51,907 bases of DNA, taken from contig RDZR01000040.1 in assembly GCA_004294095.1 (NCBI GenBank), forward strand, positions 1 through 51,907. The letters are read 5' to 3'. The position numbers and the translations under genes are program-made. Origin of the DNA: Verrucomicrobiota bacterium. GTDB taxonomy: Bacteria; Verrucomicrobiota; Verrucomicrobiia; Verrucomicrobiales; Akkermansiaceae. The notes below the pieces were generated by a model. That model was not told the DNA's origin. It made no database searches and was given only the letters and a program-made list of their open reading frames with translations. Numbering within the stretch: position 1 is the stretch's first letter; each line of letters starts with the position of its first letter. Shown in pieces: positions 1 to 51,907 of this stretch.

Positions 1-300
1 ACTTGGAGGCAAGTCGCCGATCGCATCAAACACCAAACGGAAGTCTATGATTGGGAATTTCTATTTTTAGGTGCCGGAATCGATGCCATTGCCACTGCCA
101 CCATTCTGAATGTGCATCAAGATAACGCCACCCAATATTCCGCAGACGCAGCAGGACAAGCCGCAGCCATGGCCTCAATTTCCCGCAAGCAAATCGCCAG
201 CCGCGCGAAAAAATACGGCATGGCTTCCGACGAACAACTCCGCGATGCCGATGCCCCGCTCGACACGATCCTCAAAGAGGAAGACGGCAAGCGCAGGTAA
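1..300 (+). CDS. C-terminal end of a vWA-domain-like protein (partial)
   Basis: The reading frame is open from the first base of the window and ends at TAA 298-300, giving about 99 residues; the start lies outside. The segment contains VYDWEFLFLGAGIDAIATA followed by a serine/alanine-rich tail. This resembles the C-terminus of bacterial von Willebrand factor A proteins in which a strand such as WEFIFLGANIDA precedes the last helices. The metal-binding MIDAS motif, which would sit upstream, is not visible, so the family call rests on the C-terminal motif alone. Methionines at 112 and 170 are internal, because the open frame extends past them to the window edge. A terminator-like hairpin follows at 368-420. 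The function is unknown. Confidence 0.55.
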   Translation, partial: TWRQVADRIKHQTEVYDWEFLFLGAGIDAIATATILNVHQDNATQYSADAAGQAAAMASISRKQIASRAKKYGMASDEQLRDADAPLDTILKEEDGKRR

Positions 301-367
301 TTTTTAGGGCTAACCTAACACATCCACTTTTTTCAGCCGCGTCGCTCAGCGCCGCGAGCCCCAAAGT

Positions 368-420
368 CGTCAAGTGCTGCGCTCCCCCCACCCTTGCGTC
401 CAGTGCTTGACGATTTTTTA
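368..420 (+). terminator. Rho-independent terminator candidate
   Basis: CGTCAAG at 368-374 pairs with CTTGACG at 406-412, and CTG/CAG extends the stem on the inside after a mismatch. A run of six T follows at 414-419. It lies about 70 bases after the vWA-like gene and is correctly oriented to end its transcription. The loop is long, about 25 bases, so strength is uncertain. Confidence 0.55.
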
Positions 421-678
421 AGCATCACCATCGCCCACAAGGCGATCAGCCCGCTCTAACTTTTTTTATCCATTAATGATCTAAATATCTTAGATCTAAT
501 CACATATGAAAAACGGCACATCCCTGCTTTTCTAACAATCTAACACCCTCGCCACGGCACCGCTCTCATTCGCCATCACTTCCCACTCTGTTCCCCATGC
601 GCTTCTACGCCCACACCTCCAAATTCCCTGGCGGAAAAACCCCACAACTCGTCGCCAAGCGAGTGATTACGAACAAGA

Positions 679-933
679 TCACCTCGATCCCGCCCATTCA
701 AATTCATGCGCCAAATCACCTGCCGTCAGCGGGCGCTCGATGCGACGCTCCCCAAGCAATTCCTCGGACTCACGGCGCGTCAAATCCGCCATTTCTGCCG
801 CCTTGCCTGCCGACAAAATCCCTCGCGCATACAGCGACAGCGCGAGTTCCCTCGTCAGCTCATGAGTCAGGTCCGCCGCACTCATCGAAGCCGAGGATAT
901 TACCGAATCTGGAATCTCCATGGTCAGTCGCAT
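679..933 (-). CDS. UPF0175 family antitoxin-like protein
   Basis: An 84-residue protein with the UPF0175 pattern: N-terminal MRLTMEIPDSV, then a helical segment ALSLYARGILSAGKAAEMADL and a C-terminal ELLGERRIERPLTAGDL. Members of this family are usually small antitoxins, or antitoxin-like DNA-binding proteins, encoded just upstream of a PIN-like DUF3368 toxin. Here the sequence after the stop (minus strand, below 679) does not encode a recognisable toxin, so the gene seems orphaned. It is transcribed away from the cas operon. Bases 300-678 contain only the terminator of the previous gene and no supportable CDS. Confidence 0.75.
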   Translation of the reverse strand: MRLTMEIPDSVISSASMSAADLTHELTRELALSLYARGILSAGKAAEMADLTRRESEELLGERRIERPLTAGDLAHEFEWAGSR

Positions 934-1103
934 GTCGAAAATTTACCTTCGAATTACTGATTTTACAATCTTCAACCCGATCCTGCCCCGACGAATCGGG
1001 CGGTGGGAATAGAATGGCAGCTGTGACGACAATCTCTTCTGACCTTTTTCCGCTATCCAACCGTCGTTTTTGCAACATCCCCCAATCCCACCCTCAGTCA
1101 TCG

Positions 1104-1212
1104 AGTCTCCACAGACAAGAGAAGGTGCCCCGGGGAAATCTTGTTACCGCAGTTCATACACTGCGAACGCCTATGAACTTCAATGAGACCCCGGGGCTAG
1201 GGGACTCTCTCA
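1104..1212 (-). CRISPR. Solitary degenerate repeat-spacer-repeat unit (CreR/CreA-like candidate)
   Basis: Read on the minus strand, 1212-1177 is a degenerate copy of the array repeat. It ends GGTCTCATTGAAGT where the array repeat ends GGTCTCATTGAAGC, so 13 consecutive bases are identical, including seven of the eight bases of the crRNA 5' handle. A hairpin precedes it (GAG.CCCC pairing with GGGG.CTC, loop of about 7), the same design as the array repeat with different stem bases. Then come exactly 37 bases (1176-1140), the modal spacer length of the main array. After that 1139-1104 begins ATTTCC, as the array repeat does, and diverges. The unit lies alone, about 11 kb from the array, in opposite orientation and upstream of the cas genes. 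By analogy with CreR/CreA RNAs of other type I systems, I infer a guide RNA that regulates a promoter. A dead relic of an old array is the alternative. Confidence 0.65.
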
Positions 1213-1235
1213 GATAACGGAATACCTGTCAATTT

Positions 1236-1268
1236 TTAATACTGCAAAATTTATTTAATACTGCAAAA
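1236..1268. repeat. Two direct repeats TTAATACTGCAAAA in the cas promoter region
   Basis: TTAATACTGCAAAA occurs at 1236-1249 and again at 1255-1268, 19 bases apart (about two helical turns), so both copies face the same side of the helix. The second copy begins with the putative -35 element of the cas promoter. This layout suits a dimeric repressor, or a duplicated promoter element. No matching regulator gene is identified in the window. Confidence 0.6.
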
Positions 1269-1276
1269 GCATATGA
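1240..1276 (-). promoter_or_regulatory. Partial protospacer for the solitary spacer, overlapping the cas promoter
   Basis: On the minus strand this site begins TCATATGCTTTTGCAGT. The spacer of the solitary unit begins TCATAGGCGTTCGCAGT. They match at 14 of the first 17 positions, with mismatches at 6, 9 and 12; positions 6 and 12 are ones that Cascade-bound guides leave unpaired. Beyond position 17 the match fades. Partial seed-end pairing is what known promoter-repressing CreR/CreA guides show. The trinucleotide 5' of the site (PAM side) is TAG, which is not the TTN reported for Geobacter type I-G. The footprint would cover the -35 element and most of the spacer of the presumed cas promoter. 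Confidence 0.55.
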
Positions 1277-1283
1277 CTATATT
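1255..1283 (+). promoter_or_regulatory. Candidate cas operon promoter
   Basis: TTAATA (1255-1260), a 17-base gap, then TATATT (1278-1283) form a plausible sigma-70-type promoter reading toward the small ORF at 1323 and cas7 at 1502. The surrounding stretch 1230-1290 is very AT-rich compared with its flanks. The predicted start would fall near 1290. The -35 match is weak, so the call rests mainly on the -10 element, position and AT content. Confidence 0.45.
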
Positions 1284-1322
1284 TTTTCTTGCTTCCAATT
1301 CTCAGCGGGATAGATTCAACCG

Positions 1323-1505
1323 ATGTCAAACTCCTGTAAAAGCCCCAGCAGCAGCGAACGTCACCACTACGATCTGCCGACAGGAAATCCCTACGGTAAA
1401 TCAGGCGAAGAGAAATTCCTTACGCTCGAAGACGCCTACGAAAAAGAATTCGCCGCAAAATCAAAGCCAACTTCTCCCATTTCTCCAAAACTGAATATTC
1501 CATGA
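1323..1505 (+). CDS. Small 60-residue protein preceding cas7, unknown function
   Basis: Encodes 60 residues, hydrophilic and rich in Ser, Lys and Glu, with YDLPTGNPYGKSGEEKF in the middle; no known domain is recognised. Its stop codon overlaps the cas7 start in the arrangement ATGA (1502-1505), which usually indicates translational coupling in a real operon. It is the first ORF after the candidate promoter. No clear Shine-Dalgarno sequence precedes the ATG. A second frame (1273-1494) overlaps it and has a less protein-like composition. It could be a leader peptide, a small accessory subunit, or a chance ORF. Confidence 0.45.
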   Translation: MSNSCKSPSSSERHHYDLPTGNPYGKSGEEKFLTLEDAYEKEFAAKSKPTSPISPKLNIP

Positions 1506-2716
1506 AACACACCACACTCCACCAAGCCGTCCAATCCGCCGCCGGCCTCCGGCTTCGTCTCCGCCTCCAGCCGCTCTACGGTCAGGGAGAAATCATCTTC
1601 CCTTGCACCGTTGCAGGCGGGAAGTATCAAACATCCAAGCGCCGCATTCCCGGTTTCGAGAATTCTGTCGAGTGCACCATCATCGACAGTGTCCAAAGTC
1701 AGGCCAATCGCATGGAGGACGCTCTGCTAGCCGACATCCGCGCGGGAAACATCTTCCTCCCCCACATCGTCACGGACTTTTCCGGCATCGGGAACGACTT
1801 GGAAAAAGCCATTGGTGCGATCACCTGCTTTGAAGCGCCTCACCGCATTTTTGACGCAATTATCCGCGATTCAGTCAACGCCGAAGGAAAGCATTTTCCT
1901 TTCACCAAGGAAGGTAAAGCAGCCATCAAGGCAAACTCCAAAAACGCCACCGCCGTCTATGAAATCTCGCCTGCCAGCCTCCTGTTCGGAAGCTGGGACT
2001 CAACGGGCATTTCAGGCGGCCTCGGCGAGAAATATACCCGCTGTGTAGTGAGTGAGTTGGCGGCAGTGAACATTGAGAAGGAAACATTCCGGGCGGGAAC
2101 CAGAGAGGATCCTTTGAATATTGCAAAAGAGTCCTTCGCTGCCTCAATGAAATCCGAAGCAGGAAAGAATGATGACGCTTGGACTGCTCTTGCGGTCAAG
2201 GCTGCCGCAAAAAAGAAGAAGTTGGAAAACGCATCCGACATCAACCACAGCAGCGTTCCATGGGACGGAGAAAATAAAACAACCAAAGAGATGCACGGCG
2301 GCGTAACCTGCGACTACATCCAGCAGTCCACCACCATCTCCTTTGCCGCCCTGCGCCAGCTTCATTTCCTGGTCGACAGCAAAGATCTCTCCTCCTACGG
2401 CCAAACCGTTCTCGCCGCCATCGCCTTGCATGCCGCCGCTCTGAACGTCGAGCGGGGTTGGCACCTGCGCTCACGCTGTGATCTGATCCACGATGATGGG
2501 GCAAAACCAGAATGGGTGTTGCTTGGCGCTTCATCGAGCCAAGAAGCACTCACCACGGACATTACCCGCCAAATTCTCAACGAGTCCATCGAACAAGCAA
2601 ATACGGCCGGACTCACATGGAGAGATACCCCGATCCAACTCACCCCATCCCCCGCCCTGCGCGAGCTGGTCATCAATTCCCAGAAAGCCCATCGCGAAAC
2701 CGCACCTGCCGAATAA
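1502..2716 (+). CDS. csb1: Cas7 backbone protein of type I-G (Csb1, GSU0053 family)
   Basis: 404 residues. It carries the hallmarks of the GSU0053/Csb1 family: DSVQSQANRMEDAL near residue 61, the segment FEAPHRIFDAIIRDS around residue 110, and PASLLFGSWDSTGISGG around residue 155. Csb1 is the Cas7-type RAMP protein that polymerises along crRNA in the type I-G (I-U) Cascade. The family is close to 300-400 residues, so the gene is intact. The start at 1502 overlaps the preceding small ORF by four bases, and csb2 begins 1 base after its stop, so the genes are co-transcribed. Its position as first large cas gene agrees with the loss of a separate cas6: processing is expected from the next gene. 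Confidence 0.93.
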   Translation: MKHTTLHQAVQSAAGLRLRLRLQPLYGQGEIIFPCTVAGGKYQTSKRRIPGFENSVECTIIDSVQSQANRMEDALLADIRAGNIFLPHIVTDFSGIGNDLEKAIGAITCFEAPHRIFDAIIRDSVNAEGKHFPFTKEGKAAIKANSKNATAVYEISPASLLFGSWDSTGISGGLGEKYTRCVVSELAAVNIEKETFRAGTREDPLNIAKESFAASMKSEAGKNDDAWTALAVKAAAKKKKLENASDINHSSVPWDGENKTTKEMHGGVTCDYIQQSTTISFAALRQLHFLVDSKDLSSYGQTVLAAIALHAAALNVERGWHLRSRCDLIHDDGAKPEWVLLGASSSQEALTTDITRQILNESIEQANTAGLTWRDTPIQLTPSPALRELVINSQKAHRETAPAE

Positions 2717-2717
2717 T

Positions 2718-4328
2718 ATGTCCCTCACCCTATCGCTACAATTCCCCGCAGGGAGGTATGTGGCGGCATCGTGGGGCAACCGGGACGAGGTAGAATGGCC
2801 ACCTCACCCGGCCAGGCTTTGTCTTGCCCTCATCGATGTCCTCCACAAATCCGGAAACACAGAACCATCACGTAAGGCCTTATCCTGGTTTTTTGGCCAG
2901 GCTCCTCCCGTCATTGTCATTCCTGACAAACATCTTGCCGACGAACAACTGCTCGACGGAATTTATGTGCCGCAGAATCCCTCCGCAGCCGAAAACGGCA
3001 TCAAACACCCGCGCAAAGCACGTTCGTTTCCCACCGTCTTTCTCGATCCCGACCAGCCCACCGTCTTTTTCCACTGGCGCGATGCGGAGCTGCCACAAGC
3101 CATCCGTGATTCTCTCGGGAAACTCGTTTCATCGTTGCCTCGCTTCGGTCATTCCCACTCCCTCGTCATCGCAACCCTTTCCGATGAACTGCCGCCTGTC
3201 GGTGATGAATGGCGAGTGATTCGGCCTTTGGAGTCCAACCAACCCTGCACACCGGAATTCCGTCTGCGGGTCAATTGGGACGGCTTGCTGGAATCAGCTG
3301 AAGACGCGTTTGATGCCGATGCCCGAAGTAAAGAAATGGACAGCCTCATCGATACGGCAGCGCGAACCGCAAGGCCAGATAAACCCCTCAAGCCCGCAGC
3401 CTCGCCGCGCGGCCGCCACGATCCCCGCCACCGCTGGCATGGATACTCAGAGGAATGGAAATCCGCGCTCGCCACCACACCATGGGACAACCGTTTTCTC
3501 GTTCTAAAACAAATAGAAGGGACACGCATGGGTCTGCCATCCACTTGGCAGCTCACCGAAGTCTTCCACAAGACCTTGCTAAAACGCTGGCATGATAACC
3601 CATCACTCGGCCCCATCCCATCTTGGATCAGTGGCCACGCGGCGGGCGAACCCGGCGAAGCAACCGCCCCGACCACATCCTGCCATCTATCTATTTTCCC
3701 GCTCGCATTCGTCGGGAGGGAACATGCCACTGGCCATTTGCTGGGTCTTGGAATCGCCCTGCCCGCACCCGAGGCAATCGGCATGAATACCGCCGATTTC
3801 CGCATCCAATGGCGACAGATGCTCGGCGCGCTGTTAGATGAAGGCGGAGTGATCACCCTCACCCCACCCGACAATGCTTGGAAAATCCGTCTCGCTCCCG
3901 AGGAATTACCTGATCCAAGACAAGCTCTGCGGCCTTCTCGTTGGACCAAGCCCAGCTCGAAATGGCATACTGTCACCCCGATTATCCTCGATCGACACCC
4001 CAAGCCGCATTTCGGAAAAGACCCAGCCGCTTGGCATGAGAGCTGTGTGAAAATCATCGGCGAAGCCTGCCAACGCATCGGATTGCCCATCCCGGAGCAT
4101 ATCGATGTTTCACCTCATTCACCGTTGCCGGGCGTGCCAGCCGCCTTTGCCTTCGCAGCACCCACCGCCCGCTCAGGGCGTCCGCCGCGTTTCCACATTC
4201 ACGCCAGCATCCAATTTTCTGAACCCGTTGAAGGCCCCCTACTCTTGGGAGCTGGTCGCTATCGCGGCTACGGGCTGTGCCTTCCTATCCAATCTAAATC
4301 ATCTCATTCCGATGAAACCTTTTCCTAA
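2718..4328 (+). CDS. csb2: Cas5-Cas6 fusion of type I-G (Csb2, GSU0054 family)
   Basis: 536 residues from ATG 2718, one base after the cas7 stop; the open frame extends upstream to 2493 but that part lies inside cas7. The N-terminal half (MSLTLSLQFPAGRYVAASW) is Cas5-like. The C-terminal part ends with the glycine-rich loop LLLGAGRYRGYGLCLP, typical of Cas6-type RAMP domains. In type I-G this single protein caps the crRNA 5' handle and cleaves the repeat hairpin. The array repeats carry a 6-bp stem suited to such cleavage, which would leave the 8-nt handle ATTGAAGC. The gene overlaps the cas3 start by 17 bases. Confidence 0.9.
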   Translation: MSLTLSLQFPAGRYVAASWGNRDEVEWPPHPARLCLALIDVLHKSGNTEPSRKALSWFFGQAPPVIVIPDKHLADEQLLDGIYVPQNPSAAENGIKHPRKARSFPTVFLDPDQPTVFFHWRDAELPQAIRDSLGKLVSSLPRFGHSHSLVIATLSDELPPVGDEWRVIRPLESNQPCTPEFRLRVNWDGLLESAEDAFDADARSKEMDSLIDTAARTARPDKPLKPAASPRGRHDPRHRWHGYSEEWKSALATTPWDNRFLVLKQIEGTRMGLPSTWQLTEVFHKTLLKRWHDNPSLGPIPSWISGHAAGEPGEATAPTTSCHLSIFPLAFVGREHATGHLLGLGIALPAPEAIGMNTADFRIQWRQMLGALLDEGGVITLTPPDNAWKIRLAPEELPDPRQALRPSRWTKPSSKWHTVTPIILDRHPKPHFGKDPAAWHESCVKIIGEACQRIGLPIPEHIDVSPHSPLPGVPAAFAFAAPTARSGRPPRFHIHASIQFSEPVEGPLLLGAGRYRGYGLCLPIQSKSSHSDETFS

Positions 4329-7290
4329 TTTCGCCACCTTCTTCCAATCCATCTGGGCCTACGATCCCTTTCCATGGCAAGAGCGAATGGCGGAGGAAAC
4401 CGCCTCAGGCAAGTGGCGGGAATGGGTTACTCTCCCCACCGGCACTGGAAAAACCACGGTGATCGATATTGCCATCTACAATCTTGCACGCCAAGCCGCA
4501 CAGCCATCAGATCCACGCACCGCACCAGTGCGCATCGTCTTCGCCGTCAATCGCCGCATCGTCGTCGATGAAGCTTACGAACGAGCCAAAACCATTGCAG
4601 CAAAACTATCTATCGCCTGTGGGCAGCGCAAGAATGAGGACTTCGAGGACACAAAATTCCATCTTACTGGGACGCAGAAATCTCAACTAGAACCCGTAGC
4701 CCTAGCCCTTCAAAATCTCTCCGGCATAGAAAATGGTTCTCCCCTCGAAACCTACCCGCTACGCGGCGCAACTTTCACCGACCATTCATGGGCTCGAACG
4801 CCCACCCAGCCCCTGGTCATCACCACCACCCTCGACCAACTCGGCTCACGCCTGCTATTCCGTGGCTATGGAGTGTCCGCCTATGCCCGCCCCATCCACG
4901 CCGCTTTGCTCGCCAACGATTGCCTTCTCATTCTTGATGAAGCCCACACTGCCAAAGCCTTCTCGCAAACCCTCAATTCCGTCGCCGAACTCCGGAAGCA
5001 AGCCACAGAAGAAATCGAACTCCCCTTCGCCGCCGTCCAACTGACCGCCACGCCGCCGCCCGAAGTTCTTGACCCTTTCTCACTCGACCACGCTGACCGC
5101 CAAGACCCCACCATAATAGCCCGTTTGAGTGCATCCAAGCCCACCGAGCTGATGCCCGTCGTGGAAGGCGCAAAAGGTAAAGCCCGCCATAAAAAATTGG
5201 CCGACGACATGGGAGCCAAAGCTATCTCATTTCTAGGAGAAAACCACCGTCGCATCCTCATCGTCGTCAACCGCGTCGCCACGGCCGAGGCGCTCTTCGA
5301 GAGACTCAAGAAAGGGCACGATGCTAAAGTCTTACTCCTCACCGGTCGCCTGCGTCCCATGGATCGGGATGTCCTGATCGATAGCCTCAACGACACCTAT
5401 CAACTCAAGTCGAAAAATCCCCCCGCCGATGGCCCTAAACTCATCCTCCTCGCCACCCAATGCATTGAAGTTGGTGCCGATTTCGACTTCGATGCCCTGA
5501 TCTCCGAACTAGCCCCCCTCGACTGCCTACGCCAGCGCTTCGGGCGCCTCAATCGACAAGGCCGAAAAATTCCAGCACCCGCCGCGATCTTCACTCCAGA
5601 GGAAGCAGTCGGTTCCATTAAACCCGATCCGCTCTACGGCGATTGTCTTCCTGTCGTGCTTGCGTGGCTCAATCTAGCACGCGGCGAAAATGCTACCATC
5701 GACTTCGGACTAGACGCAATGCAGGAAAGTATTCTGAAAACGCAGGACTTTGATAGACTCCTCGCCCCTTCTGCCGACGCGCCGATCTTGCTCGCTCCCC
5801 ATCTTGATCTGCTTTGCCAAACATCGCCCGAGCCGCACGTCTCCCCCGATCCTGCGCTCTACACCCATGGCCCCGGCCGCAACTTCCCCGAAATTTCCGT
5901 CGTCCTGCGAGCGGATATTGGCGATTCATCCAAAGCCGCCGAGATTCTCAGAACCGTTCCACCTATTGGCACGGAAGCAGCCACCGTCCCCTTGCACCAC
6001 GCTCGAACATGGTTGGAAAACCCGACCGCCACGAACGACAACAGCGGCGATGCTCCCGAACAATCCATCGACGAATATCGCAAAGGCGAACTCGAAGTCA
6101 CTGGAGCCTTCCGCTTCTCATCCGGGGAAGCCACTCCGATTCAAAAATCCAACGAACTGCGGACTGGCGACATCCTCGTTCTCTCCACCCAGTTGAATCG
6201 CGATTGGCTGAAGGCTCTCTTTCCTATCCCTGAATCGGAAGAAGACGAACCCTGCCCGCTCGATCAATTCGAACGCGCATACCTACTCTCACGTGACCGA
6301 CTCTCCATCCGATTCCACAAAAAAATCCGCGACGAACTCCGTCAGCACCTCATCTCTGATGAGGCTCGCATCCGCTTTGAGGAAATCACAAACCCTCTCT
6401 TTGAACCCGATGAGGACGAAGAACGTTGGGTGTTTAACGAGAAAGATTGGAAGGAGAAAATGCCAGAACTCTCCGCCTTCCTAGCAGAATACCTAAGTGC
6501 AGATCACCCTTTGAAATCAATATGGGATGCAGCCGCCAAGCGATCGAAGGGCGACTGGAAAGCCATTCCTTTTCCCTCAAAATCCATCGACGGAGTCCTT
6601 TTCACCAACCGCACTCGCGTGGGAGCCACCCCATGGCCGCTCGATCCTGCGGATCTAGGACAGCAGGGCAACTCCAGCAATCGAACCGTGCTTCTTGATG
6701 ACCACTCGGCAGCGGTTTCTTCCCGCGCGGCATCCAACGCCAAAGGTCTCGCCGAACATCTCCGGCAAACCCTCCGCGATGCCGGCGCCACCCACGACCT
6801 CGGCAAGCTCGATCCCCGCTTCCAAGCGATGCTCCACGGTTGTTCGCTACAAGCCGCCGCAGCAAAGCCCACACTCGCCAAAAGCGAACCGTGCAGCCAA
6901 GCCATGGCGAAGAATTTCCGCAAACTTGCCGAACTCCCCGAAGGCTTCCGCCACGAACTGCTCTCCGCACTCATCGTTGCCGAATCTAAAGCCTTCGCCA
7001 CCCACACCGAGCCAGCTCTCCTCCTCCATCTCATCGCCAGCCATCACGGACGCTGCCGCGCCATGGCGCCCGTCATCCACGATGCCAGCCCAGAACCCTT
7101 TGACGCACCCCTAGATGCTGAAACCATTCGCTTCGCGGGCAAAGACTGTCCGCTAGCCCACCTTTCGGACGGCGTCGCAAAAAGATTCTGGCAGTTGAAC
7201 CGCCGCTTCGGTTGGTGGGGCTTGCCTTACCTCGAATCCCTCCTCCGTCTCGCCGACCAATACGAAAGCGCCAACCCGGAAAAGCCATGA
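4312..7290 (+). CDS. cas3: Cas3 helicase-nuclease, helicase first and HD domain C-terminal
   Basis: 992 residues from ATG 4312 (MKPFPNF), which overlaps csb2 by 17 bases; the longer frame from 4105 lies inside csb2. Walker A LPTGTGKT has its lysine near residue 47, the DEAH box is at 209-212, TATPP follows as motif III, and the arginine-finger motif QRFGRLNR is near 408. The HD nuclease motif THDLGK is at about 827-832, with a later HH near the C-terminus (ASHHGRCRAM). Helicase-then-HD is the order found in type I-G, the reverse of type I-E. All key residues are present, so target degradation should work. Cas3 is recruited by Cascade after R-loop formation. The gene ends in an ATGA overlap with cas8. 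Confidence 0.93.
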   Translation: MKPFPNFATFFQSIWAYDPFPWQERMAEETASGKWREWVTLPTGTGKTTVIDIAIYNLARQAAQPSDPRTAPVRIVFAVNRRIVVDEAYERAKTIAAKLSIACGQRKNEDFEDTKFHLTGTQKSQLEPVALALQNLSGIENGSPLETYPLRGATFTDHSWARTPTQPLVITTTLDQLGSRLLFRGYGVSAYARPIHAALLANDCLLILDEAHTAKAFSQTLNSVAELRKQATEEIELPFAAVQLTATPPPEVLDPFSLDHADRQDPTIIARLSASKPTELMPVVEGAKGKARHKKLADDMGAKAISFLGENHRRILIVVNRVATAEALFERLKKGHDAKVLLLTGRLRPMDRDVLIDSLNDTYQLKSKNPPADGPKLILLATQCIEVGADFDFDALISELAPLDCLRQRFGRLNRQGRKIPAPAAIFTPEEAVGSIKPDPLYGDCLPVVLAWLNLARGENATIDFGLDAMQESILKTQDFDRLLAPSADAPILLAPHLDLLCQTSPEPHVSPDPALYTHGPGRNFPEISVVLRADIGDSSKAAEILRTVPPIGTEAATVPLHHARTWLENPTATNDNSGDAPEQSIDEYRKGELEVTGAFRFSSGEATPIQKSNELRTGDILVLSTQLNRDWLKALFPIPESEEDEPCPLDQFERAYLLSRDRLSIRFHKKIRDELRQHLISDEARIRFEEITNPLFEPDEDEERWVFNEKDWKEKMPELSAFLAEYLSADHPLKSIWDAAAKRSKGDWKAIPFPSKSIDGVLFTNRTRVGATPWPLDPADLGQQGNSSNRTVLLDDHSAAVSSRAASNAKGLAEHLRQTLRDAGATHDLGKLDPRFQAMLHGCSLQAAAAKPTLAKSEPCSQAMAKNFRKLAELPEGFRHELLSALIVAESKAFATHTEPALLLHLIASHHGRCRAMAPVIHDASPEPFDAPLDAETIRFAGKDCPLAHLSDGVAKRFWQLNRRFGWWGLPYLESLLRLADQYESANPEKP

Positions 7291-8174
7291 ACCATACCTT
7301 CGAACTCCCCGGCTTACGGGAAGACAATCCACGCGATTTTCTCGCGGCGCTCGGCCTCCTCAGATTGATGGACACGATCTGGCCTGAGACCCACGCGAAG
7401 CTCAGTTGGAATTCCCAAACAGGCACGCCGTCCACCACTTCCACTCACCCACTCGCTGCGGACTTCCCACAACAACTCTGGGATCTCCTTCGTGATATTA
7501 AAGACCTAGACAACTCCCCTTTAGAACCCGTCACGGTGGAAGCGGTTTCTCCTGCTGATCATCGCAAAAAAATCATACAAGCAGTCGAGCGAAAGAGTAA
7601 AATCGAAGTCATGATCCTCGTCGCGGTGGCTTCGCAGCTAGAAATGGAAAAAGCATCAAGACGCTCGGATTTCATCATCGAATCGGGACAACGGCGAGTC
7701 ATGAAAGGTGTGTGTGATATGTTAGCCGAAGAATTTTTCGGACCAGCTCTACTTGATGAAATCGAAGGACGAGCAACCCCCGTGAAAGTGTCGAATAGCT
7801 CACGTTGGAACCCAGCGGAGTTCCGCTCGGCGGCCTACACAACCTCAGATCCTGCGAAAACCGATTTCCTCGATTTCCCCGGTCTCAATGTCATCGCCTT
7901 CATTGGGCTCACCTTTTATCCAGTCGTCGATTCATCGAAAAACAAAGCCACCCCCGGCTTCACCCGATCTCCTGGAAACAACCATTTTTCATGGCCAGTC
8001 TGGAGTGAGCCTCTCCTGCCCGATGAGATTACTTCCGTGCTCCACCATTCCGAAGTTCACGCGATAGAATTGAACCACTCGGTCTTGTCGAAAATCGGAA
8101 TCGACCGCGTTTGGAGAACCCGCAAGTTTGGAGATGCTAATAACAAGTATTTCTCCACCGCGATGCCCATATAA
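7287..8174 (+). CDS. csb3: Csb3 / Cas8-like large subunit of type I-G (GSU0052 type)
   Basis: 295 residues from ATG 7287, overlapping the cas3 stop by four bases (ATGA). The N-terminus LREDNPRDFLAALGLLRLM is the conserved opening of the GSU0052/Csb3 family, the presumed Cas8 of type I-G, which recognises PAM and holds the start of the R-loop. It is short for a Cas8, as usual in this subtype. The rest shows no recognisable enzymatic motif. Position directly after cas3 and strict coupling support the call; the subunit role in this organism is inferred from the family. Confidence 0.8.
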   Translation: MNHTFELPGLREDNPRDFLAALGLLRLMDTIWPETHAKLSWNSQTGTPSTTSTHPLAADFPQQLWDLLRDIKDLDNSPLEPVTVEAVSPADHRKKIIQAVERKSKIEVMILVAVASQLEMEKASRRSDFIIESGQRRVMKGVCDMLAEEFFGPALLDEIEGRATPVKVSNSSRWNPAEFRSAAYTTSDPAKTDFLDFPGLNVIAFIGLTFYPVVDSSKNKATPGFTRSPGNNHFSWPVWSEPLLPDEITSVLHHSEVHAIELNHSVLSKIGIDRVWRTRKFGDANNKYFSTAMPI

Positions 8175-8206
8175 CTAAAGCTCTAGCGCCATTTCATCAA
8201 AACCCC

Positions 8207-9202
8207 ATGCCCTACGCCCCGCCACTTTCCATCACCCCGCGTTTGATTGATCTGCTTTCGCGGATCAGTGAGGCATTGGGGCGTTGGGAGGGGGCGAGTG
8301 CGGGCACGGGGCTTTCGCCTAAGCTGCGGCGGGAGAATCGCATCCGCTCGATTCATGCCTCGCTGGCGATTGAAAACAACACGCTGAGCCTCTCTCAAGT
8401 CACAGACATCATTGCGGGCAAGCGGGTGTTAGGGCTGCCTCGGGAAATCAAGGAAGTGCAGAACGCGCTGGTGGCGTATGAGCTTATGGACTCGCTCGAT
8501 CCAGCCTCCAGCAAAGATTTTCTGAAAGCCCATGCCGCGCTCATGGCTGGCTTGGCGGACGATGCCGGTCGCTTTCGCAAAGGGGGCGTCGGCATCTATC
8601 AGGGAACTCGCCTTGTGCATCTGGCACCGCCGGCAGAGCGCGTTCCTTACGTCATCAAGGATCTTTTCGGCTGGTTCAAGAAGACGGAGCTGCATCCTTT
8701 GTTTGCAGCGACCGTGCTTCATTACGAAATCGAGTTCATCCACCCCTTCTCGGATGGCAACGGACGCATCGGACGGCTTTGGCAAACACTCGCACTCTCC
8801 CGCTGGAAACCGCAGCTTGGGGATTTGCCTATCGAAACGGTGGTTCATGCGAATCAAGCAGGCTACTATGCCGCTCTCGGCGCTGCGGATCGAGCAGCAG
8901 ATGCCGCTCCTTTCGCTGAATTTATTCTGGAGGCTTTGCTTGAAAGCCTCAGTAAAGCCAAAACGAGTGACCCAGTAAGTGACCTAGCTAGTGACCCAGT
9001 ATCGCGCCTACTGGCAGTATTCCTACCCGGAGAGTCACTCTCGATTCAAACGATGATGGAGCGACTCGACCTACGGCATCGCACTTACTTTCGCCGGACT
9101 TTTCTCAATCCTGCTCTCAAGGAGGGGAAAATCGCCATGACCGAGCCTGATTCCCCGCACAGTCCCAAGCAGCGCTATCGCCTCGTAACAAAGAGCAAGT
9201 AA
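8207..9202 (+). CDS. Fic-domain protein (probable AMP transferase) inside the cas operon
   Basis: 331 residues. The Fic core HPFSDGNGRIGR at residues 179-190 has the catalytic His, the Asn and both Arg needed for nucleotide transfer. An N-terminal inhibitory helix motif S-x3-E-N (SLAIENN, residues 52-58) marks it as a class II, self-inhibited Fic protein, in which the Glu blocks ATP orientation until released. The C-terminus (about 250-331) looks like a winged helix and is preceded by a short internal repeat, SDPVSDLASDPVS, whose DNA is also repeated (8967-9002). It sits 32 bases after cas8 and 5 bases before the next gene, on the same strand. Fic proteins are not standard type I-G components; regulation or abortive defence is possible but inferred. 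Confidence 0.88.
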   Translation: MPYAPPLSITPRLIDLLSRISEALGRWEGASAGTGLSPKLRRENRIRSIHASLAIENNTLSLSQVTDIIAGKRVLGLPREIKEVQNALVAYELMDSLDPASSKDFLKAHAALMAGLADDAGRFRKGGVGIYQGTRLVHLAPPAERVPYVIKDLFGWFKKTELHPLFAATVLHYEIEFIHPFSDGNGRIGRLWQTLALSRWKPQLGDLPIETVVHANQAGYYAALGAADRAADAAPFAEFILEALLESLSKAKTSDPVSDLASDPVSRLLAVFLPGESLSIQTMMERLDLRHRTYFRRTFLNPALKEGKIAMTEPDSPHSPKQRYRLVTKSK

Positions 9203-9207
9203 AGCCC

Positions 9208-10098
9208 ATGGACCGCGACCTCCATCACCAAACCGTCCAGCGCGCGCTCGAACTCGGGCGTGGCACTGATCCCGCAGTGCTGCCAGAAATCATTGCATTG
9301 CTGCGCTTCCCCTCCACCGAAGTCCGCCGCCTGGCGGCCTCTGCCATCGCCAAGCTCGCGCCCTTCGGTGCTGATCCCGTGGCCGCCATCCCCGCGCTGG
9401 TGCCCGTCGCTCTGCGCGATGCCCACCCGCAAGTTCAGCAATACGCGCTCAAAGCACTCAAATGTTTTGGCCACCACGCCGCCGCGCATCTGGCCGACCT
9501 CGATGACCTGACCAACAATCCCCACGCTAAAGACTACGTGCGCCGCGCTGCAAACTCCGCCGCCACCGCCATCCGCGAGGCCGTGCGTCTCCAGCAGGAA
9601 AACGCCCGCCACAAATGCCTTCGCTGCGGGTGCGAGACCACCGCCGAAGAGCACGCCCGCAGCCAGCAAGCCTTCCAGCGTAGCTTCTGTGACTCCTGCT
9701 TCGACGAGGTCTATCTCGACCGCCGCAACTTTGACGCCAAGGTGGAACTCAGCAAAACCATCACCGCCAAAGCCGGCACCCTCGTCCAGTCCGATGGCGA
9801 GCGCCTCATCGCCGACTGGCTCGCCGCCCATCACATCGCCTACCGATATGATGAGCGCTACCGCATTCTCAACGGCCATGCCATCCGCCCGGATTTCTAC
9901 CTGCCGGAACTCGACGTATACATCGAATACTGGGGCATGGACACTGCGGACTACAAAATCGGCATGCTCAAGAAACAACAACTCTACCAGCAAGAAGGGA
10001 AACGCCTCATTTCCATCCACCCGCCAGACAAGCCGCATCTGGACACTCTCCTCCGCCGCAAACTCGCCCTCTTCGGCTACACCATTCCACCCGCCTGA
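9208..10098 (+). CDS. HEAT-repeat / zinc-ribbon / PD-(D/E)XK-like nuclease protein
   Basis: 296 residues in three parts. Residues 1-125 are alpha-helical, with a HEAT-like pattern (PSTEVRRLAASAIAKL, HPQVQQYALKALKCF). Residues 137-164 hold CLRCGC and CDSC, a zinc ribbon. Residues 195-296 look like a PD-(D/E)XK nuclease of the type found at helicase C-termini: Glu198 in a leading helix, RPDFYLPE with Asp229, VYIEYWGM with Glu240, then a lysine-rich helix (KKQQLY) and a final ISIHPPD strand. The gene begins 5 bases after fic and precedes cas4-cas1 by 95 bases, so it sits within the cas operon. It is not a recognised cas gene. A DNA-targeting accessory nuclease is the inferred role. Confidence 0.72.
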   Translation: MDRDLHHQTVQRALELGRGTDPAVLPEIIALLRFPSTEVRRLAASAIAKLAPFGADPVAAIPALVPVALRDAHPQVQQYALKALKCFGHHAAAHLADLDDLTNNPHAKDYVRRAANSAATAIREAVRLQQENARHKCLRCGCETTAEEHARSQQAFQRSFCDSCFDEVYLDRRNFDAKVELSKTITAKAGTLVQSDGERLIADWLAAHHIAYRYDERYRILNGHAIRPDFYLPELDVYIEYWGMDTADYKIGMLKKQQLYQQEGKRLISIHPPDKPHLDTLLRRKLALFGYTIPPA

Positions 10099-10193
10099 TA
10101 CCGCATCGGCAAGCGGCAGCGAGTCAGCACCTACCACGCAGAGACTGACTCACTCCCGCTCGCCAGCGCCCCAACGAACCATCCCACACCCCC

Positions 10194-11996
10194 ATGGGCA
10201 ACGACGTCTCCAGCAACCTTCCCGAAGATTGGGCCACCGTGGACATGGTGAACCGCTTCACCTTCTGTCCGCGACTTTTCCACCTGATGTATGTGGAAGG
10301 TCGCTGGGAGGAAAATCAATTCACGCTCGAAGGCAAGGCCATCCATCGCCGGGTGGATCGCATCGACCAACTTCTCCCGGAATCGCTCACTGCGGAAAAA
10401 GCTCCGGAGCCAGAGCCGGAAGGCGATGCCCCGCCGGAGATTGCCCGCAGCGTATCGCTTGCACATGAGGGACTCGGCTTCATGGGCAAGCTCGATCTGG
10501 TTTCTGCCGATCCCGAGGGCGGCGAGGCAGTGCCGGTAGAGACCAAACGCGGCCGCGTGCCGGCCGTGCCGCTGCGGTCCTATCCGCCAGAGCGGGTGCA
10601 GCTCATGGCCCAAGGCTTGCTGCTGCGTGCGCACGGCTATCGCTCGGATCATGGCTACCTCTACTTCGCCGGCAGTCGCACGCGGGTGCGAGTGGACTTC
10701 GATGCGGAGCTGGAGGCCCAGACCTTGGCCGTGATTGCCGCAGTGCGTGAGGGCCGGGGAAATCCGGTGATGCCGCCGCCCTTAGAAGACAGCCCCAAGT
10801 GCTGGGGTTGCTCGCTGTGTGGAATTTGCCTGCCGGATGAAACCCGTGAACTCCGGGACTCCGTGAACGCGGGTGAGGATGATCCCGCCATGTCGGCGAC
10901 AGCCACCACGAGCCACGAACTCGGCAGCGATCCCCGCCGCCTCTATCCAGCCCGCGACAGGGCCACTCCTTTCTATGTGCAGGAACAAGGCGCACGCATT
11001 GGCAAGACGGGCGAGCGCCTGACCGTGCATAAAGAAGGTGAACTCATCGGCGAGACCCGCCTCATCGATACCAGTCAGGTGGTGATTTTCGGCAACGTGC
11101 AAATCACCGCCCAAGCCACCCATCTGCTCATGGACAAGGGCAAGCCCATCGTCCATTTCTCCACGGGAGCTTGGTTTCATGGCCTTAGCCACGGCATGGG
11201 AATCGAAAATTCCTACAGCCGCGCCGCTCAGTATGCAGCGGCAGCGGACCCGCAAATTTGCAGCCGCTTCACCATTCCGCTGATCTATGCCAAGGTGGCG
11301 AATCAGCGCGCCCTCATCCTGCGTAACGGCACGGGCGAGGCGAAGGAACGATGCGTCACGGCGCTGGCCGCCCATCTGAAAACCCTCGATCCCACAGCAG
11401 AGGGAATTCAGCGGCTGGCACAGACCGCTGCGGGCGGTCCCGAGTTTCTCTGGGGTTGGGAAGGTCAGGGAGCGTCCTACTACTTCGCCGCCTTTTCCTC
11501 CATGCTCAAGACCGGTGAGCTGCCAGACTTTGATTTCACCACCCGCAACCGCCGCCCGCCCAAAGACCCGGTCAATGCCCTCCTGTCCTTCACCTACGCG
11601 CTGTTAGTCAAAGAATCCTTGGTTGCTTTGTGGAGCGAGGGCTTGGATCCTTGGTGGGGACTCTATCATCGCCCGCGCCACGGCAGGCCCGCATTGGCAC
11701 TCGATTTCATGGAACCCTTCCGCCCCATTCTCGCAGACAGCGTGGTCATCACCGCCATCAACACCGGCATGGTCCGCCCCAAGGATTTTGAAACCAATGC
11801 CAACGGCTGCGCCATGAAGCCCGCCGCAAAAAAAGCCCTGCTGCGTGCGTGGGAACAACGGCTCGACCAAATTTATACCCACTCGGAATTCAATTACCGT
11901 TGTTCCTGGCGCACGATTTTGCGCATCCAGGCCCGCCTATTAGTTCGCCTGCTGCGTGGCGACATCCCCACTCTGCCATGGCCCGTCGTGAGATAA
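10194..11996 (+). CDS. cas4-cas1: Cas4-Cas1 fusion, spacer-acquisition integrase
   Basis: 600 residues. Residues 1-220 are Cas4: Cys25 in FTFCPRLF, RecB-type Asp101 and ETK (116-118), and CWGCSLCGIC (Cys203, 206, 209, 212), completing a Fe-S cluster set of cysteines. Cas1 follows from about residue 245: Glu423 in GWEGQGA, His492 in GLYH, and Asp504/Glu507 in LDFMEPFRP are the catalytic metal ligands. The Cas4-Cas1 fusion is characteristic of type I-G, where Cas4 trims and selects prespacers with the correct PAM. All catalytic residues are present, so adaptation should be active. The 3' end overlaps cas2 by 19 bases. Confidence 0.95.
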   Translation: MGNDVSSNLPEDWATVDMVNRFTFCPRLFHLMYVEGRWEENQFTLEGKAIHRRVDRIDQLLPESLTAEKAPEPEPEGDAPPEIARSVSLAHEGLGFMGKLDLVSADPEGGEAVPVETKRGRVPAVPLRSYPPERVQLMAQGLLLRAHGYRSDHGYLYFAGSRTRVRVDFDAELEAQTLAVIAAVREGRGNPVMPPPLEDSPKCWGCSLCGICLPDETRELRDSVNAGEDDPAMSATATTSHELGSDPRRLYPARDRATPFYVQEQGARIGKTGERLTVHKEGELIGETRLIDTSQVVIFGNVQITAQATHLLMDKGKPIVHFSTGAWFHGLSHGMGIENSYSRAAQYAAAADPQICSRFTIPLIYAKVANQRALILRNGTGEAKERCVTALAAHLKTLDPTAEGIQRLAQTAAGGPEFLWGWEGQGASYYFAAFSSMLKTGELPDFDFTTRNRRPPKDPVNALLSFTYALLVKESLVALWSEGLDPWWGLYHRPRHGRPALALDFMEPFRPILADSVVITAINTGMVRPKDFETNANGCAMKPAAKKALLRAWEQRLDQIYTHSEFNYRCSWRTILRIQARLLVRLLRGDIPTLPWPVVR

Positions 11997-12289
11997 GCAA
12001 TAACCGCAGCATCTACCTCTGCACCTACGACGTTTCCGAAGACAAGCGCCGGACCAAGCTCTTTGAACTCCTGAAGGATCATGGCGAGCATGTGCAGTTC
12101 AGTGTGTTTCTCTGCTCACTCACCGAAATGGAGGTGAAGCGCCTCAGCGCCACGGCCACAGAAATCATCCATCAGGAAAATGACCAACTGCTCATCATCG
12201 ACATTGGCCCGGATGTCAGTGACTGGGCTTCCAGCCTCGCGTGCTACGGAAAATCATGGTCGCCAGCCGTGAGATCGCAGATTATATAA
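11978..12289 (+). CDS. cas2: Cas2, structural partner of Cas1
   Basis: 103 residues from ATG 11978, inside the last codons of cas4-cas1. The open frame extends upstream to a GTG at 11849, but that part lies in cas4-cas1 and is not Cas2-like. The N-terminal strand SIYLCTYDVSEDKRRTKLFELLKDHG is the typical Cas2 ferredoxin-like start with the conserved Asp, followed by VQFSVFLCSL. The end YGKSWSPAVRSQII matches usual Cas2 C-termini. Length is normal. The CRISPR leader and array follow directly, as expected for an adaptation module. Confidence 0.92.
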   Translation: MARREISNNRSIYLCTYDVSEDKRRTKLFELLKDHGEHVQFSVFLCSLTEMEVKRLSATATEIIHQENDQLLIIDIGPDVSDWASSLACYGKSWSPAVRSQII

Positions 12290-12499
12290 CCCAAGTGTTC
12301 GGCAATGATGAGGAATGGGACTTTGCCCGCGAGCGATCCTGACCTCAGCATTTCCCGGCCACCTCTCGCGCTCTTTGACATTCAAACACTTAGATCCTTT
12401 AAACGAAAGTTCATTGGCGACTTCATCGTATTTAATTAAATAAGTGCTCGCATTCTGTCTCTCAAAATGCATTATTTAAAGCATTCCAGTTATGGGGCT
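12290..12499 (+). promoter_or_regulatory. CRISPR leader
   Basis: A 210-base stretch without a supportable gene between cas2 and the first repeat. The second half is AT-rich (for example TTTAATTAAATAAG near 12430 and CATTATTTAAAG near 12470). Its position on the side opposite the degenerate terminal repeat identifies it as the leader, which carries the array promoter and the Cas1-Cas2 integration signals. No exact promoter is defined. Confidence 0.7.
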
Positions 12500-13703
12500 A
12501 TTTCCGCGCCTTAAAAAGCGCGGTCTCATTGAAGCCGTTACTGCCGCGCCCCACAATTTCTTTCACCCCTAATTTCCGCGCCTTAAAAAGCGCGGTCTCA
12601 TTGAAGCAGATCATAGCGGATGTGGAGCGACATGAGATTAAATATTTCCGCGCCTTAAAAAGCGCGGTCTCATTGAAGCCGAGGCCGTGGCGAGAGCAGC
12701 AGGCCGCGCAACAAACATTTCCGCGCCTTAAAAAGCGCGGTCTCATTGAAGCTCCAGGCCTTGGGCGGTCAGGCGCGTGCGTAAGTCTGATTTCCGCGCC
12801 TTAAAAAGCGCGGTCTCATTGAAGCAGTCAGTCGCCATCGTCCAATCAACCACCGAAGACGATATTTCCGCGCCTTAAAAAGCGCGGTCTCATTGAAGCA
12901 TGACCGCTTGCGCTTCCGTTGCAAAGGCGGCGTAAGATTTCCGCGCCTTAAAAAGCGCGGTCTCATTGAAGCCCTTTATATCGGCGATATGGACCAAGAT
13001 GGCTTATATATTTCCGCGCCTTAAAAAGCGCGGTCTCATTGAAGCTTTGCTTTGAGGGTTATAAGCTGTGGCAAATTTACAAATTTCCGCGCCTTAAAAA
13101 GCGCGGTCTCATTGAAGCAGCCTTTTCTTTTCGGATGTTGCCTCGGCATCTGCAAGATTTCCGCGCCTTAAAAAGCGCGGTCTCATTGAAGCAGCTTCTT
13201 CGGTCGCTGTTTGCGCCACGCCGGACGCGATTTCCGCGCCTTAAAAAGCGCGGTCTCATTGAAGCACGCAGGCGAATTTCCGGTTGATCGGCGGTTTTTT
13301 GGATTTCCGCGCCTTAAAAAGCGCGGTCTCATTGAAGCAAGATGTAGGTTAGATCATTGCGCGCAAGGTCTGCTGCATTTCCGCGCCTTAAAAAGCGCGG
13401 TCTCATTGAAGCGATACGATGGCGGTGGTGCGGGGGCTGGAAAATAAGCATTTCCGCGCCTTAAAAAGCGCGGTCTCATTGAAGCCCGTTTCTGAGCGAG
13501 GATCGCGGTTGAGTAGCGCAGCATTTCCGCGCCTTAAAAAGCGCGGTCTCATTGAAGCATGTTTAAGCGGGGCTTGATTGCCCTGACACGCAAAGATTTC
13601 CGCGCCTTAAAAAGCGCGGTCTCATTGAAGTTCAGATTTTGAGTTGGCGTTACCGCTCGACTGCTGAATTTCCGCGCATGAATGAGCGCGGTTTCATCGT
13701 CCT
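12500..13703 (+). CRISPR. Type I-G CRISPR array, 16 regular repeats plus one degenerate
   Basis: Repeats of 36 bases begin at 12500, 12572, 12644, 12717, 12790, 12864, 12937, 13010, 13083, 13157, 13230, 13303, 13377, 13450, 13523 and 13596, with 16 spacers of 36-38 bases. The repeat begins ATTTCCGCGCC, has a stem CCGCGC/GCGCGG around the loop CTTAAAAA, and ends TCTCATTGAAGC. The last eight bases, ATTGAAGC, look like the usual crRNA 5' handle, so the plus strand is the crRNA strand. The repeat at 13596 has its final C changed to T. A 17th, degenerate repeat lies at 13668-13703. Near-identical repeats suggest an active array. No spacer was found to match the window. Confidence 0.98.
13668..13703 (+). 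repeat. Degenerate terminal CRISPR repeat
   Basis: Keeps ATTTCCGCGC and GCGCGG, so the full 6-bp stem remains, but the loop reads ATGAATGA and the tail is TTTCATCGTCCT. Such decay is normal at the leader-distal end. It fixes the array orientation, with the oldest spacer next to it. Confidence 0.85.
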
Positions 13704-13772
13704 AGGGTGCCGGTATTGCAGGCGGCGGAAGAAGGGCCCTGAGAAAGAGGGGCAAGGTGATTGGAATCGATG

Positions 13773-14621
13773 TTAGTTTGCGGAGGCGATGCCTGCTGCT
13801 AGCCACGCTTGTTGGATTTGCCGCGTGATGGGGCCGATCGCTAAAGGCCGCGAATCGATGCGGGTGATTGGGACGATGCCGCGCAGCGAGGAGCTGAGAA
13901 AGCACTCGGCGGCAGATGAAAATTCCTGCCAGGTGAGCGATTTTTCGAGAAAATGAATGCCGCGATTGATCGCTTGAGAAATAACGACCGCACGAGTCAC
14001 GCCGGGTAGGCAGCCATCGGTCAGCGGCGGAGTCATCAGCGTGTTTTTATGGATGCAGAAGACGTTGGCCATCGCGGCTTCCGAGATATTGCCGCGGGTA
14101 TTGAGAAAAATAGTCTCGCCAAAGCTGGCTTGCCGCGCGTGCGCGAGTGCGACGATTGACTCGGCGTAGGAAGCGCATTTCACCCCACAGAGCGCGCTTT
14201 GTTCGTTGCGCGTCCATGGGCTTTTACAAACGGCGATTTCTGTGGGCGCTGGCTCTGCGGCAGTGGCACTGAGCCATAAAATGGCATCTGCTCCACGCGC
14301 GAGTTCGTGCAACGGTCCAGCACCGGCAGACATCCAGAGGCGGCAGCGCGCGGTGCCGTGAGCGAGGTCATTTTTTGCCATTAAATCGCGACAAATCGCT
14401 CTGCAATCATCGCGCGTGAGCAAACACTCGAGCGCTGGCCAGCCGAAACGTGTGCAGCTTTCAGAAATGCGCGAAAAATGTTCATCGAGAAACCAAAGCT
14501 CTTGATCCACGGCACGCATGGTTTCAAACAACGCCAGTCCATGCGTGGCTCCACGATCGGTCGTTGCAAGACCCATTTCAGATTCTGGAAGCCACTTTCC
14601 GTTGCACCAATGGATTGTCAT
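13773..14621 (-). CDS. pabC: Class IV aminotransferase, probable aminodeoxychorismate lyase
   Basis: 282 residues from the methionine of MTIHWCNGKWLP at 14621; the open frame extends much further upstream but that part is low in protein character. LATTDRGATHGLALFETMR is the typical N-terminus of fold-type IV PLP enzymes, and GVKCASYAESIVAL carries the PLP lysine. NISEAAMANVFCI and DGCLPGVTR are the family's active-site motifs. Aminodeoxychorismate lyase (folate synthesis) is the best guess because of length; a branched-chain or D-amino-acid aminotransferase cannot be excluded. The gene faces the end of the CRISPR array, and its 3' end is about 70 bases from it. Confidence 0.8.
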   Translation of the reverse strand: MTIHWCNGKWLPESEMGLATTDRGATHGLALFETMRAVDQELWFLDEHFSRISESCTRFGWPALECLLTRDDCRAICRDLMAKNDLAHGTARCRLWMSAGAGPLHELARGADAILWLSATAAEPAPTEIAVCKSPWTRNEQSALCGVKCASYAESIVALAHARQASFGETIFLNTRGNISEAAMANVFCIHKNTLMTPPLTDGCLPGVTRAVVISQAINRGIHFLEKSLTWQEFSSAAECFLSSSLRGIVPITRIDSRPLAIGPITRQIQQAWLAAGIASAN

Positions 14622-14697
14622 TCTTGAGAAAAATGAGCAGGATCGCTCGAATTGTAAACCCTTGCCTTGGGCGATTGTTCTTTCCACTCTATGCCCG

Positions 14698-15084
14698 ATG
14701 CGATTGTTGATTTTCTGTTGTGGATTCAGCGTGCTTGCGATGGGAGTCAGCGCGCTAAAAATGTTAGATCCGAAGCTCGCCTTTGGATTTTTCCAAGGTG
14801 CAATGACGATCGGCGGCGCGTGGATCATCTGCGGATTGTTTACGATCAAAATGCCATGGCACGGATTGATCGGCGCGGGCATCATCGCGCTGTTAGGCCT
14901 AGCGCGGGGCTTGAGCAATTTGCCCAAAGTGCTGGCTTTTTTTCGTGGAGATCGCGAGTTGGGCACCTTGCCAATTTACGAAACGGGCGTGTTACTCATC
15001 TGCCTGATTTTGTTCAGCCGCACGTTTCGCGTGTTGTGGCATGAGCGCCAGCGCCGCTTGGTCTCGTCGATAAAAAACGGTTAG
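14698..15084 (+). CDS. Small membrane protein, unknown function
   Basis: 128 residues from MRLLIFCCGFSVLAMG at 14698, divergent from the pabC-like gene 76 bases away. Four hydrophobic stretches (start, around FGFFQGAMTIGGAWIICGLF, LIGAGIIALLGLA and TGVLLICLILFS) suggest four membrane spans, with a basic C-terminal tail (HERQRRLVSS). I recognise no family. It converges with the next gene, six bases away. Confidence 0.65.
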   Translation: MRLLIFCCGFSVLAMGVSALKMLDPKLAFGFFQGAMTIGGAWIICGLFTIKMPWHGLIGAGIIALLGLARGLSNLPKVLAFFRGDRELGTLPIYETGVLLICLILFSRTFRVLWHERQRRLVSSIKNG

Positions 15085-15090
15085 AAAAAT

Positions 15091-16575
15091 TCAGCGCACT
15101 CCGTTAGCGGGTGCTGTGCTTGGCACGATCGGGCTCGTTTCAACGGGTGGCGTCACAGGTGATGGCGGAATTGGTTTGGGCAAAAGATCCTGCCATGTAT
15201 GCAGCTCGTAACCGGGCCCGAGGCCGCCGATTTCACTAAGCAACTGCGCACACTTTTCCCGCCAAACCGCATAATTGGGCGGAGATTTTTTCGCCTCTGC
15301 AGAGCCGGGAAAAACGAGGTAAGTCACTTTCAAATCCGAGACTGGCCGCTGATATGGAGTGGCCCTCGCATTGAGTTGCTTGGCGAGGCGCAATGACGCT
15401 TCACCCGTTTTGAACGTGGGCCCACCATCCCCCACGAATGACGGGTAGATTTGATCTCCATAAATCACCACCGCGTAATCGCCTGGATCGGGAGCAAATT
15501 CGTCTTTCGAGCGCAATACATTGACTGGAATCACAATGAATGGATCATACTCTGCAATTAAAAAACTGCGGTTTTTCAAATCCGCGATGCCGGTTTCTAA
15601 CATTTTGATACGCTCTCTAAGCCACGTTTTGCGGGCTGCTGGAGTGCTGCCATCGGCGAGTTCCACGCGGGCGGTGCGCAAGCGATTTTCCCAACCGACG
15701 ACCATCGGATTGGGCACGGCAGATTGTTTGGGCCAGCCGTAACTGGTGAATGGCTGATAATTCGCAGAATTCACAATGCTCTCCGGCATCTTCGGCAAGC
15801 GGTCGCCATCCGAGCCATCTGAGACCACATCCATTTCAGATTGCATCAAAAAAACTTTTCTCCCCGATGCCGAGCGCAGGTGCAGGATCGTTTCACAATC
15901 GTAAAGATTATGTTTGGTGAGAACTTGATTGAGCGAGTTCGCATCGCGCCGGATGCGGTTGACTTTTTCCTGATAGATTTCATCAAACCACGGAGAAACT
16001 TTTGCATTTGCCATCAGCGCTGGCAGCCCAGGGATTATCTTTGTTAGATTTTTGTTAGATTTTTCTAACTGCTGCATCGTCGTCGCTGCCTGAGGCAAAC
16101 GAAATGACAACTGATAGAATGAGGTATAGCTCTGATCATCTTCGCGCTCGATGGATGCGATTCCGCCGCGGGTGATTTGGACTTCGGATTTGAAAGGGAT
16201 CTCAGAGCGCATTTTGCGGATGTCAGTCACTTTGCCCAGCACTTGATTGGCGCGTAGTGGTTCTGCGATGGTTTCTTGCAAATTTTGAGTGCTGGATTTC
16301 TCCGCACGCAGAGAAGTCAGCTCCGCTTGTAATGATGCCACTTCTTTGCGATGGCGCTCATCTAACTCAGCCGTAATTTTTTTTTCGAGTGCGGCTTGAT
16401 CGATTTTTTGTGGAGGTGTGTTGCGTCCGGTTAATTCGAGAATACCGCGTTTGATTTTGCCCGGGACGGATGTGAAGCAGAGCCCGATGGCAGCCATGCC
16501 GAGCAACAAAAACCCAGTGCCCAGCCATGATAGCGAATCACGTCGGCCAGAGTTGTTAGGATTAGGAGAGCTCAT
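15091..16575 (-). CDS. Membrane-anchored coiled-coil protein, unknown function
   Basis: 494 residues. A short cytoplasmic N-terminus is followed by one membrane span (WLGTGFLLLGMAAIGLCF, about 19-36), then charged heptad-like segments (EKKITAELDERHRKEVASLQ, about 63-100), and a large C-terminal region with a proline-rich tail (PKPIPPSPVTPPVE). The distal part would be periplasmic. A tyrosine/proline-rich stretch near residue 340-380 includes FIVIPVNVLRSKDEFAPDPG. No enzymatic motif is recognised. It is 61 bases downstream of pepP, on the same strand, and may be co-transcribed. Confidence 0.75.
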   Translation of the reverse strand: MSSPNPNNSGRRDSLSWLGTGFLLLGMAAIGLCFTSVPGKIKRGILELTGRNTPPQKIDQAALEKKITAELDERHRKEVASLQAELTSLRAEKSSTQNLQETIAEPLRANQVLGKVTDIRKMRSEIPFKSEVQITRGGIASIEREDDQSYTSFYQLSFRLPQAATTMQQLEKSNKNLTKIIPGLPALMANAKVSPWFDEIYQEKVNRIRRDANSLNQVLTKHNLYDCETILHLRSASGRKVFLMQSEMDVVSDGSDGDRLPKMPESIVNSANYQPFTSYGWPKQSAVPNPMVVGWENRLRTARVELADGSTPAARKTWLRERIKMLETGIADLKNRSFLIAEYDPFIVIPVNVLRSKDEFAPDPGDYAVVIYGDQIYPSFVGDGGPTFKTGEASLRLAKQLNARATPYQRPVSDLKVTYLVFPGSAEAKKSPPNYAVWREKCAQLLSEIGGLGPGYELHTWQDLLPKPIPPSPVTPPVETSPIVPSTAPANGVR

Positions 16576-16636
16576 ACTTACGACTTTAATGTGACATGGT
16601 TGATTTTGCCACTGTGTGTTTTGGAAAATAGAATCA

Positions 16637-17926
16637 TCACGCGTTCATGCATTCCTCAATATGCTCGGCCTCGATTGGGATTGATTGCATCAAATCGTAA
16701 TGATCATGTTCACCGACTAACACATCATTTTCTAACCGAATTCCCAACCCTTCTTCGCGGATGTAAATGCCCGGCTCAATCGTGAAAACCATGCCTGCGG
16801 CGAGTGGTTGATTCGGCGAGGCGACATCGTGCACATCAAGCCCGAGGTGATGCGAGATGCCGTGCATGAAGTATTTTTTCACCAGCGGTTTATCCGGGCC
16901 TTGGCCGCGAGCTTCTTTGTTAGAAAACAGGCCGAGCCCAATCAATTCTTGCTCCATGACTGCCACCACCTCGCGCTGCAACTCGGCGGGTTGTATGCCC
17001 GGACGCATGATTTGATAAGTCGCCCTCATCACTCGATACACAGCATCATAGACTAGGCGTTGACGTTTGGTAAAGCGACCGCTGACCGGCACCGTGCGCG
17101 TGAGATCCGAAGCCCAGCCCGCATATTCCGCGGCGACGTCCATCAACAACATATCGCCTTTGCGGCAGCGTTGATCATTGGCCGTGTAGTGTAAAATGCA
17201 GGCATTGGCACCGGAGCCAATGATCGGTGCATAGGCAAATCCGCGCGAGCCACGGCGGATGAATTCATGCACCCATTCCGCTTCAATTTCCCACTCCCCT
17301 ACCCCGGGACGAATCATTTTCAAAACGCGGCGGAATCCAGCTTCGGTAATTTCGCACGCATGCTTCATGACGGAAATTTCCTCTGGCTCTTTGATCATCC
17401 GCAAACGATGCATCAGCGGGGCCAAGCGTTCATAGCGATGCAGCGGATACTGAGCTTGGCAGCTTTTGATGAATCGATCGTTGCGCGTTTCAACGTGTTG
17501 AGCCGCGCGTTGGTGCTCATTGGTAACCAAATACAGTCGCTCAGCTTGCAGTGCCAGGCGCGCAAAAATCGCATTGAACTGGCCTAACCATTCCACGCGG
17601 CTGATGCTAGAAATGCAAGTTGCCGTTGTTTTGCTAAGTTTTTGGCCCTCCCAAATGGCAAGCAATTCATCTGTTTCCTTGATGAAAAGGATTTCCCGAT
17701 CTAACGGATCCACTGCTTCGGGGAAAAGCAGAAGCACCGTCTCCTCCTGATCGATTCCGGTGAGATAGTAGAGATCACTGAGTTGGCGAAACGGCAGCAC
17801 GCCATCCGCACTTGAAGGATAGACATCATTGGAATGCAGCACCGCGAGCGCAGAGCGTTTTAGCAACGCCTTGAGTTTTAGGCGATTTTTGGCAAATAGG
17901 GCATCCGGCAGCGGCTCATATCTCAC
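16637..17926 (-). CDS. pepP: Xaa-Pro aminopeptidase (M24B)
   Basis: 429 residues. The N-terminal AMP_N domain (to about 170) precedes the pita-bread metallopeptidase. Metal ligands are visible: MDVAAEYAGWASDLTRTV with two Asp, the His in HGISHHLGLDVHD, Glu in FTIEPGIYI and Glu in IRLENDVLV. It removes N-terminal residues before proline in the cytoplasm, using two metal ions (usually Mn). Length matches E. coli PepP (441). Full set of ligands, no oddities. Confidence 0.92.
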   Translation of the reverse strand: MRYEPLPDALFAKNRLKLKALLKRSALAVLHSNDVYPSSADGVLPFRQLSDLYYLTGIDQEETVLLLFPEAVDPLDREILFIKETDELLAIWEGQKLSKTTATCISSISRVEWLGQFNAIFARLALQAERLYLVTNEHQRAAQHVETRNDRFIKSCQAQYPLHRYERLAPLMHRLRMIKEPEEISVMKHACEITEAGFRRVLKMIRPGVGEWEIEAEWVHEFIRRGSRGFAYAPIIGSGANACILHYTANDQRCRKGDMLLMDVAAEYAGWASDLTRTVPVSGRFTKRQRLVYDAVYRVMRATYQIMRPGIQPAELQREVVAVMEQELIGLGLFSNKEARGQGPDKPLVKKYFMHGISHHLGLDVHDVASPNQPLAAGMVFTIEPGIYIREEGLGIRLENDVLVGEHDHYDLMQSIPIEAEHIEECMNA

Positions 17927-18010
17927 CCGGCAATCTCAAGCAAAAAAGCCATCACGCGCAATCGATAAATGATTGCGGCGAAAAACGGTTAGATGACGAT
18001 TCTGAACAGC

Positions 18011-18970
18011 TTAAATCTCTGAAACCGCCAACTGGCTGACTTCCTCGCGGACTTTTTCTGCTAGAGGAGTCGAGAGATAGCGCTCAGTCGATGAGCAGCC
18101 AATCGTGACAATGCGCTTGCCCTTGGATTCTGGACGTTTGGCAACTTGCATCGAGGCCCACACGTTCGCACCAGTGGAGATGCCAGCCGGCAGTCCTTCT
18201 AACTGCGCGAGTGCTTGAGCCGTGGCCATCGCATCCTCATTGGTCACTTGGATGATCTCATCGATCACGCTAACGTTGAGGTTTTTTGGAATAAATCCGG
18301 CACCGATTCCTTGAATCATGTGCGGGCCCGGCGCGCCGCCGGAAATCACTGGACTGGCCGTCGGTTCGACTGCGAAGACTTTCACATCGCGGCGGGATTT
18401 CAGCACCTCGCCAACGCCGGTGAGCGTGCCGCCCGTGCCGACACCTGCGACGAAAATGTCCACTTCCCCATCCGTATCGCGCCAGATTTCTTCTGCCGTC
18501 GTCTCGCGGTGGACTTGAGGATTGGCCGGATTATCAAACTGGCCGGGACCGAACGCGCCGGGATTTTCTTCGATCAATTTATGAGCCATGGCAATCGCTC
18601 CATTCATGCCGCGGGCGCGCGGAGTGAGCACGATTTCCGCACCGAGCAGGCGCAACAAGACGCGGCGCTCGATCGACATGCTTTCCGGCATGGTTAAAAT
18701 GCAGCGGTAGCCTTTGGCGCGGGCGATGAAGGCCAAAGCGATGCCGGTATTTCCCGAAGTTGGCTCGATGATGAGGCCACCTGGCTTAAGTTTGCCATCG
18801 CGCTCAGCCGCCTCGATCATCGCTTTGCCAATGCGGTCTTTCACGCTGAAGAGCGGATTGAAAAATTCTGCTTTCACGCAAATTTCGGCCTCCAATCCGG
18901 CAGTGACGTGATGCAAGCGAATGAGCGGAGTGTTGCCGACAGTGGCGGCCATATGATCAGCAATTTTCAT
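18011..18970 (-). CDS. cysK: Cysteine synthase (O-acetylserine sulfhydrylase)
   Basis: 319 residues. The PLP lysine is Lys44 in [11 protein letters not shown], the phosphate/substrate loop is PTSGNTG, and the glycine-rich [10 protein letters not shown] binds the cofactor phosphate. It joins sulfide with O-acetylserine to give cysteine. It is the last gene of the minus-strand run cysJ-cysI-cysH-cysK, 20 bases after cysH, so sulfide made by the preceding genes is used directly. Length and motifs are typical for CysK; CysM is less likely given the usual NPxxSVKDR form. Confidence 0.95.
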
Positions 18971-18990
18971 AATCGTTTTTGATTGAGGAG

Positions 18991-19716
18991 TTAAATTTGG
19001 AAGTCGGGCGCGCCTGAGTCAAGATGCAAGCCGCACTCGAATTTTTCACCGCCGAAGCGCGACGAGTTTGCATCACCATCCAACGCTGGTTGCGTGCTGT
19101 GCCAATCGCCCATGGTCAAATAACCTTTTTCGGCGAGCGGGTGGCGGGGCAGTTCATTTTCATAAAAGTAAAGATCCACCTGCGCGTCTGCCCAATCGAG
19201 AATCGGATAGGCCTTGATGGTTTTTTTCTGTTGCTCAACGAGCGGGCGATGTTCACGCGTGGACGATTGGCTGCGGCGCAGGCCACTGAGCCAGACATCG
19301 GCACCTGTTTCTAACAGCGCGCGATTCATCGGCTCAACTTTCGTGATCAAGCCGTAACGATCTGCGCCCGCTTTCCCTTGCTCCCACAGATTTCCCCAAA
19401 GTGCTTGCATGCGCGCTGCGGAAAATTCTGGCTGATAGACGCGTAAGTCCAGATCCATGCGCTGCTTCAAATCATCCATGTAGCGATACGTTTCAGGAAA
19501 TAAATATCCAGTATCGATGAAAATGATCGGGATCTTTGGTGCGTGTTTGTGGATCAAATGCAGCATCACTGCCGCTTGCAGTCCGAAGCTCGTGCTCGCC
19601 ACCAGACGATCGCCAAATTGATCGTAGAGAGCGCGAATTCGCTCGCCTGCACGCATGGGGACGAGCGATGACGCGAGTGTCTCGATGCTGTTAGATTCGA
19701 CTGTGGATTGAGGCAT
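18991..19716 (-). CDS. cysH: Phosphoadenylyl-sulfate (PAPS) reductase
   Basis: 241 residues. The adenylyl-binding loop [10 protein letters not shown] (41-50), the segment [14 protein letters not shown] and the C-terminal ECGLH with the catalytic cysteine are present. This is the protein's only cysteine: the CC...CxxC set for a 4Fe-4S cluster found in APS reductases is absent. So it should reduce PAPS to sulfite with thioredoxin, which requires an APS kinase encoded elsewhere. It is 24 bases downstream of cysI on the minus strand. Confidence 0.9.
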
Positions 19717-19740
19717 GATGAATTTGTTAGATAAGAGCCG

Positions 19741-21465
19741 TTAATTCGCAGCAAATGCTTCAGGGCGGATGTTCAAATGAAAATCGCGTCCCTGCACCGT
19801 CGCTGCGACATAGCCTTGGCGGATGCAAAAATCACCAAAGCGCTCGCCTTCATTTCGAGTCTTCGCATAGTCCGCTATGATCGGAGAAAGCAGTTCTTTG
19901 ATTTCGCCACCGGGCACATTTTCCTTATACAGCTTAGAAAGCCGTTGGCCCGCAAAGCCGCCGCCAAGATAGACGTTGTAGCGGCCCGGATTGCGGCCCA
20001 CGAAGCCGATTTCTGAAATAAACGGACGCGCGCATCCATTCGGGCAGCCAGTCATGCGAATGGTGATGGCATCGTGGCGCAAGCCGTGATGCTCCAAAGT
20101 TTCTTCAAGCTCGGTGAGCAAATCGGGCAAGTAACGCTCGGCTTCTGCTAGAGAAAGCCCGCAGGTAGGCAGCGCGACGCATGCGAGCGCATTGAGGCGC
20201 AGGGCACTTTGTTGGTGACTATCTGCTAGACCGTATTTGACTAACAGTTTTTCAATCTCGGCTCGCTGCTGTGGTGCGACGTTGGCGATAACTAAGTTCT
20301 GATTCGCAGTCAGACGGAAATCACCTTGGTGAATTTTCGCGATTTCCCGCAAGCCGGTGCGCATCGGATAGGATGGCGTATCGAGCACGCGTCCGCCGGA
20401 AATGTAGAGCGTTAGATGGGAATTGCCATTGGCATCCTCGACCCAGCCAAAGCGATCGCCATTGTCTTCAAAATGAAACTCGCGCACTGGGCCTAACGGA
20501 TTTTCTAACATGCTATTGAGCTGCGCTAAAATCCAATCCGCGCCGCGATCATCGACGGTGTATTTGAAGCGCGAATGCTTGCGATCTGTGCGGTCGCCAA
20601 AATCACGTTGGATGATCACAATTTTCTCCGCGACTTCGACGACTTGCTCCGGCGTGCAAAATCCAATCACATCGGCAATCCGCGGATACGTTGCATCGTT
20701 GCCATGCGTCGAGCCCATGCCGCCGCCGACGGCTACGTTGTAACCGACAAGTTTTCCGTTCTCCACGATCGCGATGAATGACAGGCAGTTAGCGTAAATA
20801 TCAACATCGTTCGATGGCGGCACCGCGATGGTGATTTTGAATTTACGCGGCAGGTAAGTTTTACCGTAGATCGGCTCGACAATTTCTTGCTCGGTGGTTT
20901 CGATTTTTTCGCCATCTAACCAAATTTCGTGATACGCACGAGTTTGCGGCGTGAGATGTGCGGAAATATCCTGAGCCGCCTTGAGCGCCAGCGCATGAAC
21001 TTCTGATAGATACGGGTTCGGATTGCACATCACGTTGCGGTTCACATCGCCACAAGCGGCAATGGTATCGAGCGCGGTTTGGTTGATTTCCGCGATGGTG
21101 CGCTTGAGATTGCTTTTGATAATTCCGTGAAATTGAAACGCTTGGCGGGTGGTCAGCTTGATTGTGCCATTGGCAAATTGCGTGGCCATACGATCCACTT
21201 CCAACCATTGCTCAGAAGTTGAGACACCACCCGGCACGCGGATGCGAATCATGAACGAGTATGCCTTTTCTAACCGATGCTTGCGGCGGTTGGCACGCAG
21301 ATCGCGATCATCTTGTTGATAAGTGCCGTGAAATTTAAGCAACTGTTGATCATCCTCAGACATCGATCCCGTCGATTGATCTGCTAGACCTTCGGTAATG
21401 GTGCCGCGCAGATAGTTGCTGCGGGTTTTGATCGATTCATTAACGGCAAGTTTTTTCTCAGACAT
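19741..21465 (-). CDS. cysI: Sulfite reductase hemoprotein subunit
   Basis: 574 residues. The four cysteines that hold the 4Fe-4S-siroheme centre lie in [16 protein letters not shown] and [11 protein letters not shown]. The two repeated ferredoxin-nitrite/sulfite reductase halves are visible, the first with [16 protein letters not shown] and [11 protein letters not shown]. It reduces sulfite to sulfide with six electrons supplied by CysJ. Length matches E. coli CysI (570). It follows cysJ by 37 bases. Confidence 0.95.
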
Positions 21466-21502
21466 ACAAGTCAGTGGTTAGAAAATGTTAGAACAAAAAA
21501 TT

Positions 21503-23272
21503 TCAATAAACATCGCGCTGGTATCGCTTGGATTTCTTTAATTCCTCGACATACGCTTCGGCCACCTCGCGCGATTTGGCGCCGAATTCTTCGATGATGC
21601 GGATCAGTGCCTCATGCACATCCGCCGCCATGCGGCTGGCATCGCCGCAGACGTAAAAGTGGGCACCTTCTTCAAGCCATTGGTAAAGCTCGCGGCCTTG
21701 GGCGATCATCCGGTCTTGAACGTAAATTTTTTCCGGCTGATCCCGAGAGAACGCAAGATCGAGCTTGGTGAGCGTGCCATTTTTGAGATAATCCTGCCAT
21801 TCTAACTGATAGAGAAAATCGTAGAGGTAATGTTGATCACCAAAGAACAGCCAATTTTTTCCGTTAGAACCGAGTGCTGCACGATGCTCGACAAAGGCAC
21901 GGAAGGGAGCAATTCCGGTGCCGGGGCCAATCATAATAACCGGCGTTGAACCATCTGCCGGTAGCCGGAAATTCTTATTGGGCTGAATGAACATGGATGA
22001 TCGATCACCCTGTTTGATTAAATCTGCGAGGTAGGTGGAGCAGACTCCTTTGCGCTCGCGGCCATGAGCTTGGTAGCGCACGGCGGCGACGGTGAGGTGC
22101 ACTTCATCGGGGTGCGCCAATAGACTGGATGCAATCGAGTAAAGACGCACTGGCAATTTCCGCAAGAGGCCGACTAAGGCCTGCGCGGGCAGGCCGTTAG
22201 GTGCGAATTCCTCGATGGCATCGCAAATTTCGCGACCATCACAATATTCTTTGAAATCATTTTTATGCTCCTCATCTAACAATTCCCGCAATGATGCAGA
22301 ATTGGCGGCTTCAGCGAGTTTGGTCATGACCGCGCGCGAAAGGACGGTGATGTCGAGGTCTTCCCGCAGAGCATCTGCAAGCAGCTTGGGGCCGGTTTGT
22401 TTGATTTCCACCGTCTCGTTGCCAGTGAGCTTGGCCGCTTGAATGATGGATTTCACCACGTCTGGCGCGTTCACGGGAACCACGGCGAGGGCATCGCCCG
22501 GTTCGTATTGATAGCCCGAACCGGCGAGTGAAAATTCGAGGTGCAAAGTCTCTTTCGCTGAGCCTTCCCCATTCAAACAAATTTGATCTAACAGCTCGGC
22601 TGGATATGGATTTTTTTTGCCAAATTCTTCGGCTGCAACAGCCGCCGCAGGAACTACTACGCTAGCCGTAGCCGCCTTGGTCTCTGGAGCGAGTGCTTTC
22701 AAACTCGCCCCAAGCCAAGTGACGAATAATTCTTCAAAGTCCACATCGCAATCTTGGCGCGCATGCACGCGTTTTGCACCAAGTTGGTCCAAACGTGCGT
22801 CGATGTCTTTTCCCGTTTGGCAAAATTTTTCATACGAGGTATCGCCCAAGGCACAGACCGAAAAACGAGTTTTGCTCAACGCCAAATCCGCAGTCATGAA
22901 TTCTTTGTAAAACGAGATGGCCGTTTCCGGCGGCTCGCCATCGCCCCAAGTCGAGACGATCACCAACAAATTTTCCGCCTTGGCCAAATCTTTGGGTGCG
23001 ATTTCGGCCATGTTTTTCATCGTGGCCTTAAATCCTTGTTTTTTCGCTTCTTTGACTGCGCGGTCGGCCAAGGTTTCTGAATTTCCAGATTCCGTGCCAT
23101 AGACCACCACCAATGGCGCGGCGGCGGCCGCTGGTGCAGGAGCCACGCCCTGCCCTTGATACGCGGCGAGGAATCCACTGAGCCAAGAACATTGCGCTTG
23201 GTCGAGTGTCAGAAGAAGTGAGTTCAACGATTTGCGTTGCTCGGGAGTGTAGGGTGCGTGCACAGGAAGCAT
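21503..23272 (-). CDS. cysJ: Sulfite reductase flavoprotein subunit
   Basis: 589 residues. A flavodoxin domain with the FMN loop YGTESGNSETLA (about 57-68) is followed by an FAD domain (LYSIASSLLAHPDEV), the NADPH domain (MIGPGTGIAPFRAF) and the usual end RYQRDVY. It passes electrons from NADPH through FAD and FMN to CysI. It starts the minus-strand run cysJ-cysI-cysH-cysK. Sulfate adenylyltransferase (cysD/N) is not in the window. The 130 bases upstream (23273-23403) contain no gene and no riboswitch that I can recognise. Confidence 0.95.
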   Translation of the reverse strand: MLPVHAPYTPEQRKSLNSLLLTLDQAQCSWLSGFLAAYQGQGVAPAPAAAAAPLVVVYGTESGNSETLADRAVKEAKKQGFKATMKNMAEIAPKDLAKAENLLVIVSTWGDGEPPETAISFYKEFMTADLALSKTRFSVCALGDTSYEKFCQTGKDIDARLDQLGAKRVHARQDCDVDFEELFVTWLGASLKALAPETKAATASVVVPAAAVAAEEFGKKNPYPAELLDQICLNGEGSAKETLHLEFSLAGSGYQYEPGDALAVVPVNAPDVVKSIIQAAKLTGNETVEIKQTGPKLLADALREDLDITVLSRAVMTKLAEAANSASLRELLDEEHKNDFKEYCDGREICDAIEEFAPNGLPAQALVGLLRKLPVRLYSIASSLLAHPDEVHLTVAAVRYQAHGRERKGVCSTYLADLIKQGDRSSMFIQPNKNFRLPADGSTPVIMIGPGTGIAPFRAFVEHRAALGSNGKNWLFFGDQHYLYDFLYQLEWQDYLKNGTLTKLDLAFSRDQPEKIYVQDRMIAQGRELYQWLEEGAHFYVCGDASRMAADVHEALIRIIEEFGAKSREVAEAYVEELKKSKRYQRDVY

Positions 23273-23403
23273 AATCCTTAGTTAATTGCCTTGTTTTGTT
23301 AGGTTACGCCCAAACATGGTGCGAGCTAAGCGGTTTTGCAATGTCTTTTTTTCAAAAGATGCGTGCTGGATGAAGCTTGGCAAATCTGAAGTGAGAGAAC
23401 AGA

Positions 23404-24195
23404 CTACGATGAAAAACCGATTAATCCGGGATCCGGTTGTTTATCTTTGAGCATCACGCCGCTCAGACCGGTCATTCGGGAGGATTCGAAAAGCCATGCG
23501 AGTTTTACCGCAGCGGCCGTGGGAGAAATTCCCTCGGGGCGGATATTGGAAATGCAATTGCGGTCGGCATCGGTTTTTTCGAGACTTGGATAGGCGGTGA
23601 AATAGGCACCTAAGCTGTCTGGCGCACCCAAGCCTGGGCGCTCGCCTAACAGCATCAGAGTGAATCGCGCTCCGAGCAAAGAACCGATTTCATCCTGAAT
23701 TTTCACCCTCGCGAGTGGCACCACCACGACTCGACCTATTTTCCAGCCTTTGCTGGCGAGATTTTCTAACAGGGGCACCGCAGTGGCGACGGCATGTGAA
23801 TTGGCAGCAAGCGCGGACAACCCATCAGAAATGATCACAACGAGATCCGGCGCGTCTTGAGGCGCAGTTTTCAAAAATTCAGCACCGTGCATGGATAATC
23901 TTCTGCCAAGGTCCGGACGCAATAAATACTCGCGGCGGTTCTTGGCCGCAGAGTCCAGCCGCAGCGGCGAGAACCCACGAGCAAGTAAATCGTCACAAAC
24001 GCCGTCCGCATTGAATTCCGCATGCACCGCGTCTTTCGCGCGCGCGTGAGAAAGGCGAAAATCGAGCAGTGCCGCAGTCGGCAAGCTCCCTCCGGCGCGG
24101 CCGATGGCAATTCGTGCGGCTGTGTATTGGCGTAAATGATGCCATGCATCTTGTGCCACAAGCCCGGGTTGAGAAGATGACTCACTCGAAGGCAT
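23404..24195 (-). CDS. eutC: Ethanolamine ammonia-lyase small subunit
   Basis: 263 residues from MPSSESSSQPGL at 24195, a start that overlaps the end of eutB by 14 bases; a longer frame begins at 24258 inside eutB. Features of EutC: TAARIAIGRAGGSLPT near the start, SDGLSALA, LLGERPGLGAPDSLGAYFT, and DRNCISNIRPEG near the C-terminus. With EutB it forms the adenosylcobalamin-dependent lyase that turns ethanolamine into acetaldehyde and ammonia. No microcompartment, reactivase (eutA) or regulator genes are adjacent, so it probably serves nitrogen supply. Confidence 0.93.
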   Translation of the reverse strand: MPSSESSSQPGLVAQDAWHHLRQYTAARIAIGRAGGSLPTAALLDFRLSHARAKDAVHAEFNADGVCDDLLARGFSPLRLDSAAKNRREYLLRPDLGRRLSMHGAEFLKTAPQDAPDLVVIISDGLSALAANSHAVATAVPLLENLASKGWKIGRVVVVPLARVKIQDEIGSLLGARFTLMLLGERPGLGAPDSLGAYFTAYPSLEKTDADRNCISNIRPEGISPTAAAVKLAWLFESSRMTGLSGVMLKDKQPDPGLIGFSS

Positions 24196-25573
24196 GCTGC
24201 ATGAGTGCGTGGCTGGAGCGCGTGGCGAGCAAGCGGGTGCCGTCTTTGACAATTCCATGCTCTTGCAACCATGTGTCGAATTCAGGTGCTGGCCGTAAGC
24301 CGAGCACTTGCCGCAAGTAATGGCTATCGTGAAAACTGGTGCTTTGGTAGCCTAACATGATGTCGTCCGCGCCCGGCACTCCCATGATGAAATTGCAACC
24401 CGCCACTCCGAGCAGCGTGAGCAAATTATCCATATCATCCTGATCGGCATCGGCGTGATTGGTGTAACAAACATCGCATCCCATCGGCAGGCCTAACAAT
24501 TTTCCACAAAAATGATCCTCTAGGCCCGCGCGGATGATTTGTTTGCCATTGTAGAGGTATTCAGGGCCGATGAAGCCGACGACTGTATTGACTAAAAGCG
24601 GCGAGAATGCGCGGGCCACCGCGTAGGCGCGCGCCTCACATGTTTGCTGATCCAAGCCATGATTCGCAGAGGCGGAAAGACAGGATCCTTGGCCTGTTTC
24701 AAAATACATCACATGATTGCCGACCGTTCCGCGATTAAGTGAGAGAGCCGCCTGCCGAGCCTCATCCAGCAGTGCCAAATCAATCCCAAAGCTGCGATTG
24801 GCCGCTTCCGTTCCCGCCACAGATTGAAAAACCAAATCCACCGGGGCACCGCGGGAAATGCACTCGATGGCCGTCGTCACATGAGCCAATATGCAGGATT
24901 GAGTTGGTATTTGATGCCGTTGGATCAATTCATCTAACAATTTGAGTAACGTCTCCATCGCGGCGACGCTATCAGTCGCCGGATTGATCCCAATCACCGC
25001 ATCACCACAACCATAGAGCAAGCCATCGAGCGTCGAAGCAGCGATGCCATGCACATCATCCGTCGGATGGTTGGGCTGCAAGCGCACCGATAAGCGGCCG
25101 GGCAGACCAATCGTGTTGCGAAATGCCGTGATCACTTTGCGTTTTGCGGCAACTAGGATCAAATCCTGGTTGCTCATGATTTTACTAACAGCCGCCACCA
25201 TCTCGGGGGTTAGACCGGCAGCGACGGCTTCTAGCGCCGCGCCATCAGTTGAGTAATCCAGCAGCCACTCGCGGAATTGACCGACGCTCAGCGTGGACAA
25301 GCGGACAAAGGCCGCAGGCTGGTGGGAATCCAGAATCAAGCGCGTGACTTCATCCTCTTCGTATGGAATTAGAGGCTCGGCGAGAAAATCGCTAAGAGGC
25401 ACATCTGCCAGCAGGCATTGAGCCGCTACACGCTCTTCCGCACTTTCGGCTGCTACGCCGGCGAGTTGATCGCCCGAGCGCTCGGGACTTGCCTTAGCCA
25501 GTAATTCAGCCAATCCCTCAAAGCTGTGTCGTCTTGCCCCGATGCAAAGCGAGTAGCGATGATGTGATGGCAT
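24182..25573 (-). CDS. eutB: Ethanolamine ammonia-lyase large subunit
   Basis: 463 residues from MPSHHRYSLCIGARRHSFEG at 25573; the frame is open to 25696 but the extra part is not EutB-like. Recognised by NPATDSV, the glycine-rich VGFIGPEYLYNGKQIIRA, and LLGLPMGCDVCYTNHADADQDDM near residue 350. It carries the active site and, with EutC, binds adenosylcobalamin. Length agrees with the family (about 453-464). No cobalamin riboswitch is seen upstream. The gap to the next minus-strand gene upstream is 119 bases. Confidence 0.94.
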   Translation of the reverse strand: MPSHHRYSLCIGARRHSFEGLAELLAKASPERSGDQLAGVAAESAEERVAAQCLLADVPLSDFLAEPLIPYEEDEVTRLILDSHQPAAFVRLSTLSVGQFREWLLDYSTDGAALEAVAAGLTPEMVAAVSKIMSNQDLILVAAKRKVITAFRNTIGLPGRLSVRLQPNHPTDDVHGIAASTLDGLLYGCGDAVIGINPATDSVAAMETLLKLLDELIQRHQIPTQSCILAHVTTAIECISRGAPVDLVFQSVAGTEAANRSFGIDLALLDEARQAALSLNRGTVGNHVMYFETGQGSCLSASANHGLDQQTCEARAYAVARAFSPLLVNTVVGFIGPEYLYNGKQIIRAGLEDHFCGKLLGLPMGCDVCYTNHADADQDDMDNLLTLLGVAGCNFIMGVPGADDIMLGYQSTSFHDSHYLRQVLGLRPAPEFDTWLQEHGIVKDGTRLLATRSSHALMQHAFE

Positions 25574-25692
25574 GATGGGATAAGAAAAAAATCTAGCAGC
25601 ATTTACCATGCACAAACATAGCAATGAATTGTTGAACAATGATCCAGCAAATACCGAGCCAAAATCCAATAAAATCAAGCGTCTCAAATCAC

Positions 25693-26757
25693 TCAAGTTG
25701 GCGCGTATAACTCAGCGAAGACCATCGTTCCACTCGTCGTTTGTAAAGTGCTCACCACCATCACATCCACACTCGAGCCAATTTTAGCCACCGCGTGGTT
25801 CACGACGATCATCATGCCATCCGGCAGGTAGCCAACCGCCTGATGATCATCTTTGCCCGTCCGAACAAGGGAAATTCGCATGCGCTGGCCGACGACGACG
25901 GATGGTTTAAGCGCTTCATCCAGCGAATGCAAATTGAGCACCTCAATGCCTTGGAGCATGCCGACTTTGGTCAAATTTTCATCCGTAGTAAGGATTCGTG
26001 CGCCGAGCAACCGTGCGCATTCGATCAATCTTGAGTGGATGGTTTCTGAGCCTTGGGGAGCCATTGCTTCGTGGATGGATACTTGCACGTGAGAAGCTGA
26101 TTGCATCGTGCTGAGTGAATCGAGACCACGCTGCCCGCGCTGGCGAATCACGGGCAACGCCGATGCCGCCATCGTCTGTAATTCATCTAACACAAATGAC
26201 GGAATAAGCAACCTTCCATGCAAAAAGTTAGATCGCATGATTTCTAACACTCTGCCATCCATCACGGCTTCTGCGTCTAACAAAATTGGTTGACCAGTTG
26301 CCGCATCTTGGCGGAACCGCACATAAGGAATGATAAATGCGAAATCATCACGATTGCTGCGCAAGGCAAGCACGGCTCCGAGAAAGCCAAGACTCGCGTA
26401 GAGTGTGACATCGATCGAAATACGCAAGGCATTGATTAGCACATCACTGTTATCTTGGGTTTCTAACTGATCCCGAAATGCGAGTTCTAACAATTTAGAA
26501 AGTTCAACTCTAGTCAGCAACCACGCACAGAGTAGGCCGACACCTAACCCGAAAACGGCAGTGGAAAATCCACGCAGAGTGAAACCTTTCATCAACGTTT
26601 CCACCCAAATAAAAAACACCGCCACTCCAAGCCCGCAAAGAATCCCGATATGCAACGGAACTTCTAACGGCGTGCCCTTGGTGCTTAATGCAATCGAGAT
26701 GCCCGCCGCTTCACAAAGAAGCAGATAGCAAAGACGCGCAATATTGACTGATGGCAT
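25693..26757 (-). CDS. PIN-TRAM membrane protein (YacL-like)
   Basis: 354 residues. Four hydrophobic segments fill the first 130 residues. A PIN domain follows (LLDAEAVMDGRVLEIM with the first Asp, IPSFVLDELQ, ILTTDENLTKVG with further acidic residues) and then a C-terminal TRAM domain (from about MRISLVRTGKDDHQAVGYLPDG). This domain order equals that of Bacillus YacL, a membrane-bound putative ribonuclease. The acidic PIN residues appear intact. The in vivo substrate is unknown. Confidence 0.85.
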   Translation of the reverse strand: MPSVNIARLCYLLLCEAAGISIALSTKGTPLEVPLHIGILCGLGVAVFFIWVETLMKGFTLRGFSTAVFGLGVGLLCAWLLTRVELSKLLELAFRDQLETQDNSDVLINALRISIDVTLYASLGFLGAVLALRSNRDDFAFIIPYVRFRQDAATGQPILLDAEAVMDGRVLEIMRSNFLHGRLLIPSFVLDELQTMAASALPVIRQRGQRGLDSLSTMQSASHVQVSIHEAMAPQGSETIHSRLIECARLLGARILTTDENLTKVGMLQGIEVLNLHSLDEALKPSVVVGQRMRISLVRTGKDDHQAVGYLPDGMMIVVNHAVAKIGSSVDVMVVSTLQTTSGTMVFAELYAPT

Positions 26758-26813
26758 GTAGCAAACGAAGTGTTAGAGGAAAAGAAGATGGGACCAATCC
26801 AGATCTGCGTGCG

Positions 26814-28097
26814 CTAAAATGAATCTAAGAGAATGTGCTCACCAAGCAAAACGAGGCTGACTTTTCCACACAGGCGTTGATTGAGAAATGGGGTATTGAT
26901 GGACTTGGATTTCATGAACTGCGGTGTGAAGGTGGTTTCTGCTAGAGGATCAAAGAGAATTAAATCCGCAGCGGCATTCTCGGCAATTTCCGCGACGGGC
27001 AAGCCCATCAAGCGGCGGGGCTCGGCTGAGAATCGCTTGACGATTAGGTCCCAGCCAAAAGTTCCATGGCGGATGTAGCGATCGTAAAGTGAGACGAGCG
27101 CGGTCTCGACGCCAGTGATGCCGTTAGGCGCACTGACAAAATCTTGAGACTTTTCAAAAGCCGTATGCGGTGCGTGATCGGTGGCAATCAGATCAAAAAC
27201 GCCCTCGATCAACCCTTCTAACAGACCTTGCTGATCATCACGCGTGCGCAACGGAGGATTCATTTTATAATGAGTATCGAAGTCGCCAATATCTTCATCA
27301 CAGAACATCAAATGATGGGGAGCGACCTCCGCCGTAACGCGCACATCGCCGCGATTTTTCCACCAGCGGATCGTTTCCATGCCGAGCTTGCTCGATACGT
27401 GTTGGATGTGGATGTGAGCGCCGGCCGTGTGCGCGAGGCGAATATCGCGATCGATGATGATTTCCTCCGCGCAGGCGGGCGAACCTTGAATGCCGAGGCG
27501 ATAGCTCATGACTCCTTCATTGAGCGCACGAGGCCCAGCAAGTTCTGGAACCTCGCAGTGACTGGCGAAAAACATGCCAAACTCGGTGGCATAGCGCATG
27601 GCCGTGAGTAAAATCGCAGGATTTTCTGTCGTATCGCCATCGTCTGTGAGCATTTTCACCCCGAGACGCCGCATGCCATCAATGCCAGCGAGCGCCTTGC
27701 CCGCGCGACTTTGAGTGACGCAACCGGACGTATAAATTGGGATACGCGAAGTGCGGCGTGCAATCTCTAACACATTCGCTACGACCGTGGCACAATCGAT
27801 TGCTGGGCGCGTATTGGGCATCATCACCACGCCAGTAATGCCGCCCTGAATCGCAGCTTCAGATCCGGTGGCGATGGTTTCTTTATTTTCAAAGCCCGGT
27901 TCGCGAAAATGCACATGCGCATCAAACAACCCGGGCATGGCGATTTTTCCGGTGCCGTCGATCACCCGCGCCTCCGCTGGAATCGGAAGTTGGGGGCCCA
28001 CTCGATGGATTTTCCCCTCGCGGACTTCGATATCGCCGGTGGTCAGATGGATCGAATGCTCGGAGGCAATTTCGGCGTTTTGGATCAACAAATGCAT
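26814..28097 (-). CDS. pyrC: Dihydroorotase (class I)
   Basis: 427 residues from MHLLIQNAEI at 28097; the frame extends to 28163 without family similarity. DAHVHFREPGFENKET holds the zinc-binding HxH, MMPNTRPAID is the substrate loop, and ATDHAPH has the catalytic Asp. It closes carbamoyl-aspartate to dihydroorotate in pyrimidine synthesis. The length fits class I enzymes. No aspartate carbamoyltransferase gene is adjacent. The call could also fit an allantoinase, but the DAHVHFREPG and MPNTRP combination favours dihydroorotase. Confidence 0.92.
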   Translation of the reverse strand: MHLLIQNAEIASEHSIHLTTGDIEVREGKIHRVGPQLPIPAEARVIDGTGKIAMPGLFDAHVHFREPGFENKETIATGSEAAIQGGITGVVMMPNTRPAIDCATVVANVLEIARRTSRIPIYTSGCVTQSRAGKALAGIDGMRRLGVKMLTDDGDTTENPAILLTAMRYATEFGMFFASHCEVPELAGPRALNEGVMSYRLGIQGSPACAEEIIIDRDIRLAHTAGAHIHIQHVSSKLGMETIRWWKNRGDVRVTAEVAPHHLMFCDEDIGDFDTHYKMNPPLRTRDDQQGLLEGLIEGVFDLIATDHAPHTAFEKSQDFVSAPNGITGVETALVSLYDRYIRHGTFGWDLIVKRFSAEPRRLMGLPVAEIAENAAADLILFDPLAETTFTPQFMKSKSINTPFLNQRLCGKVSLVLLGEHILLDSF

Positions 28098-28464
28098 GAT
28101 GTGATCAGAAAAAAGTTTACGGGCTAGTGATTTGATATGAGCGGAGATGATAAACTCAAGCAAGCAAGGTTTTCATGCCTGCACCGTTATCGCTTTGCCC
28201 TCGAAATGCTGGACTTGGATTTTCTCCTTGTCGAGCTGGTGAAAAATCACAACCGGAGGGATGAGTCGGTGCGACAGACCACCAAACAGACCACACCAAT
28301 CTTGTGATTGTAAAAGACAAACGCTGCTGAGATGTTCCACTGATGAACTTTCCTAGCAGGCTCGAAAGAAAGAAGCTCTGTGTTTGTTGGGTCAAGAGGA
28401 AAAAAAAGCTAGATTTCTATCAGTTAATGCCTATCATGTTGAGGCAATCCATCATTATTACCCT
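28098..28464. other. Intergenic stretch without a supportable gene
   Basis: 367 bases between pyrC and the small ORF at 28465. A plus-strand frame around 28175-28310 reads LHRYRFALEMLDLDFLLVE and later stops; it looks protein-like but lacks a start and any recognised family, so it may be a gene remnant. AATCACAA (28245-28252) is repeated inverted as TTGTGATT at 28302-28309. I see nothing else. Confidence 0.4.
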
Positions 28465-28725
28465 ATGAAATCTAAGAAAAATTTGACACGATTCACTTAC
28501 GAGACAGCAGCATTTGAAGGTTGGCGTTTATGCATTAGTCGTGCAGGTTCCACATTTACCAAGTATTTTCCAGATAAGAAATATGGTAGTGGTAAAAAGT
28601 CCCTGGCAGCCGCAGAAGCCGCCCTTGCCGCCGTCAAAAGCGGAATCGAAGGTGCCAAACGCGTGGATGGTAAATTGCCTGCATCCGTCGTGAAAAAAAT
28701 CGACAAAGCACTCAAGGAAGATTGA
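28465..28725 (+). CDS. Small basic protein with AP2-like segment
   Basis: 86 residues from MKSKKNLTRF at 28465. EGWRLCISRAGSTFTKYF, then DKKYGSGKKSLAAAEAAL, resembles the three-strand plus helix pattern of AP2-type DNA-binding domains found in small bacterial proteins and integrases. The C-terminus is lysine-rich (KKIDKALKED). A DNA-binding role is inferred. It is 60 bases before the photolyase gene, on the same strand. Longer starts (28384) add a segment without such similarity. Confidence 0.55.
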   Translation: MKSKKNLTRFTYETAAFEGWRLCISRAGSTFTKYFPDKKYGSGKKSLAAAEAALAAVKSGIEGAKRVDGKLPASVVKKIDKALKED

Positions 28726-28784
28726 GTTGTGACTTCGTGAGATGAAGAACTTGCGCCGTCCTCGGTGCGAGTCATTCTTCTCGC

Positions 28785-30206
28785 ATGCAATTGATTCAGC
28801 CTTGTGCAATTCATTGGTTTAGGCGGGATCTTCGCCTGTTAGACCAATCCTCTTTACTGGCAGCTTCCCTCACGGGACTGCCAGTTTTGCCGTTATATAT
28901 CCTGAGTCGCTGGAGTGGGCAGCACGCTTGGACGGGCGCACCGCGCCAAGAATTTCTTTGCGGATGCCTCGCCTCGTTAGCGAAAAATTTGGAAGTCCAC
29001 GGCAATCGGTTGTGGATCCGCGCGGGTGATGCGGTGGAAGTTCTGCGCGAGCTGATTCGCGAGTCAGGTGCTGTTGAATTGCATTTTCATTTGGACCCTG
29101 ATCCATTTGGAAAAAAGATCGAAAAATCGGTAATGAGTATGTGCGCGGAACTTGGCGTCGCCTGCCATGGCCACGCTGGGATTGCTGCGCATGGGCCGAC
29201 TGCGGTGCTCACACAAAGTGCCCAGCCCTATCGAGTTTACACGCCTTACAGTAAAAACTGGTTGAGCTTAGAGCCTCCCGTTCCAGTTAAAAAAATTCCA
29301 CTCCTACCGATGCATCCGCAGGCGGGGAGTATTTTTTCCGAACGCCTGCCGGACCTTAGCTGGTGGGGTCTCGCGCCGAGTGGAGCGGCGATCTTGCCCG
29401 CAGGGGAAAAAGCCGCGCGCGAGCGTCTCAAGTTGGCGATCGAGCAACGCATCACCTCGTATGCCGCGAAGCGCGATCTGCCGGCGGAGTCTGGCACTTC
29501 GCGGCTATCGCAAGATTTGCGTTGGGGCCTGCTCTCAGCGGCGAGCGTTCTGCACGAGGCAAATACTGCGCTTGCGGCAGCCCAATTTGGCAGCAGACAA
29601 AACGTGGAGGTCTTCATCAAAGAGCTGGCATGGCGGGAATTTTATCTGAGCATTTTGCATCATTTTCCAAATGTGTTAGATGAAGAATTCAATCCAGATT
29701 GGCGCGGCCTGCCGTGGGACGAGCCCGGGGAAAACTACCGCCGCTGGCAAGAAGGAATGACTGGTTTCCCGATCGTCGATGCTGGCATGCGCGAACTCAA
29801 AGCCAGCGGGCACATGCACAATCGTGTGCGCATGATCACGGCGATGTTTCTTACCAAAGATCTCCATCATGATTGGAAGCTGGGCGAATCATGGTTCATG
29901 CGTCATCTCGTCGATGGGGAAATTGCATCTAACAACGGCGGCTGGCAATGGTCCGCAGGCACTGGCGCGGATGCGGCACCTTATTTCCGCATCCAAAATC
30001 CATGGCTGCAAACGGCCCGATACGATCCGGATGCTCGTTACATCAAGCGTTGGATTCCCGAGTTGAACGATGTGCCTGCGGCAAAATTGGCCAAACCGCC
30101 GGAAGCGGGCAGGCCCTTCGCTGCCGGATATCCGTTGCCTTGTGTGGATCACTCGACGGAAAGAGATCGCACTCTGGCTATTTTCAAAAAATATCGCAAC
30201 CCGTAA
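28785..30206 (+). CDS. phrB: Deoxyribodipyrimidine photolyase (cryptochrome/photolyase family)
   Basis: 473 residues. The N-terminal photolyase domain opens HWFRRDLRLLDQSSL. The C-terminal FAD domain has ELAWREFYLSILHHFP, GFPIVDAGMREL, HNRVRMITAMFL and NNGGWQWSAGTGADAAPYFR, the FAD- and lesion-binding motifs of class I CPD photolyases. The tryptophans expected for electron transfer are present in these motifs. It repairs UV-made pyrimidine dimers with light. A cryptochrome function cannot be excluded by sequence alone. Confidence 0.94.
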   Translation: MQLIQPCAIHWFRRDLRLLDQSSLLAASLTGLPVLPLYILSRWSGQHAWTGAPRQEFLCGCLASLAKNLEVHGNRLWIRAGDAVEVLRELIRESGAVELHFHLDPDPFGKKIEKSVMSMCAELGVACHGHAGIAAHGPTAVLTQSAQPYRVYTPYSKNWLSLEPPVPVKKIPLLPMHPQAGSIFSERLPDLSWWGLAPSGAAILPAGEKAARERLKLAIEQRITSYAAKRDLPAESGTSRLSQDLRWGLLSAASVLHEANTALAAAQFGSRQNVEVFIKELAWREFYLSILHHFPNVLDEEFNPDWRGLPWDEPGENYRRWQEGMTGFPIVDAGMRELKASGHMHNRVRMITAMFLTKDLHHDWKLGESWFMRHLVDGEIASNNGGWQWSAGTGADAAPYFRIQNPWLQTARYDPDARYIKRWIPELNDVPAAKLAKPPEAGRPFAAGYPLPCVDHSTERDRTLAIFKKYRNP

Positions 30207-30219
30207 CTCACCATCCAAC

Positions 30220-30873
30220 ATGCGAAAACTGGCTCTTTCCTTATGCATGAGCACGCAGCTTCATGCGCAAGTGCCATGGAAAATCCAGTGGACGGATCAC
30301 GCCGCGGCCTCGCGCATCGAAGTGCATTTTACCGATCCCGCTCAAGCGCCGATCATCCTTCAAGTCACCTGGCTCGGGTTAGCCACCGGTGCTGATGAAA
30401 AATCACTGCCGCCTGTGATCGATAAGCCAGCGCTCCAAAAACGCGTTTATCACTTCGGACGGACGACTTTCACGCGCAGCCTCTGGCACCAACCGGACCG
30501 TGCATGGCTTTGTTTTCATCTGCTAGCAGATCAGCCGGGCGATTTATCATTTCGGGTTAATTTTCTAACAGATGGGAACCAATATGTGCCAGTGGCGGCC
30601 AGGAAGCAGATTTCTTTAAAAAATCCAGCGGGAGGATTCGTCGCGCATCTTTCGGTGTTGCCGTTTGAAATTGAACCGAAAGTGGAAGGGAGTGCGATTG
30701 CCGTCGAGGGCGAAGGGGAGGCATTGCTTTTTTTGGCATTCTCTAACAGCCCAAAAACGGATGGCTCTCTCGCTCGCACATGGCTCGCAGTCTTTGAAGA
30801 ATTTCGCGCTGCAGATCAGCCGAATGATCTCTCAAAGTGGTGGCGCGGGCTTCGGGATTTTTCTTCCGAATGA
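30220..30873 (+). CDS. Secreted protein, unknown function
   Basis: 217 residues from MRKLALSLCMSTQLHAQ at 30220, which looks like a signal peptide with cleavage after HAQ; the frame is open further upstream but overlaps the photolyase. The mature part is rich in beta-strand-type sequence (IEVHFTDPAQAPIILQVTW, LSFRVNFLTDGNQYVPVAA). No family is recognised. It begins 13 bases after phrB and precedes the PpiD-like gene, so co-transcription is possible. Confidence 0.6.
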   Translation: MRKLALSLCMSTQLHAQVPWKIQWTDHAAASRIEVHFTDPAQAPIILQVTWLGLATGADEKSLPPVIDKPALQKRVYHFGRTTFTRSLWHQPDRAWLCFHLLADQPGDLSFRVNFLTDGNQYVPVAARKQISLKNPAGGFVAHLSVLPFEIEPKVEGSAIAVEGEGEALLFLAFSNSPKTDGSLARTWLAVFEEFRAADQPNDLSKWWRGLRDFSSE

Positions 30874-30954
30874 TCTAAGTGAAATTTCCATTGATGCTTC
30901 GCCTTGTAGCCATTTTACTGCTGCCGCCGTTCAGCATCGGCACTTCTCAAATCC

Positions 30955-32622
30955 ATGATTGAAAATCTTCGCAAATACACTGGCCTCACGGTGGTCGTCA
31001 TCGTGCTCCTCTTCATCAGCTTTCTGTTTTTAGACACGAGCTCGATGCGCTCCGGCGGCGGAGGTGGGGCATTCATCCGCGTGGCAGATCGTGATTACAG
31101 CGGGCAGGAATTTAGCACGCTGGGCGCGAGTTCCTTCGAACTCGTGCGCGGCTTAGCACAAACCGGCGATTTTCAATTATTTGAATTTCTCATGCAGATG
31201 ACCCACCGCGCGGTCAACCAAGACGATGCTCCAGAAAGTTTTTTCGTCAGCCGCATGATCTTAAGACAGGCTAAAGAAGATTACGGAATCTATCCGGGCT
31301 CAGAAGAAATTTCCAACTACATCCGCAGCATGCGCGCATTTGCTGGCGAGGATGGGAAATTTGACCAAGCGAAATACAATCAATTGGTTGAAAAAGGCAT
31401 CGGCCGCTTTGGCATGACCGAAAAAGATCTAACCGAATTAATCTCCGATATTATAGTCTCGCAAAAACTTTTCGAAGTCATCGGCACTGGCCTCACCGCG
31501 GATCGCGATATGGTCGCCAAATCACTGGCCCTCAATAATCAAAAAATCAGCGGCCATCTCGGGATTCTTTCGATCGATCCATTTGAAGAGAAAATTTCCC
31601 CCACAGAAGAGGAACTCAAGAAGTATTGGGACACTCAGCAAGGTGTCTTTACCACCGCGCCAAAACGCAAGTTCACCTACGTGCTTGTCACTCCGATCAT
31701 GCCCTCCGATGAAGTCGAGGAGCCCGCAGCATTGCCGGAAAATCCGAACGCGACTGAAGATGAGAAAAAGGCAGCAGCGAAAGCACGCGACGAGGAAAAA
31801 GCCAAGCGCGTCGCCGCGGTGGCAGAAGAGCGCCGCAAAGCGCAGATCGATGCCGATGGCAAAGTTGCCGCATTTTTCGATCAATTGATGGATCAACAAG
31901 GAGCTGGTTTAGAGGAGCTGGCCAAGGAATACACCTGGACGCCACAAACCACGGAGCTCTTTACCAAAGATGCTGCACCCGCCGATTTAGCGCTCACTTT
32001 GCGCGCCAGCAGTGAAGGCGGCGCGGCGGTGGACCAACTATTTGCGATCAAAAAAACGGCAGATCCGTTCTCATTGATTTCTCCCGCCATTGCGGTTGGC
32101 GAGAATCAATGGCTGATCGCCCGCCTCGATGGTGAAGAACCTTCCCGCGATAAAACCTATGATGAAGCCCGCGCAGAACTTCGTGCGCAATACATCGCTG
32201 AGAAAGCCAGTGAAGCACTCAAAGCTGCCGCTCAAGATGCCATCAAAAAAATAACTCCTGAAATCACCGCCGGAAAGTCATTTGCCGATGCGGCAAAAAC
32301 CGCTGGGATCGAAAAAATTCACGCCTTTTCCGGCATCGAGCAAACCACCACCGTGGATGGCGAAACACAGCCGCAAAATTTATTTACCAGCATCCGCACC
32401 ACCGACGTTGGCGCACTTTTAGCCGAGCCGATCATCGAATCGGACCGCGCCTTCGTCATCGCCGTCGATAAGCGAGAAGTGACCAAAGATCCATCATCTG
32501 CCGCTCGTATTGATAGCGAAGTTCAGTCGCAGGCATCCAATTTTCAGCAAAACGCCTACATCTCATGGCTGACGAGTCGCATCGAAGCTGCAAACGTCAA
32601 GCGCCTTAACCGTAAGGAATAG
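30955..32622 (+). CDS. PpiD/SurA-like membrane-anchored periplasmic chaperone
   Basis: 555 residues. An N-terminal anchor (YTGLTVVVIVLLFISFLFL) is followed by a SurA_N-type helical region (SFFVSRMILRQAKEDYGIYPGSEEISNYI) and long charged helices near residue 265-310. Overall layout matches PpiD-type foldases that help outer-membrane proteins mature. A clear catalytic parvulin domain is not recognisable; the region after residue 370 is only weakly similar. So a chaperone role without strong isomerase activity is likely. Confidence 0.75.
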   Translation: MIENLRKYTGLTVVVIVLLFISFLFLDTSSMRSGGGGGAFIRVADRDYSGQEFSTLGASSFELVRGLAQTGDFQLFEFLMQMTHRAVNQDDAPESFFVSRMILRQAKEDYGIYPGSEEISNYIRSMRAFAGEDGKFDQAKYNQLVEKGIGRFGMTEKDLTELISDIIVSQKLFEVIGTGLTADRDMVAKSLALNNQKISGHLGILSIDPFEEKISPTEEELKKYWDTQQGVFTTAPKRKFTYVLVTPIMPSDEVEEPAALPENPNATEDEKKAAAKARDEEKAKRVAAVAEERRKAQIDADGKVAAFFDQLMDQQGAGLEELAKEYTWTPQTTELFTKDAAPADLALTLRASSEGGAAVDQLFAIKKTADPFSLISPAIAVGENQWLIARLDGEEPSRDKTYDEARAELRAQYIAEKASEALKAAAQDAIKKITPEITAGKSFADAAKTAGIEKIHAFSGIEQTTTVDGETQPQNLFTSIRTTDVGALLAEPIIESDRAFVIAVDKREVTKDPSSAARIDSEVQSQASNFQQNAYISWLTSRIEAANVKRLNRKE

Positions 32623-32631
32623 ATTGGGATC

Positions 32632-32976
32632 ATGTCGCCATCAGCGAAAGTCGAAAACTTGTTTGACGATGCCAATGGCCACCTCGCCATCGGCGAAATA
32701 GACGATGCCATCACATGCTATCGCCAATGCGTCGCTATGGATCCGCAATTTTTTGATGGCTGGCACGCTCTCGGCATGGCCTTGCTCAAATCTCAGCAAA
32801 TCAAAGAAGCCATCGGCTGCGGCCTCCAAGCAGTGACCTTGCGCCCGAATGACCTGCTTGCATGGACTTCTCTCTCGCAAATGTATGTGCGCGATGGCAA
32901 CATCCCAGAAGCCGAGGCGGCCAAAGGAAACGCGCGCATCCTCTCACTCGGCGGGAAAGTTGTTAGGGATATCTAA
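32632..32976 (+). CDS. TPR-repeat protein
   Basis: 114 residues with about three tetratricopeptide repeats: GEIDDAITCYRQCVAMDPQF, GWHALGMALLKSQQIKEAIG and AWTSLSQMYVRDGNIPEAEA, spaced about 34 residues apart. No signal peptide, so probably cytoplasmic. TPR proteins act in protein-protein contacts; the partner is unknown. It begins 10 bases after the PpiD-like gene and ends 9 bases before a membrane-protein gene, suggesting an operon. Confidence 0.8.
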   Translation: MSPSAKVENLFDDANGHLAIGEIDDAITCYRQCVAMDPQFFDGWHALGMALLKSQQIKEAIGCGLQAVTLRPNDLLAWTSLSQMYVRDGNIPEAEAAKGNARILSLGGKVVRDI

Positions 32977-32984
32977 CTGAAAAT

Positions 32985-33341
32985 ATGCTACTGCTCGTCG
33001 CCAAATATGCAATCACGGCCTTCGTCATCGTGGCCGTTTCTGAAATTGCGAAAAGGGCAGATCGCCTCGGCGCACTCGTTTCGTCGCTGCCCCTCATCAG
33101 CATCATGATCATGATTTGGCTGCACTTGGAAAAGCAAGGCAATGCCAAGATCGCCAATCACGCCTATTATACATTCTGGTATGTTTTACCGACCTTGCCG
33201 ATGTTCCTTCTCCTGCCATGGATGCTCAATCACGGGATGGGTTTTTGGATCTCACTTACAGCAAGCATGGTCCTCACCATCGTTTGCTTTGCAATCACTG
33301 CCTTCTTGATGAAGCACTTCGGCGTGATGTTGATGCCGTGA
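32985..33341 (+). CDS. DUF3147-like membrane protein
   Basis: 118 residues with four hydrophobic segments. The opening AKYAITAFVIVAVSEIAKRADRLGALVSSLP and the segment LHLEKQGNAKIANHAYYTFWYVLPTLP match the pattern of DUF3147 proteins. Function is unknown. It is 9 bases downstream of the TPR gene, on the same strand. Confidence 0.75.
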   Translation: MLLLVAKYAITAFVIVAVSEIAKRADRLGALVSSLPLISIMIMIWLHLEKQGNAKIANHAYYTFWYVLPTLPMFLLLPWMLNHGMGFWISLTASMVLTIVCFAITAFLMKHFGVMLMP

Positions 33342-33407
33342 TGGAAATTGACCGGGTCCATGGCGGCGTGTTCAATCGAATCATGAATGAAAAATCGTTG
33401 CCAATAA

Positions 33408-33695
33408 AGAATCCACTCCGCTTCCACACTCCTCAATCTCGCATTCAGTCTGCAAGCTGCCTATGCCGCCCCGCTGATTTTACTCGCTCAGACCCGTCAG
33501 GCGGATCGAGATAAAGCGCACTCCGCCGCAGATGCCCAGCACCGCGAGGATCTAGCCATCGCCAGCGAACAACGTGCGTCCCACGCCGCCGAACAGACGC
33601 GTCTGCTGCTCGAGTTGCTGCGCCATAACAATGAACTCACTGAGCGGATCGATATACTCACCGAAGAAGTCCACCGCCGCTTGACCCTTCAATAA
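33408..33695 (+). pseudogene. C-terminal remnant of a DUF1003-type membrane protein
   Basis: The frame 33408-33695 reads LLNLAFSLQAAYAAPLILL, then QTRQADRDKAHSAADAQHRE and a coiled tail ending RRLTLQ-stop. This is the last membrane span and cytoplasmic tail of DUF1003 proteins. The frame has no start codon and is closed by a stop just upstream at 33405; the expected earlier domain (another span) is missing. I therefore call it a 5'-truncated pseudogene. It explains most of the 415-base gap between the DUF3147 gene and the GTPase gene. Confidence 0.65.
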
Positions 33696-33756
33696 GCCGT
33701 TTAAAAAACCGCAAATCTGCAATTTACTTGCGTTAAATTCAGGACCATATTGCGGC

Positions 33757-34962
33757 ATGAACCCCACTACGAAGTTGCCCGTGACCGTGCTTTCCGGCTT
33801 TCTCGGTGCTGGAAAAACAACACTTCTCAATCACATTTTACGCAACCGTGAGGGCAAAAAAGTCGCCGTGATTGTCAACGACATGTCCGAGGTGAATATC
33901 GATGCTGATTTAGTGCGCAATGGCGATGCAGCTCTCTCTCAGACCGAGGAAAAAATGGTGGAAATGTCTAACGGCTGCATTTGCTGCACGCTGCGTGAAG
34001 ATTTGCTCAACGAGGTAAGCAAACTCGCGCGCGAGGGACGATTCGACCACTTGGTGATTGAATCCACAGGCGTATCCGAGCCAATGCCGGTGGCCGAGAC
34101 ATTCACATTTACCGATGAAAAAGGCCAATCGCTCGGTGACATTGCGCAGATTGATACGATGGTGACCGTAGTTGATGCCCCAAATTTTCTAAGGGATTAC
34201 TCTAGCATCGATTCACTCGACGACCGTGATCAAGCGGTGGGAGATCAAGACGAGCGCACGATTGTGGATCTTCTGAATGATCAAATCGAATTTGCCGACG
34301 TGATCCTTCTGAATAAAACCGACCTCGTGAGCGATGAGGAACGCACACACGTCCACGGCATGATCCGCGCGCTGAACCCGCAGGCCGTGATTCATGAGAC
34401 GATCGAGGCAAAAATCCCGCTCCACGCCGTGCTCGGCACCGGACTCTACGATGTGGACCGCGCATCAAAACACGAAGGCTGGCTCGATTCACTCGTTGAG
34501 CACACGCCCGAGACAGAGGAATATGGCATCTCGAATTTTATTTATGAAAGACGCGTTCCCTTTCATCCGCAGCGATTTTACGACTGCTTGCAAAAAGAAT
34601 GGCCCGGAGTGATTCGTTCCAAGGGGATCTTTTGGCTCGCCACGCGACTTAAGTATGCGGGCTTTTGGTCCCAAGCGGGTGCTGTTTCTCGCCACCAATG
34701 TGCAGGAAATTTCTGGGCCGCCATTCCAAGAAATCAATGGCCTGAAGATCACTCGCACATCGATCGAGTTTGGAAAGGAAATAACGGCGATTGCCGCCAA
34801 GAAATCGTGCTTATCGGCCGCAATATGGACCGCGAGGCACTCACAGCCATGCTCGATGCTTGCCTACTAACTGAGGCTGAAATCGCCACCAACGAAAATC
34901 GTTGGCGCAAACAATTTCCTGACCCATTTCCAAAATGGAAAACAGGCGTGCTCGGATTCTAG
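33757..34962 (+). CDS. COG0523 GTPase, CobW/ZigA-like metallochaperone
   Basis: 401 residues. P-loop GFLGAGKTTLLNHIL near the start, the metal-binding GCICC (CxCC) motif in SNGCICCTLRED, and ESTGVSEPMPVAETF and NKTDL (G4) give a COG0523 G3E GTPase. The C-terminal domain (FHPQRFYDCL, RSKGIFWLATR, WSQAGAV) resembles the ZigA/YciC subgroup, proposed to deliver zinc to enzymes under zinc shortage. No clear Zur operator was found upstream. The start at 33757 is well placed. Confidence 0.88.
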   Translation: MNPTTKLPVTVLSGFLGAGKTTLLNHILRNREGKKVAVIVNDMSEVNIDADLVRNGDAALSQTEEKMVEMSNGCICCTLREDLLNEVSKLAREGRFDHLVIESTGVSEPMPVAETFTFTDEKGQSLGDIAQIDTMVTVVDAPNFLRDYSSIDSLDDRDQAVGDQDERTIVDLLNDQIEFADVILLNKTDLVSDEERTHVHGMIRALNPQAVIHETIEAKIPLHAVLGTGLYDVDRASKHEGWLDSLVEHTPETEEYGISNFIYERRVPFHPQRFYDCLQKEWPGVIRSKGIFWLATRLKYAGFWSQAGAVSRHQCAGNFWAAIPRNQWPEDHSHIDRVWKGNNGDCRQEIVLIGRNMDREALTAMLDACLLTEAEIATNENRWRKQFPDPFPKWKTGVLGF

Positions 34963-35053
34963 TCCAAGCACCAATGATATCTCCCAGCGAGCTTGTTGGC
35001 CAATGGATCAGCATAGCGTAAATCGATCGACCGCGAAATGGCTTGAATCAATC

Positions 35054-35074
35054 ATTCGTTAATAGCGAACGAAT
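35054..35074. promoter_or_regulatory. Inverted repeat upstream of icd
   Basis: ATTCGTT (35054-35060) and AACGAAT (35068-35074) form a perfect 7-bp inverted repeat with a 7-base gap, 124 bases before icd. It could be an operator or a small hairpin. No T-run follows, so a terminator is unlikely. The regulator is unknown. Confidence 0.4.
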
Positions 35075-35197
35075 TTCTCTGATTTATGAACTAAACAAAA
35101 TCAGGATTTTGCTCTAACTTGGGATCGGTTAGGGCAACTGCGAAACATTCAGCCTAACGAATTTTTTTCTAACAAATCATTTATTCACTCATTTCAT

Positions 35198-36661
35198 ATG
35201 ACGCATCACACCATTACGATTGCCGCAGGAGATGGCATTGGCCCAGAGATCATGACCGCTGTCCGCGGGATTTTAGAAGCTGCCAAGTGCCCGCTGATTT
35301 ACGAGGAAGTCGAAGTCGGCGAAAAGGCCTACCTTGCCGGACATAGCAGTGGCATCACTCCGCAAGCATGGGACATCGTGCGGAAAAATCCGGTGCTTCT
35401 CAAAGGCCCGATCACCACGCCGCAGGGCTCTGGTTACAAAAGCCTCAACGTCACGCTACGCAAAACGTTAGGTTTATTTGCCAACGTCCGCCCATGCCGC
35501 ACGTATGCCCCATTTGTGGCGACGCAACATGCGGGCATGGACGTCGTCGTCGTTCGCGAAAATGAAGAAGATCTCTATGCGGGCATTGAGCACCGACAAA
35601 CGGTGGATGTTTTTCAGTGTTTGAAAATCATCACGATTCCGGGCACCGAAAAAATCATCCGCTACGCCTTTGATTATGCGCGTAATAATGGACGCAAAAA
35701 AATCACGTGTTTGGTCAAAGACAACATCATGAAGCTGACCGACGGATTGTTTGCAGACACCTTCCGCCGGCTTGGCGAAGAATATCCGGAACTCGAAAAA
35801 AATGTGCAGATCATCGATATCGGCACCGCGAGAGTAGCAGTGAACCCCAAGCAATACGATGTGATCGTCACCCTCAATCTTTATGGCGATATCATCAGCG
35901 ATGTCACTGCCGAGCTGACAGGCAGCGTCGGCCTAGCGGGCAGTGCCAACGTCGGCGAGCGCATCAGCATGTTTGAAGCCATTCATGGCAGCGCGCCGGA
36001 TCTGGCTGGAAAGGACATGGCAAATCCCACTGCCCTGCTCCAGTCTGCGGTGATGATGCTGGTGCATCTCGGGCTTTCTGCCCATGCCGAGACGATTCAG
36101 AATGCCTTGCTTTGCACTTTGGAAGATGGGCTGCACACGGGCGATATTTTCCGCGAAGGAGTGAGCACCCAACGCGTCGGCACTCGTGCCTTTGGCGCGG
36201 CGATCATCGAGCGGCTCGGGCGCGCTCCGCAAACATTGCCGATCGTGAAATTTTCCTCCGCAACGGCGAAGACTCAGCCTTATGTGCGGCCCAGCGTGAA
36301 GCGCGAATTATGCGGCGTGGACCTTTTCATTTGTGAGGAAAATAGCGATCCTGAGTTGCTGGCCTCCAAACTCAATGCCGCTTCGGCTGGCACTCTGAAG
36401 CTCAAACTGATGACCAACCGCGGAGTCAAAGTCTGGCCTGATGGATTTCCTGAAACATTCTGCACCGATCACTGGCGCTGCCGCTTCGTGCACACTGAAA
36501 TGACTCCAAGCGCGCAACCTCCGGTCTATCCAATCCTTGATGGAGCCGTGATACCGCGCCTGATGAAGCAGTTGCACGATGCTGGCATCGATGTGGTTAA
36601 AACAGAAAATCTTTATCTGTTTGATGGCCAGCGCGGATTCTCACTCGGCCAAGGCGAATGA
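35198..36661 (+). CDS. icd: Isocitrate dehydrogenase (NADP type, Thermus-like)
   Basis: 487 residues. AGDGIGPEIM at the start, the substrate loop SLNVTLRKTLGLFANVRPCR, VVRENEEDLYAGIE, NLYGDIISD with metal-binding Asp and FEAIHGSAPDLAGKDMANPTAL, all of the beta-decarboxylating dehydrogenase family. The C-terminal extension after about residue 340 is typical of Thermus-type and alphaproteobacterial-type IDH of similar length (about 490). It converts isocitrate to 2-oxoglutarate. The leader (34963-35197) is AT-rich and holds four CTAAC/GTTAG motifs. Confidence 0.93.
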   Translation: MTHHTITIAAGDGIGPEIMTAVRGILEAAKCPLIYEEVEVGEKAYLAGHSSGITPQAWDIVRKNPVLLKGPITTPQGSGYKSLNVTLRKTLGLFANVRPCRTYAPFVATQHAGMDVVVVRENEEDLYAGIEHRQTVDVFQCLKIITIPGTEKIIRYAFDYARNNGRKKITCLVKDNIMKLTDGLFADTFRRLGEEYPELEKNVQIIDIGTARVAVNPKQYDVIVTLNLYGDIISDVTAELTGSVGLAGSANVGERISMFEAIHGSAPDLAGKDMANPTALLQSAVMMLVHLGLSAHAETIQNALLCTLEDGLHTGDIFREGVSTQRVGTRAFGAAIIERLGRAPQTLPIVKFSSATAKTQPYVRPSVKRELCGVDLFICEENSDPELLASKLNAASAGTLKLKLMTNRGVKVWPDGFPETFCTDHWRCRFVHTEMTPSAQPPVYPILDGAVIPRLMKQLHDAGIDVVKTENLYLFDGQRGFSLGQGE

Positions 36662-36687
36662 ACTCGTATCGATCATTTTAGAAAACG

Positions 36688-37722
36688 ATGAACGCTTGCC
36701 AACGTGTCTTGATTCTAGGTGCGTTGGCGATGGCTGCGGTGCTTTCTAACAGTTGTGAGAAGGAAACATATTCACCTGAGAAAGCAGCACTGGCGGCGGG
36801 GCGTGATTTGATCATGCAAGGCATCGTCGAGGATCGCTCGGCGGTGCTTGCGCTGTTAGAAAAGCGTGATTTCATCGCTCTTGAAAAACGTGCAAGTGAT
36901 TTACGAACCCAAAATAGCCGCTATGAAAATGGAGCGTGGAAGCTCGATCATTTTTATCAAGCCATTTTGTTAGATCGAACCGCAAGTTCCGAGCTATGGA
37001 TGCCTCGTGAGGCATTGCATCGCGCATGGTCTGAGGCGTTTCCACAATCCGTCACCGCACAATCAGCCGAGTCTGCTTTTTGGTTAGAATATGCGTGGCA
37101 TGCGCGAGGAAGTGGATTTGCCAACGAAGTGAGCCCCGAGCAATGGCAAGAATTTGAGTCACGTCTGGCGCGTGCTCGCGAGCGCCTGATGGCATCGTTG
37201 GGTGATTGCCCGCAGCGCGATCTGATTTTCATGCGGATTGCTTTGGCCAGCCAGAGTTCGGTGGCAACATTTCGTCAACTCTTTGAAAATGCGAAAATGC
37301 GCGAGCCATCTTACCTCGCCCATGATTTGATGCAGGCTCAATTCTTGATGACGGATTGGTATGGCGAGCCCGGAGATTGGGAAGCGGCGGCTCTAGCAGA
37401 AATCAATCGTCCAAGCGGCCTTGGGGTGAGCGGATACGCCCTCGTCGTGCGCGATCGGCGGCCATTTTTTGATGATGTATTTCGTGATACCCAAGCATCG
37501 TGGGCCCTCACCCGCCAAGGATTTGAGCAACTCACCCAAGCCCATCCAGCATCTTTAGAGCTACTGAATGCCTACGCTCGCCTTGCTTGCATCGCGCAAG
37601 ATGCTGATCTCGCACATTCCCTTTTTGAAAAAATTGACAACCGTATTGTTTTAGAAAGTTGGGGCGAACGCAAACGCTTCGTGCAAATGCGAAATTGGGC
37701 ACGTGATTCCGCCAAGCGATGA
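36688..37722 (+). CDS. Probable lipoprotein, helical, unknown function
   Basis: 344 residues. A signal peptide with lipobox LSNSC (Cys23) predicts an outer-membrane or periplasmic lipoprotein. The rest is strongly helical with many Ala, Glu and Arg and may fold as TPR-like repeats (SLELLNAYARLACIAQDADLAHSLF near the end). I do not recognise a defined family; a DUF4034-like protein is possible. It begins 26 bases after icd and is followed by a phosphatase gene 44 bases on. Confidence 0.7.
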   Translation: MNACQRVLILGALAMAAVLSNSCEKETYSPEKAALAAGRDLIMQGIVEDRSAVLALLEKRDFIALEKRASDLRTQNSRYENGAWKLDHFYQAILLDRTASSELWMPREALHRAWSEAFPQSVTAQSAESAFWLEYAWHARGSGFANEVSPEQWQEFESRLARARERLMASLGDCPQRDLIFMRIALASQSSVATFRQLFENAKMREPSYLAHDLMQAQFLMTDWYGEPGDWEAAALAEINRPSGLGVSGYALVVRDRRPFFDDVFRDTQASWALTRQGFEQLTQAHPASLELLNAYARLACIAQDADLAHSLFEKIDNRIVLESWGERKRFVQMRNWARDSAKR

Positions 37723-37766
37723 TTGCGATTTGACGAACTCCCCCACCCTCTTCAATATCCGCCCAC

Positions 37767-38249
37767 ATGGGAGAAATGAAAAATGTGCTATTTGTTTGCA
37801 CGGGTAACACGTGTCGCAGCCCGTTGGCCGAAGGGCTATTCAAAAAGCATACCGCAGAGCGCAGCGATTTCACCGTGAGCTCCGCAGGCTTGGCGACTTT
37901 TGAGGGCAGCTCGATCAGCTTCGAAAGTGAGGATATTTTAAGAGAAGTGCAAGCACCTCTCGATCAACACCGCAGCCAGCGAGTTACCCAAAAATTGTTA
38001 GATTCGGCGACCCATGTCATCGCCATGACGCACACACACCTCATGACTTTGGAAGCGCGTTTTCCAAATCACACCGATAAATTCTATCTGTTAGGTGAAT
38101 TTATCCAAACGACTGCAGAAACGAGCCCACCCGATGTGCCAGATCCGATTGGCATGCCGCGCGCTGCTTATCAGGAAGTGGCCGCGATGATTGAGCGAGC
38201 CATTCCCGTGATCATTCAATACATCGACGAAAGTCAGCCTCAACAATGA
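37767..38249 (+). CDS. Low-molecular-weight protein phosphatase
   Basis: 160 residues. VLFVCTGNTCRSPLAEGL contains the catalytic CxxxxxR(S) P-loop, and the general acid appears in PDVPDPIGMPRAAY. This is the LMW protein tyrosine (or arginine) phosphatase fold. Cytoplasmic. Start 37767 is used; an in-frame ATG at 37776 (MKNVLFV) is equally good. A hairpin follows at 38275-38302. The target protein is unknown. Confidence 0.88.
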   Translation: MGEMKNVLFVCTGNTCRSPLAEGLFKKHTAERSDFTVSSAGLATFEGSSISFESEDILREVQAPLDQHRSQRVTQKLLDSATHVIAMTHTHLMTLEARFPNHTDKFYLLGEFIQTTAETSPPDVPDPIGMPRAAYQEVAAMIERAIPVIIQYIDESQPQQ

Positions 38250-38274
38250 GCAACTGGCCGATGCCTCAGAATGC

Positions 38275-38302
38275 GGCTCCAAGGGGGAAGATTCTTGGAG
38301 CC
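38275..38302 (+). terminator. Strong hairpin, probable terminator
   Basis: GGCTCCAAG (38275-38283) pairs perfectly with CTTGGAGCC (38294-38302) around a 10-base loop. The sequence after it is ATTCTATTTCT, T-rich but not a clean T-run. It lies 26 bases after the phosphatase gene and before rsmB. Confidence 0.6.
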
Positions 38303-38432
38303 ATTCTATTTCTAAGGCATCAACCGTTTTGCAATCCATTATGAGGTTAATCGAAAATATCACGTTCAACAACTACGTGATCATGTTACCCTTTGATAAA
38401 AAAATCATTCATTTTCCGTTAGAAACTAACTC

Positions 38433-39677
38433 ATGCCTGCCAAAAATTTCCACGTTCGCCAAGCTGCCGTCTCCGCCCTAAGGGCATGGGCGAAGGGTCA
38501 CGATTACGCAGAAAGCTTGATCGATCGCCATGCACAACGGCGCAATTTATCCTCAGCGGACCGCGGATTGCTGCAAGCGATTTTGTTTGGCGTGCTCAGG
38601 CATCGCCGATTGTTAGATCATTGGATTGGCGCATTACGCAAAGGAAAATTGGATGCGGAAACGCGGGATATTTTGCGCGTTGGCCTCTGCCAATTATTGA
38701 TCCTTAATTTACCAGATCACGCCGCCGTCAATGAAACGGTGGAAGTGGGAAAGGCCAGCGTGCGCGCATTGATCAATGCGGTGCTCAGGCAAGCGATTGA
38801 ACGGCGCAGCGAGCTGTTAGAAAAGTTGGAAGAACTACCTGCGGCAGAGCTGCATTCACACCCAGATTGGTTGGCAAAGCGCTGGAGCAGTGCCTTGGGC
38901 AAACGAGAAGCCATCGCTCTGATGGAGTGGAATAATCAACCGGCAGAAACATTTTTTCGCATCAATCCGCTGGCGACGATTCCGGAATCATTACCGGGCA
39001 ACGCGGTAGATGGTGCGCTTGGTTTCTATCAGCTAACAGGAAAATTACCTAACGAGCTGTTAGCAAGTGGTGCCATTTACATTCAGGATCCAGCTACTCG
39101 GCATGCGGTGGAATTGTTAGATCCAAAAGATGGTGAGCGCATTCTCGATGCTTGCGCAGCTCCGGGCGGCAAAGCATTTCTAATCGCCGCAGCCTGTGGA
39201 TCCGCGGGGCAGCTTACCTGCACGGATTCCAATGAAAAACGCATGCCACGGCTACGGGCGAATCTTGAGCGCTTGCATTGTGGCGAAGCTGAGTTGGCCG
39301 TGCACGATTGGGCAGAGCCGCCACCAACAAAGTGGATAGGAGCCTTTGATGCCATTTTACTCGATGTGCCGTGCTCGAATACCGGTGTGATCCGGCGCAG
39401 GGTGGATGTGCGCTGGCGCTTGCAACCGCAGTCGATTGAAGAGATCAACCAAATCCAACGGCGGATCCTAGAGCACGCCGCGCTTTGCCTAACAGAAAAT
39501 GGACGCTTGGTTTATTCAACATGCTCGATCGAGGCTGAGGAAAATGAGCTGATGGTCAAAAATTTTCTCGCCGAGCATCCCGAATTTCAGCTTAACTCGT
39601 CGCGAACGGTTTTACCATTCCGTGATTCGAGTGATGGAGCATATGCTGCAAGGCTCGATCGCATCGCTCAGCTGTAG
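38433..39677 (+). CDS. rsmB: 16S rRNA m5C methyltransferase (RsmB/Sun family)
   Basis: 414 residues. An N-terminal NusB-like helical domain (residues 1-130) is followed by the SAM-dependent methyltransferase. SAM loop DACAAPGGKAFLIA, motif IV DVPCSNTGVIRRRVDVRW with one catalytic Cys, and motif VI YSTCSIEAEENE with the second. It methylates a cytosine of 16S rRNA. Length is close to E. coli RsmB (429). The gene lies alone between a hairpin and a small membrane-protein gene. Confidence 0.93.
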   Translation: MPAKNFHVRQAAVSALRAWAKGHDYAESLIDRHAQRRNLSSADRGLLQAILFGVLRHRRLLDHWIGALRKGKLDAETRDILRVGLCQLLILNLPDHAAVNETVEVGKASVRALINAVLRQAIERRSELLEKLEELPAAELHSHPDWLAKRWSSALGKREAIALMEWNNQPAETFFRINPLATIPESLPGNAVDGALGFYQLTGKLPNELLASGAIYIQDPATRHAVELLDPKDGERILDACAAPGGKAFLIAAACGSAGQLTCTDSNEKRMPRLRANLERLHCGEAELAVHDWAEPPPTKWIGAFDAILLDVPCSNTGVIRRRVDVRWRLQPQSIEEINQIQRRILEHAALCLTENGRLVYSTCSIEAEENELMVKNFLAEHPEFQLNSSRTVLPFRDSSDGAYAARLDRIAQL

Positions 39678-39706
39678 TCATCATTCTGTCATCCGATTTA
39701 AAGCCA

Positions 39707-39931
39707 ATGAGGTCATTTTTTAGCATGTTGTTGATGATCGTGGCCATCACCCTGTTGGTGGGCACCACGGTGGGCATCTACTATCTCAGCTCGACGACGG
39801 AATTTTCCCGAGTGGGTGGAGTCCCCCAAGCAGCAGAGACTCCGGAGGATGAAGGCGGCGTGAAAACCGGCGGACTTGATACCGACGGTCTAAAAACCAA
39901 GCGCATATCAGGCGAAGATTCTGAGAATTAA
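39707..39931 (+). CDS. Small single-span membrane protein
   Basis: 74 residues. One N-terminal membrane span (MLLMIVAITLLVGTTVGIYYL) and a polar acidic tail (PEDEGGVKTGG, ISGEDSEN). No family recognised. It starts 29 bases after rsmB, and its end overlaps the convergent J-domain gene by four bases. The frame is short, so confidence is moderate. Confidence 0.55.
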   Translation: MRSFFSMLLMIVAITLLVGTTVGIYYLSSTTEFSRVGGVPQAAETPEDEGGVKTGGLDTDGLKTKRISGEDSEN

Positions 39932-40476
39932 GCCAGCATCTGGCTGAATGTTGAGTTGAGCTGTGCTCGCCATTTTTCGAGAAATACCAAGTTCCGATAA
40001 CGTGCTGAGAGGGTATTTGCATCGATCATTATCGTCTGCTCGATGGCCGAAAAATCATGGCATTGCTGGAAAATCGCTTCGTCGATTTGGCCAATCGATT
40101 GCTCGATGCGCTCCATGCATGAGTGCACTTCACGCTCCAGTATCGCTTTGGCGAGGGCGGACTGAGCAGATTCTCGGCGGCGGATCAGCTCCTGCGAGCT
40201 GGCCAGCACTTGGCTGATTTCAGAGAACAAATCGACCAAATCCCCATCAATTTGCCCGCGTAGTTGCACTTCTGCGCCACGCACTTCGAGCCATTTTTTC
40301 AAACGCTGGGCAGGACTTGATAGTAAACTGTAGGCTGCCTGAATGTTGGAAAATCCTATTTCGGACCCACCGCCATCCGGGTGCATCGTCTTTCCCGCTG
40401 TGCGGAATGCGGCGCGCAATTCCGCCTCACTAATGACCAGCCTTGGCTGCAATCCCAGTTGCTCAAAATCGTTCAT
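39928..40476 (-). CDS. hscB: HscB-like J-domain co-chaperone
   Basis: 182 residues. The J-domain lies at the N-terminus: MNDFEQLGLQPRLVISEAELRAAFR and the HPD tripeptide in KTMHPDGGGSE. A C-terminal helical domain (about 80-170) with EREVHSCMERIEQSIG resembles HscB, the partner of HscA in Fe-S cluster transfer. No hscA, iscU or fdx gene is nearby, so a general DnaJ-like role is the alternative. It overlaps the convergent gene at 39707 by 4 bases. Confidence 0.7.
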   Translation of the reverse strand: MNDFEQLGLQPRLVISEAELRAAFRTAGKTMHPDGGGSEIGFSNIQAAYSLLSSPAQRLKKWLEVRGAEVQLRGQIDGDLVDLFSEISQVLASSQELIRRRESAQSALAKAILEREVHSCMERIEQSIGQIDEAIFQQCHDFSAIEQTIMIDANTLSARYRNLVFLEKWRAQLNSTFSQMLA

Positions 40477-40570
40477 GATTGCAGGTTATCTAAGAAATTT
40501 TCAGATCTATCAAAAGAATTGTTCCACAATTAAAAAATATCAGTTAGACTGTTCATCAGTTCAATCAATC

Positions 40571-41170
40571 ATGAGCCCGATCTCAACTTCCAAGAAAAAA
40601 CAGCGCATCGCACTGTTCGGTGGAACGTTTGACCCGGTGCATCTTGGCCACTTGCATGCGGCATCTGCAGCCAAGATGTTGATGGATTTGGATCAGGTTA
40701 GATTCATTCCTTGCCATCTTTCTCCGCATAAAAAAAACAGCCTTCCCACCTCGGCTGAAAATCGCCTCGAGATGCTGCGCATTGCAACGGCATCCGCGCC
40801 TTGGGCAGTGATCGATTCGATTGAAATCGACCAAGGAGGGATTTCTTACTCGATCGATACCGTTCAAAAAATTTACGAAAAAATCGCTGATTGCGAGTTG
40901 TTTTGGATTCTAGGAAATGACCAATGGGAAGCACTGCCCAAATGGAAAAATTCCAAGGAGTTGGCAAAATTAGTCGAGTTCATCGTCGTGGCGCGCCACG
41001 GAAAGCCGATGCCGCGGACTGGCTACCGTTTGCATGTGATCCACAGCGAACATCCTGCAAGTTCTCAGGAAATCCGGCGCTGCTACTCGCAGGGCGCTGT
41101 CTCTCATCCATGGCTAACTAAAGAACTATCCAGCTTCATCGGACAGCGGCGGCTTTATTATTTAGCATAG
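40571..41170 (+). CDS. nadD: Nicotinate-nucleotide adenylyltransferase
   Basis: 199 residues from MSPISTSKKKQRIALFGGTFDP at 40571; the longer frame from 40343 lies in antisense to hscB and is not family-like. GGTFDPVHLGHL is the nucleotidyltransferase (T/H)xGH signature, and SSQEIRRCYSQG near the C-terminus is the ISST-x-IR-like motif. It adenylates nicotinate mononucleotide in NAD synthesis. The 3' end overlaps the convergent ctaA gene by 35 bases. Confidence 0.93.
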   Translation: MSPISTSKKKQRIALFGGTFDPVHLGHLHAASAAKMLMDLDQVRFIPCHLSPHKKNSLPTSAENRLEMLRIATASAPWAVIDSIEIDQGGISYSIDTVQKIYEKIADCELFWILGNDQWEALPKWKNSKELAKLVEFIVVARHGKPMPRTGYRLHVIHSEHPASSQEIRRCYSQGAVSHPWLTKELSSFIGQRRLYYLA

Positions 41171-42167
41171 ATTCTCGTCCGGCTGTTAGACCTAAAAGCC
41201 ACAGCCAGCAAAAGGTGAGCAGCACCGCAGCCAAACCCACATGGAGCACCTGCACCCAGCCATAAATATGCACTTGAGACATCACGATACCCAGCACCAT
41301 CTGTGCAATGACGATGCCGAGCACAACGCGCTCCACTCGCTTCGGGCCACCGGCAACGTGCTTCCGTGTGAGCCACCAGGCCCATATCGCAGCGATCAAA
41401 ACACCCCATGAGAAACTACGATGGATCAAGTAGGACCACGTTTTTTCTAACTCCTCATTCCACTCGGCACGCGGGACTTTGATGTGAAATTTTGACAAAA
41501 GATCCGTCTGCTCGCGCACTTGTGAGCCGAGAATGCCCTCGATGATAATCGTCCCTAACAGAATGATGACCGCCCAGCGCAGCAAGCGCCTTCCGCGTTC
41601 GTGAACTTGTATGCGCCATGGGCGATCCGTCCCTGCCCACGCCGCGTAAGTGAGAAAACCTAACAAACTCATGGCGAGCGCGAGATGCGTCGTGAGCACA
41701 CCTGGTTTTAAGCCGCTAAAGACGACGCGCGCGCCCATCCACGCATTGATGAGCACCATGATCAATGCCAGCCATGCGCACCAAAAAACCAGCGGGCGCT
41801 TGGGCCGCTGCCAAAATCCGGCGACCACGGTAGCGACGCAGAAGAAGCCGACTGGCAAACTACAAAGCCGATTGAAATACTCCGTCCAAACATGCCGCGG
41901 ATTGAATTCTTGGCGCAGCGATTCTTCGGTAATCGTCGATGGATCGCGCCCCATGCGCTCGGCTTTTTGGCGAAAGCGCTCGATCGGCAACTTGGTGAAA
42001 TCAACTTGCTCGGCGGCAGTCGGCGGAATCAAGGAACCCCAACATTTTGGCCAATCCGGACATCCCATGCCCGCACCCGTCACCCGCACGATGGCGCCAA
42101 CAAACATCAAAAATAATACTGAAATGAGTGCCGCCGTCGCCAGCTTTTGAAATCGCGTCATCGCCAT
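41136..42167 (-). CDS. ctaA: Heme A synthase (CtaA/COX15)
   Basis: 343 residues from MAMTRFQKLA at 42167; the frame extends to 42242 without family similarity. Eight membrane spans, with the cysteine motif GAGMGCPDWPKCWGSLIPP, EYFNRLCSLPVGFF, THLALAMSLLGFL, IHRSFSWGVLIA and LHVGLAAVLL supplying heme ligands. The first His ligand position reads Asn (EYFNRL), as in many COX15 proteins. It oxidises heme O to heme A for cytochrome oxidase, so the host is an aerobe. The long Cys-loop and size fit the COX15 subgroup. Confidence 0.9.
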   Translation of the reverse strand: MAMTRFQKLATAALISVLFLMFVGAIVRVTGAGMGCPDWPKCWGSLIPPTAAEQVDFTKLPIERFRQKAERMGRDPSTITEESLRQEFNPRHVWTEYFNRLCSLPVGFFCVATVVAGFWQRPKRPLVFWCAWLALIMVLINAWMGARVVFSGLKPGVLTTHLALAMSLLGFLTYAAWAGTDRPWRIQVHERGRRLLRWAVIILLGTIIIEGILGSQVREQTDLLSKFHIKVPRAEWNEELEKTWSYLIHRSFSWGVLIAAIWAWWLTRKHVAGGPKRVERVVLGIVIAQMVLGIVMSQVHIYGWVQVLHVGLAAVLLTFCWLWLLGLTAGRESMLNNKAAAVR

Positions 42168-42284
42168 GGCCAGACGATGGCCACGGGCATGCATTTTTCC
42201 AGAGCAAATCGGACGGCGCGAGGATCTTGCATCGATTTCCAATTGTGAGCTTTGCAGAGTGAGGATTTTCGGTAGGCTATTGGC

Positions 42285-43229
42285 ATGAAATGGATTTGCA
42301 TTTTGCTCTTGTTTACCGCTGGCATGCCCTGTTTTGCGGCGAAGCCCGTGCCAGCGCCCTCACCGATGCGTTTACCGCAGCAGACGGTTTTCAAAGGCGA
42401 GGCAAAATTTAATGCGATCGTCGCCAAGGCTCTCAAGCAAAATTGGCGGGCTTTACCACTGGGAGAACGCACCATGCGGGTGGCGCGAGAAATGGTTGGC
42501 ACGCCCTACGTCAATTACACGTTAGAAGTCGATGACCGCATCGAGTCCCCAGTGGTCAATCTGTTAGCGATGGATTGCTGGACCTACTACGAAAATGCGT
42601 TGGCGATTGCTCGCATGATTCACTTCAAACCTGGGCCTTATCAGCCGCAGGACATGCTGCACATGATCGAAATCGAAAGATACCGCGATGGTCGCTGCAC
42701 TGGAAATTACCTCAGCCGCATGCATCATCTCGAAGAAGTTTTTTACGACAATCAACGCCGAGGCTACGCGCAAAACATCACTTCCCGCCTGCCCGGAGCC
42801 GTGCGCATCAAGCGCGAAATCCGCGAGATGACGGTGCAGTGGGAGAGCTACCGTTATTTGAAATCCAATCCATCCTTGATTGAGCCGATGGGCAAAATTG
42901 AAGCTCAAGTTTCCAAATTGCCCGTCTATCACGTGCCCAAAGATCAAGTGCGCAACGCGGAAAAATACCTTGCCAATGGTGACATCTGCGCAACGACGAC
43001 CCAAGGGCCATTCGGCTACACTTCCCACGTCGGGCTGATCTTGCGCGTGGGCGATCGCGCCTACTTTAGCCATGCAACGTCAGAGCGAGATAAGGGACGC
43101 ATGGTCATTATCGATAAGCCGATCACGAGTTATCTAGCAGAAAAAAAAGGCCGTGCGGGCATGATCATTTGCCGTCCGGTTGATTTGCCACAGTCTCCAC
43201 TTTGGAAAAAAGAGAAGGCCAAGCCCTAA
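42285..43229 (+). CDS. DUF1460 family cell-wall hydrolase-like protein
   Basis: 314 residues. A signal peptide (MKWICILLLFTAGMPCFAA) is followed by a DUF1460 fold. MDCWTYYENALAIAR holds the catalytic Cys of the NlpC/P60-like fold, and YTSHVGLILR the His. Related proteins are secreted amidases or peptidases. The Cys and His are in place, so enzymatic activity is likely. It is divergent from ctaA and four bases upstream of the next gene. Confidence 0.85.
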   Translation: MKWICILLLFTAGMPCFAAKPVPAPSPMRLPQQTVFKGEAKFNAIVAKALKQNWRALPLGERTMRVAREMVGTPYVNYTLEVDDRIESPVVNLLAMDCWTYYENALAIARMIHFKPGPYQPQDMLHMIEIERYRDGRCTGNYLSRMHHLEEVFYDNQRRGYAQNITSRLPGAVRIKREIREMTVQWESYRYLKSNPSLIEPMGKIEAQVSKLPVYHVPKDQVRNAEKYLANGDICATTTQGPFGYTSHVGLILRVGDRAYFSHATSERDKGRMVIIDKPITSYLAEKKGRAGMIICRPVDLPQSPLWKKEKAKP

Positions 43230-43233
43230 CAAA

Positions 43234-44160
43234 ATGTTAGCCTTTTCGACGTGTTGGAATAACAGCCGCCATGCAGATGGTGAGCCGATGATTGAAGAAA
43301 TTGTGGCGATGGGCTTTTACCGTATCGAGCTCTCCCATGGCATGACCATTGCAAAATTGCCGGGCATCCAAAAAGCGTTCCGCCGTGGAATTTTTAAATG
43401 CGCTGGAGTGCATAATTATTTCCCTGCGCCGGTGGAAGTGATGATCGATGCGCCAGATGCCTATGAATTTACTTCGCACCGCGCGTTCGATCGTCAGCGG
43501 GCGATGGACATGACGCTGCGCACGCTCGAAGTTGCCGCTGATTTTCAAGCTCACTACTTGGTGCTGCACATGGGATCCGTGCCGCTTAGCTCCAAAAAAT
43601 TCACGCGCCCGCTGACGGCCTCCGTCGCCTCAGGCCAGCAACGCGATCCGAAGCATATCAGACAAAAGTTGGATTTTATCCGCAAGCGCGAGCGCATCGC
43701 CGGACTCTACTTCGAGCGGGCGACGCAGGCGTTAGAAAAAATTGCCGAACGGGCACAGGAGTTGGGCGTGAAACTCGCCATCGAATCTCGCTCACGTTTT
43801 GAAGACATGCCGACGGAGCGCGAAATGCTTGCCTTGCAAGAACAGTTTAAAGAACACGCTGCGGTTGGCTATTGGCATGACTTTGGGCATGTGCAATTGA
43901 AGCACAATTTAGGTCTGTTAGATCATCATCAGTGGTTAGAGAGTATTTCAAACTATCTGATAGGAGGCCATGTCCACGACGTCGAATGGCCAGCGCGAGA
44001 TCACCGCACGCCGCTGACGGGGACGTTAGATTTTGCCAGTCTATTGGCATTTTTTCCGAAGGATGCGCCACTGATTTGGGAGCTTAGCCCGACCAATCGC
44101 AAGGCCGATATTTTGAGCGCATATGCTCGCTGGAAAGAGTTATTTCCTGACCGACAATAA
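43234..44160 (+). CDS. Sugar phosphate isomerase/epimerase-like TIM-barrel protein
   Basis: 308 residues from MLAFSTCWNNSRHADGE at 43234, five bases after the previous stop; the frame extends upstream to 43180 but that lies in DUF1460. Features of AP-endonuclease-2 / xylose-isomerase-like barrels: LVLHMGSVPL, LAIESRSRFEDMP, VGYWHDFGHVQLK and IGGHVHDVEWPARDHRTPLTGT. Metal-binding His, Glu and Asp are in the expected order. The substrate is unknown. Confidence 0.83.
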   Translation: MLAFSTCWNNSRHADGEPMIEEIVAMGFYRIELSHGMTIAKLPGIQKAFRRGIFKCAGVHNYFPAPVEVMIDAPDAYEFTSHRAFDRQRAMDMTLRTLEVAADFQAHYLVLHMGSVPLSSKKFTRPLTASVASGQQRDPKHIRQKLDFIRKRERIAGLYFERATQALEKIAERAQELGVKLAIESRSRFEDMPTEREMLALQEQFKEHAAVGYWHDFGHVQLKHNLGLLDHHQWLESISNYLIGGHVHDVEWPARDHRTPLTGTLDFASLLAFFPKDAPLIWELSPTNRKADILSAYARWKELFPDRQ

Positions 44161-44198
44161 CTCTTGCGCCGTGCGGTTAGAACCTCGACTTTGAGGGC

Positions 44199-45335
44199 AT
44201 GACCGAAGATGTGGTTGAACTGTTGCAATCTCTAATCCGCATCCCCTCCGTGCATCCCGAGCACACCGCGGATGACACCATTTCTGGCGAACTCAATCTG
44301 GCACAGCATTTAGCACAACGCCTGCATGAGATGGGTGCTAACGTGGTGTTAGAAAATGTGCGGGAAAATCGGCCAAATTTAATTGCGAGATTCGCACCGC
44401 GTGATGGCCGCCCGAGGATTTTGTTAGGCCCGCACCTCGATACCGTTGGCATCGCAGGAATGACGATTGATCCATTCGCCGCCACCATCGATGACGGCAA
44501 AATTTGGGGCCGTGGCGCATGTGATACCAAAGGGCCAATGGCCGCGATGTTGTGGGCGCTGAACGCGCAACGCGAACGGCTCAAATCGCTGCCGGTGGCG
44601 ATCGACTTCGTCGCCTTCATCTCGGAAGAATCCGGCCAGTGGGGATCGAAGCATTTTATCCAACACCACGGCGTGGACTACCAATTTGCCGTGGTGGGCG
44701 AGCCGACGGCGATGCAAGTGGTGCATGTGACCAAAGGTTCGCTGTGGGCAACTCTGCGCGCGGAAGGAAAATCGGCGCATAGCTCACAGCCCGAGTTGGG
44801 AGAAAATGCCATCGTGCGCTTGATTGAAAGTTTGAGTCTGTTAGATCGTGAATTTTCTCAAGAAATCCGGCAATTTTCTCACGCGGTGCTCGGCTCGCCG
44901 ACGATGAATCTCGGCGTAATCCGCGGCGGATCGATGCCCAATATCGTGCCCAATTTCGCAGAGGCAGAAATGGACATGCGGGTGACTCCCTCGCTGGCCG
45001 CAGCGGGTGGCGGGCTTGCGCTGTTGAAGCAATTTATCCAACGCCATCAATTGCCGATCACCGTCGTGAAAGCTCATGAAAATTCTCCGATGGAGATTCC
45101 CGTGGATCATCCGATGATCGAGCGCCTGATTGCTTGCGCGGATTTTCCATGCAAAGCGGTGGGGGCGCCGTGGTTTTCAGATGCCGCTCACCTCAGTGCC
45201 GGCGGGGTGCCAAGCATTTGCATCGGCCCGGGCTCCATCGAGCAGGCTCACACCAAAGACGAGTGGATCTGCATCGAATCACTACGACAAGGAGCGAAGT
45301 ATTTCTCTGATTGGATTGATAGTTTTGAGAATTAA
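44199..45335 (+). CDS. M20 family metallopeptidase (ArgE/DapE-like)
   Basis: 378 residues. LLGPHLDTVGIAG with the first His and Asp, GRGACDTKGPMAAML with the bridging Asp, and ISEESGQWGSKHF with the catalytic Glu pair form the two-zinc site. C-terminal FSDAAHLSAGGVPSICIGPGS. The lid domain lies at about 180-290. Acetylornithine or succinyl-diaminopimelate deacylation is likely; the exact substrate cannot be set from sequence. It is 38 bases after the TIM-barrel gene. Confidence 0.87.
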   Translation: MTEDVVELLQSLIRIPSVHPEHTADDTISGELNLAQHLAQRLHEMGANVVLENVRENRPNLIARFAPRDGRPRILLGPHLDTVGIAGMTIDPFAATIDDGKIWGRGACDTKGPMAAMLWALNAQRERLKSLPVAIDFVAFISEESGQWGSKHFIQHHGVDYQFAVVGEPTAMQVVHVTKGSLWATLRAEGKSAHSSQPELGENAIVRLIESLSLLDREFSQEIRQFSHAVLGSPTMNLGVIRGGSMPNIVPNFAEAEMDMRVTPSLAAAGGGLALLKQFIQRHQLPITVVKAHENSPMEIPVDHPMIERLIACADFPCKAVGAPWFSDAAHLSAGGVPSICIGPGSIEQAHTKDEWICIESLRQGAKYFSDWIDSFEN

Positions 45336-45348
45336 ATCCGGCAGAGTC

Positions 45349-46470
45349 TTAGCTGCCAGATTCTTCTGGAGTCATCAGATCGTTTTGCTCGTTCGCGAGC
45401 TTGTCATTCCGCATGCGCCGCACGCCTTTGGCGGTTAGGATCAACAACCCTAACACCGCGAGTGGGATGAGTGCGTAAATAATCACACCATGCAGCGTGC
45501 TGAGCATCGGATTTTCTTTTGCTCCCATGATCAAATAAACCACGTAAATCACGTAGGAGAAAAAGAACAGACTGCCGACAAGGCGGCCTATTTCATAAGT
45601 GGCAAAGAACACTGGCAAACATACAGCCGCGACAGCGATCATGATCGGAATGTCAAAATTCATCGCGGCAAGAGACACTGAAATTCCGTTGGGCGAGACG
45701 ATCGATGAAACGCCCAAAACTGTTAGGATGTTAAAAATATTGCTACCGATGACGTTGCCCACTGCAATGTCGCGCTCGCCTTTGAAGGCGGCAACGATCG
45801 ATGTAGCAACTTCTGGAAGTGAAGTTCCAGCCGCGACGATGGTTAGCCCGATGATTAATTCATCAACTCCCACGAACCGAGCAATTTCCACCGCGCCGTC
45901 CACCAACCATTTTGATCCGAAAATGAGTGCGACCAAGCCGATGGCAATCCATCCGACATTTACGAACCATGGCGATTGTGGAGCTTGTTCCTCTTCATTC
46001 GCCGCAGCGAGTTTGGTTTCCTTGCGACTCTTTAACACCGAAAAAATCGTGTAAAAAATCGCCAACGAAAATAAGACGATCCCGTCTAGGAAGCTGATTT
46101 TTCCATCGAGGCAAATCAGGTAAATTAAAATGGAAGATCCAATCATCACCCACAAATCGAACTTCACCAATTGTTTATGCACAATGAGTGGGACCACCAC
46201 CGCGCATAGCCCGAGAATGACTAGCACATTGAAAATATTACTGCCCACCACATTTCCCAATGCCAAATCTGCCTGATTTTTATACGCCGAGCTGACGCTG
46301 ACCGCCAGCTCGGGAGCGCTTGTGCCGTAAGCAACCACGGTAAGGCCGATCACCAATGACGATATGCCACATTTCACCGCCAAACCTGAGGCCCCTCTGA
46401 CCAACCAATCCGCCCCCAAAACAAGAAGAACGAGACCCAACACTAAAAAAACAATCGTAAGCAGTGACAT
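45349..46470 (-). CDS. Calcium/sodium antiporter (CaCA, YrbG-like)
   Basis: 373 residues from MSLLTIVFLVLGLVLL at 46470; a longer frame to 46530 adds a weak N-terminus. Two inverted halves carry the alpha-repeats GTSAPELAVSVSS with GNVVGSNIFNVLVILG, and GTSLPEVATSIVA with GNVIGSNIFNILTVLG. These form the ion-binding sites of Na+/Ca2+ exchangers. Ten to eleven spans in total. It is longer than E. coli YrbG (325) owing to an extended loop (SRKETKLAAANEEEQ). Confidence 0.92.
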   Translation of the reverse strand: MSLLTIVFLVLGLVLLVLGADWLVRGASGLAVKCGISSLVIGLTVVAYGTSAPELAVSVSSAYKNQADLALGNVVGSNIFNVLVILGLCAVVVPLIVHKQLVKFDLWVMIGSSILIYLICLDGKISFLDGIVLFSLAIFYTIFSVLKSRKETKLAAANEEEQAPQSPWFVNVGWIAIGLVALIFGSKWLVDGAVEIARFVGVDELIIGLTIVAAGTSLPEVATSIVAAFKGERDIAVGNVIGSNIFNILTVLGVSSIVSPNGISVSLAAMNFDIPIMIAVAAVCLPVFFATYEIGRLVGSLFFFSYVIYVVYLIMGAKENPMLSTLHGVIIYALIPLAVLGLLILTAKGVRRMRNDKLANEQNDLMTPEESGS

Positions 46471-46596
46471 GTGATTTGTTTCTAAAGCGGATTGATGAAG
46501 ATCCAACTGGAAAAATTGTGATTTTTTCAATCACCAGTGAAAAAAATTTGTCAGAAGAATGCTTGCTGGCGAGGGGAAAAGCAATAGAGTGTTCAC

Positions 46597-47328
46597 ATGA
46601 TTAGTTCGATTCCCTATTGCGCTACAGACGCTTCTTGCCAACGCATTCACGATTTGCCGCTCAACGATCGCCCGCGTGAGAAGCTGGCGCAGTTGGGGCC
46701 AAGTGCGTTGTCGAACGAGGAATTGTTAGCCCTTTTCATCAGCACCGGCACCCGCGGAGCGAGTGCGATCGATCTCGGCAGGAACCTTTTGCGCAATCAC
46801 GGCTCGATGGCTGCGCTCGGGCGCTTGACGGTGGCGATGCTGGCTAAGGAAAAAGGCATTGGCCCGGCGAAAGCGAGCAAACTGAAAGCTGCTTTTGAGC
46901 TCGGCGCTCGCGTCGCCCGCGAGGAAAGTCAAAGCACGCTGTTAGAAACGCCCGAGCAAGTTTATGCCGCATTTGGCCCGCAGTTGGCTCATGAGTCACG
47001 CGAGCATGTGGTGGTGGCGGTAGTCGATACACGCTTGCGGCAAGTGGCGAGCGAAGTGATTTCCATCGGCACCATCAATCAAGCACTCACCCATCCGAGG
47101 GAAATTTTAAGGCCGGTGATTACGCGCAGCGCATATGGATTTATTTTACTGCACAATCACCCGACGGGAGATCCCACCCCAAGCAATGCCGATATTGAAA
47201 TGACCAAATCTCTCACCAAAGCCTCGCGCTTAATGCAGGTGGAATTGCTCGATCACGTCATCATCGGGCGGCCCAGTCATGGACGTAAGCCGTTTTTTTC
47301 ATTCCGCGAGGCCGGTTATTGTGTGTGA
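46597..47328 (+). CDS. radC: RadC-like JAB-domain protein (UPF0758)
   Basis: 243 residues. An N-terminal helix-hairpin-helix (LAKEKGIGPAKASKLKAAFELG) is followed by the JAB metalloprotease-like domain with HNHPTGDPTPSNAD and a preceding Glu. All zinc-binding residues are present. The family is often called DNA repair protein RadC, but the repair role has been questioned. The gene stands alone, with a 127-base gap to the antiporter on the other strand. Confidence 0.9.
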   Translation: MISSIPYCATDASCQRIHDLPLNDRPREKLAQLGPSALSNEELLALFISTGTRGASAIDLGRNLLRNHGSMAALGRLTVAMLAKEKGIGPAKASKLKAAFELGARVAREESQSTLLETPEQVYAAFGPQLAHESREHVVVAVVDTRLRQVASEVISIGTINQALTHPREILRPVITRSAYGFILLHNHPTGDPTPSNADIEMTKSLTKASRLMQVELLDHVIIGRPSHGRKPFFSFREAGYCV

Positions 47329-47377
47329 GTTGCTTTTTGAATGACGCTTGGCTAAGGTGCGCTAGCACGTTGCGCGC

Positions 47378-49858
47378 ATGTTTCATCTCCACCTCAAACA
47401 AAATCTTCGATCCATCGGGTTTTTGCTCATTTTGATCACCATCATGAGCAGCTGCGGCCTGCTCTGGTGGGTCAACCAAGTTGGCTTGCCTGAGCCATGG
47501 CGTGCTGCCATCGAAGCCGAGGCTGCCAAACAAGGCGTGCATCTAAAAATTGGGAGTTTGAGTTATTTCCCATTCCGCGGCGTGACGGCATCCGATGTGC
47601 TCTTTTTTGCAGACGAGGAGTGCGAAAGAGAGCTATCTCGCATTGAGCGACTGATTTTAAACTTCGATCAAACCAAGCTGGTGCGGGGTGAATTCATGAT
47701 CACCAAAGTGCAGTTGAGCGACGCGCGCGTGAGCATGCCGATCGATCCCGAGCGCCCCGATTCGGAAATGTTAGAAATGAAGCAAGTCAACGCACTTGTT
47801 TCAATGCCGGGCAACCGCCGCATGGAAGTGCACGATGCCAGCGGAGTCATCGCCGGCATCGAAGTGGAACTGAATGCACAAATGATGGGCTATCAGCAAA
47901 AAAGACCGCCAGCGGCAGACCGCTCACAAGACGGGCAGCGGCGGCGCATGGTTGCCAGCGTGATCAAAGAAATCAAAAAATGGCAGTTTGATGAAAACCA
48001 TCCACCGCGGATCAAGATCAACGTGCAAGGAGATTTGAATGATCGCACGAGCCTGCGTGCATCGGTTTCTCTCAAGGCAAATGGCATGAATCGCGGCGGC
48101 CACTCACTGCACGAATTGAAGGCCGATGCTGAGTTGCAGGGAAATTTACTGACTATCACATCCCTGCAAGCGCGTGATGCGCGTGGCAAGTTAAGCGGCG
48201 TGATGGACTACAACGGAGAGACTCGCGATGGCCGCGCAGAAATTTCATCCTCACTCGAGCTATCGAAGCTACTTTACGCGTGGTTTGGCTATCAAGCAGG
48301 AGCATGGTTTGCGAGCCGCGGCACCCAGCAATTTGATCTCGAAGCCTCATTTAAGTTAGATGAAAAAAATCGGCCTACGATCGAAGCCATCGGAAAAATC
48401 GATTGCAGTAAAGTAAGTTTAAAAGGCGTTTTATTTGATCGTATCTCAAGCTCAATCTCATGGCAAAATGAGAAGATTTTTCTCCGAGATTTGGTTCTTT
48501 CGCGCCACGATGGTGAGGCTCGTGCGAAACTATTGTCAGAAGGCAGCAAAGTCCGGCTCGCTCTGCACAGCACGCTGCCCACTGCGGTGTATGAACCCTT
48601 TTTTACGCATCAACCACTCGGCATCGTTTTACGAAGTTTTTCAGCACGCAAAGATGCCAGTGTGGATGTAACTTTAGATGGTAGCTTCAATCTCGCAGAT
48701 CGACATGATTGGTCATACAAGGGCCACGGGTTTGTTAAAAATGTCAATTACCATGGGGTGCCGGTAAACCACGCGAACTGCCAGTTTGCAGTCGATCATC
48801 ATCACTTGGATTTTTATGATGGCACGGTCATTTTTAATTACGACGATTATAGTATGAAACGCGCCTTCGATGGCCCGCGGGAGGCGACGGCCAAGGTGGG
48901 CAGAATCCGCTACGTGGCAGATCGTAAAATGGTGGAAGTGCGAGATGTGCACGGCGAGTTTTGGGCGGCGCCGATGGTGCGCTTGTTTGCCCCAAAAATT
49001 GCTGACTCTCTCGAAGTCTATCAATTTCATCGCCCCCCACAGTTAAGCGGCAGTGGCGATGTGGATGTGACTCCGCAGGGCCGCACGAATTTGAAAGTCG
49101 ATTTCAAATCACCAAACGCGGCAACTTATACATTTTTAGGCAAGCCCATCATCATGCAAAAGCCCGAGGCCAACGTCGAAATCAAAGGACCGCAAGTGAT
49201 TGTCAAAAACCTATCCTTCTCTGCTTTCGATGGCGATGTGAGTGGAGACTTTATCGCACAAGGCAATTCAAATCTAACAGCAAACTTGAAGTGGAGCGAG
49301 CTTCAATTTTTAAAAATTGCCAATACCTACGACTTCAAAACTCAGATAGGAGGTGAAATGACGGGGTATATCGATTTTATAATGAAGCCCGGCAGCGTCA
49401 GCAGCATGCAAGGCAATGGCCTGCTCGCGGTGCATTCGAGCGAGCTTTTCAGCGTTCCAATATTCGGCCCTATCACTCCCCTCTTGCGTGGAATCCTGGG
49501 TGATAAACGCGCCGGTTCAGAACGTGTGAAAGATGCCTATTTCAATTTTCAAATCAACCAAGGCATTGTGAGAACTGATGATTTCCGAGCAATGACGAGC
49601 TCATTGGTCTTTACTGGTGATGGGAGCTTGGATCTTTCTAACCAAATGTTAGATATGACGCTACGGATGAATACTCGTGGTTTGCTCGGTCTAATTACGC
49701 TTCCCCTGCGCCCGTTTTATGGAATTTTCCAATTTCGCGGCACCGGCCCGCTGCGCAAAACCGTATGGGAAAATGCGCCATTTACGCCACCCAATGAGCA
49801 GCAAAAGCAAGTTCTGCTAGATCCACCGAAGGCGAAAGTGATTGATGAGTCTGAGTAA
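47378..49858 (+). CDS. Large AsmA-like membrane-anchored protein
   Basis: 826 residues. One N-terminal span (IGFLLILITIMSSCGLLWWV) then a long beta-rich periplasmic region. Motifs in the C-terminal third (GNGLLAVHSSELFSVPIFGPITPLL, AYFNFQINQGIVRTDDF, FTGDGSLDLSNQMLDMTLRM) match the AsmA_2-type C-terminus found in proteins thought to move phospholipids between membranes. It extends from 47378 with no internal stops. Cargo is unknown. Confidence 0.82.
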   Translation: MFHLHLKQNLRSIGFLLILITIMSSCGLLWWVNQVGLPEPWRAAIEAEAAKQGVHLKIGSLSYFPFRGVTASDVLFFADEECERELSRIERLILNFDQTKLVRGEFMITKVQLSDARVSMPIDPERPDSEMLEMKQVNALVSMPGNRRMEVHDASGVIAGIEVELNAQMMGYQQKRPPAADRSQDGQRRRMVASVIKEIKKWQFDENHPPRIKINVQGDLNDRTSLRASVSLKANGMNRGGHSLHELKADAELQGNLLTITSLQARDARGKLSGVMDYNGETRDGRAEISSSLELSKLLYAWFGYQAGAWFASRGTQQFDLEASFKLDEKNRPTIEAIGKIDCSKVSLKGVLFDRISSSISWQNEKIFLRDLVLSRHDGEARAKLLSEGSKVRLALHSTLPTAVYEPFFTHQPLGIVLRSFSARKDASVDVTLDGSFNLADRHDWSYKGHGFVKNVNYHGVPVNHANCQFAVDHHHLDFYDGTVIFNYDDYSMKRAFDGPREATAKVGRIRYVADRKMVEVRDVHGEFWAAPMVRLFAPKIADSLEVYQFHRPPQLSGSGDVDVTPQGRTNLKVDFKSPNAATYTFLGKPIIMQKPEANVEIKGPQVIVKNLSFSAFDGDVSGDFIAQGNSNLTANLKWSELQFLKIANTYDFKTQIGGEMTGYIDFIMKPGSVSSMQGNGLLAVHSSELFSVPIFGPITPLLRGILGDKRAGSERVKDAYFNFQINQGIVRTDDFRAMTSSLVFTGDGSLDLSNQMLDMTLRMNTRGLLGLITLPLRPFYGIFQFRGTGPLRKTVWENAPFTPPNEQQKQVLLDPPKAKVIDESE

Positions 49859-49950
49859 TTCGGAGCGATTTCAAAGAATCAACAACTGTGGAGAGTTTTG
49901 CTTGAACTTCCGCCGTAAGCAGGTCATATCGCTCGCGCATTGATCTTTCA

Positions 49951-50038
49951 GGAGGGGTGGTAGAGTGGTCGATTGCGCCGGTCTTGAAAACCGGAGTCGG
50001 GAAACCGACCGTGGGTTCGAATCCCACCCCCTCCGCCA
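49951..50038 (+). tRNA. tRNA-Ser (anticodon TGA), CCA encoded
   Basis: Acceptor stem GGAGGGG (49951-49957) pairs with CCCCTCC ending at 50034; then discriminator G and CCA at 50036-50038. The anticodon loop CTTGAAA at 49983-49989 carries TGA at 49985-49987. A long variable arm (GTCGGGAAACCGAC) identifies a class II tRNA, and the T loop has GTTCGAAT. All stems fit. It lies between the AsmA-like gene and the SGNH hydrolase gene. Confidence 0.98.
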
Positions 50039-50238
50039 TGCAGCGAGCAAAATTCTCATGATTTGCAGACACACGGGACTCAAGCCGTGATAGTTAGAAT
50101 AAATAACCGACCTCAATAGAGAGGTGAAAAAAATTTTCTAACACGTTGCTAACACTATTAGCCGCGGGTAATTTGATATTTGGTAAAGATAATGAATCCT
50201 TATTATTTTACCAATTTCAATTAAAACCCTAAACTAAC

Positions 50239-51594
50239 ATGCAAGTATTTGCTTCAAAAAAATCACGATGCCTAATTGGCATCTTCATCGCGGCCTGCGC
50301 ATCCACAACGATGCACGCGCAGACCTATCGGATCCTGACTCTAGGCGATTCCATCACTGCTACGATTCAAGGAAATTATAACAGCTCCTATCAGAAAAAG
50401 CTGCGCGATGATCTCAGTGCGGCAGGGGTTAGCTTCAGCTTCGTTGGGCCGAACGGTTCGTCCCCGAATCAACACGGCGGCTTTTCCGGACAAGGGATCG
50501 ATAACGTGCGTGATCACTTGGTCTCAGACCTTAACGCCTCCTTCGGCTCCTCGCCGGCACCATCTGGGACCGTCAATGTGGTGTGCGTGATGTTAGGCAT
50601 TAACAACATGAACCACGGGCTCGGCATCTCAGGTTCGCAAGCAACGAATTTCCCGCCTAACAACGGATCTGGCACTGCGCAGGCGATTGCACCACAATTT
50701 GCAAATCCATCAAACGGCAGCCACTTGCGCGGCTTGGGTCTGAGCTGGGGTAGCTCACCACCGTATGATGTTTGGGTATTGGATCAAGTGACTCAACTGC
50801 TCGAGACCATCACCACGCACGGCAGCAAGCCACGCGTGATTGTTGGCTCAGTCCTCCCTGTCGGACTTGGAAATCCATCGTATCAAGCAAACACCAATAA
50901 CTGCGTTGAGCGCATCAAGGAACTCAATCAAATGTATATCGACACGGTGAGTGCTCAAGCCGCCAAAGGACGCAACATTCGATTTGTTGAGAATTTCAAT
51001 TCCGCAAATCGCTCCTATGGAGTTGGCACCGATTGGGGCACGAGCACACGCCAAACAGCTGATTGGGTCCATCCGGATAACAACTCGCCCATTTTAGCGA
51101 CCGTAGGCGCAAACTTTGCCACCGCCGTGCAAAACTCAAGTGTGACCAATGTCCCACTCATCAACGGAGGCTTTGAAGATACGCCATCGCAAAATCCAAA
51201 TGGATGGTCATCGTGGGCCAATAGTCCGGCAAATTACTCCGCAGATTTCAGCCAAGCATATTGGCCTCAAAGCGGATCTAACAATGGTGCGCACTGGAGT
51301 GGCGCCGGGCCATATCAAGTTTACACTTATCAGGCACTGACCTTGGACAATGGCAATTACCGCGCCAGCACATGGGCTGCCAGCGCAACGACCCAAACCG
51401 GATGCAACTTCAATGTGAAAGATTACGGCGGAGCCCAACGCAACGCCGCAATCAATACCACTTGGTATTCGCAGTTTACGATCAACAACATCCAAGTCAC
51501 TAACGGAGCGTTAACCATCGGCTTTTGGTCCAACGCCAATGCCGCCAACCAGTGGGCCGTCTTCGATGATGTCAAATTAGAGCGTGTGGATTAA
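50239..51594 (+). CDS. Secreted SGNH/GDSL hydrolase with C-terminal beta-sandwich domain
   Basis: 451 residues. A signal peptide ends near MHAQ (about residue 28). ILTLGDSIT (32-40) is block I with the catalytic Ser, VMLGINNMNHG is block III, and TADWVHPDNN carries the Asp/His of block V. Residues about 305-451 (INGGFEDTPSQNPNGWSSW) look like a carbohydrate-binding beta-sandwich. It is probably a secreted esterase acting on acetylated polysaccharide. A terminator follows at 51655. Confidence 0.87.
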   Translation: MQVFASKKSRCLIGIFIAACASTTMHAQTYRILTLGDSITATIQGNYNSSYQKKLRDDLSAAGVSFSFVGPNGSSPNQHGGFSGQGIDNVRDHLVSDLNASFGSSPAPSGTVNVVCVMLGINNMNHGLGISGSQATNFPPNNGSGTAQAIAPQFANPSNGSHLRGLGLSWGSSPPYDVWVLDQVTQLLETITTHGSKPRVIVGSVLPVGLGNPSYQANTNNCVERIKELNQMYIDTVSAQAAKGRNIRFVENFNSANRSYGVGTDWGTSTRQTADWVHPDNNSPILATVGANFATAVQNSSVTNVPLINGGFEDTPSQNPNGWSSWANSPANYSADFSQAYWPQSGSNNGAHWSGAGPYQVYTYQALTLDNGNYRASTWAASATTQTGCNFNVKDYGGAQRNAAINTTWYSQFTINNIQVTNGALTIGFWSNANAANQWAVFDDVKLERVD

Positions 51595-51654
51595 GTTCCT
51601 AAAGCTGCCTTGAGGAGAGAATCACTGGATTCTCTCGCACAGCACAGTGATCTA

Positions 51655-51690
51655 TCAGACGGTGAATGAATTTCGCCGTCTGATTTTTTA
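51655..51690 (+). terminator. Rho-independent terminator of the SGNH hydrolase gene
   Basis: TCAGACGG (51655-51662) pairs perfectly with CCGTCTGA (51676-51683) around a 13-base loop, and seven T follow. A weaker hairpin, GAGAGAATC...GATTCTCTC, lies just before (51615-51637). Confidence 0.85.
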
Positions 51691-51751
51691 TGCAAATCCA
51701 CAATCCCCGATGAAGGGCTAAACTCAACCGGATGAAATTACCCTGAATGTG

Positions 51752-51907
51752 TTAGACGCTTTCTAACAACCTATTGTAAACTTCCTCATAAGCCGCCATT
51801 ACGCCGCCCAAATCGCGGCGAAAGCGGTCTTTATCCATTTTTTCACCCGTGGTTAGATCCCACAAACGGCAGCCATCTGGGCTGATTTCATCCGCTAAGA
51901 CAATCTG
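51752..51907 (-). CDS. purC: SAICAR synthetase, C-terminal end (partial)
   Basis: The minus-strand frame runs from the window edge at 51907 to the stop at 51752-51754, 51 residues. [15 protein letters not shown], then [15 protein letters not shown] and [11 protein letters not shown], is the conserved C-terminus of PurC (phosphoribosylaminoimidazole-succinocarboxamide synthase), which joins aspartate to CAIR in purine synthesis. DEISPDSCRLWD is the family signature. The start lies outside the window. Confidence 0.93.

Follow-up and report, generated by a model that had tools for sequence, protein, structure and literature searches.

A solitary repeat-spacer-repeat unit on the minus strand upstream of a type I-G cas operon in a Verrucomicrobiota bacterium is very probably a CreR-like guide, i.e., a crRNA mimic that represses the cas operon of its own locus, a proposal for which there are no RNA or expression data. 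CreR are cas-regulating crRNA-like RNAs which, according to the accessible part of a review, are associated with type I and V-A systems (PMC12737573). A CreR/CreA-like guide had been put forward in a preliminary description of this DNA. The idea is now supported both by a target in the cas promoter gap and by units of the same kind at other loci, and CreR fits better than CreA since the targeted promoter has no known toxin under its control in the window, by which we mean the whole stretch of 51,907 nucleotides that was analysed. The proposal would extend RNA-guided self-regulation to type I-G, described in the available sections of one study as the least well understood type I subtype (PMC9638904), and each candidate locus is given a named target. 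It also calls for caution in reading spacer-like units near cas genes as immune memory.

The locus and the solitary unit

The window is one contig (RDZR01000040.1) of a 3.0-Mb genome that is 97% complete. Its first 14 kb form a type I-G CRISPR-Cas operon on the plus strand, and among the best 80 of 307 related stretches the named-record relatives closest to its Cas7 belong to the Verrucomicrobiota. The first recognised gene of the operon, cas7g/csb1 (positions 1502–2716), is followed on the same strand by csb2, cas3g, a gene for a Cas3-extension protein, a Fic gene, a HEAT-repeat protein gene, a cas4g-cas1g fusion and cas2 (2709–12289), and then by a CRISPR array of 17 repeats, ATTTCCGCGCCTTAAAAAGCGCGGTCTCATTGAAGC (12500–13703). 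A 60-aa ORF (1323–1505, plus strand), which overlaps the cas7 start by 4 nt, has no Pfam match and no tblastn match in L024–L103. Downstream of the unit is located a UPF0175 antitoxin-like gene (679–933, minus strand), the only UPF0175 match of the genome; UPF0175 (COG2886) is, in the part of the source at hand, a predicted antitoxin family of PIN genes (PMC2701414).

The unit itself was read directly from the sequence. Its degenerate first repeat, R1, is TGAGAGAGTCCCCTAGCCCCGGGGTCTCATTGAAGT (1177–1212, minus strand), the spacer or guide is TCATAGGCGTTCGCAGTGTATGAACTGCGGTAACAAG (1140–1176, minus strand; 37 nt, seed TCATAGGCGTT), and the strongly degenerate second repeat, R2 (1104–1139, minus strand), starts with ATTTCCCCGGGG and keeps the ATTTCC motif. 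At the 3’ terminus of R1, GGTCTCATTGAAGT, 13 nt are identical to the array repeat (GGTCTCATTGAAG) and are followed by T in place of C; the end ATTGAAGT would supply the 5’ handle. This reading confirms the anatomy first described, i.e., a degenerate repeat with an array-identical end of 13 nt, a spacer of exactly 37 nt and a second repeat with ATTTCC. Over their full lengths R1 and R2 share only 18/36 and 14/36 ungapped identities with the array repeat, so that the near-identical repeats of a canonical CRISPR array are not found here. What is found are two degenerate cognate repeats around one spacer, outside an array and beside cas genes, as is characteristic of CreR. In the array itself, the penultimate repeat of the terminal portion (13596–13703) has the same GAAGT ending as R1, and the last repeat is degenerate.

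The window holds 17 copies of the arrangement GGTCTCATTGAAG-N34–41-ATTTCC, of which 16 belong to the array and one is the unit, whereas shuffling gives an expectation of 0.00 (100 shuffles). Throughout the 3.0-Mb genome GGTCTCATTGAAG is likewise confined to 16 copies in the array and one at the unit, and the reversed control has none. A replacement hairpin (CCCC/GGGG) had also been claimed, and it is present in R1: the centroid fold gives CCCC-UAGCCCC-GGGG, with the 3’ arm where the array repeat has its 3’ arm. The energy of this hairpin is, however, ordinary (z −1.1; 28 of 200 shuffles fold equally well), while that of the array repeat is unusual (z −2.5; 3 of 200 shuffles as good). The claim does not extend to R2, which has no such hairpin and folds worse than its own shuffles (z +1.5). 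When the whole stretch of the unit is folded, R1 pairs with R2 via CCCCGGGG blocks, for reasons that remain unexplained.

The predicted target in the cas promoter gap

Between the unit and cas7, positions 1276–1260 of the minus strand match spacer bases 1–17 at 14 of the 15 informative positions. The predicted target, TCATATGCTTTTGCAGTA (1259–1276, minus strand), lies 100 nt from the spacer start and is identical to the spacer at 14 of 18 bases, the mismatches falling at bases 6, 9, 12 and 18. Within the seed (bases 1–5 and 7–11) 9 of 10 bases match, base 9 being the only exception, and bases 13–17 match at all five positions. For comparison among sites, bases 1–5 and 7–11 were given a weight of 2 and bases 13–17 a weight of 1, for a maximum of 25, and the PAM was left unscored. 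On this scale the window target reaches 23/25 and the next best upstream site 17.

Such a score is rarely obtained by chance. Over the 2.6 kb upstream, 1 of 585 array spacers drawn from the same set of loci, 14 of them from the window’s own array, reaches it (p=0.0034 with +1), and in an earlier and simpler test 2 of 300 mononucleotide shuffles attained the window target match. Within the 289-nt gap between unit and cas7, a score of 23 is reached by none of the 585 array spacers and by 1 of 20,000 dinucleotide shuffles, and none of 5,000 random 289-nt segments of the contig holds a site of this score. Genome-wide, the spacer itself excepted, no site other than the target has fewer than two mismatches among the 15 positions counted; sites with two mismatches number 4, versus 6 in the reversed control.

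The target overlaps a promoter-like site of the cas operon, TTAATA-17-TATATT (1255–1283, plus strand), and an opposing -10-like hexamer, TATAGT, is present at 1281–1276 on the minus strand. Both are consensus matches only, and the three promoter-like matches found compare with 0.8 (sd 1.1) in shuffles. The spacer is partly complementary, in seed blocks, to the predicted promoter of its own cas operon, which is a further characteristic of CreR. The cas promoter gap also includes a perfect 15-nt direct repeat, TTTAATACTGCAAAA (1235–1249 and 1254–1268, plus strand), whose copies start 19 nt apart and whose second copy overlaps the target. This repeat could be an operator for UPF0175 or another regulator.

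Comparable units in related loci

Seven aligned Cas7 proteins were scanned against genome contigs, the best 80 of the 307 related stretches were taken together with the window, and units were sought outside arrays as a repeat-end handle with an R2 start. This gave 56 candidates in 1.31 Mb, 27 of them within the 217.8 kb that lie between −3000 and +100 of cas7. The 27 rows tested for an own-locus target comprise 25 candidates at −2600 to +50 and two added by hand (L075 at −185, L067 at −786). Across these 81 type I-G loci, 17 of the 27 rows have a target at p<0.05, against an expectation of about 1.4, and 10 have none in their own upstream region. The dinucleotide TT at −3,−2 of the target, which did not enter the score, was found in 14 of the 17 significant rows versus 0 of the 10 others. 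Among the rows counted as misses, L054, L066, L071, L093, L049 and L075 at −1988 are probably chance handles, and L033 at −755, L067 at −786 and L079 at −263 are repeats adjoining a unit. The row L075 at −185 is unit-like, yet has no target.

The preliminary description had proposed that the corresponding upstream regions of related type I-G loci be compared, and some relatives do carry comparable units, with differing spacers that match the locus in which they lie. Their specificity was assessed with 19 units kept by hand, namely the 17 significant ones, L012 (by eye) and L075, nine rows being dropped. A score of at least 21 is reached by 18 of the 19 units at their own locus, versus 14 of 342 cross-pairs, with mean scores of 22.3 and 17.8, respectively. 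For 14 units no other region scores as high as their own, for 4 one other region equals or exceeds it, and L075 fails; none of 20,000 permutations reaches the diagonal sum. In the 18 matching units, bases 1–5 match in 17–18, base 7 in 18, bases 8–9 in 11–12, bases 10–11 in 16–17 and bases 13–17 in 14–18. The levels at these scored bases are partly the result of selection. This does not apply to the unscored bases, of which base 6 matches in 5 units, base 12 in 3 and base 18 in 6 (17–33%), and bases 19–24 in 6–9 (33–50%). The matches thus run in 5+1 blocks and fade after base 17. The available portions of two studies describe Cas7 subunits of the I-G effector that each flip out every sixth base, in a 5+1 arrangement (PMC9638904), and a CreA seed formed by bases 1–5 and 7–11 (PMC8501985); rare matching at bases 6, 12 and 18 is what would be expected from the two together.

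With the handle alone and no demand for R2, one or more hits, some probably due to chance, were obtained in 21 of 103 locus records; an upstream stretch of 1 kb or longer is present in 93 of the 103. In a decoy test, the 596 real handles yielded 25 hits, versus 0–6 hits per 268–584 handles for each of 12 shuffled handles. The criterion employed there, which L027 and L033 do not reach, included TTN, and several of the 25 hits (L081 and L089, for example) look like chance.

The candidate loci are found in Verrucomicrobiota, Planctomycetota, Acidobacteriota and Nitrospirota. In a Cas7 tree of 80 rows (3 of 83, including the unit bearer L079, were dropped as too short), the 18 unit-bearing rows require at least 16 changes. 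Shuffled labels require 16.5 on average and are as low in 229 of 500 cases; since the scatter resembles that of shuffled labels, the units seem to come and go. Within the 11-row Cas7 clade of the window a unit was detected only in the window, L027 and L033. The absence of a unit from this site in related genomes, combined with its alignment to a former array elsewhere, had been named beforehand as evidence that would count against a guide; in most close relatives no unit was detected. In L039 and L099, both from Planctomycetota, 13 of the first 15 spacer bases are common (ATTRTCTTGGKCGGT) when compared by eye, as if the two guides might have descended from one.

The published type I-G PAM is TTN, as given in the accessible part of PMC9638904, which cites Almendros 2019. 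Three significant targets do not have it: the window, with TAG at the PAM position (1277–1279, minus strand), and L027 and L033, both with GTG. These are the three unit-bearing members of the 11-row Cas7 clade, which has a support of 100/100. Their targets score 23, 22 and 22, the next best sites 17–18 and the best TTN sites 15–17. Two explanations offer themselves, a clade-specific PAM that ends in G or a weak PAM at these particular regulatory sites. The arrays of the window, L024, L030 and L033 gave no protospacer match in a phage collection (the arrays of L025 and L032 were excluded), nor did 24-nt pieces of 4 of the 16 window array spacers match viral contigs.

Neighbouring genes, alternatives and a proposed mechanism

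Mini-arrays resembling crRNA genes were reportedly surveyed by Shmakov et al. in 2023, as solitary repeats within cas loci that are directed against promoters of cas or of toxin-antitoxin genes; the survey is said to have placed them in a variety of type I systems and next to toxin-antitoxin cargo. Like the unit, CreR are mini-arrays beside cas, with degenerate repeats and a spacer partly complementary to the cas promoter, and as in the window no known toxin gene lies in between. The unit differs from them in its subtype, I-G, in its UPF0175 antitoxin neighbour, in its non-TTN PAM and in an R2 without hairpin. CreTA, which in the available parts of two studies combines a CreA guide with a CreT RNA toxin (PMC8501985, PMC9458426), shares with the unit two diverged repeats around a spacer, a seed at bases 1–5 and 7–11 and a promoter target. 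Unlike CreTA, the window locus has no known toxin, and five relatives carry genes for protein toxins, not RNA toxins. CrePA, a protein toxin held down by a crRNA-like RNA in the same review excerpt as CreR (PMC12737573), resembles the relatives that bear DUF3368, but these also retain a gene for a protein antitoxin (UPF0175), the guide lying between it and the toxin, and the window has no known toxin. CRISPRCas_50, a candidate structured RNA, is like the unit intergenic and found in type I-G loci (PMC9067536). In contrast to the unit, it is palindromic, is located about 50 bases from arrays and occurs in Proteobacteria and Actinobacteria, and the portion of that source at hand describes no guide or target for it. 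In the literature searched, the coverage of which was partial and did not extend to two key 2023 studies, no CreR or CreA was found in type I-G, and the accessible part of PMC12669027 makes no mention of mini-array, crRNA-like, CreA or I-G. The unit belongs to a known kind of element, and the module around it is possibly new.

That module was recognised in five loci. In L033, L067 and L095 the unit is flanked by a DUF3368 gene on one side and a UPF0175 gene on the other, and all three elements are on the minus strand. The target falls in the interval from the start of the toxin gene to cas7 in L067 and L095, and in L033 it overlaps the start predicted for the toxin. The same DUF3368–unit–UPF0175 order was found by eye and tblastn in L012, and by tblastn in L013, where the unit is at −771 and has a TTA-flanked match; the target places of these two loci were read by eye. 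All five toxin–guide–antitoxin loci belong to Verrucomicrobiota or to the window’s order, and L033, whose upstream DNA is that of G650/L140, a record listed under the window’s genus, is placed in that genus as well. In a tblastn search with seven queries against 115 locus records (some loci being present twice, and the flank being limited to 1.5 kb in many), these five were the only loci in which both a DUF3368-like and a UPF0175-like sequence were detected, and the window the only one with UPF0175 but without DUF3368.

The unit might be taken for a CreA/CrePA-like antitoxin guide, which represses a toxin promoter instead of cas and makes the cell dependent on the effector. The five loci just described, with their targets at the toxin/cas7 gap, speak for this, as do the UPF0175 gene kept by the window and the unexplained 60-aa ORF directly after the target. 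We nevertheless regard it as unlikely for the window, given that tblastn found no DUF3368-like sequence at its locus, that the one DUF3368 match of its genome is below the family cut-off and on another contig, and that the 60-aa ORF is without a Pfam match.

Still less credence is given to a decayed remnant of a former array that has no present function. The degeneracy of both repeats, the lost hairpin of R2 and an R1 hairpin no stronger than shuffles would all agree with decay, as would the GAAGT ending of a distal array repeat and the lack of a unit in most close relatives; a relic would not, however, match the adjacent promoter in effector-sized blocks, and at other loci similar units with different spacers do match the region upstream of their own cas7. 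A mini-array of the ordinary immune kind, or a self spacer captured accidentally from the promoter, appears the most improbable of all and is barely worth retaining, even though a 37-nt spacer is flanked here by repeat-like ends. From a captured self spacer a full-length match would be expected, whereas the observed match stops at base 17 and spares bases 6 and 12. As to immunity, the unit has no match in phage or plasmid records and the first 24 spacer bases have none in viral contigs; these negatives are weak, as the array spacers tested matched nothing either.

For a CreR-like guide, the preferred reading, the following mechanism can be inferred. The unit would be transcribed leftward and cut at R1, giving an RNA with the 5’ handle ATTGAAGT and the 37-nt guide, which would load into the type I-G effector. 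A 17-base match would, by analogy, permit binding without a full R-loop and cleavage by Cas3; in the available sections of PMC10758571 a shortened guide can bind without Cas3 cleavage, and a Thioalkalivibrio type I-G effector is described there as functional in E. coli MG1655. The bound complex would cover the predicted -35 and -10 elements of the cas operon and so repress it, and because it would also cover the possible promoter of the unit itself, it could block the unit too. Repression would presumably be relieved by abundant crRNAs, by loss of the effector or by anti-CRISPR proteins. Relief by competing crRNAs or anti-CRISPR proteins is part of the CreR model in the excerpted review (PMC12737573). 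Since R2 is without a hairpin and that of R1 is no stronger than in shuffles, processing is unexplained, and the 3’ end of the RNA is the weakest step of the model.

The simplest account of the neighbourhood, suggested by comparison with the other loci, is that the window unit may have descended from a toxin–guide–antitoxin module from which the toxin was lost. The opposite order, with gain of a toxin, is not excluded, and the existence of toxin-bearing and toxin-free versions makes it directly testable whether an addiction module turned into a regulator or a regulator into an addiction module. A wider scheme is offered tentatively, and we hold it to be possible rather than probable: type I-G would have a three-part module, DUF3368–guide–UPF0175, in which the effector silences a promoter shared by toxin and cas; in the window, with the toxin lost, a pure cas autorepressor would remain, acting via the guide and perhaps via UPF0175 at the 15-nt repeat; and the PAM of the clade would end in G.

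Other neighbours of the units are also toxin-antitoxin-like, including PIN genes (L097, L098), a DUF433 gene (L079) and a weak BrnT match, below the cut-off, near the unit of L046. In L024, L025, L026, L029 and L031 the site of the unit upstream of cas7 is occupied by a divergent regulator-like gene, which we take to be of the WYL type. A strict rule that such a regulator replaces the unit was rejected, because L027 and L033 carry a regulator, placed further upstream, in addition to a unit, and because neither was found by these searches in L028, L030 and L032. Proteins of 163–202 aa are encoded beside units on the minus strand in L038 (990–1595), L039 (3275–3772), L064 (568–1062) and L095 (8130–8618). 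They are mutually alike and, by eye only, kinase-like, without a Pfam match; in L038 and L095 they are accompanied by a small partner ORF, and the two may be an unrecognised cargo pair. Within the window operon, the Fic and HEAT-repeat genes (8207–10098) have relatives in other loci: a Fic gene 66% identical, also after the Cas3-extension gene, in L027, and HEAT-repeat proteins 60% and 77% identical in L061 and L067, in both cases between csb2 and cas3. From these relatives, both genes look like mobile cargo of I-G operons.
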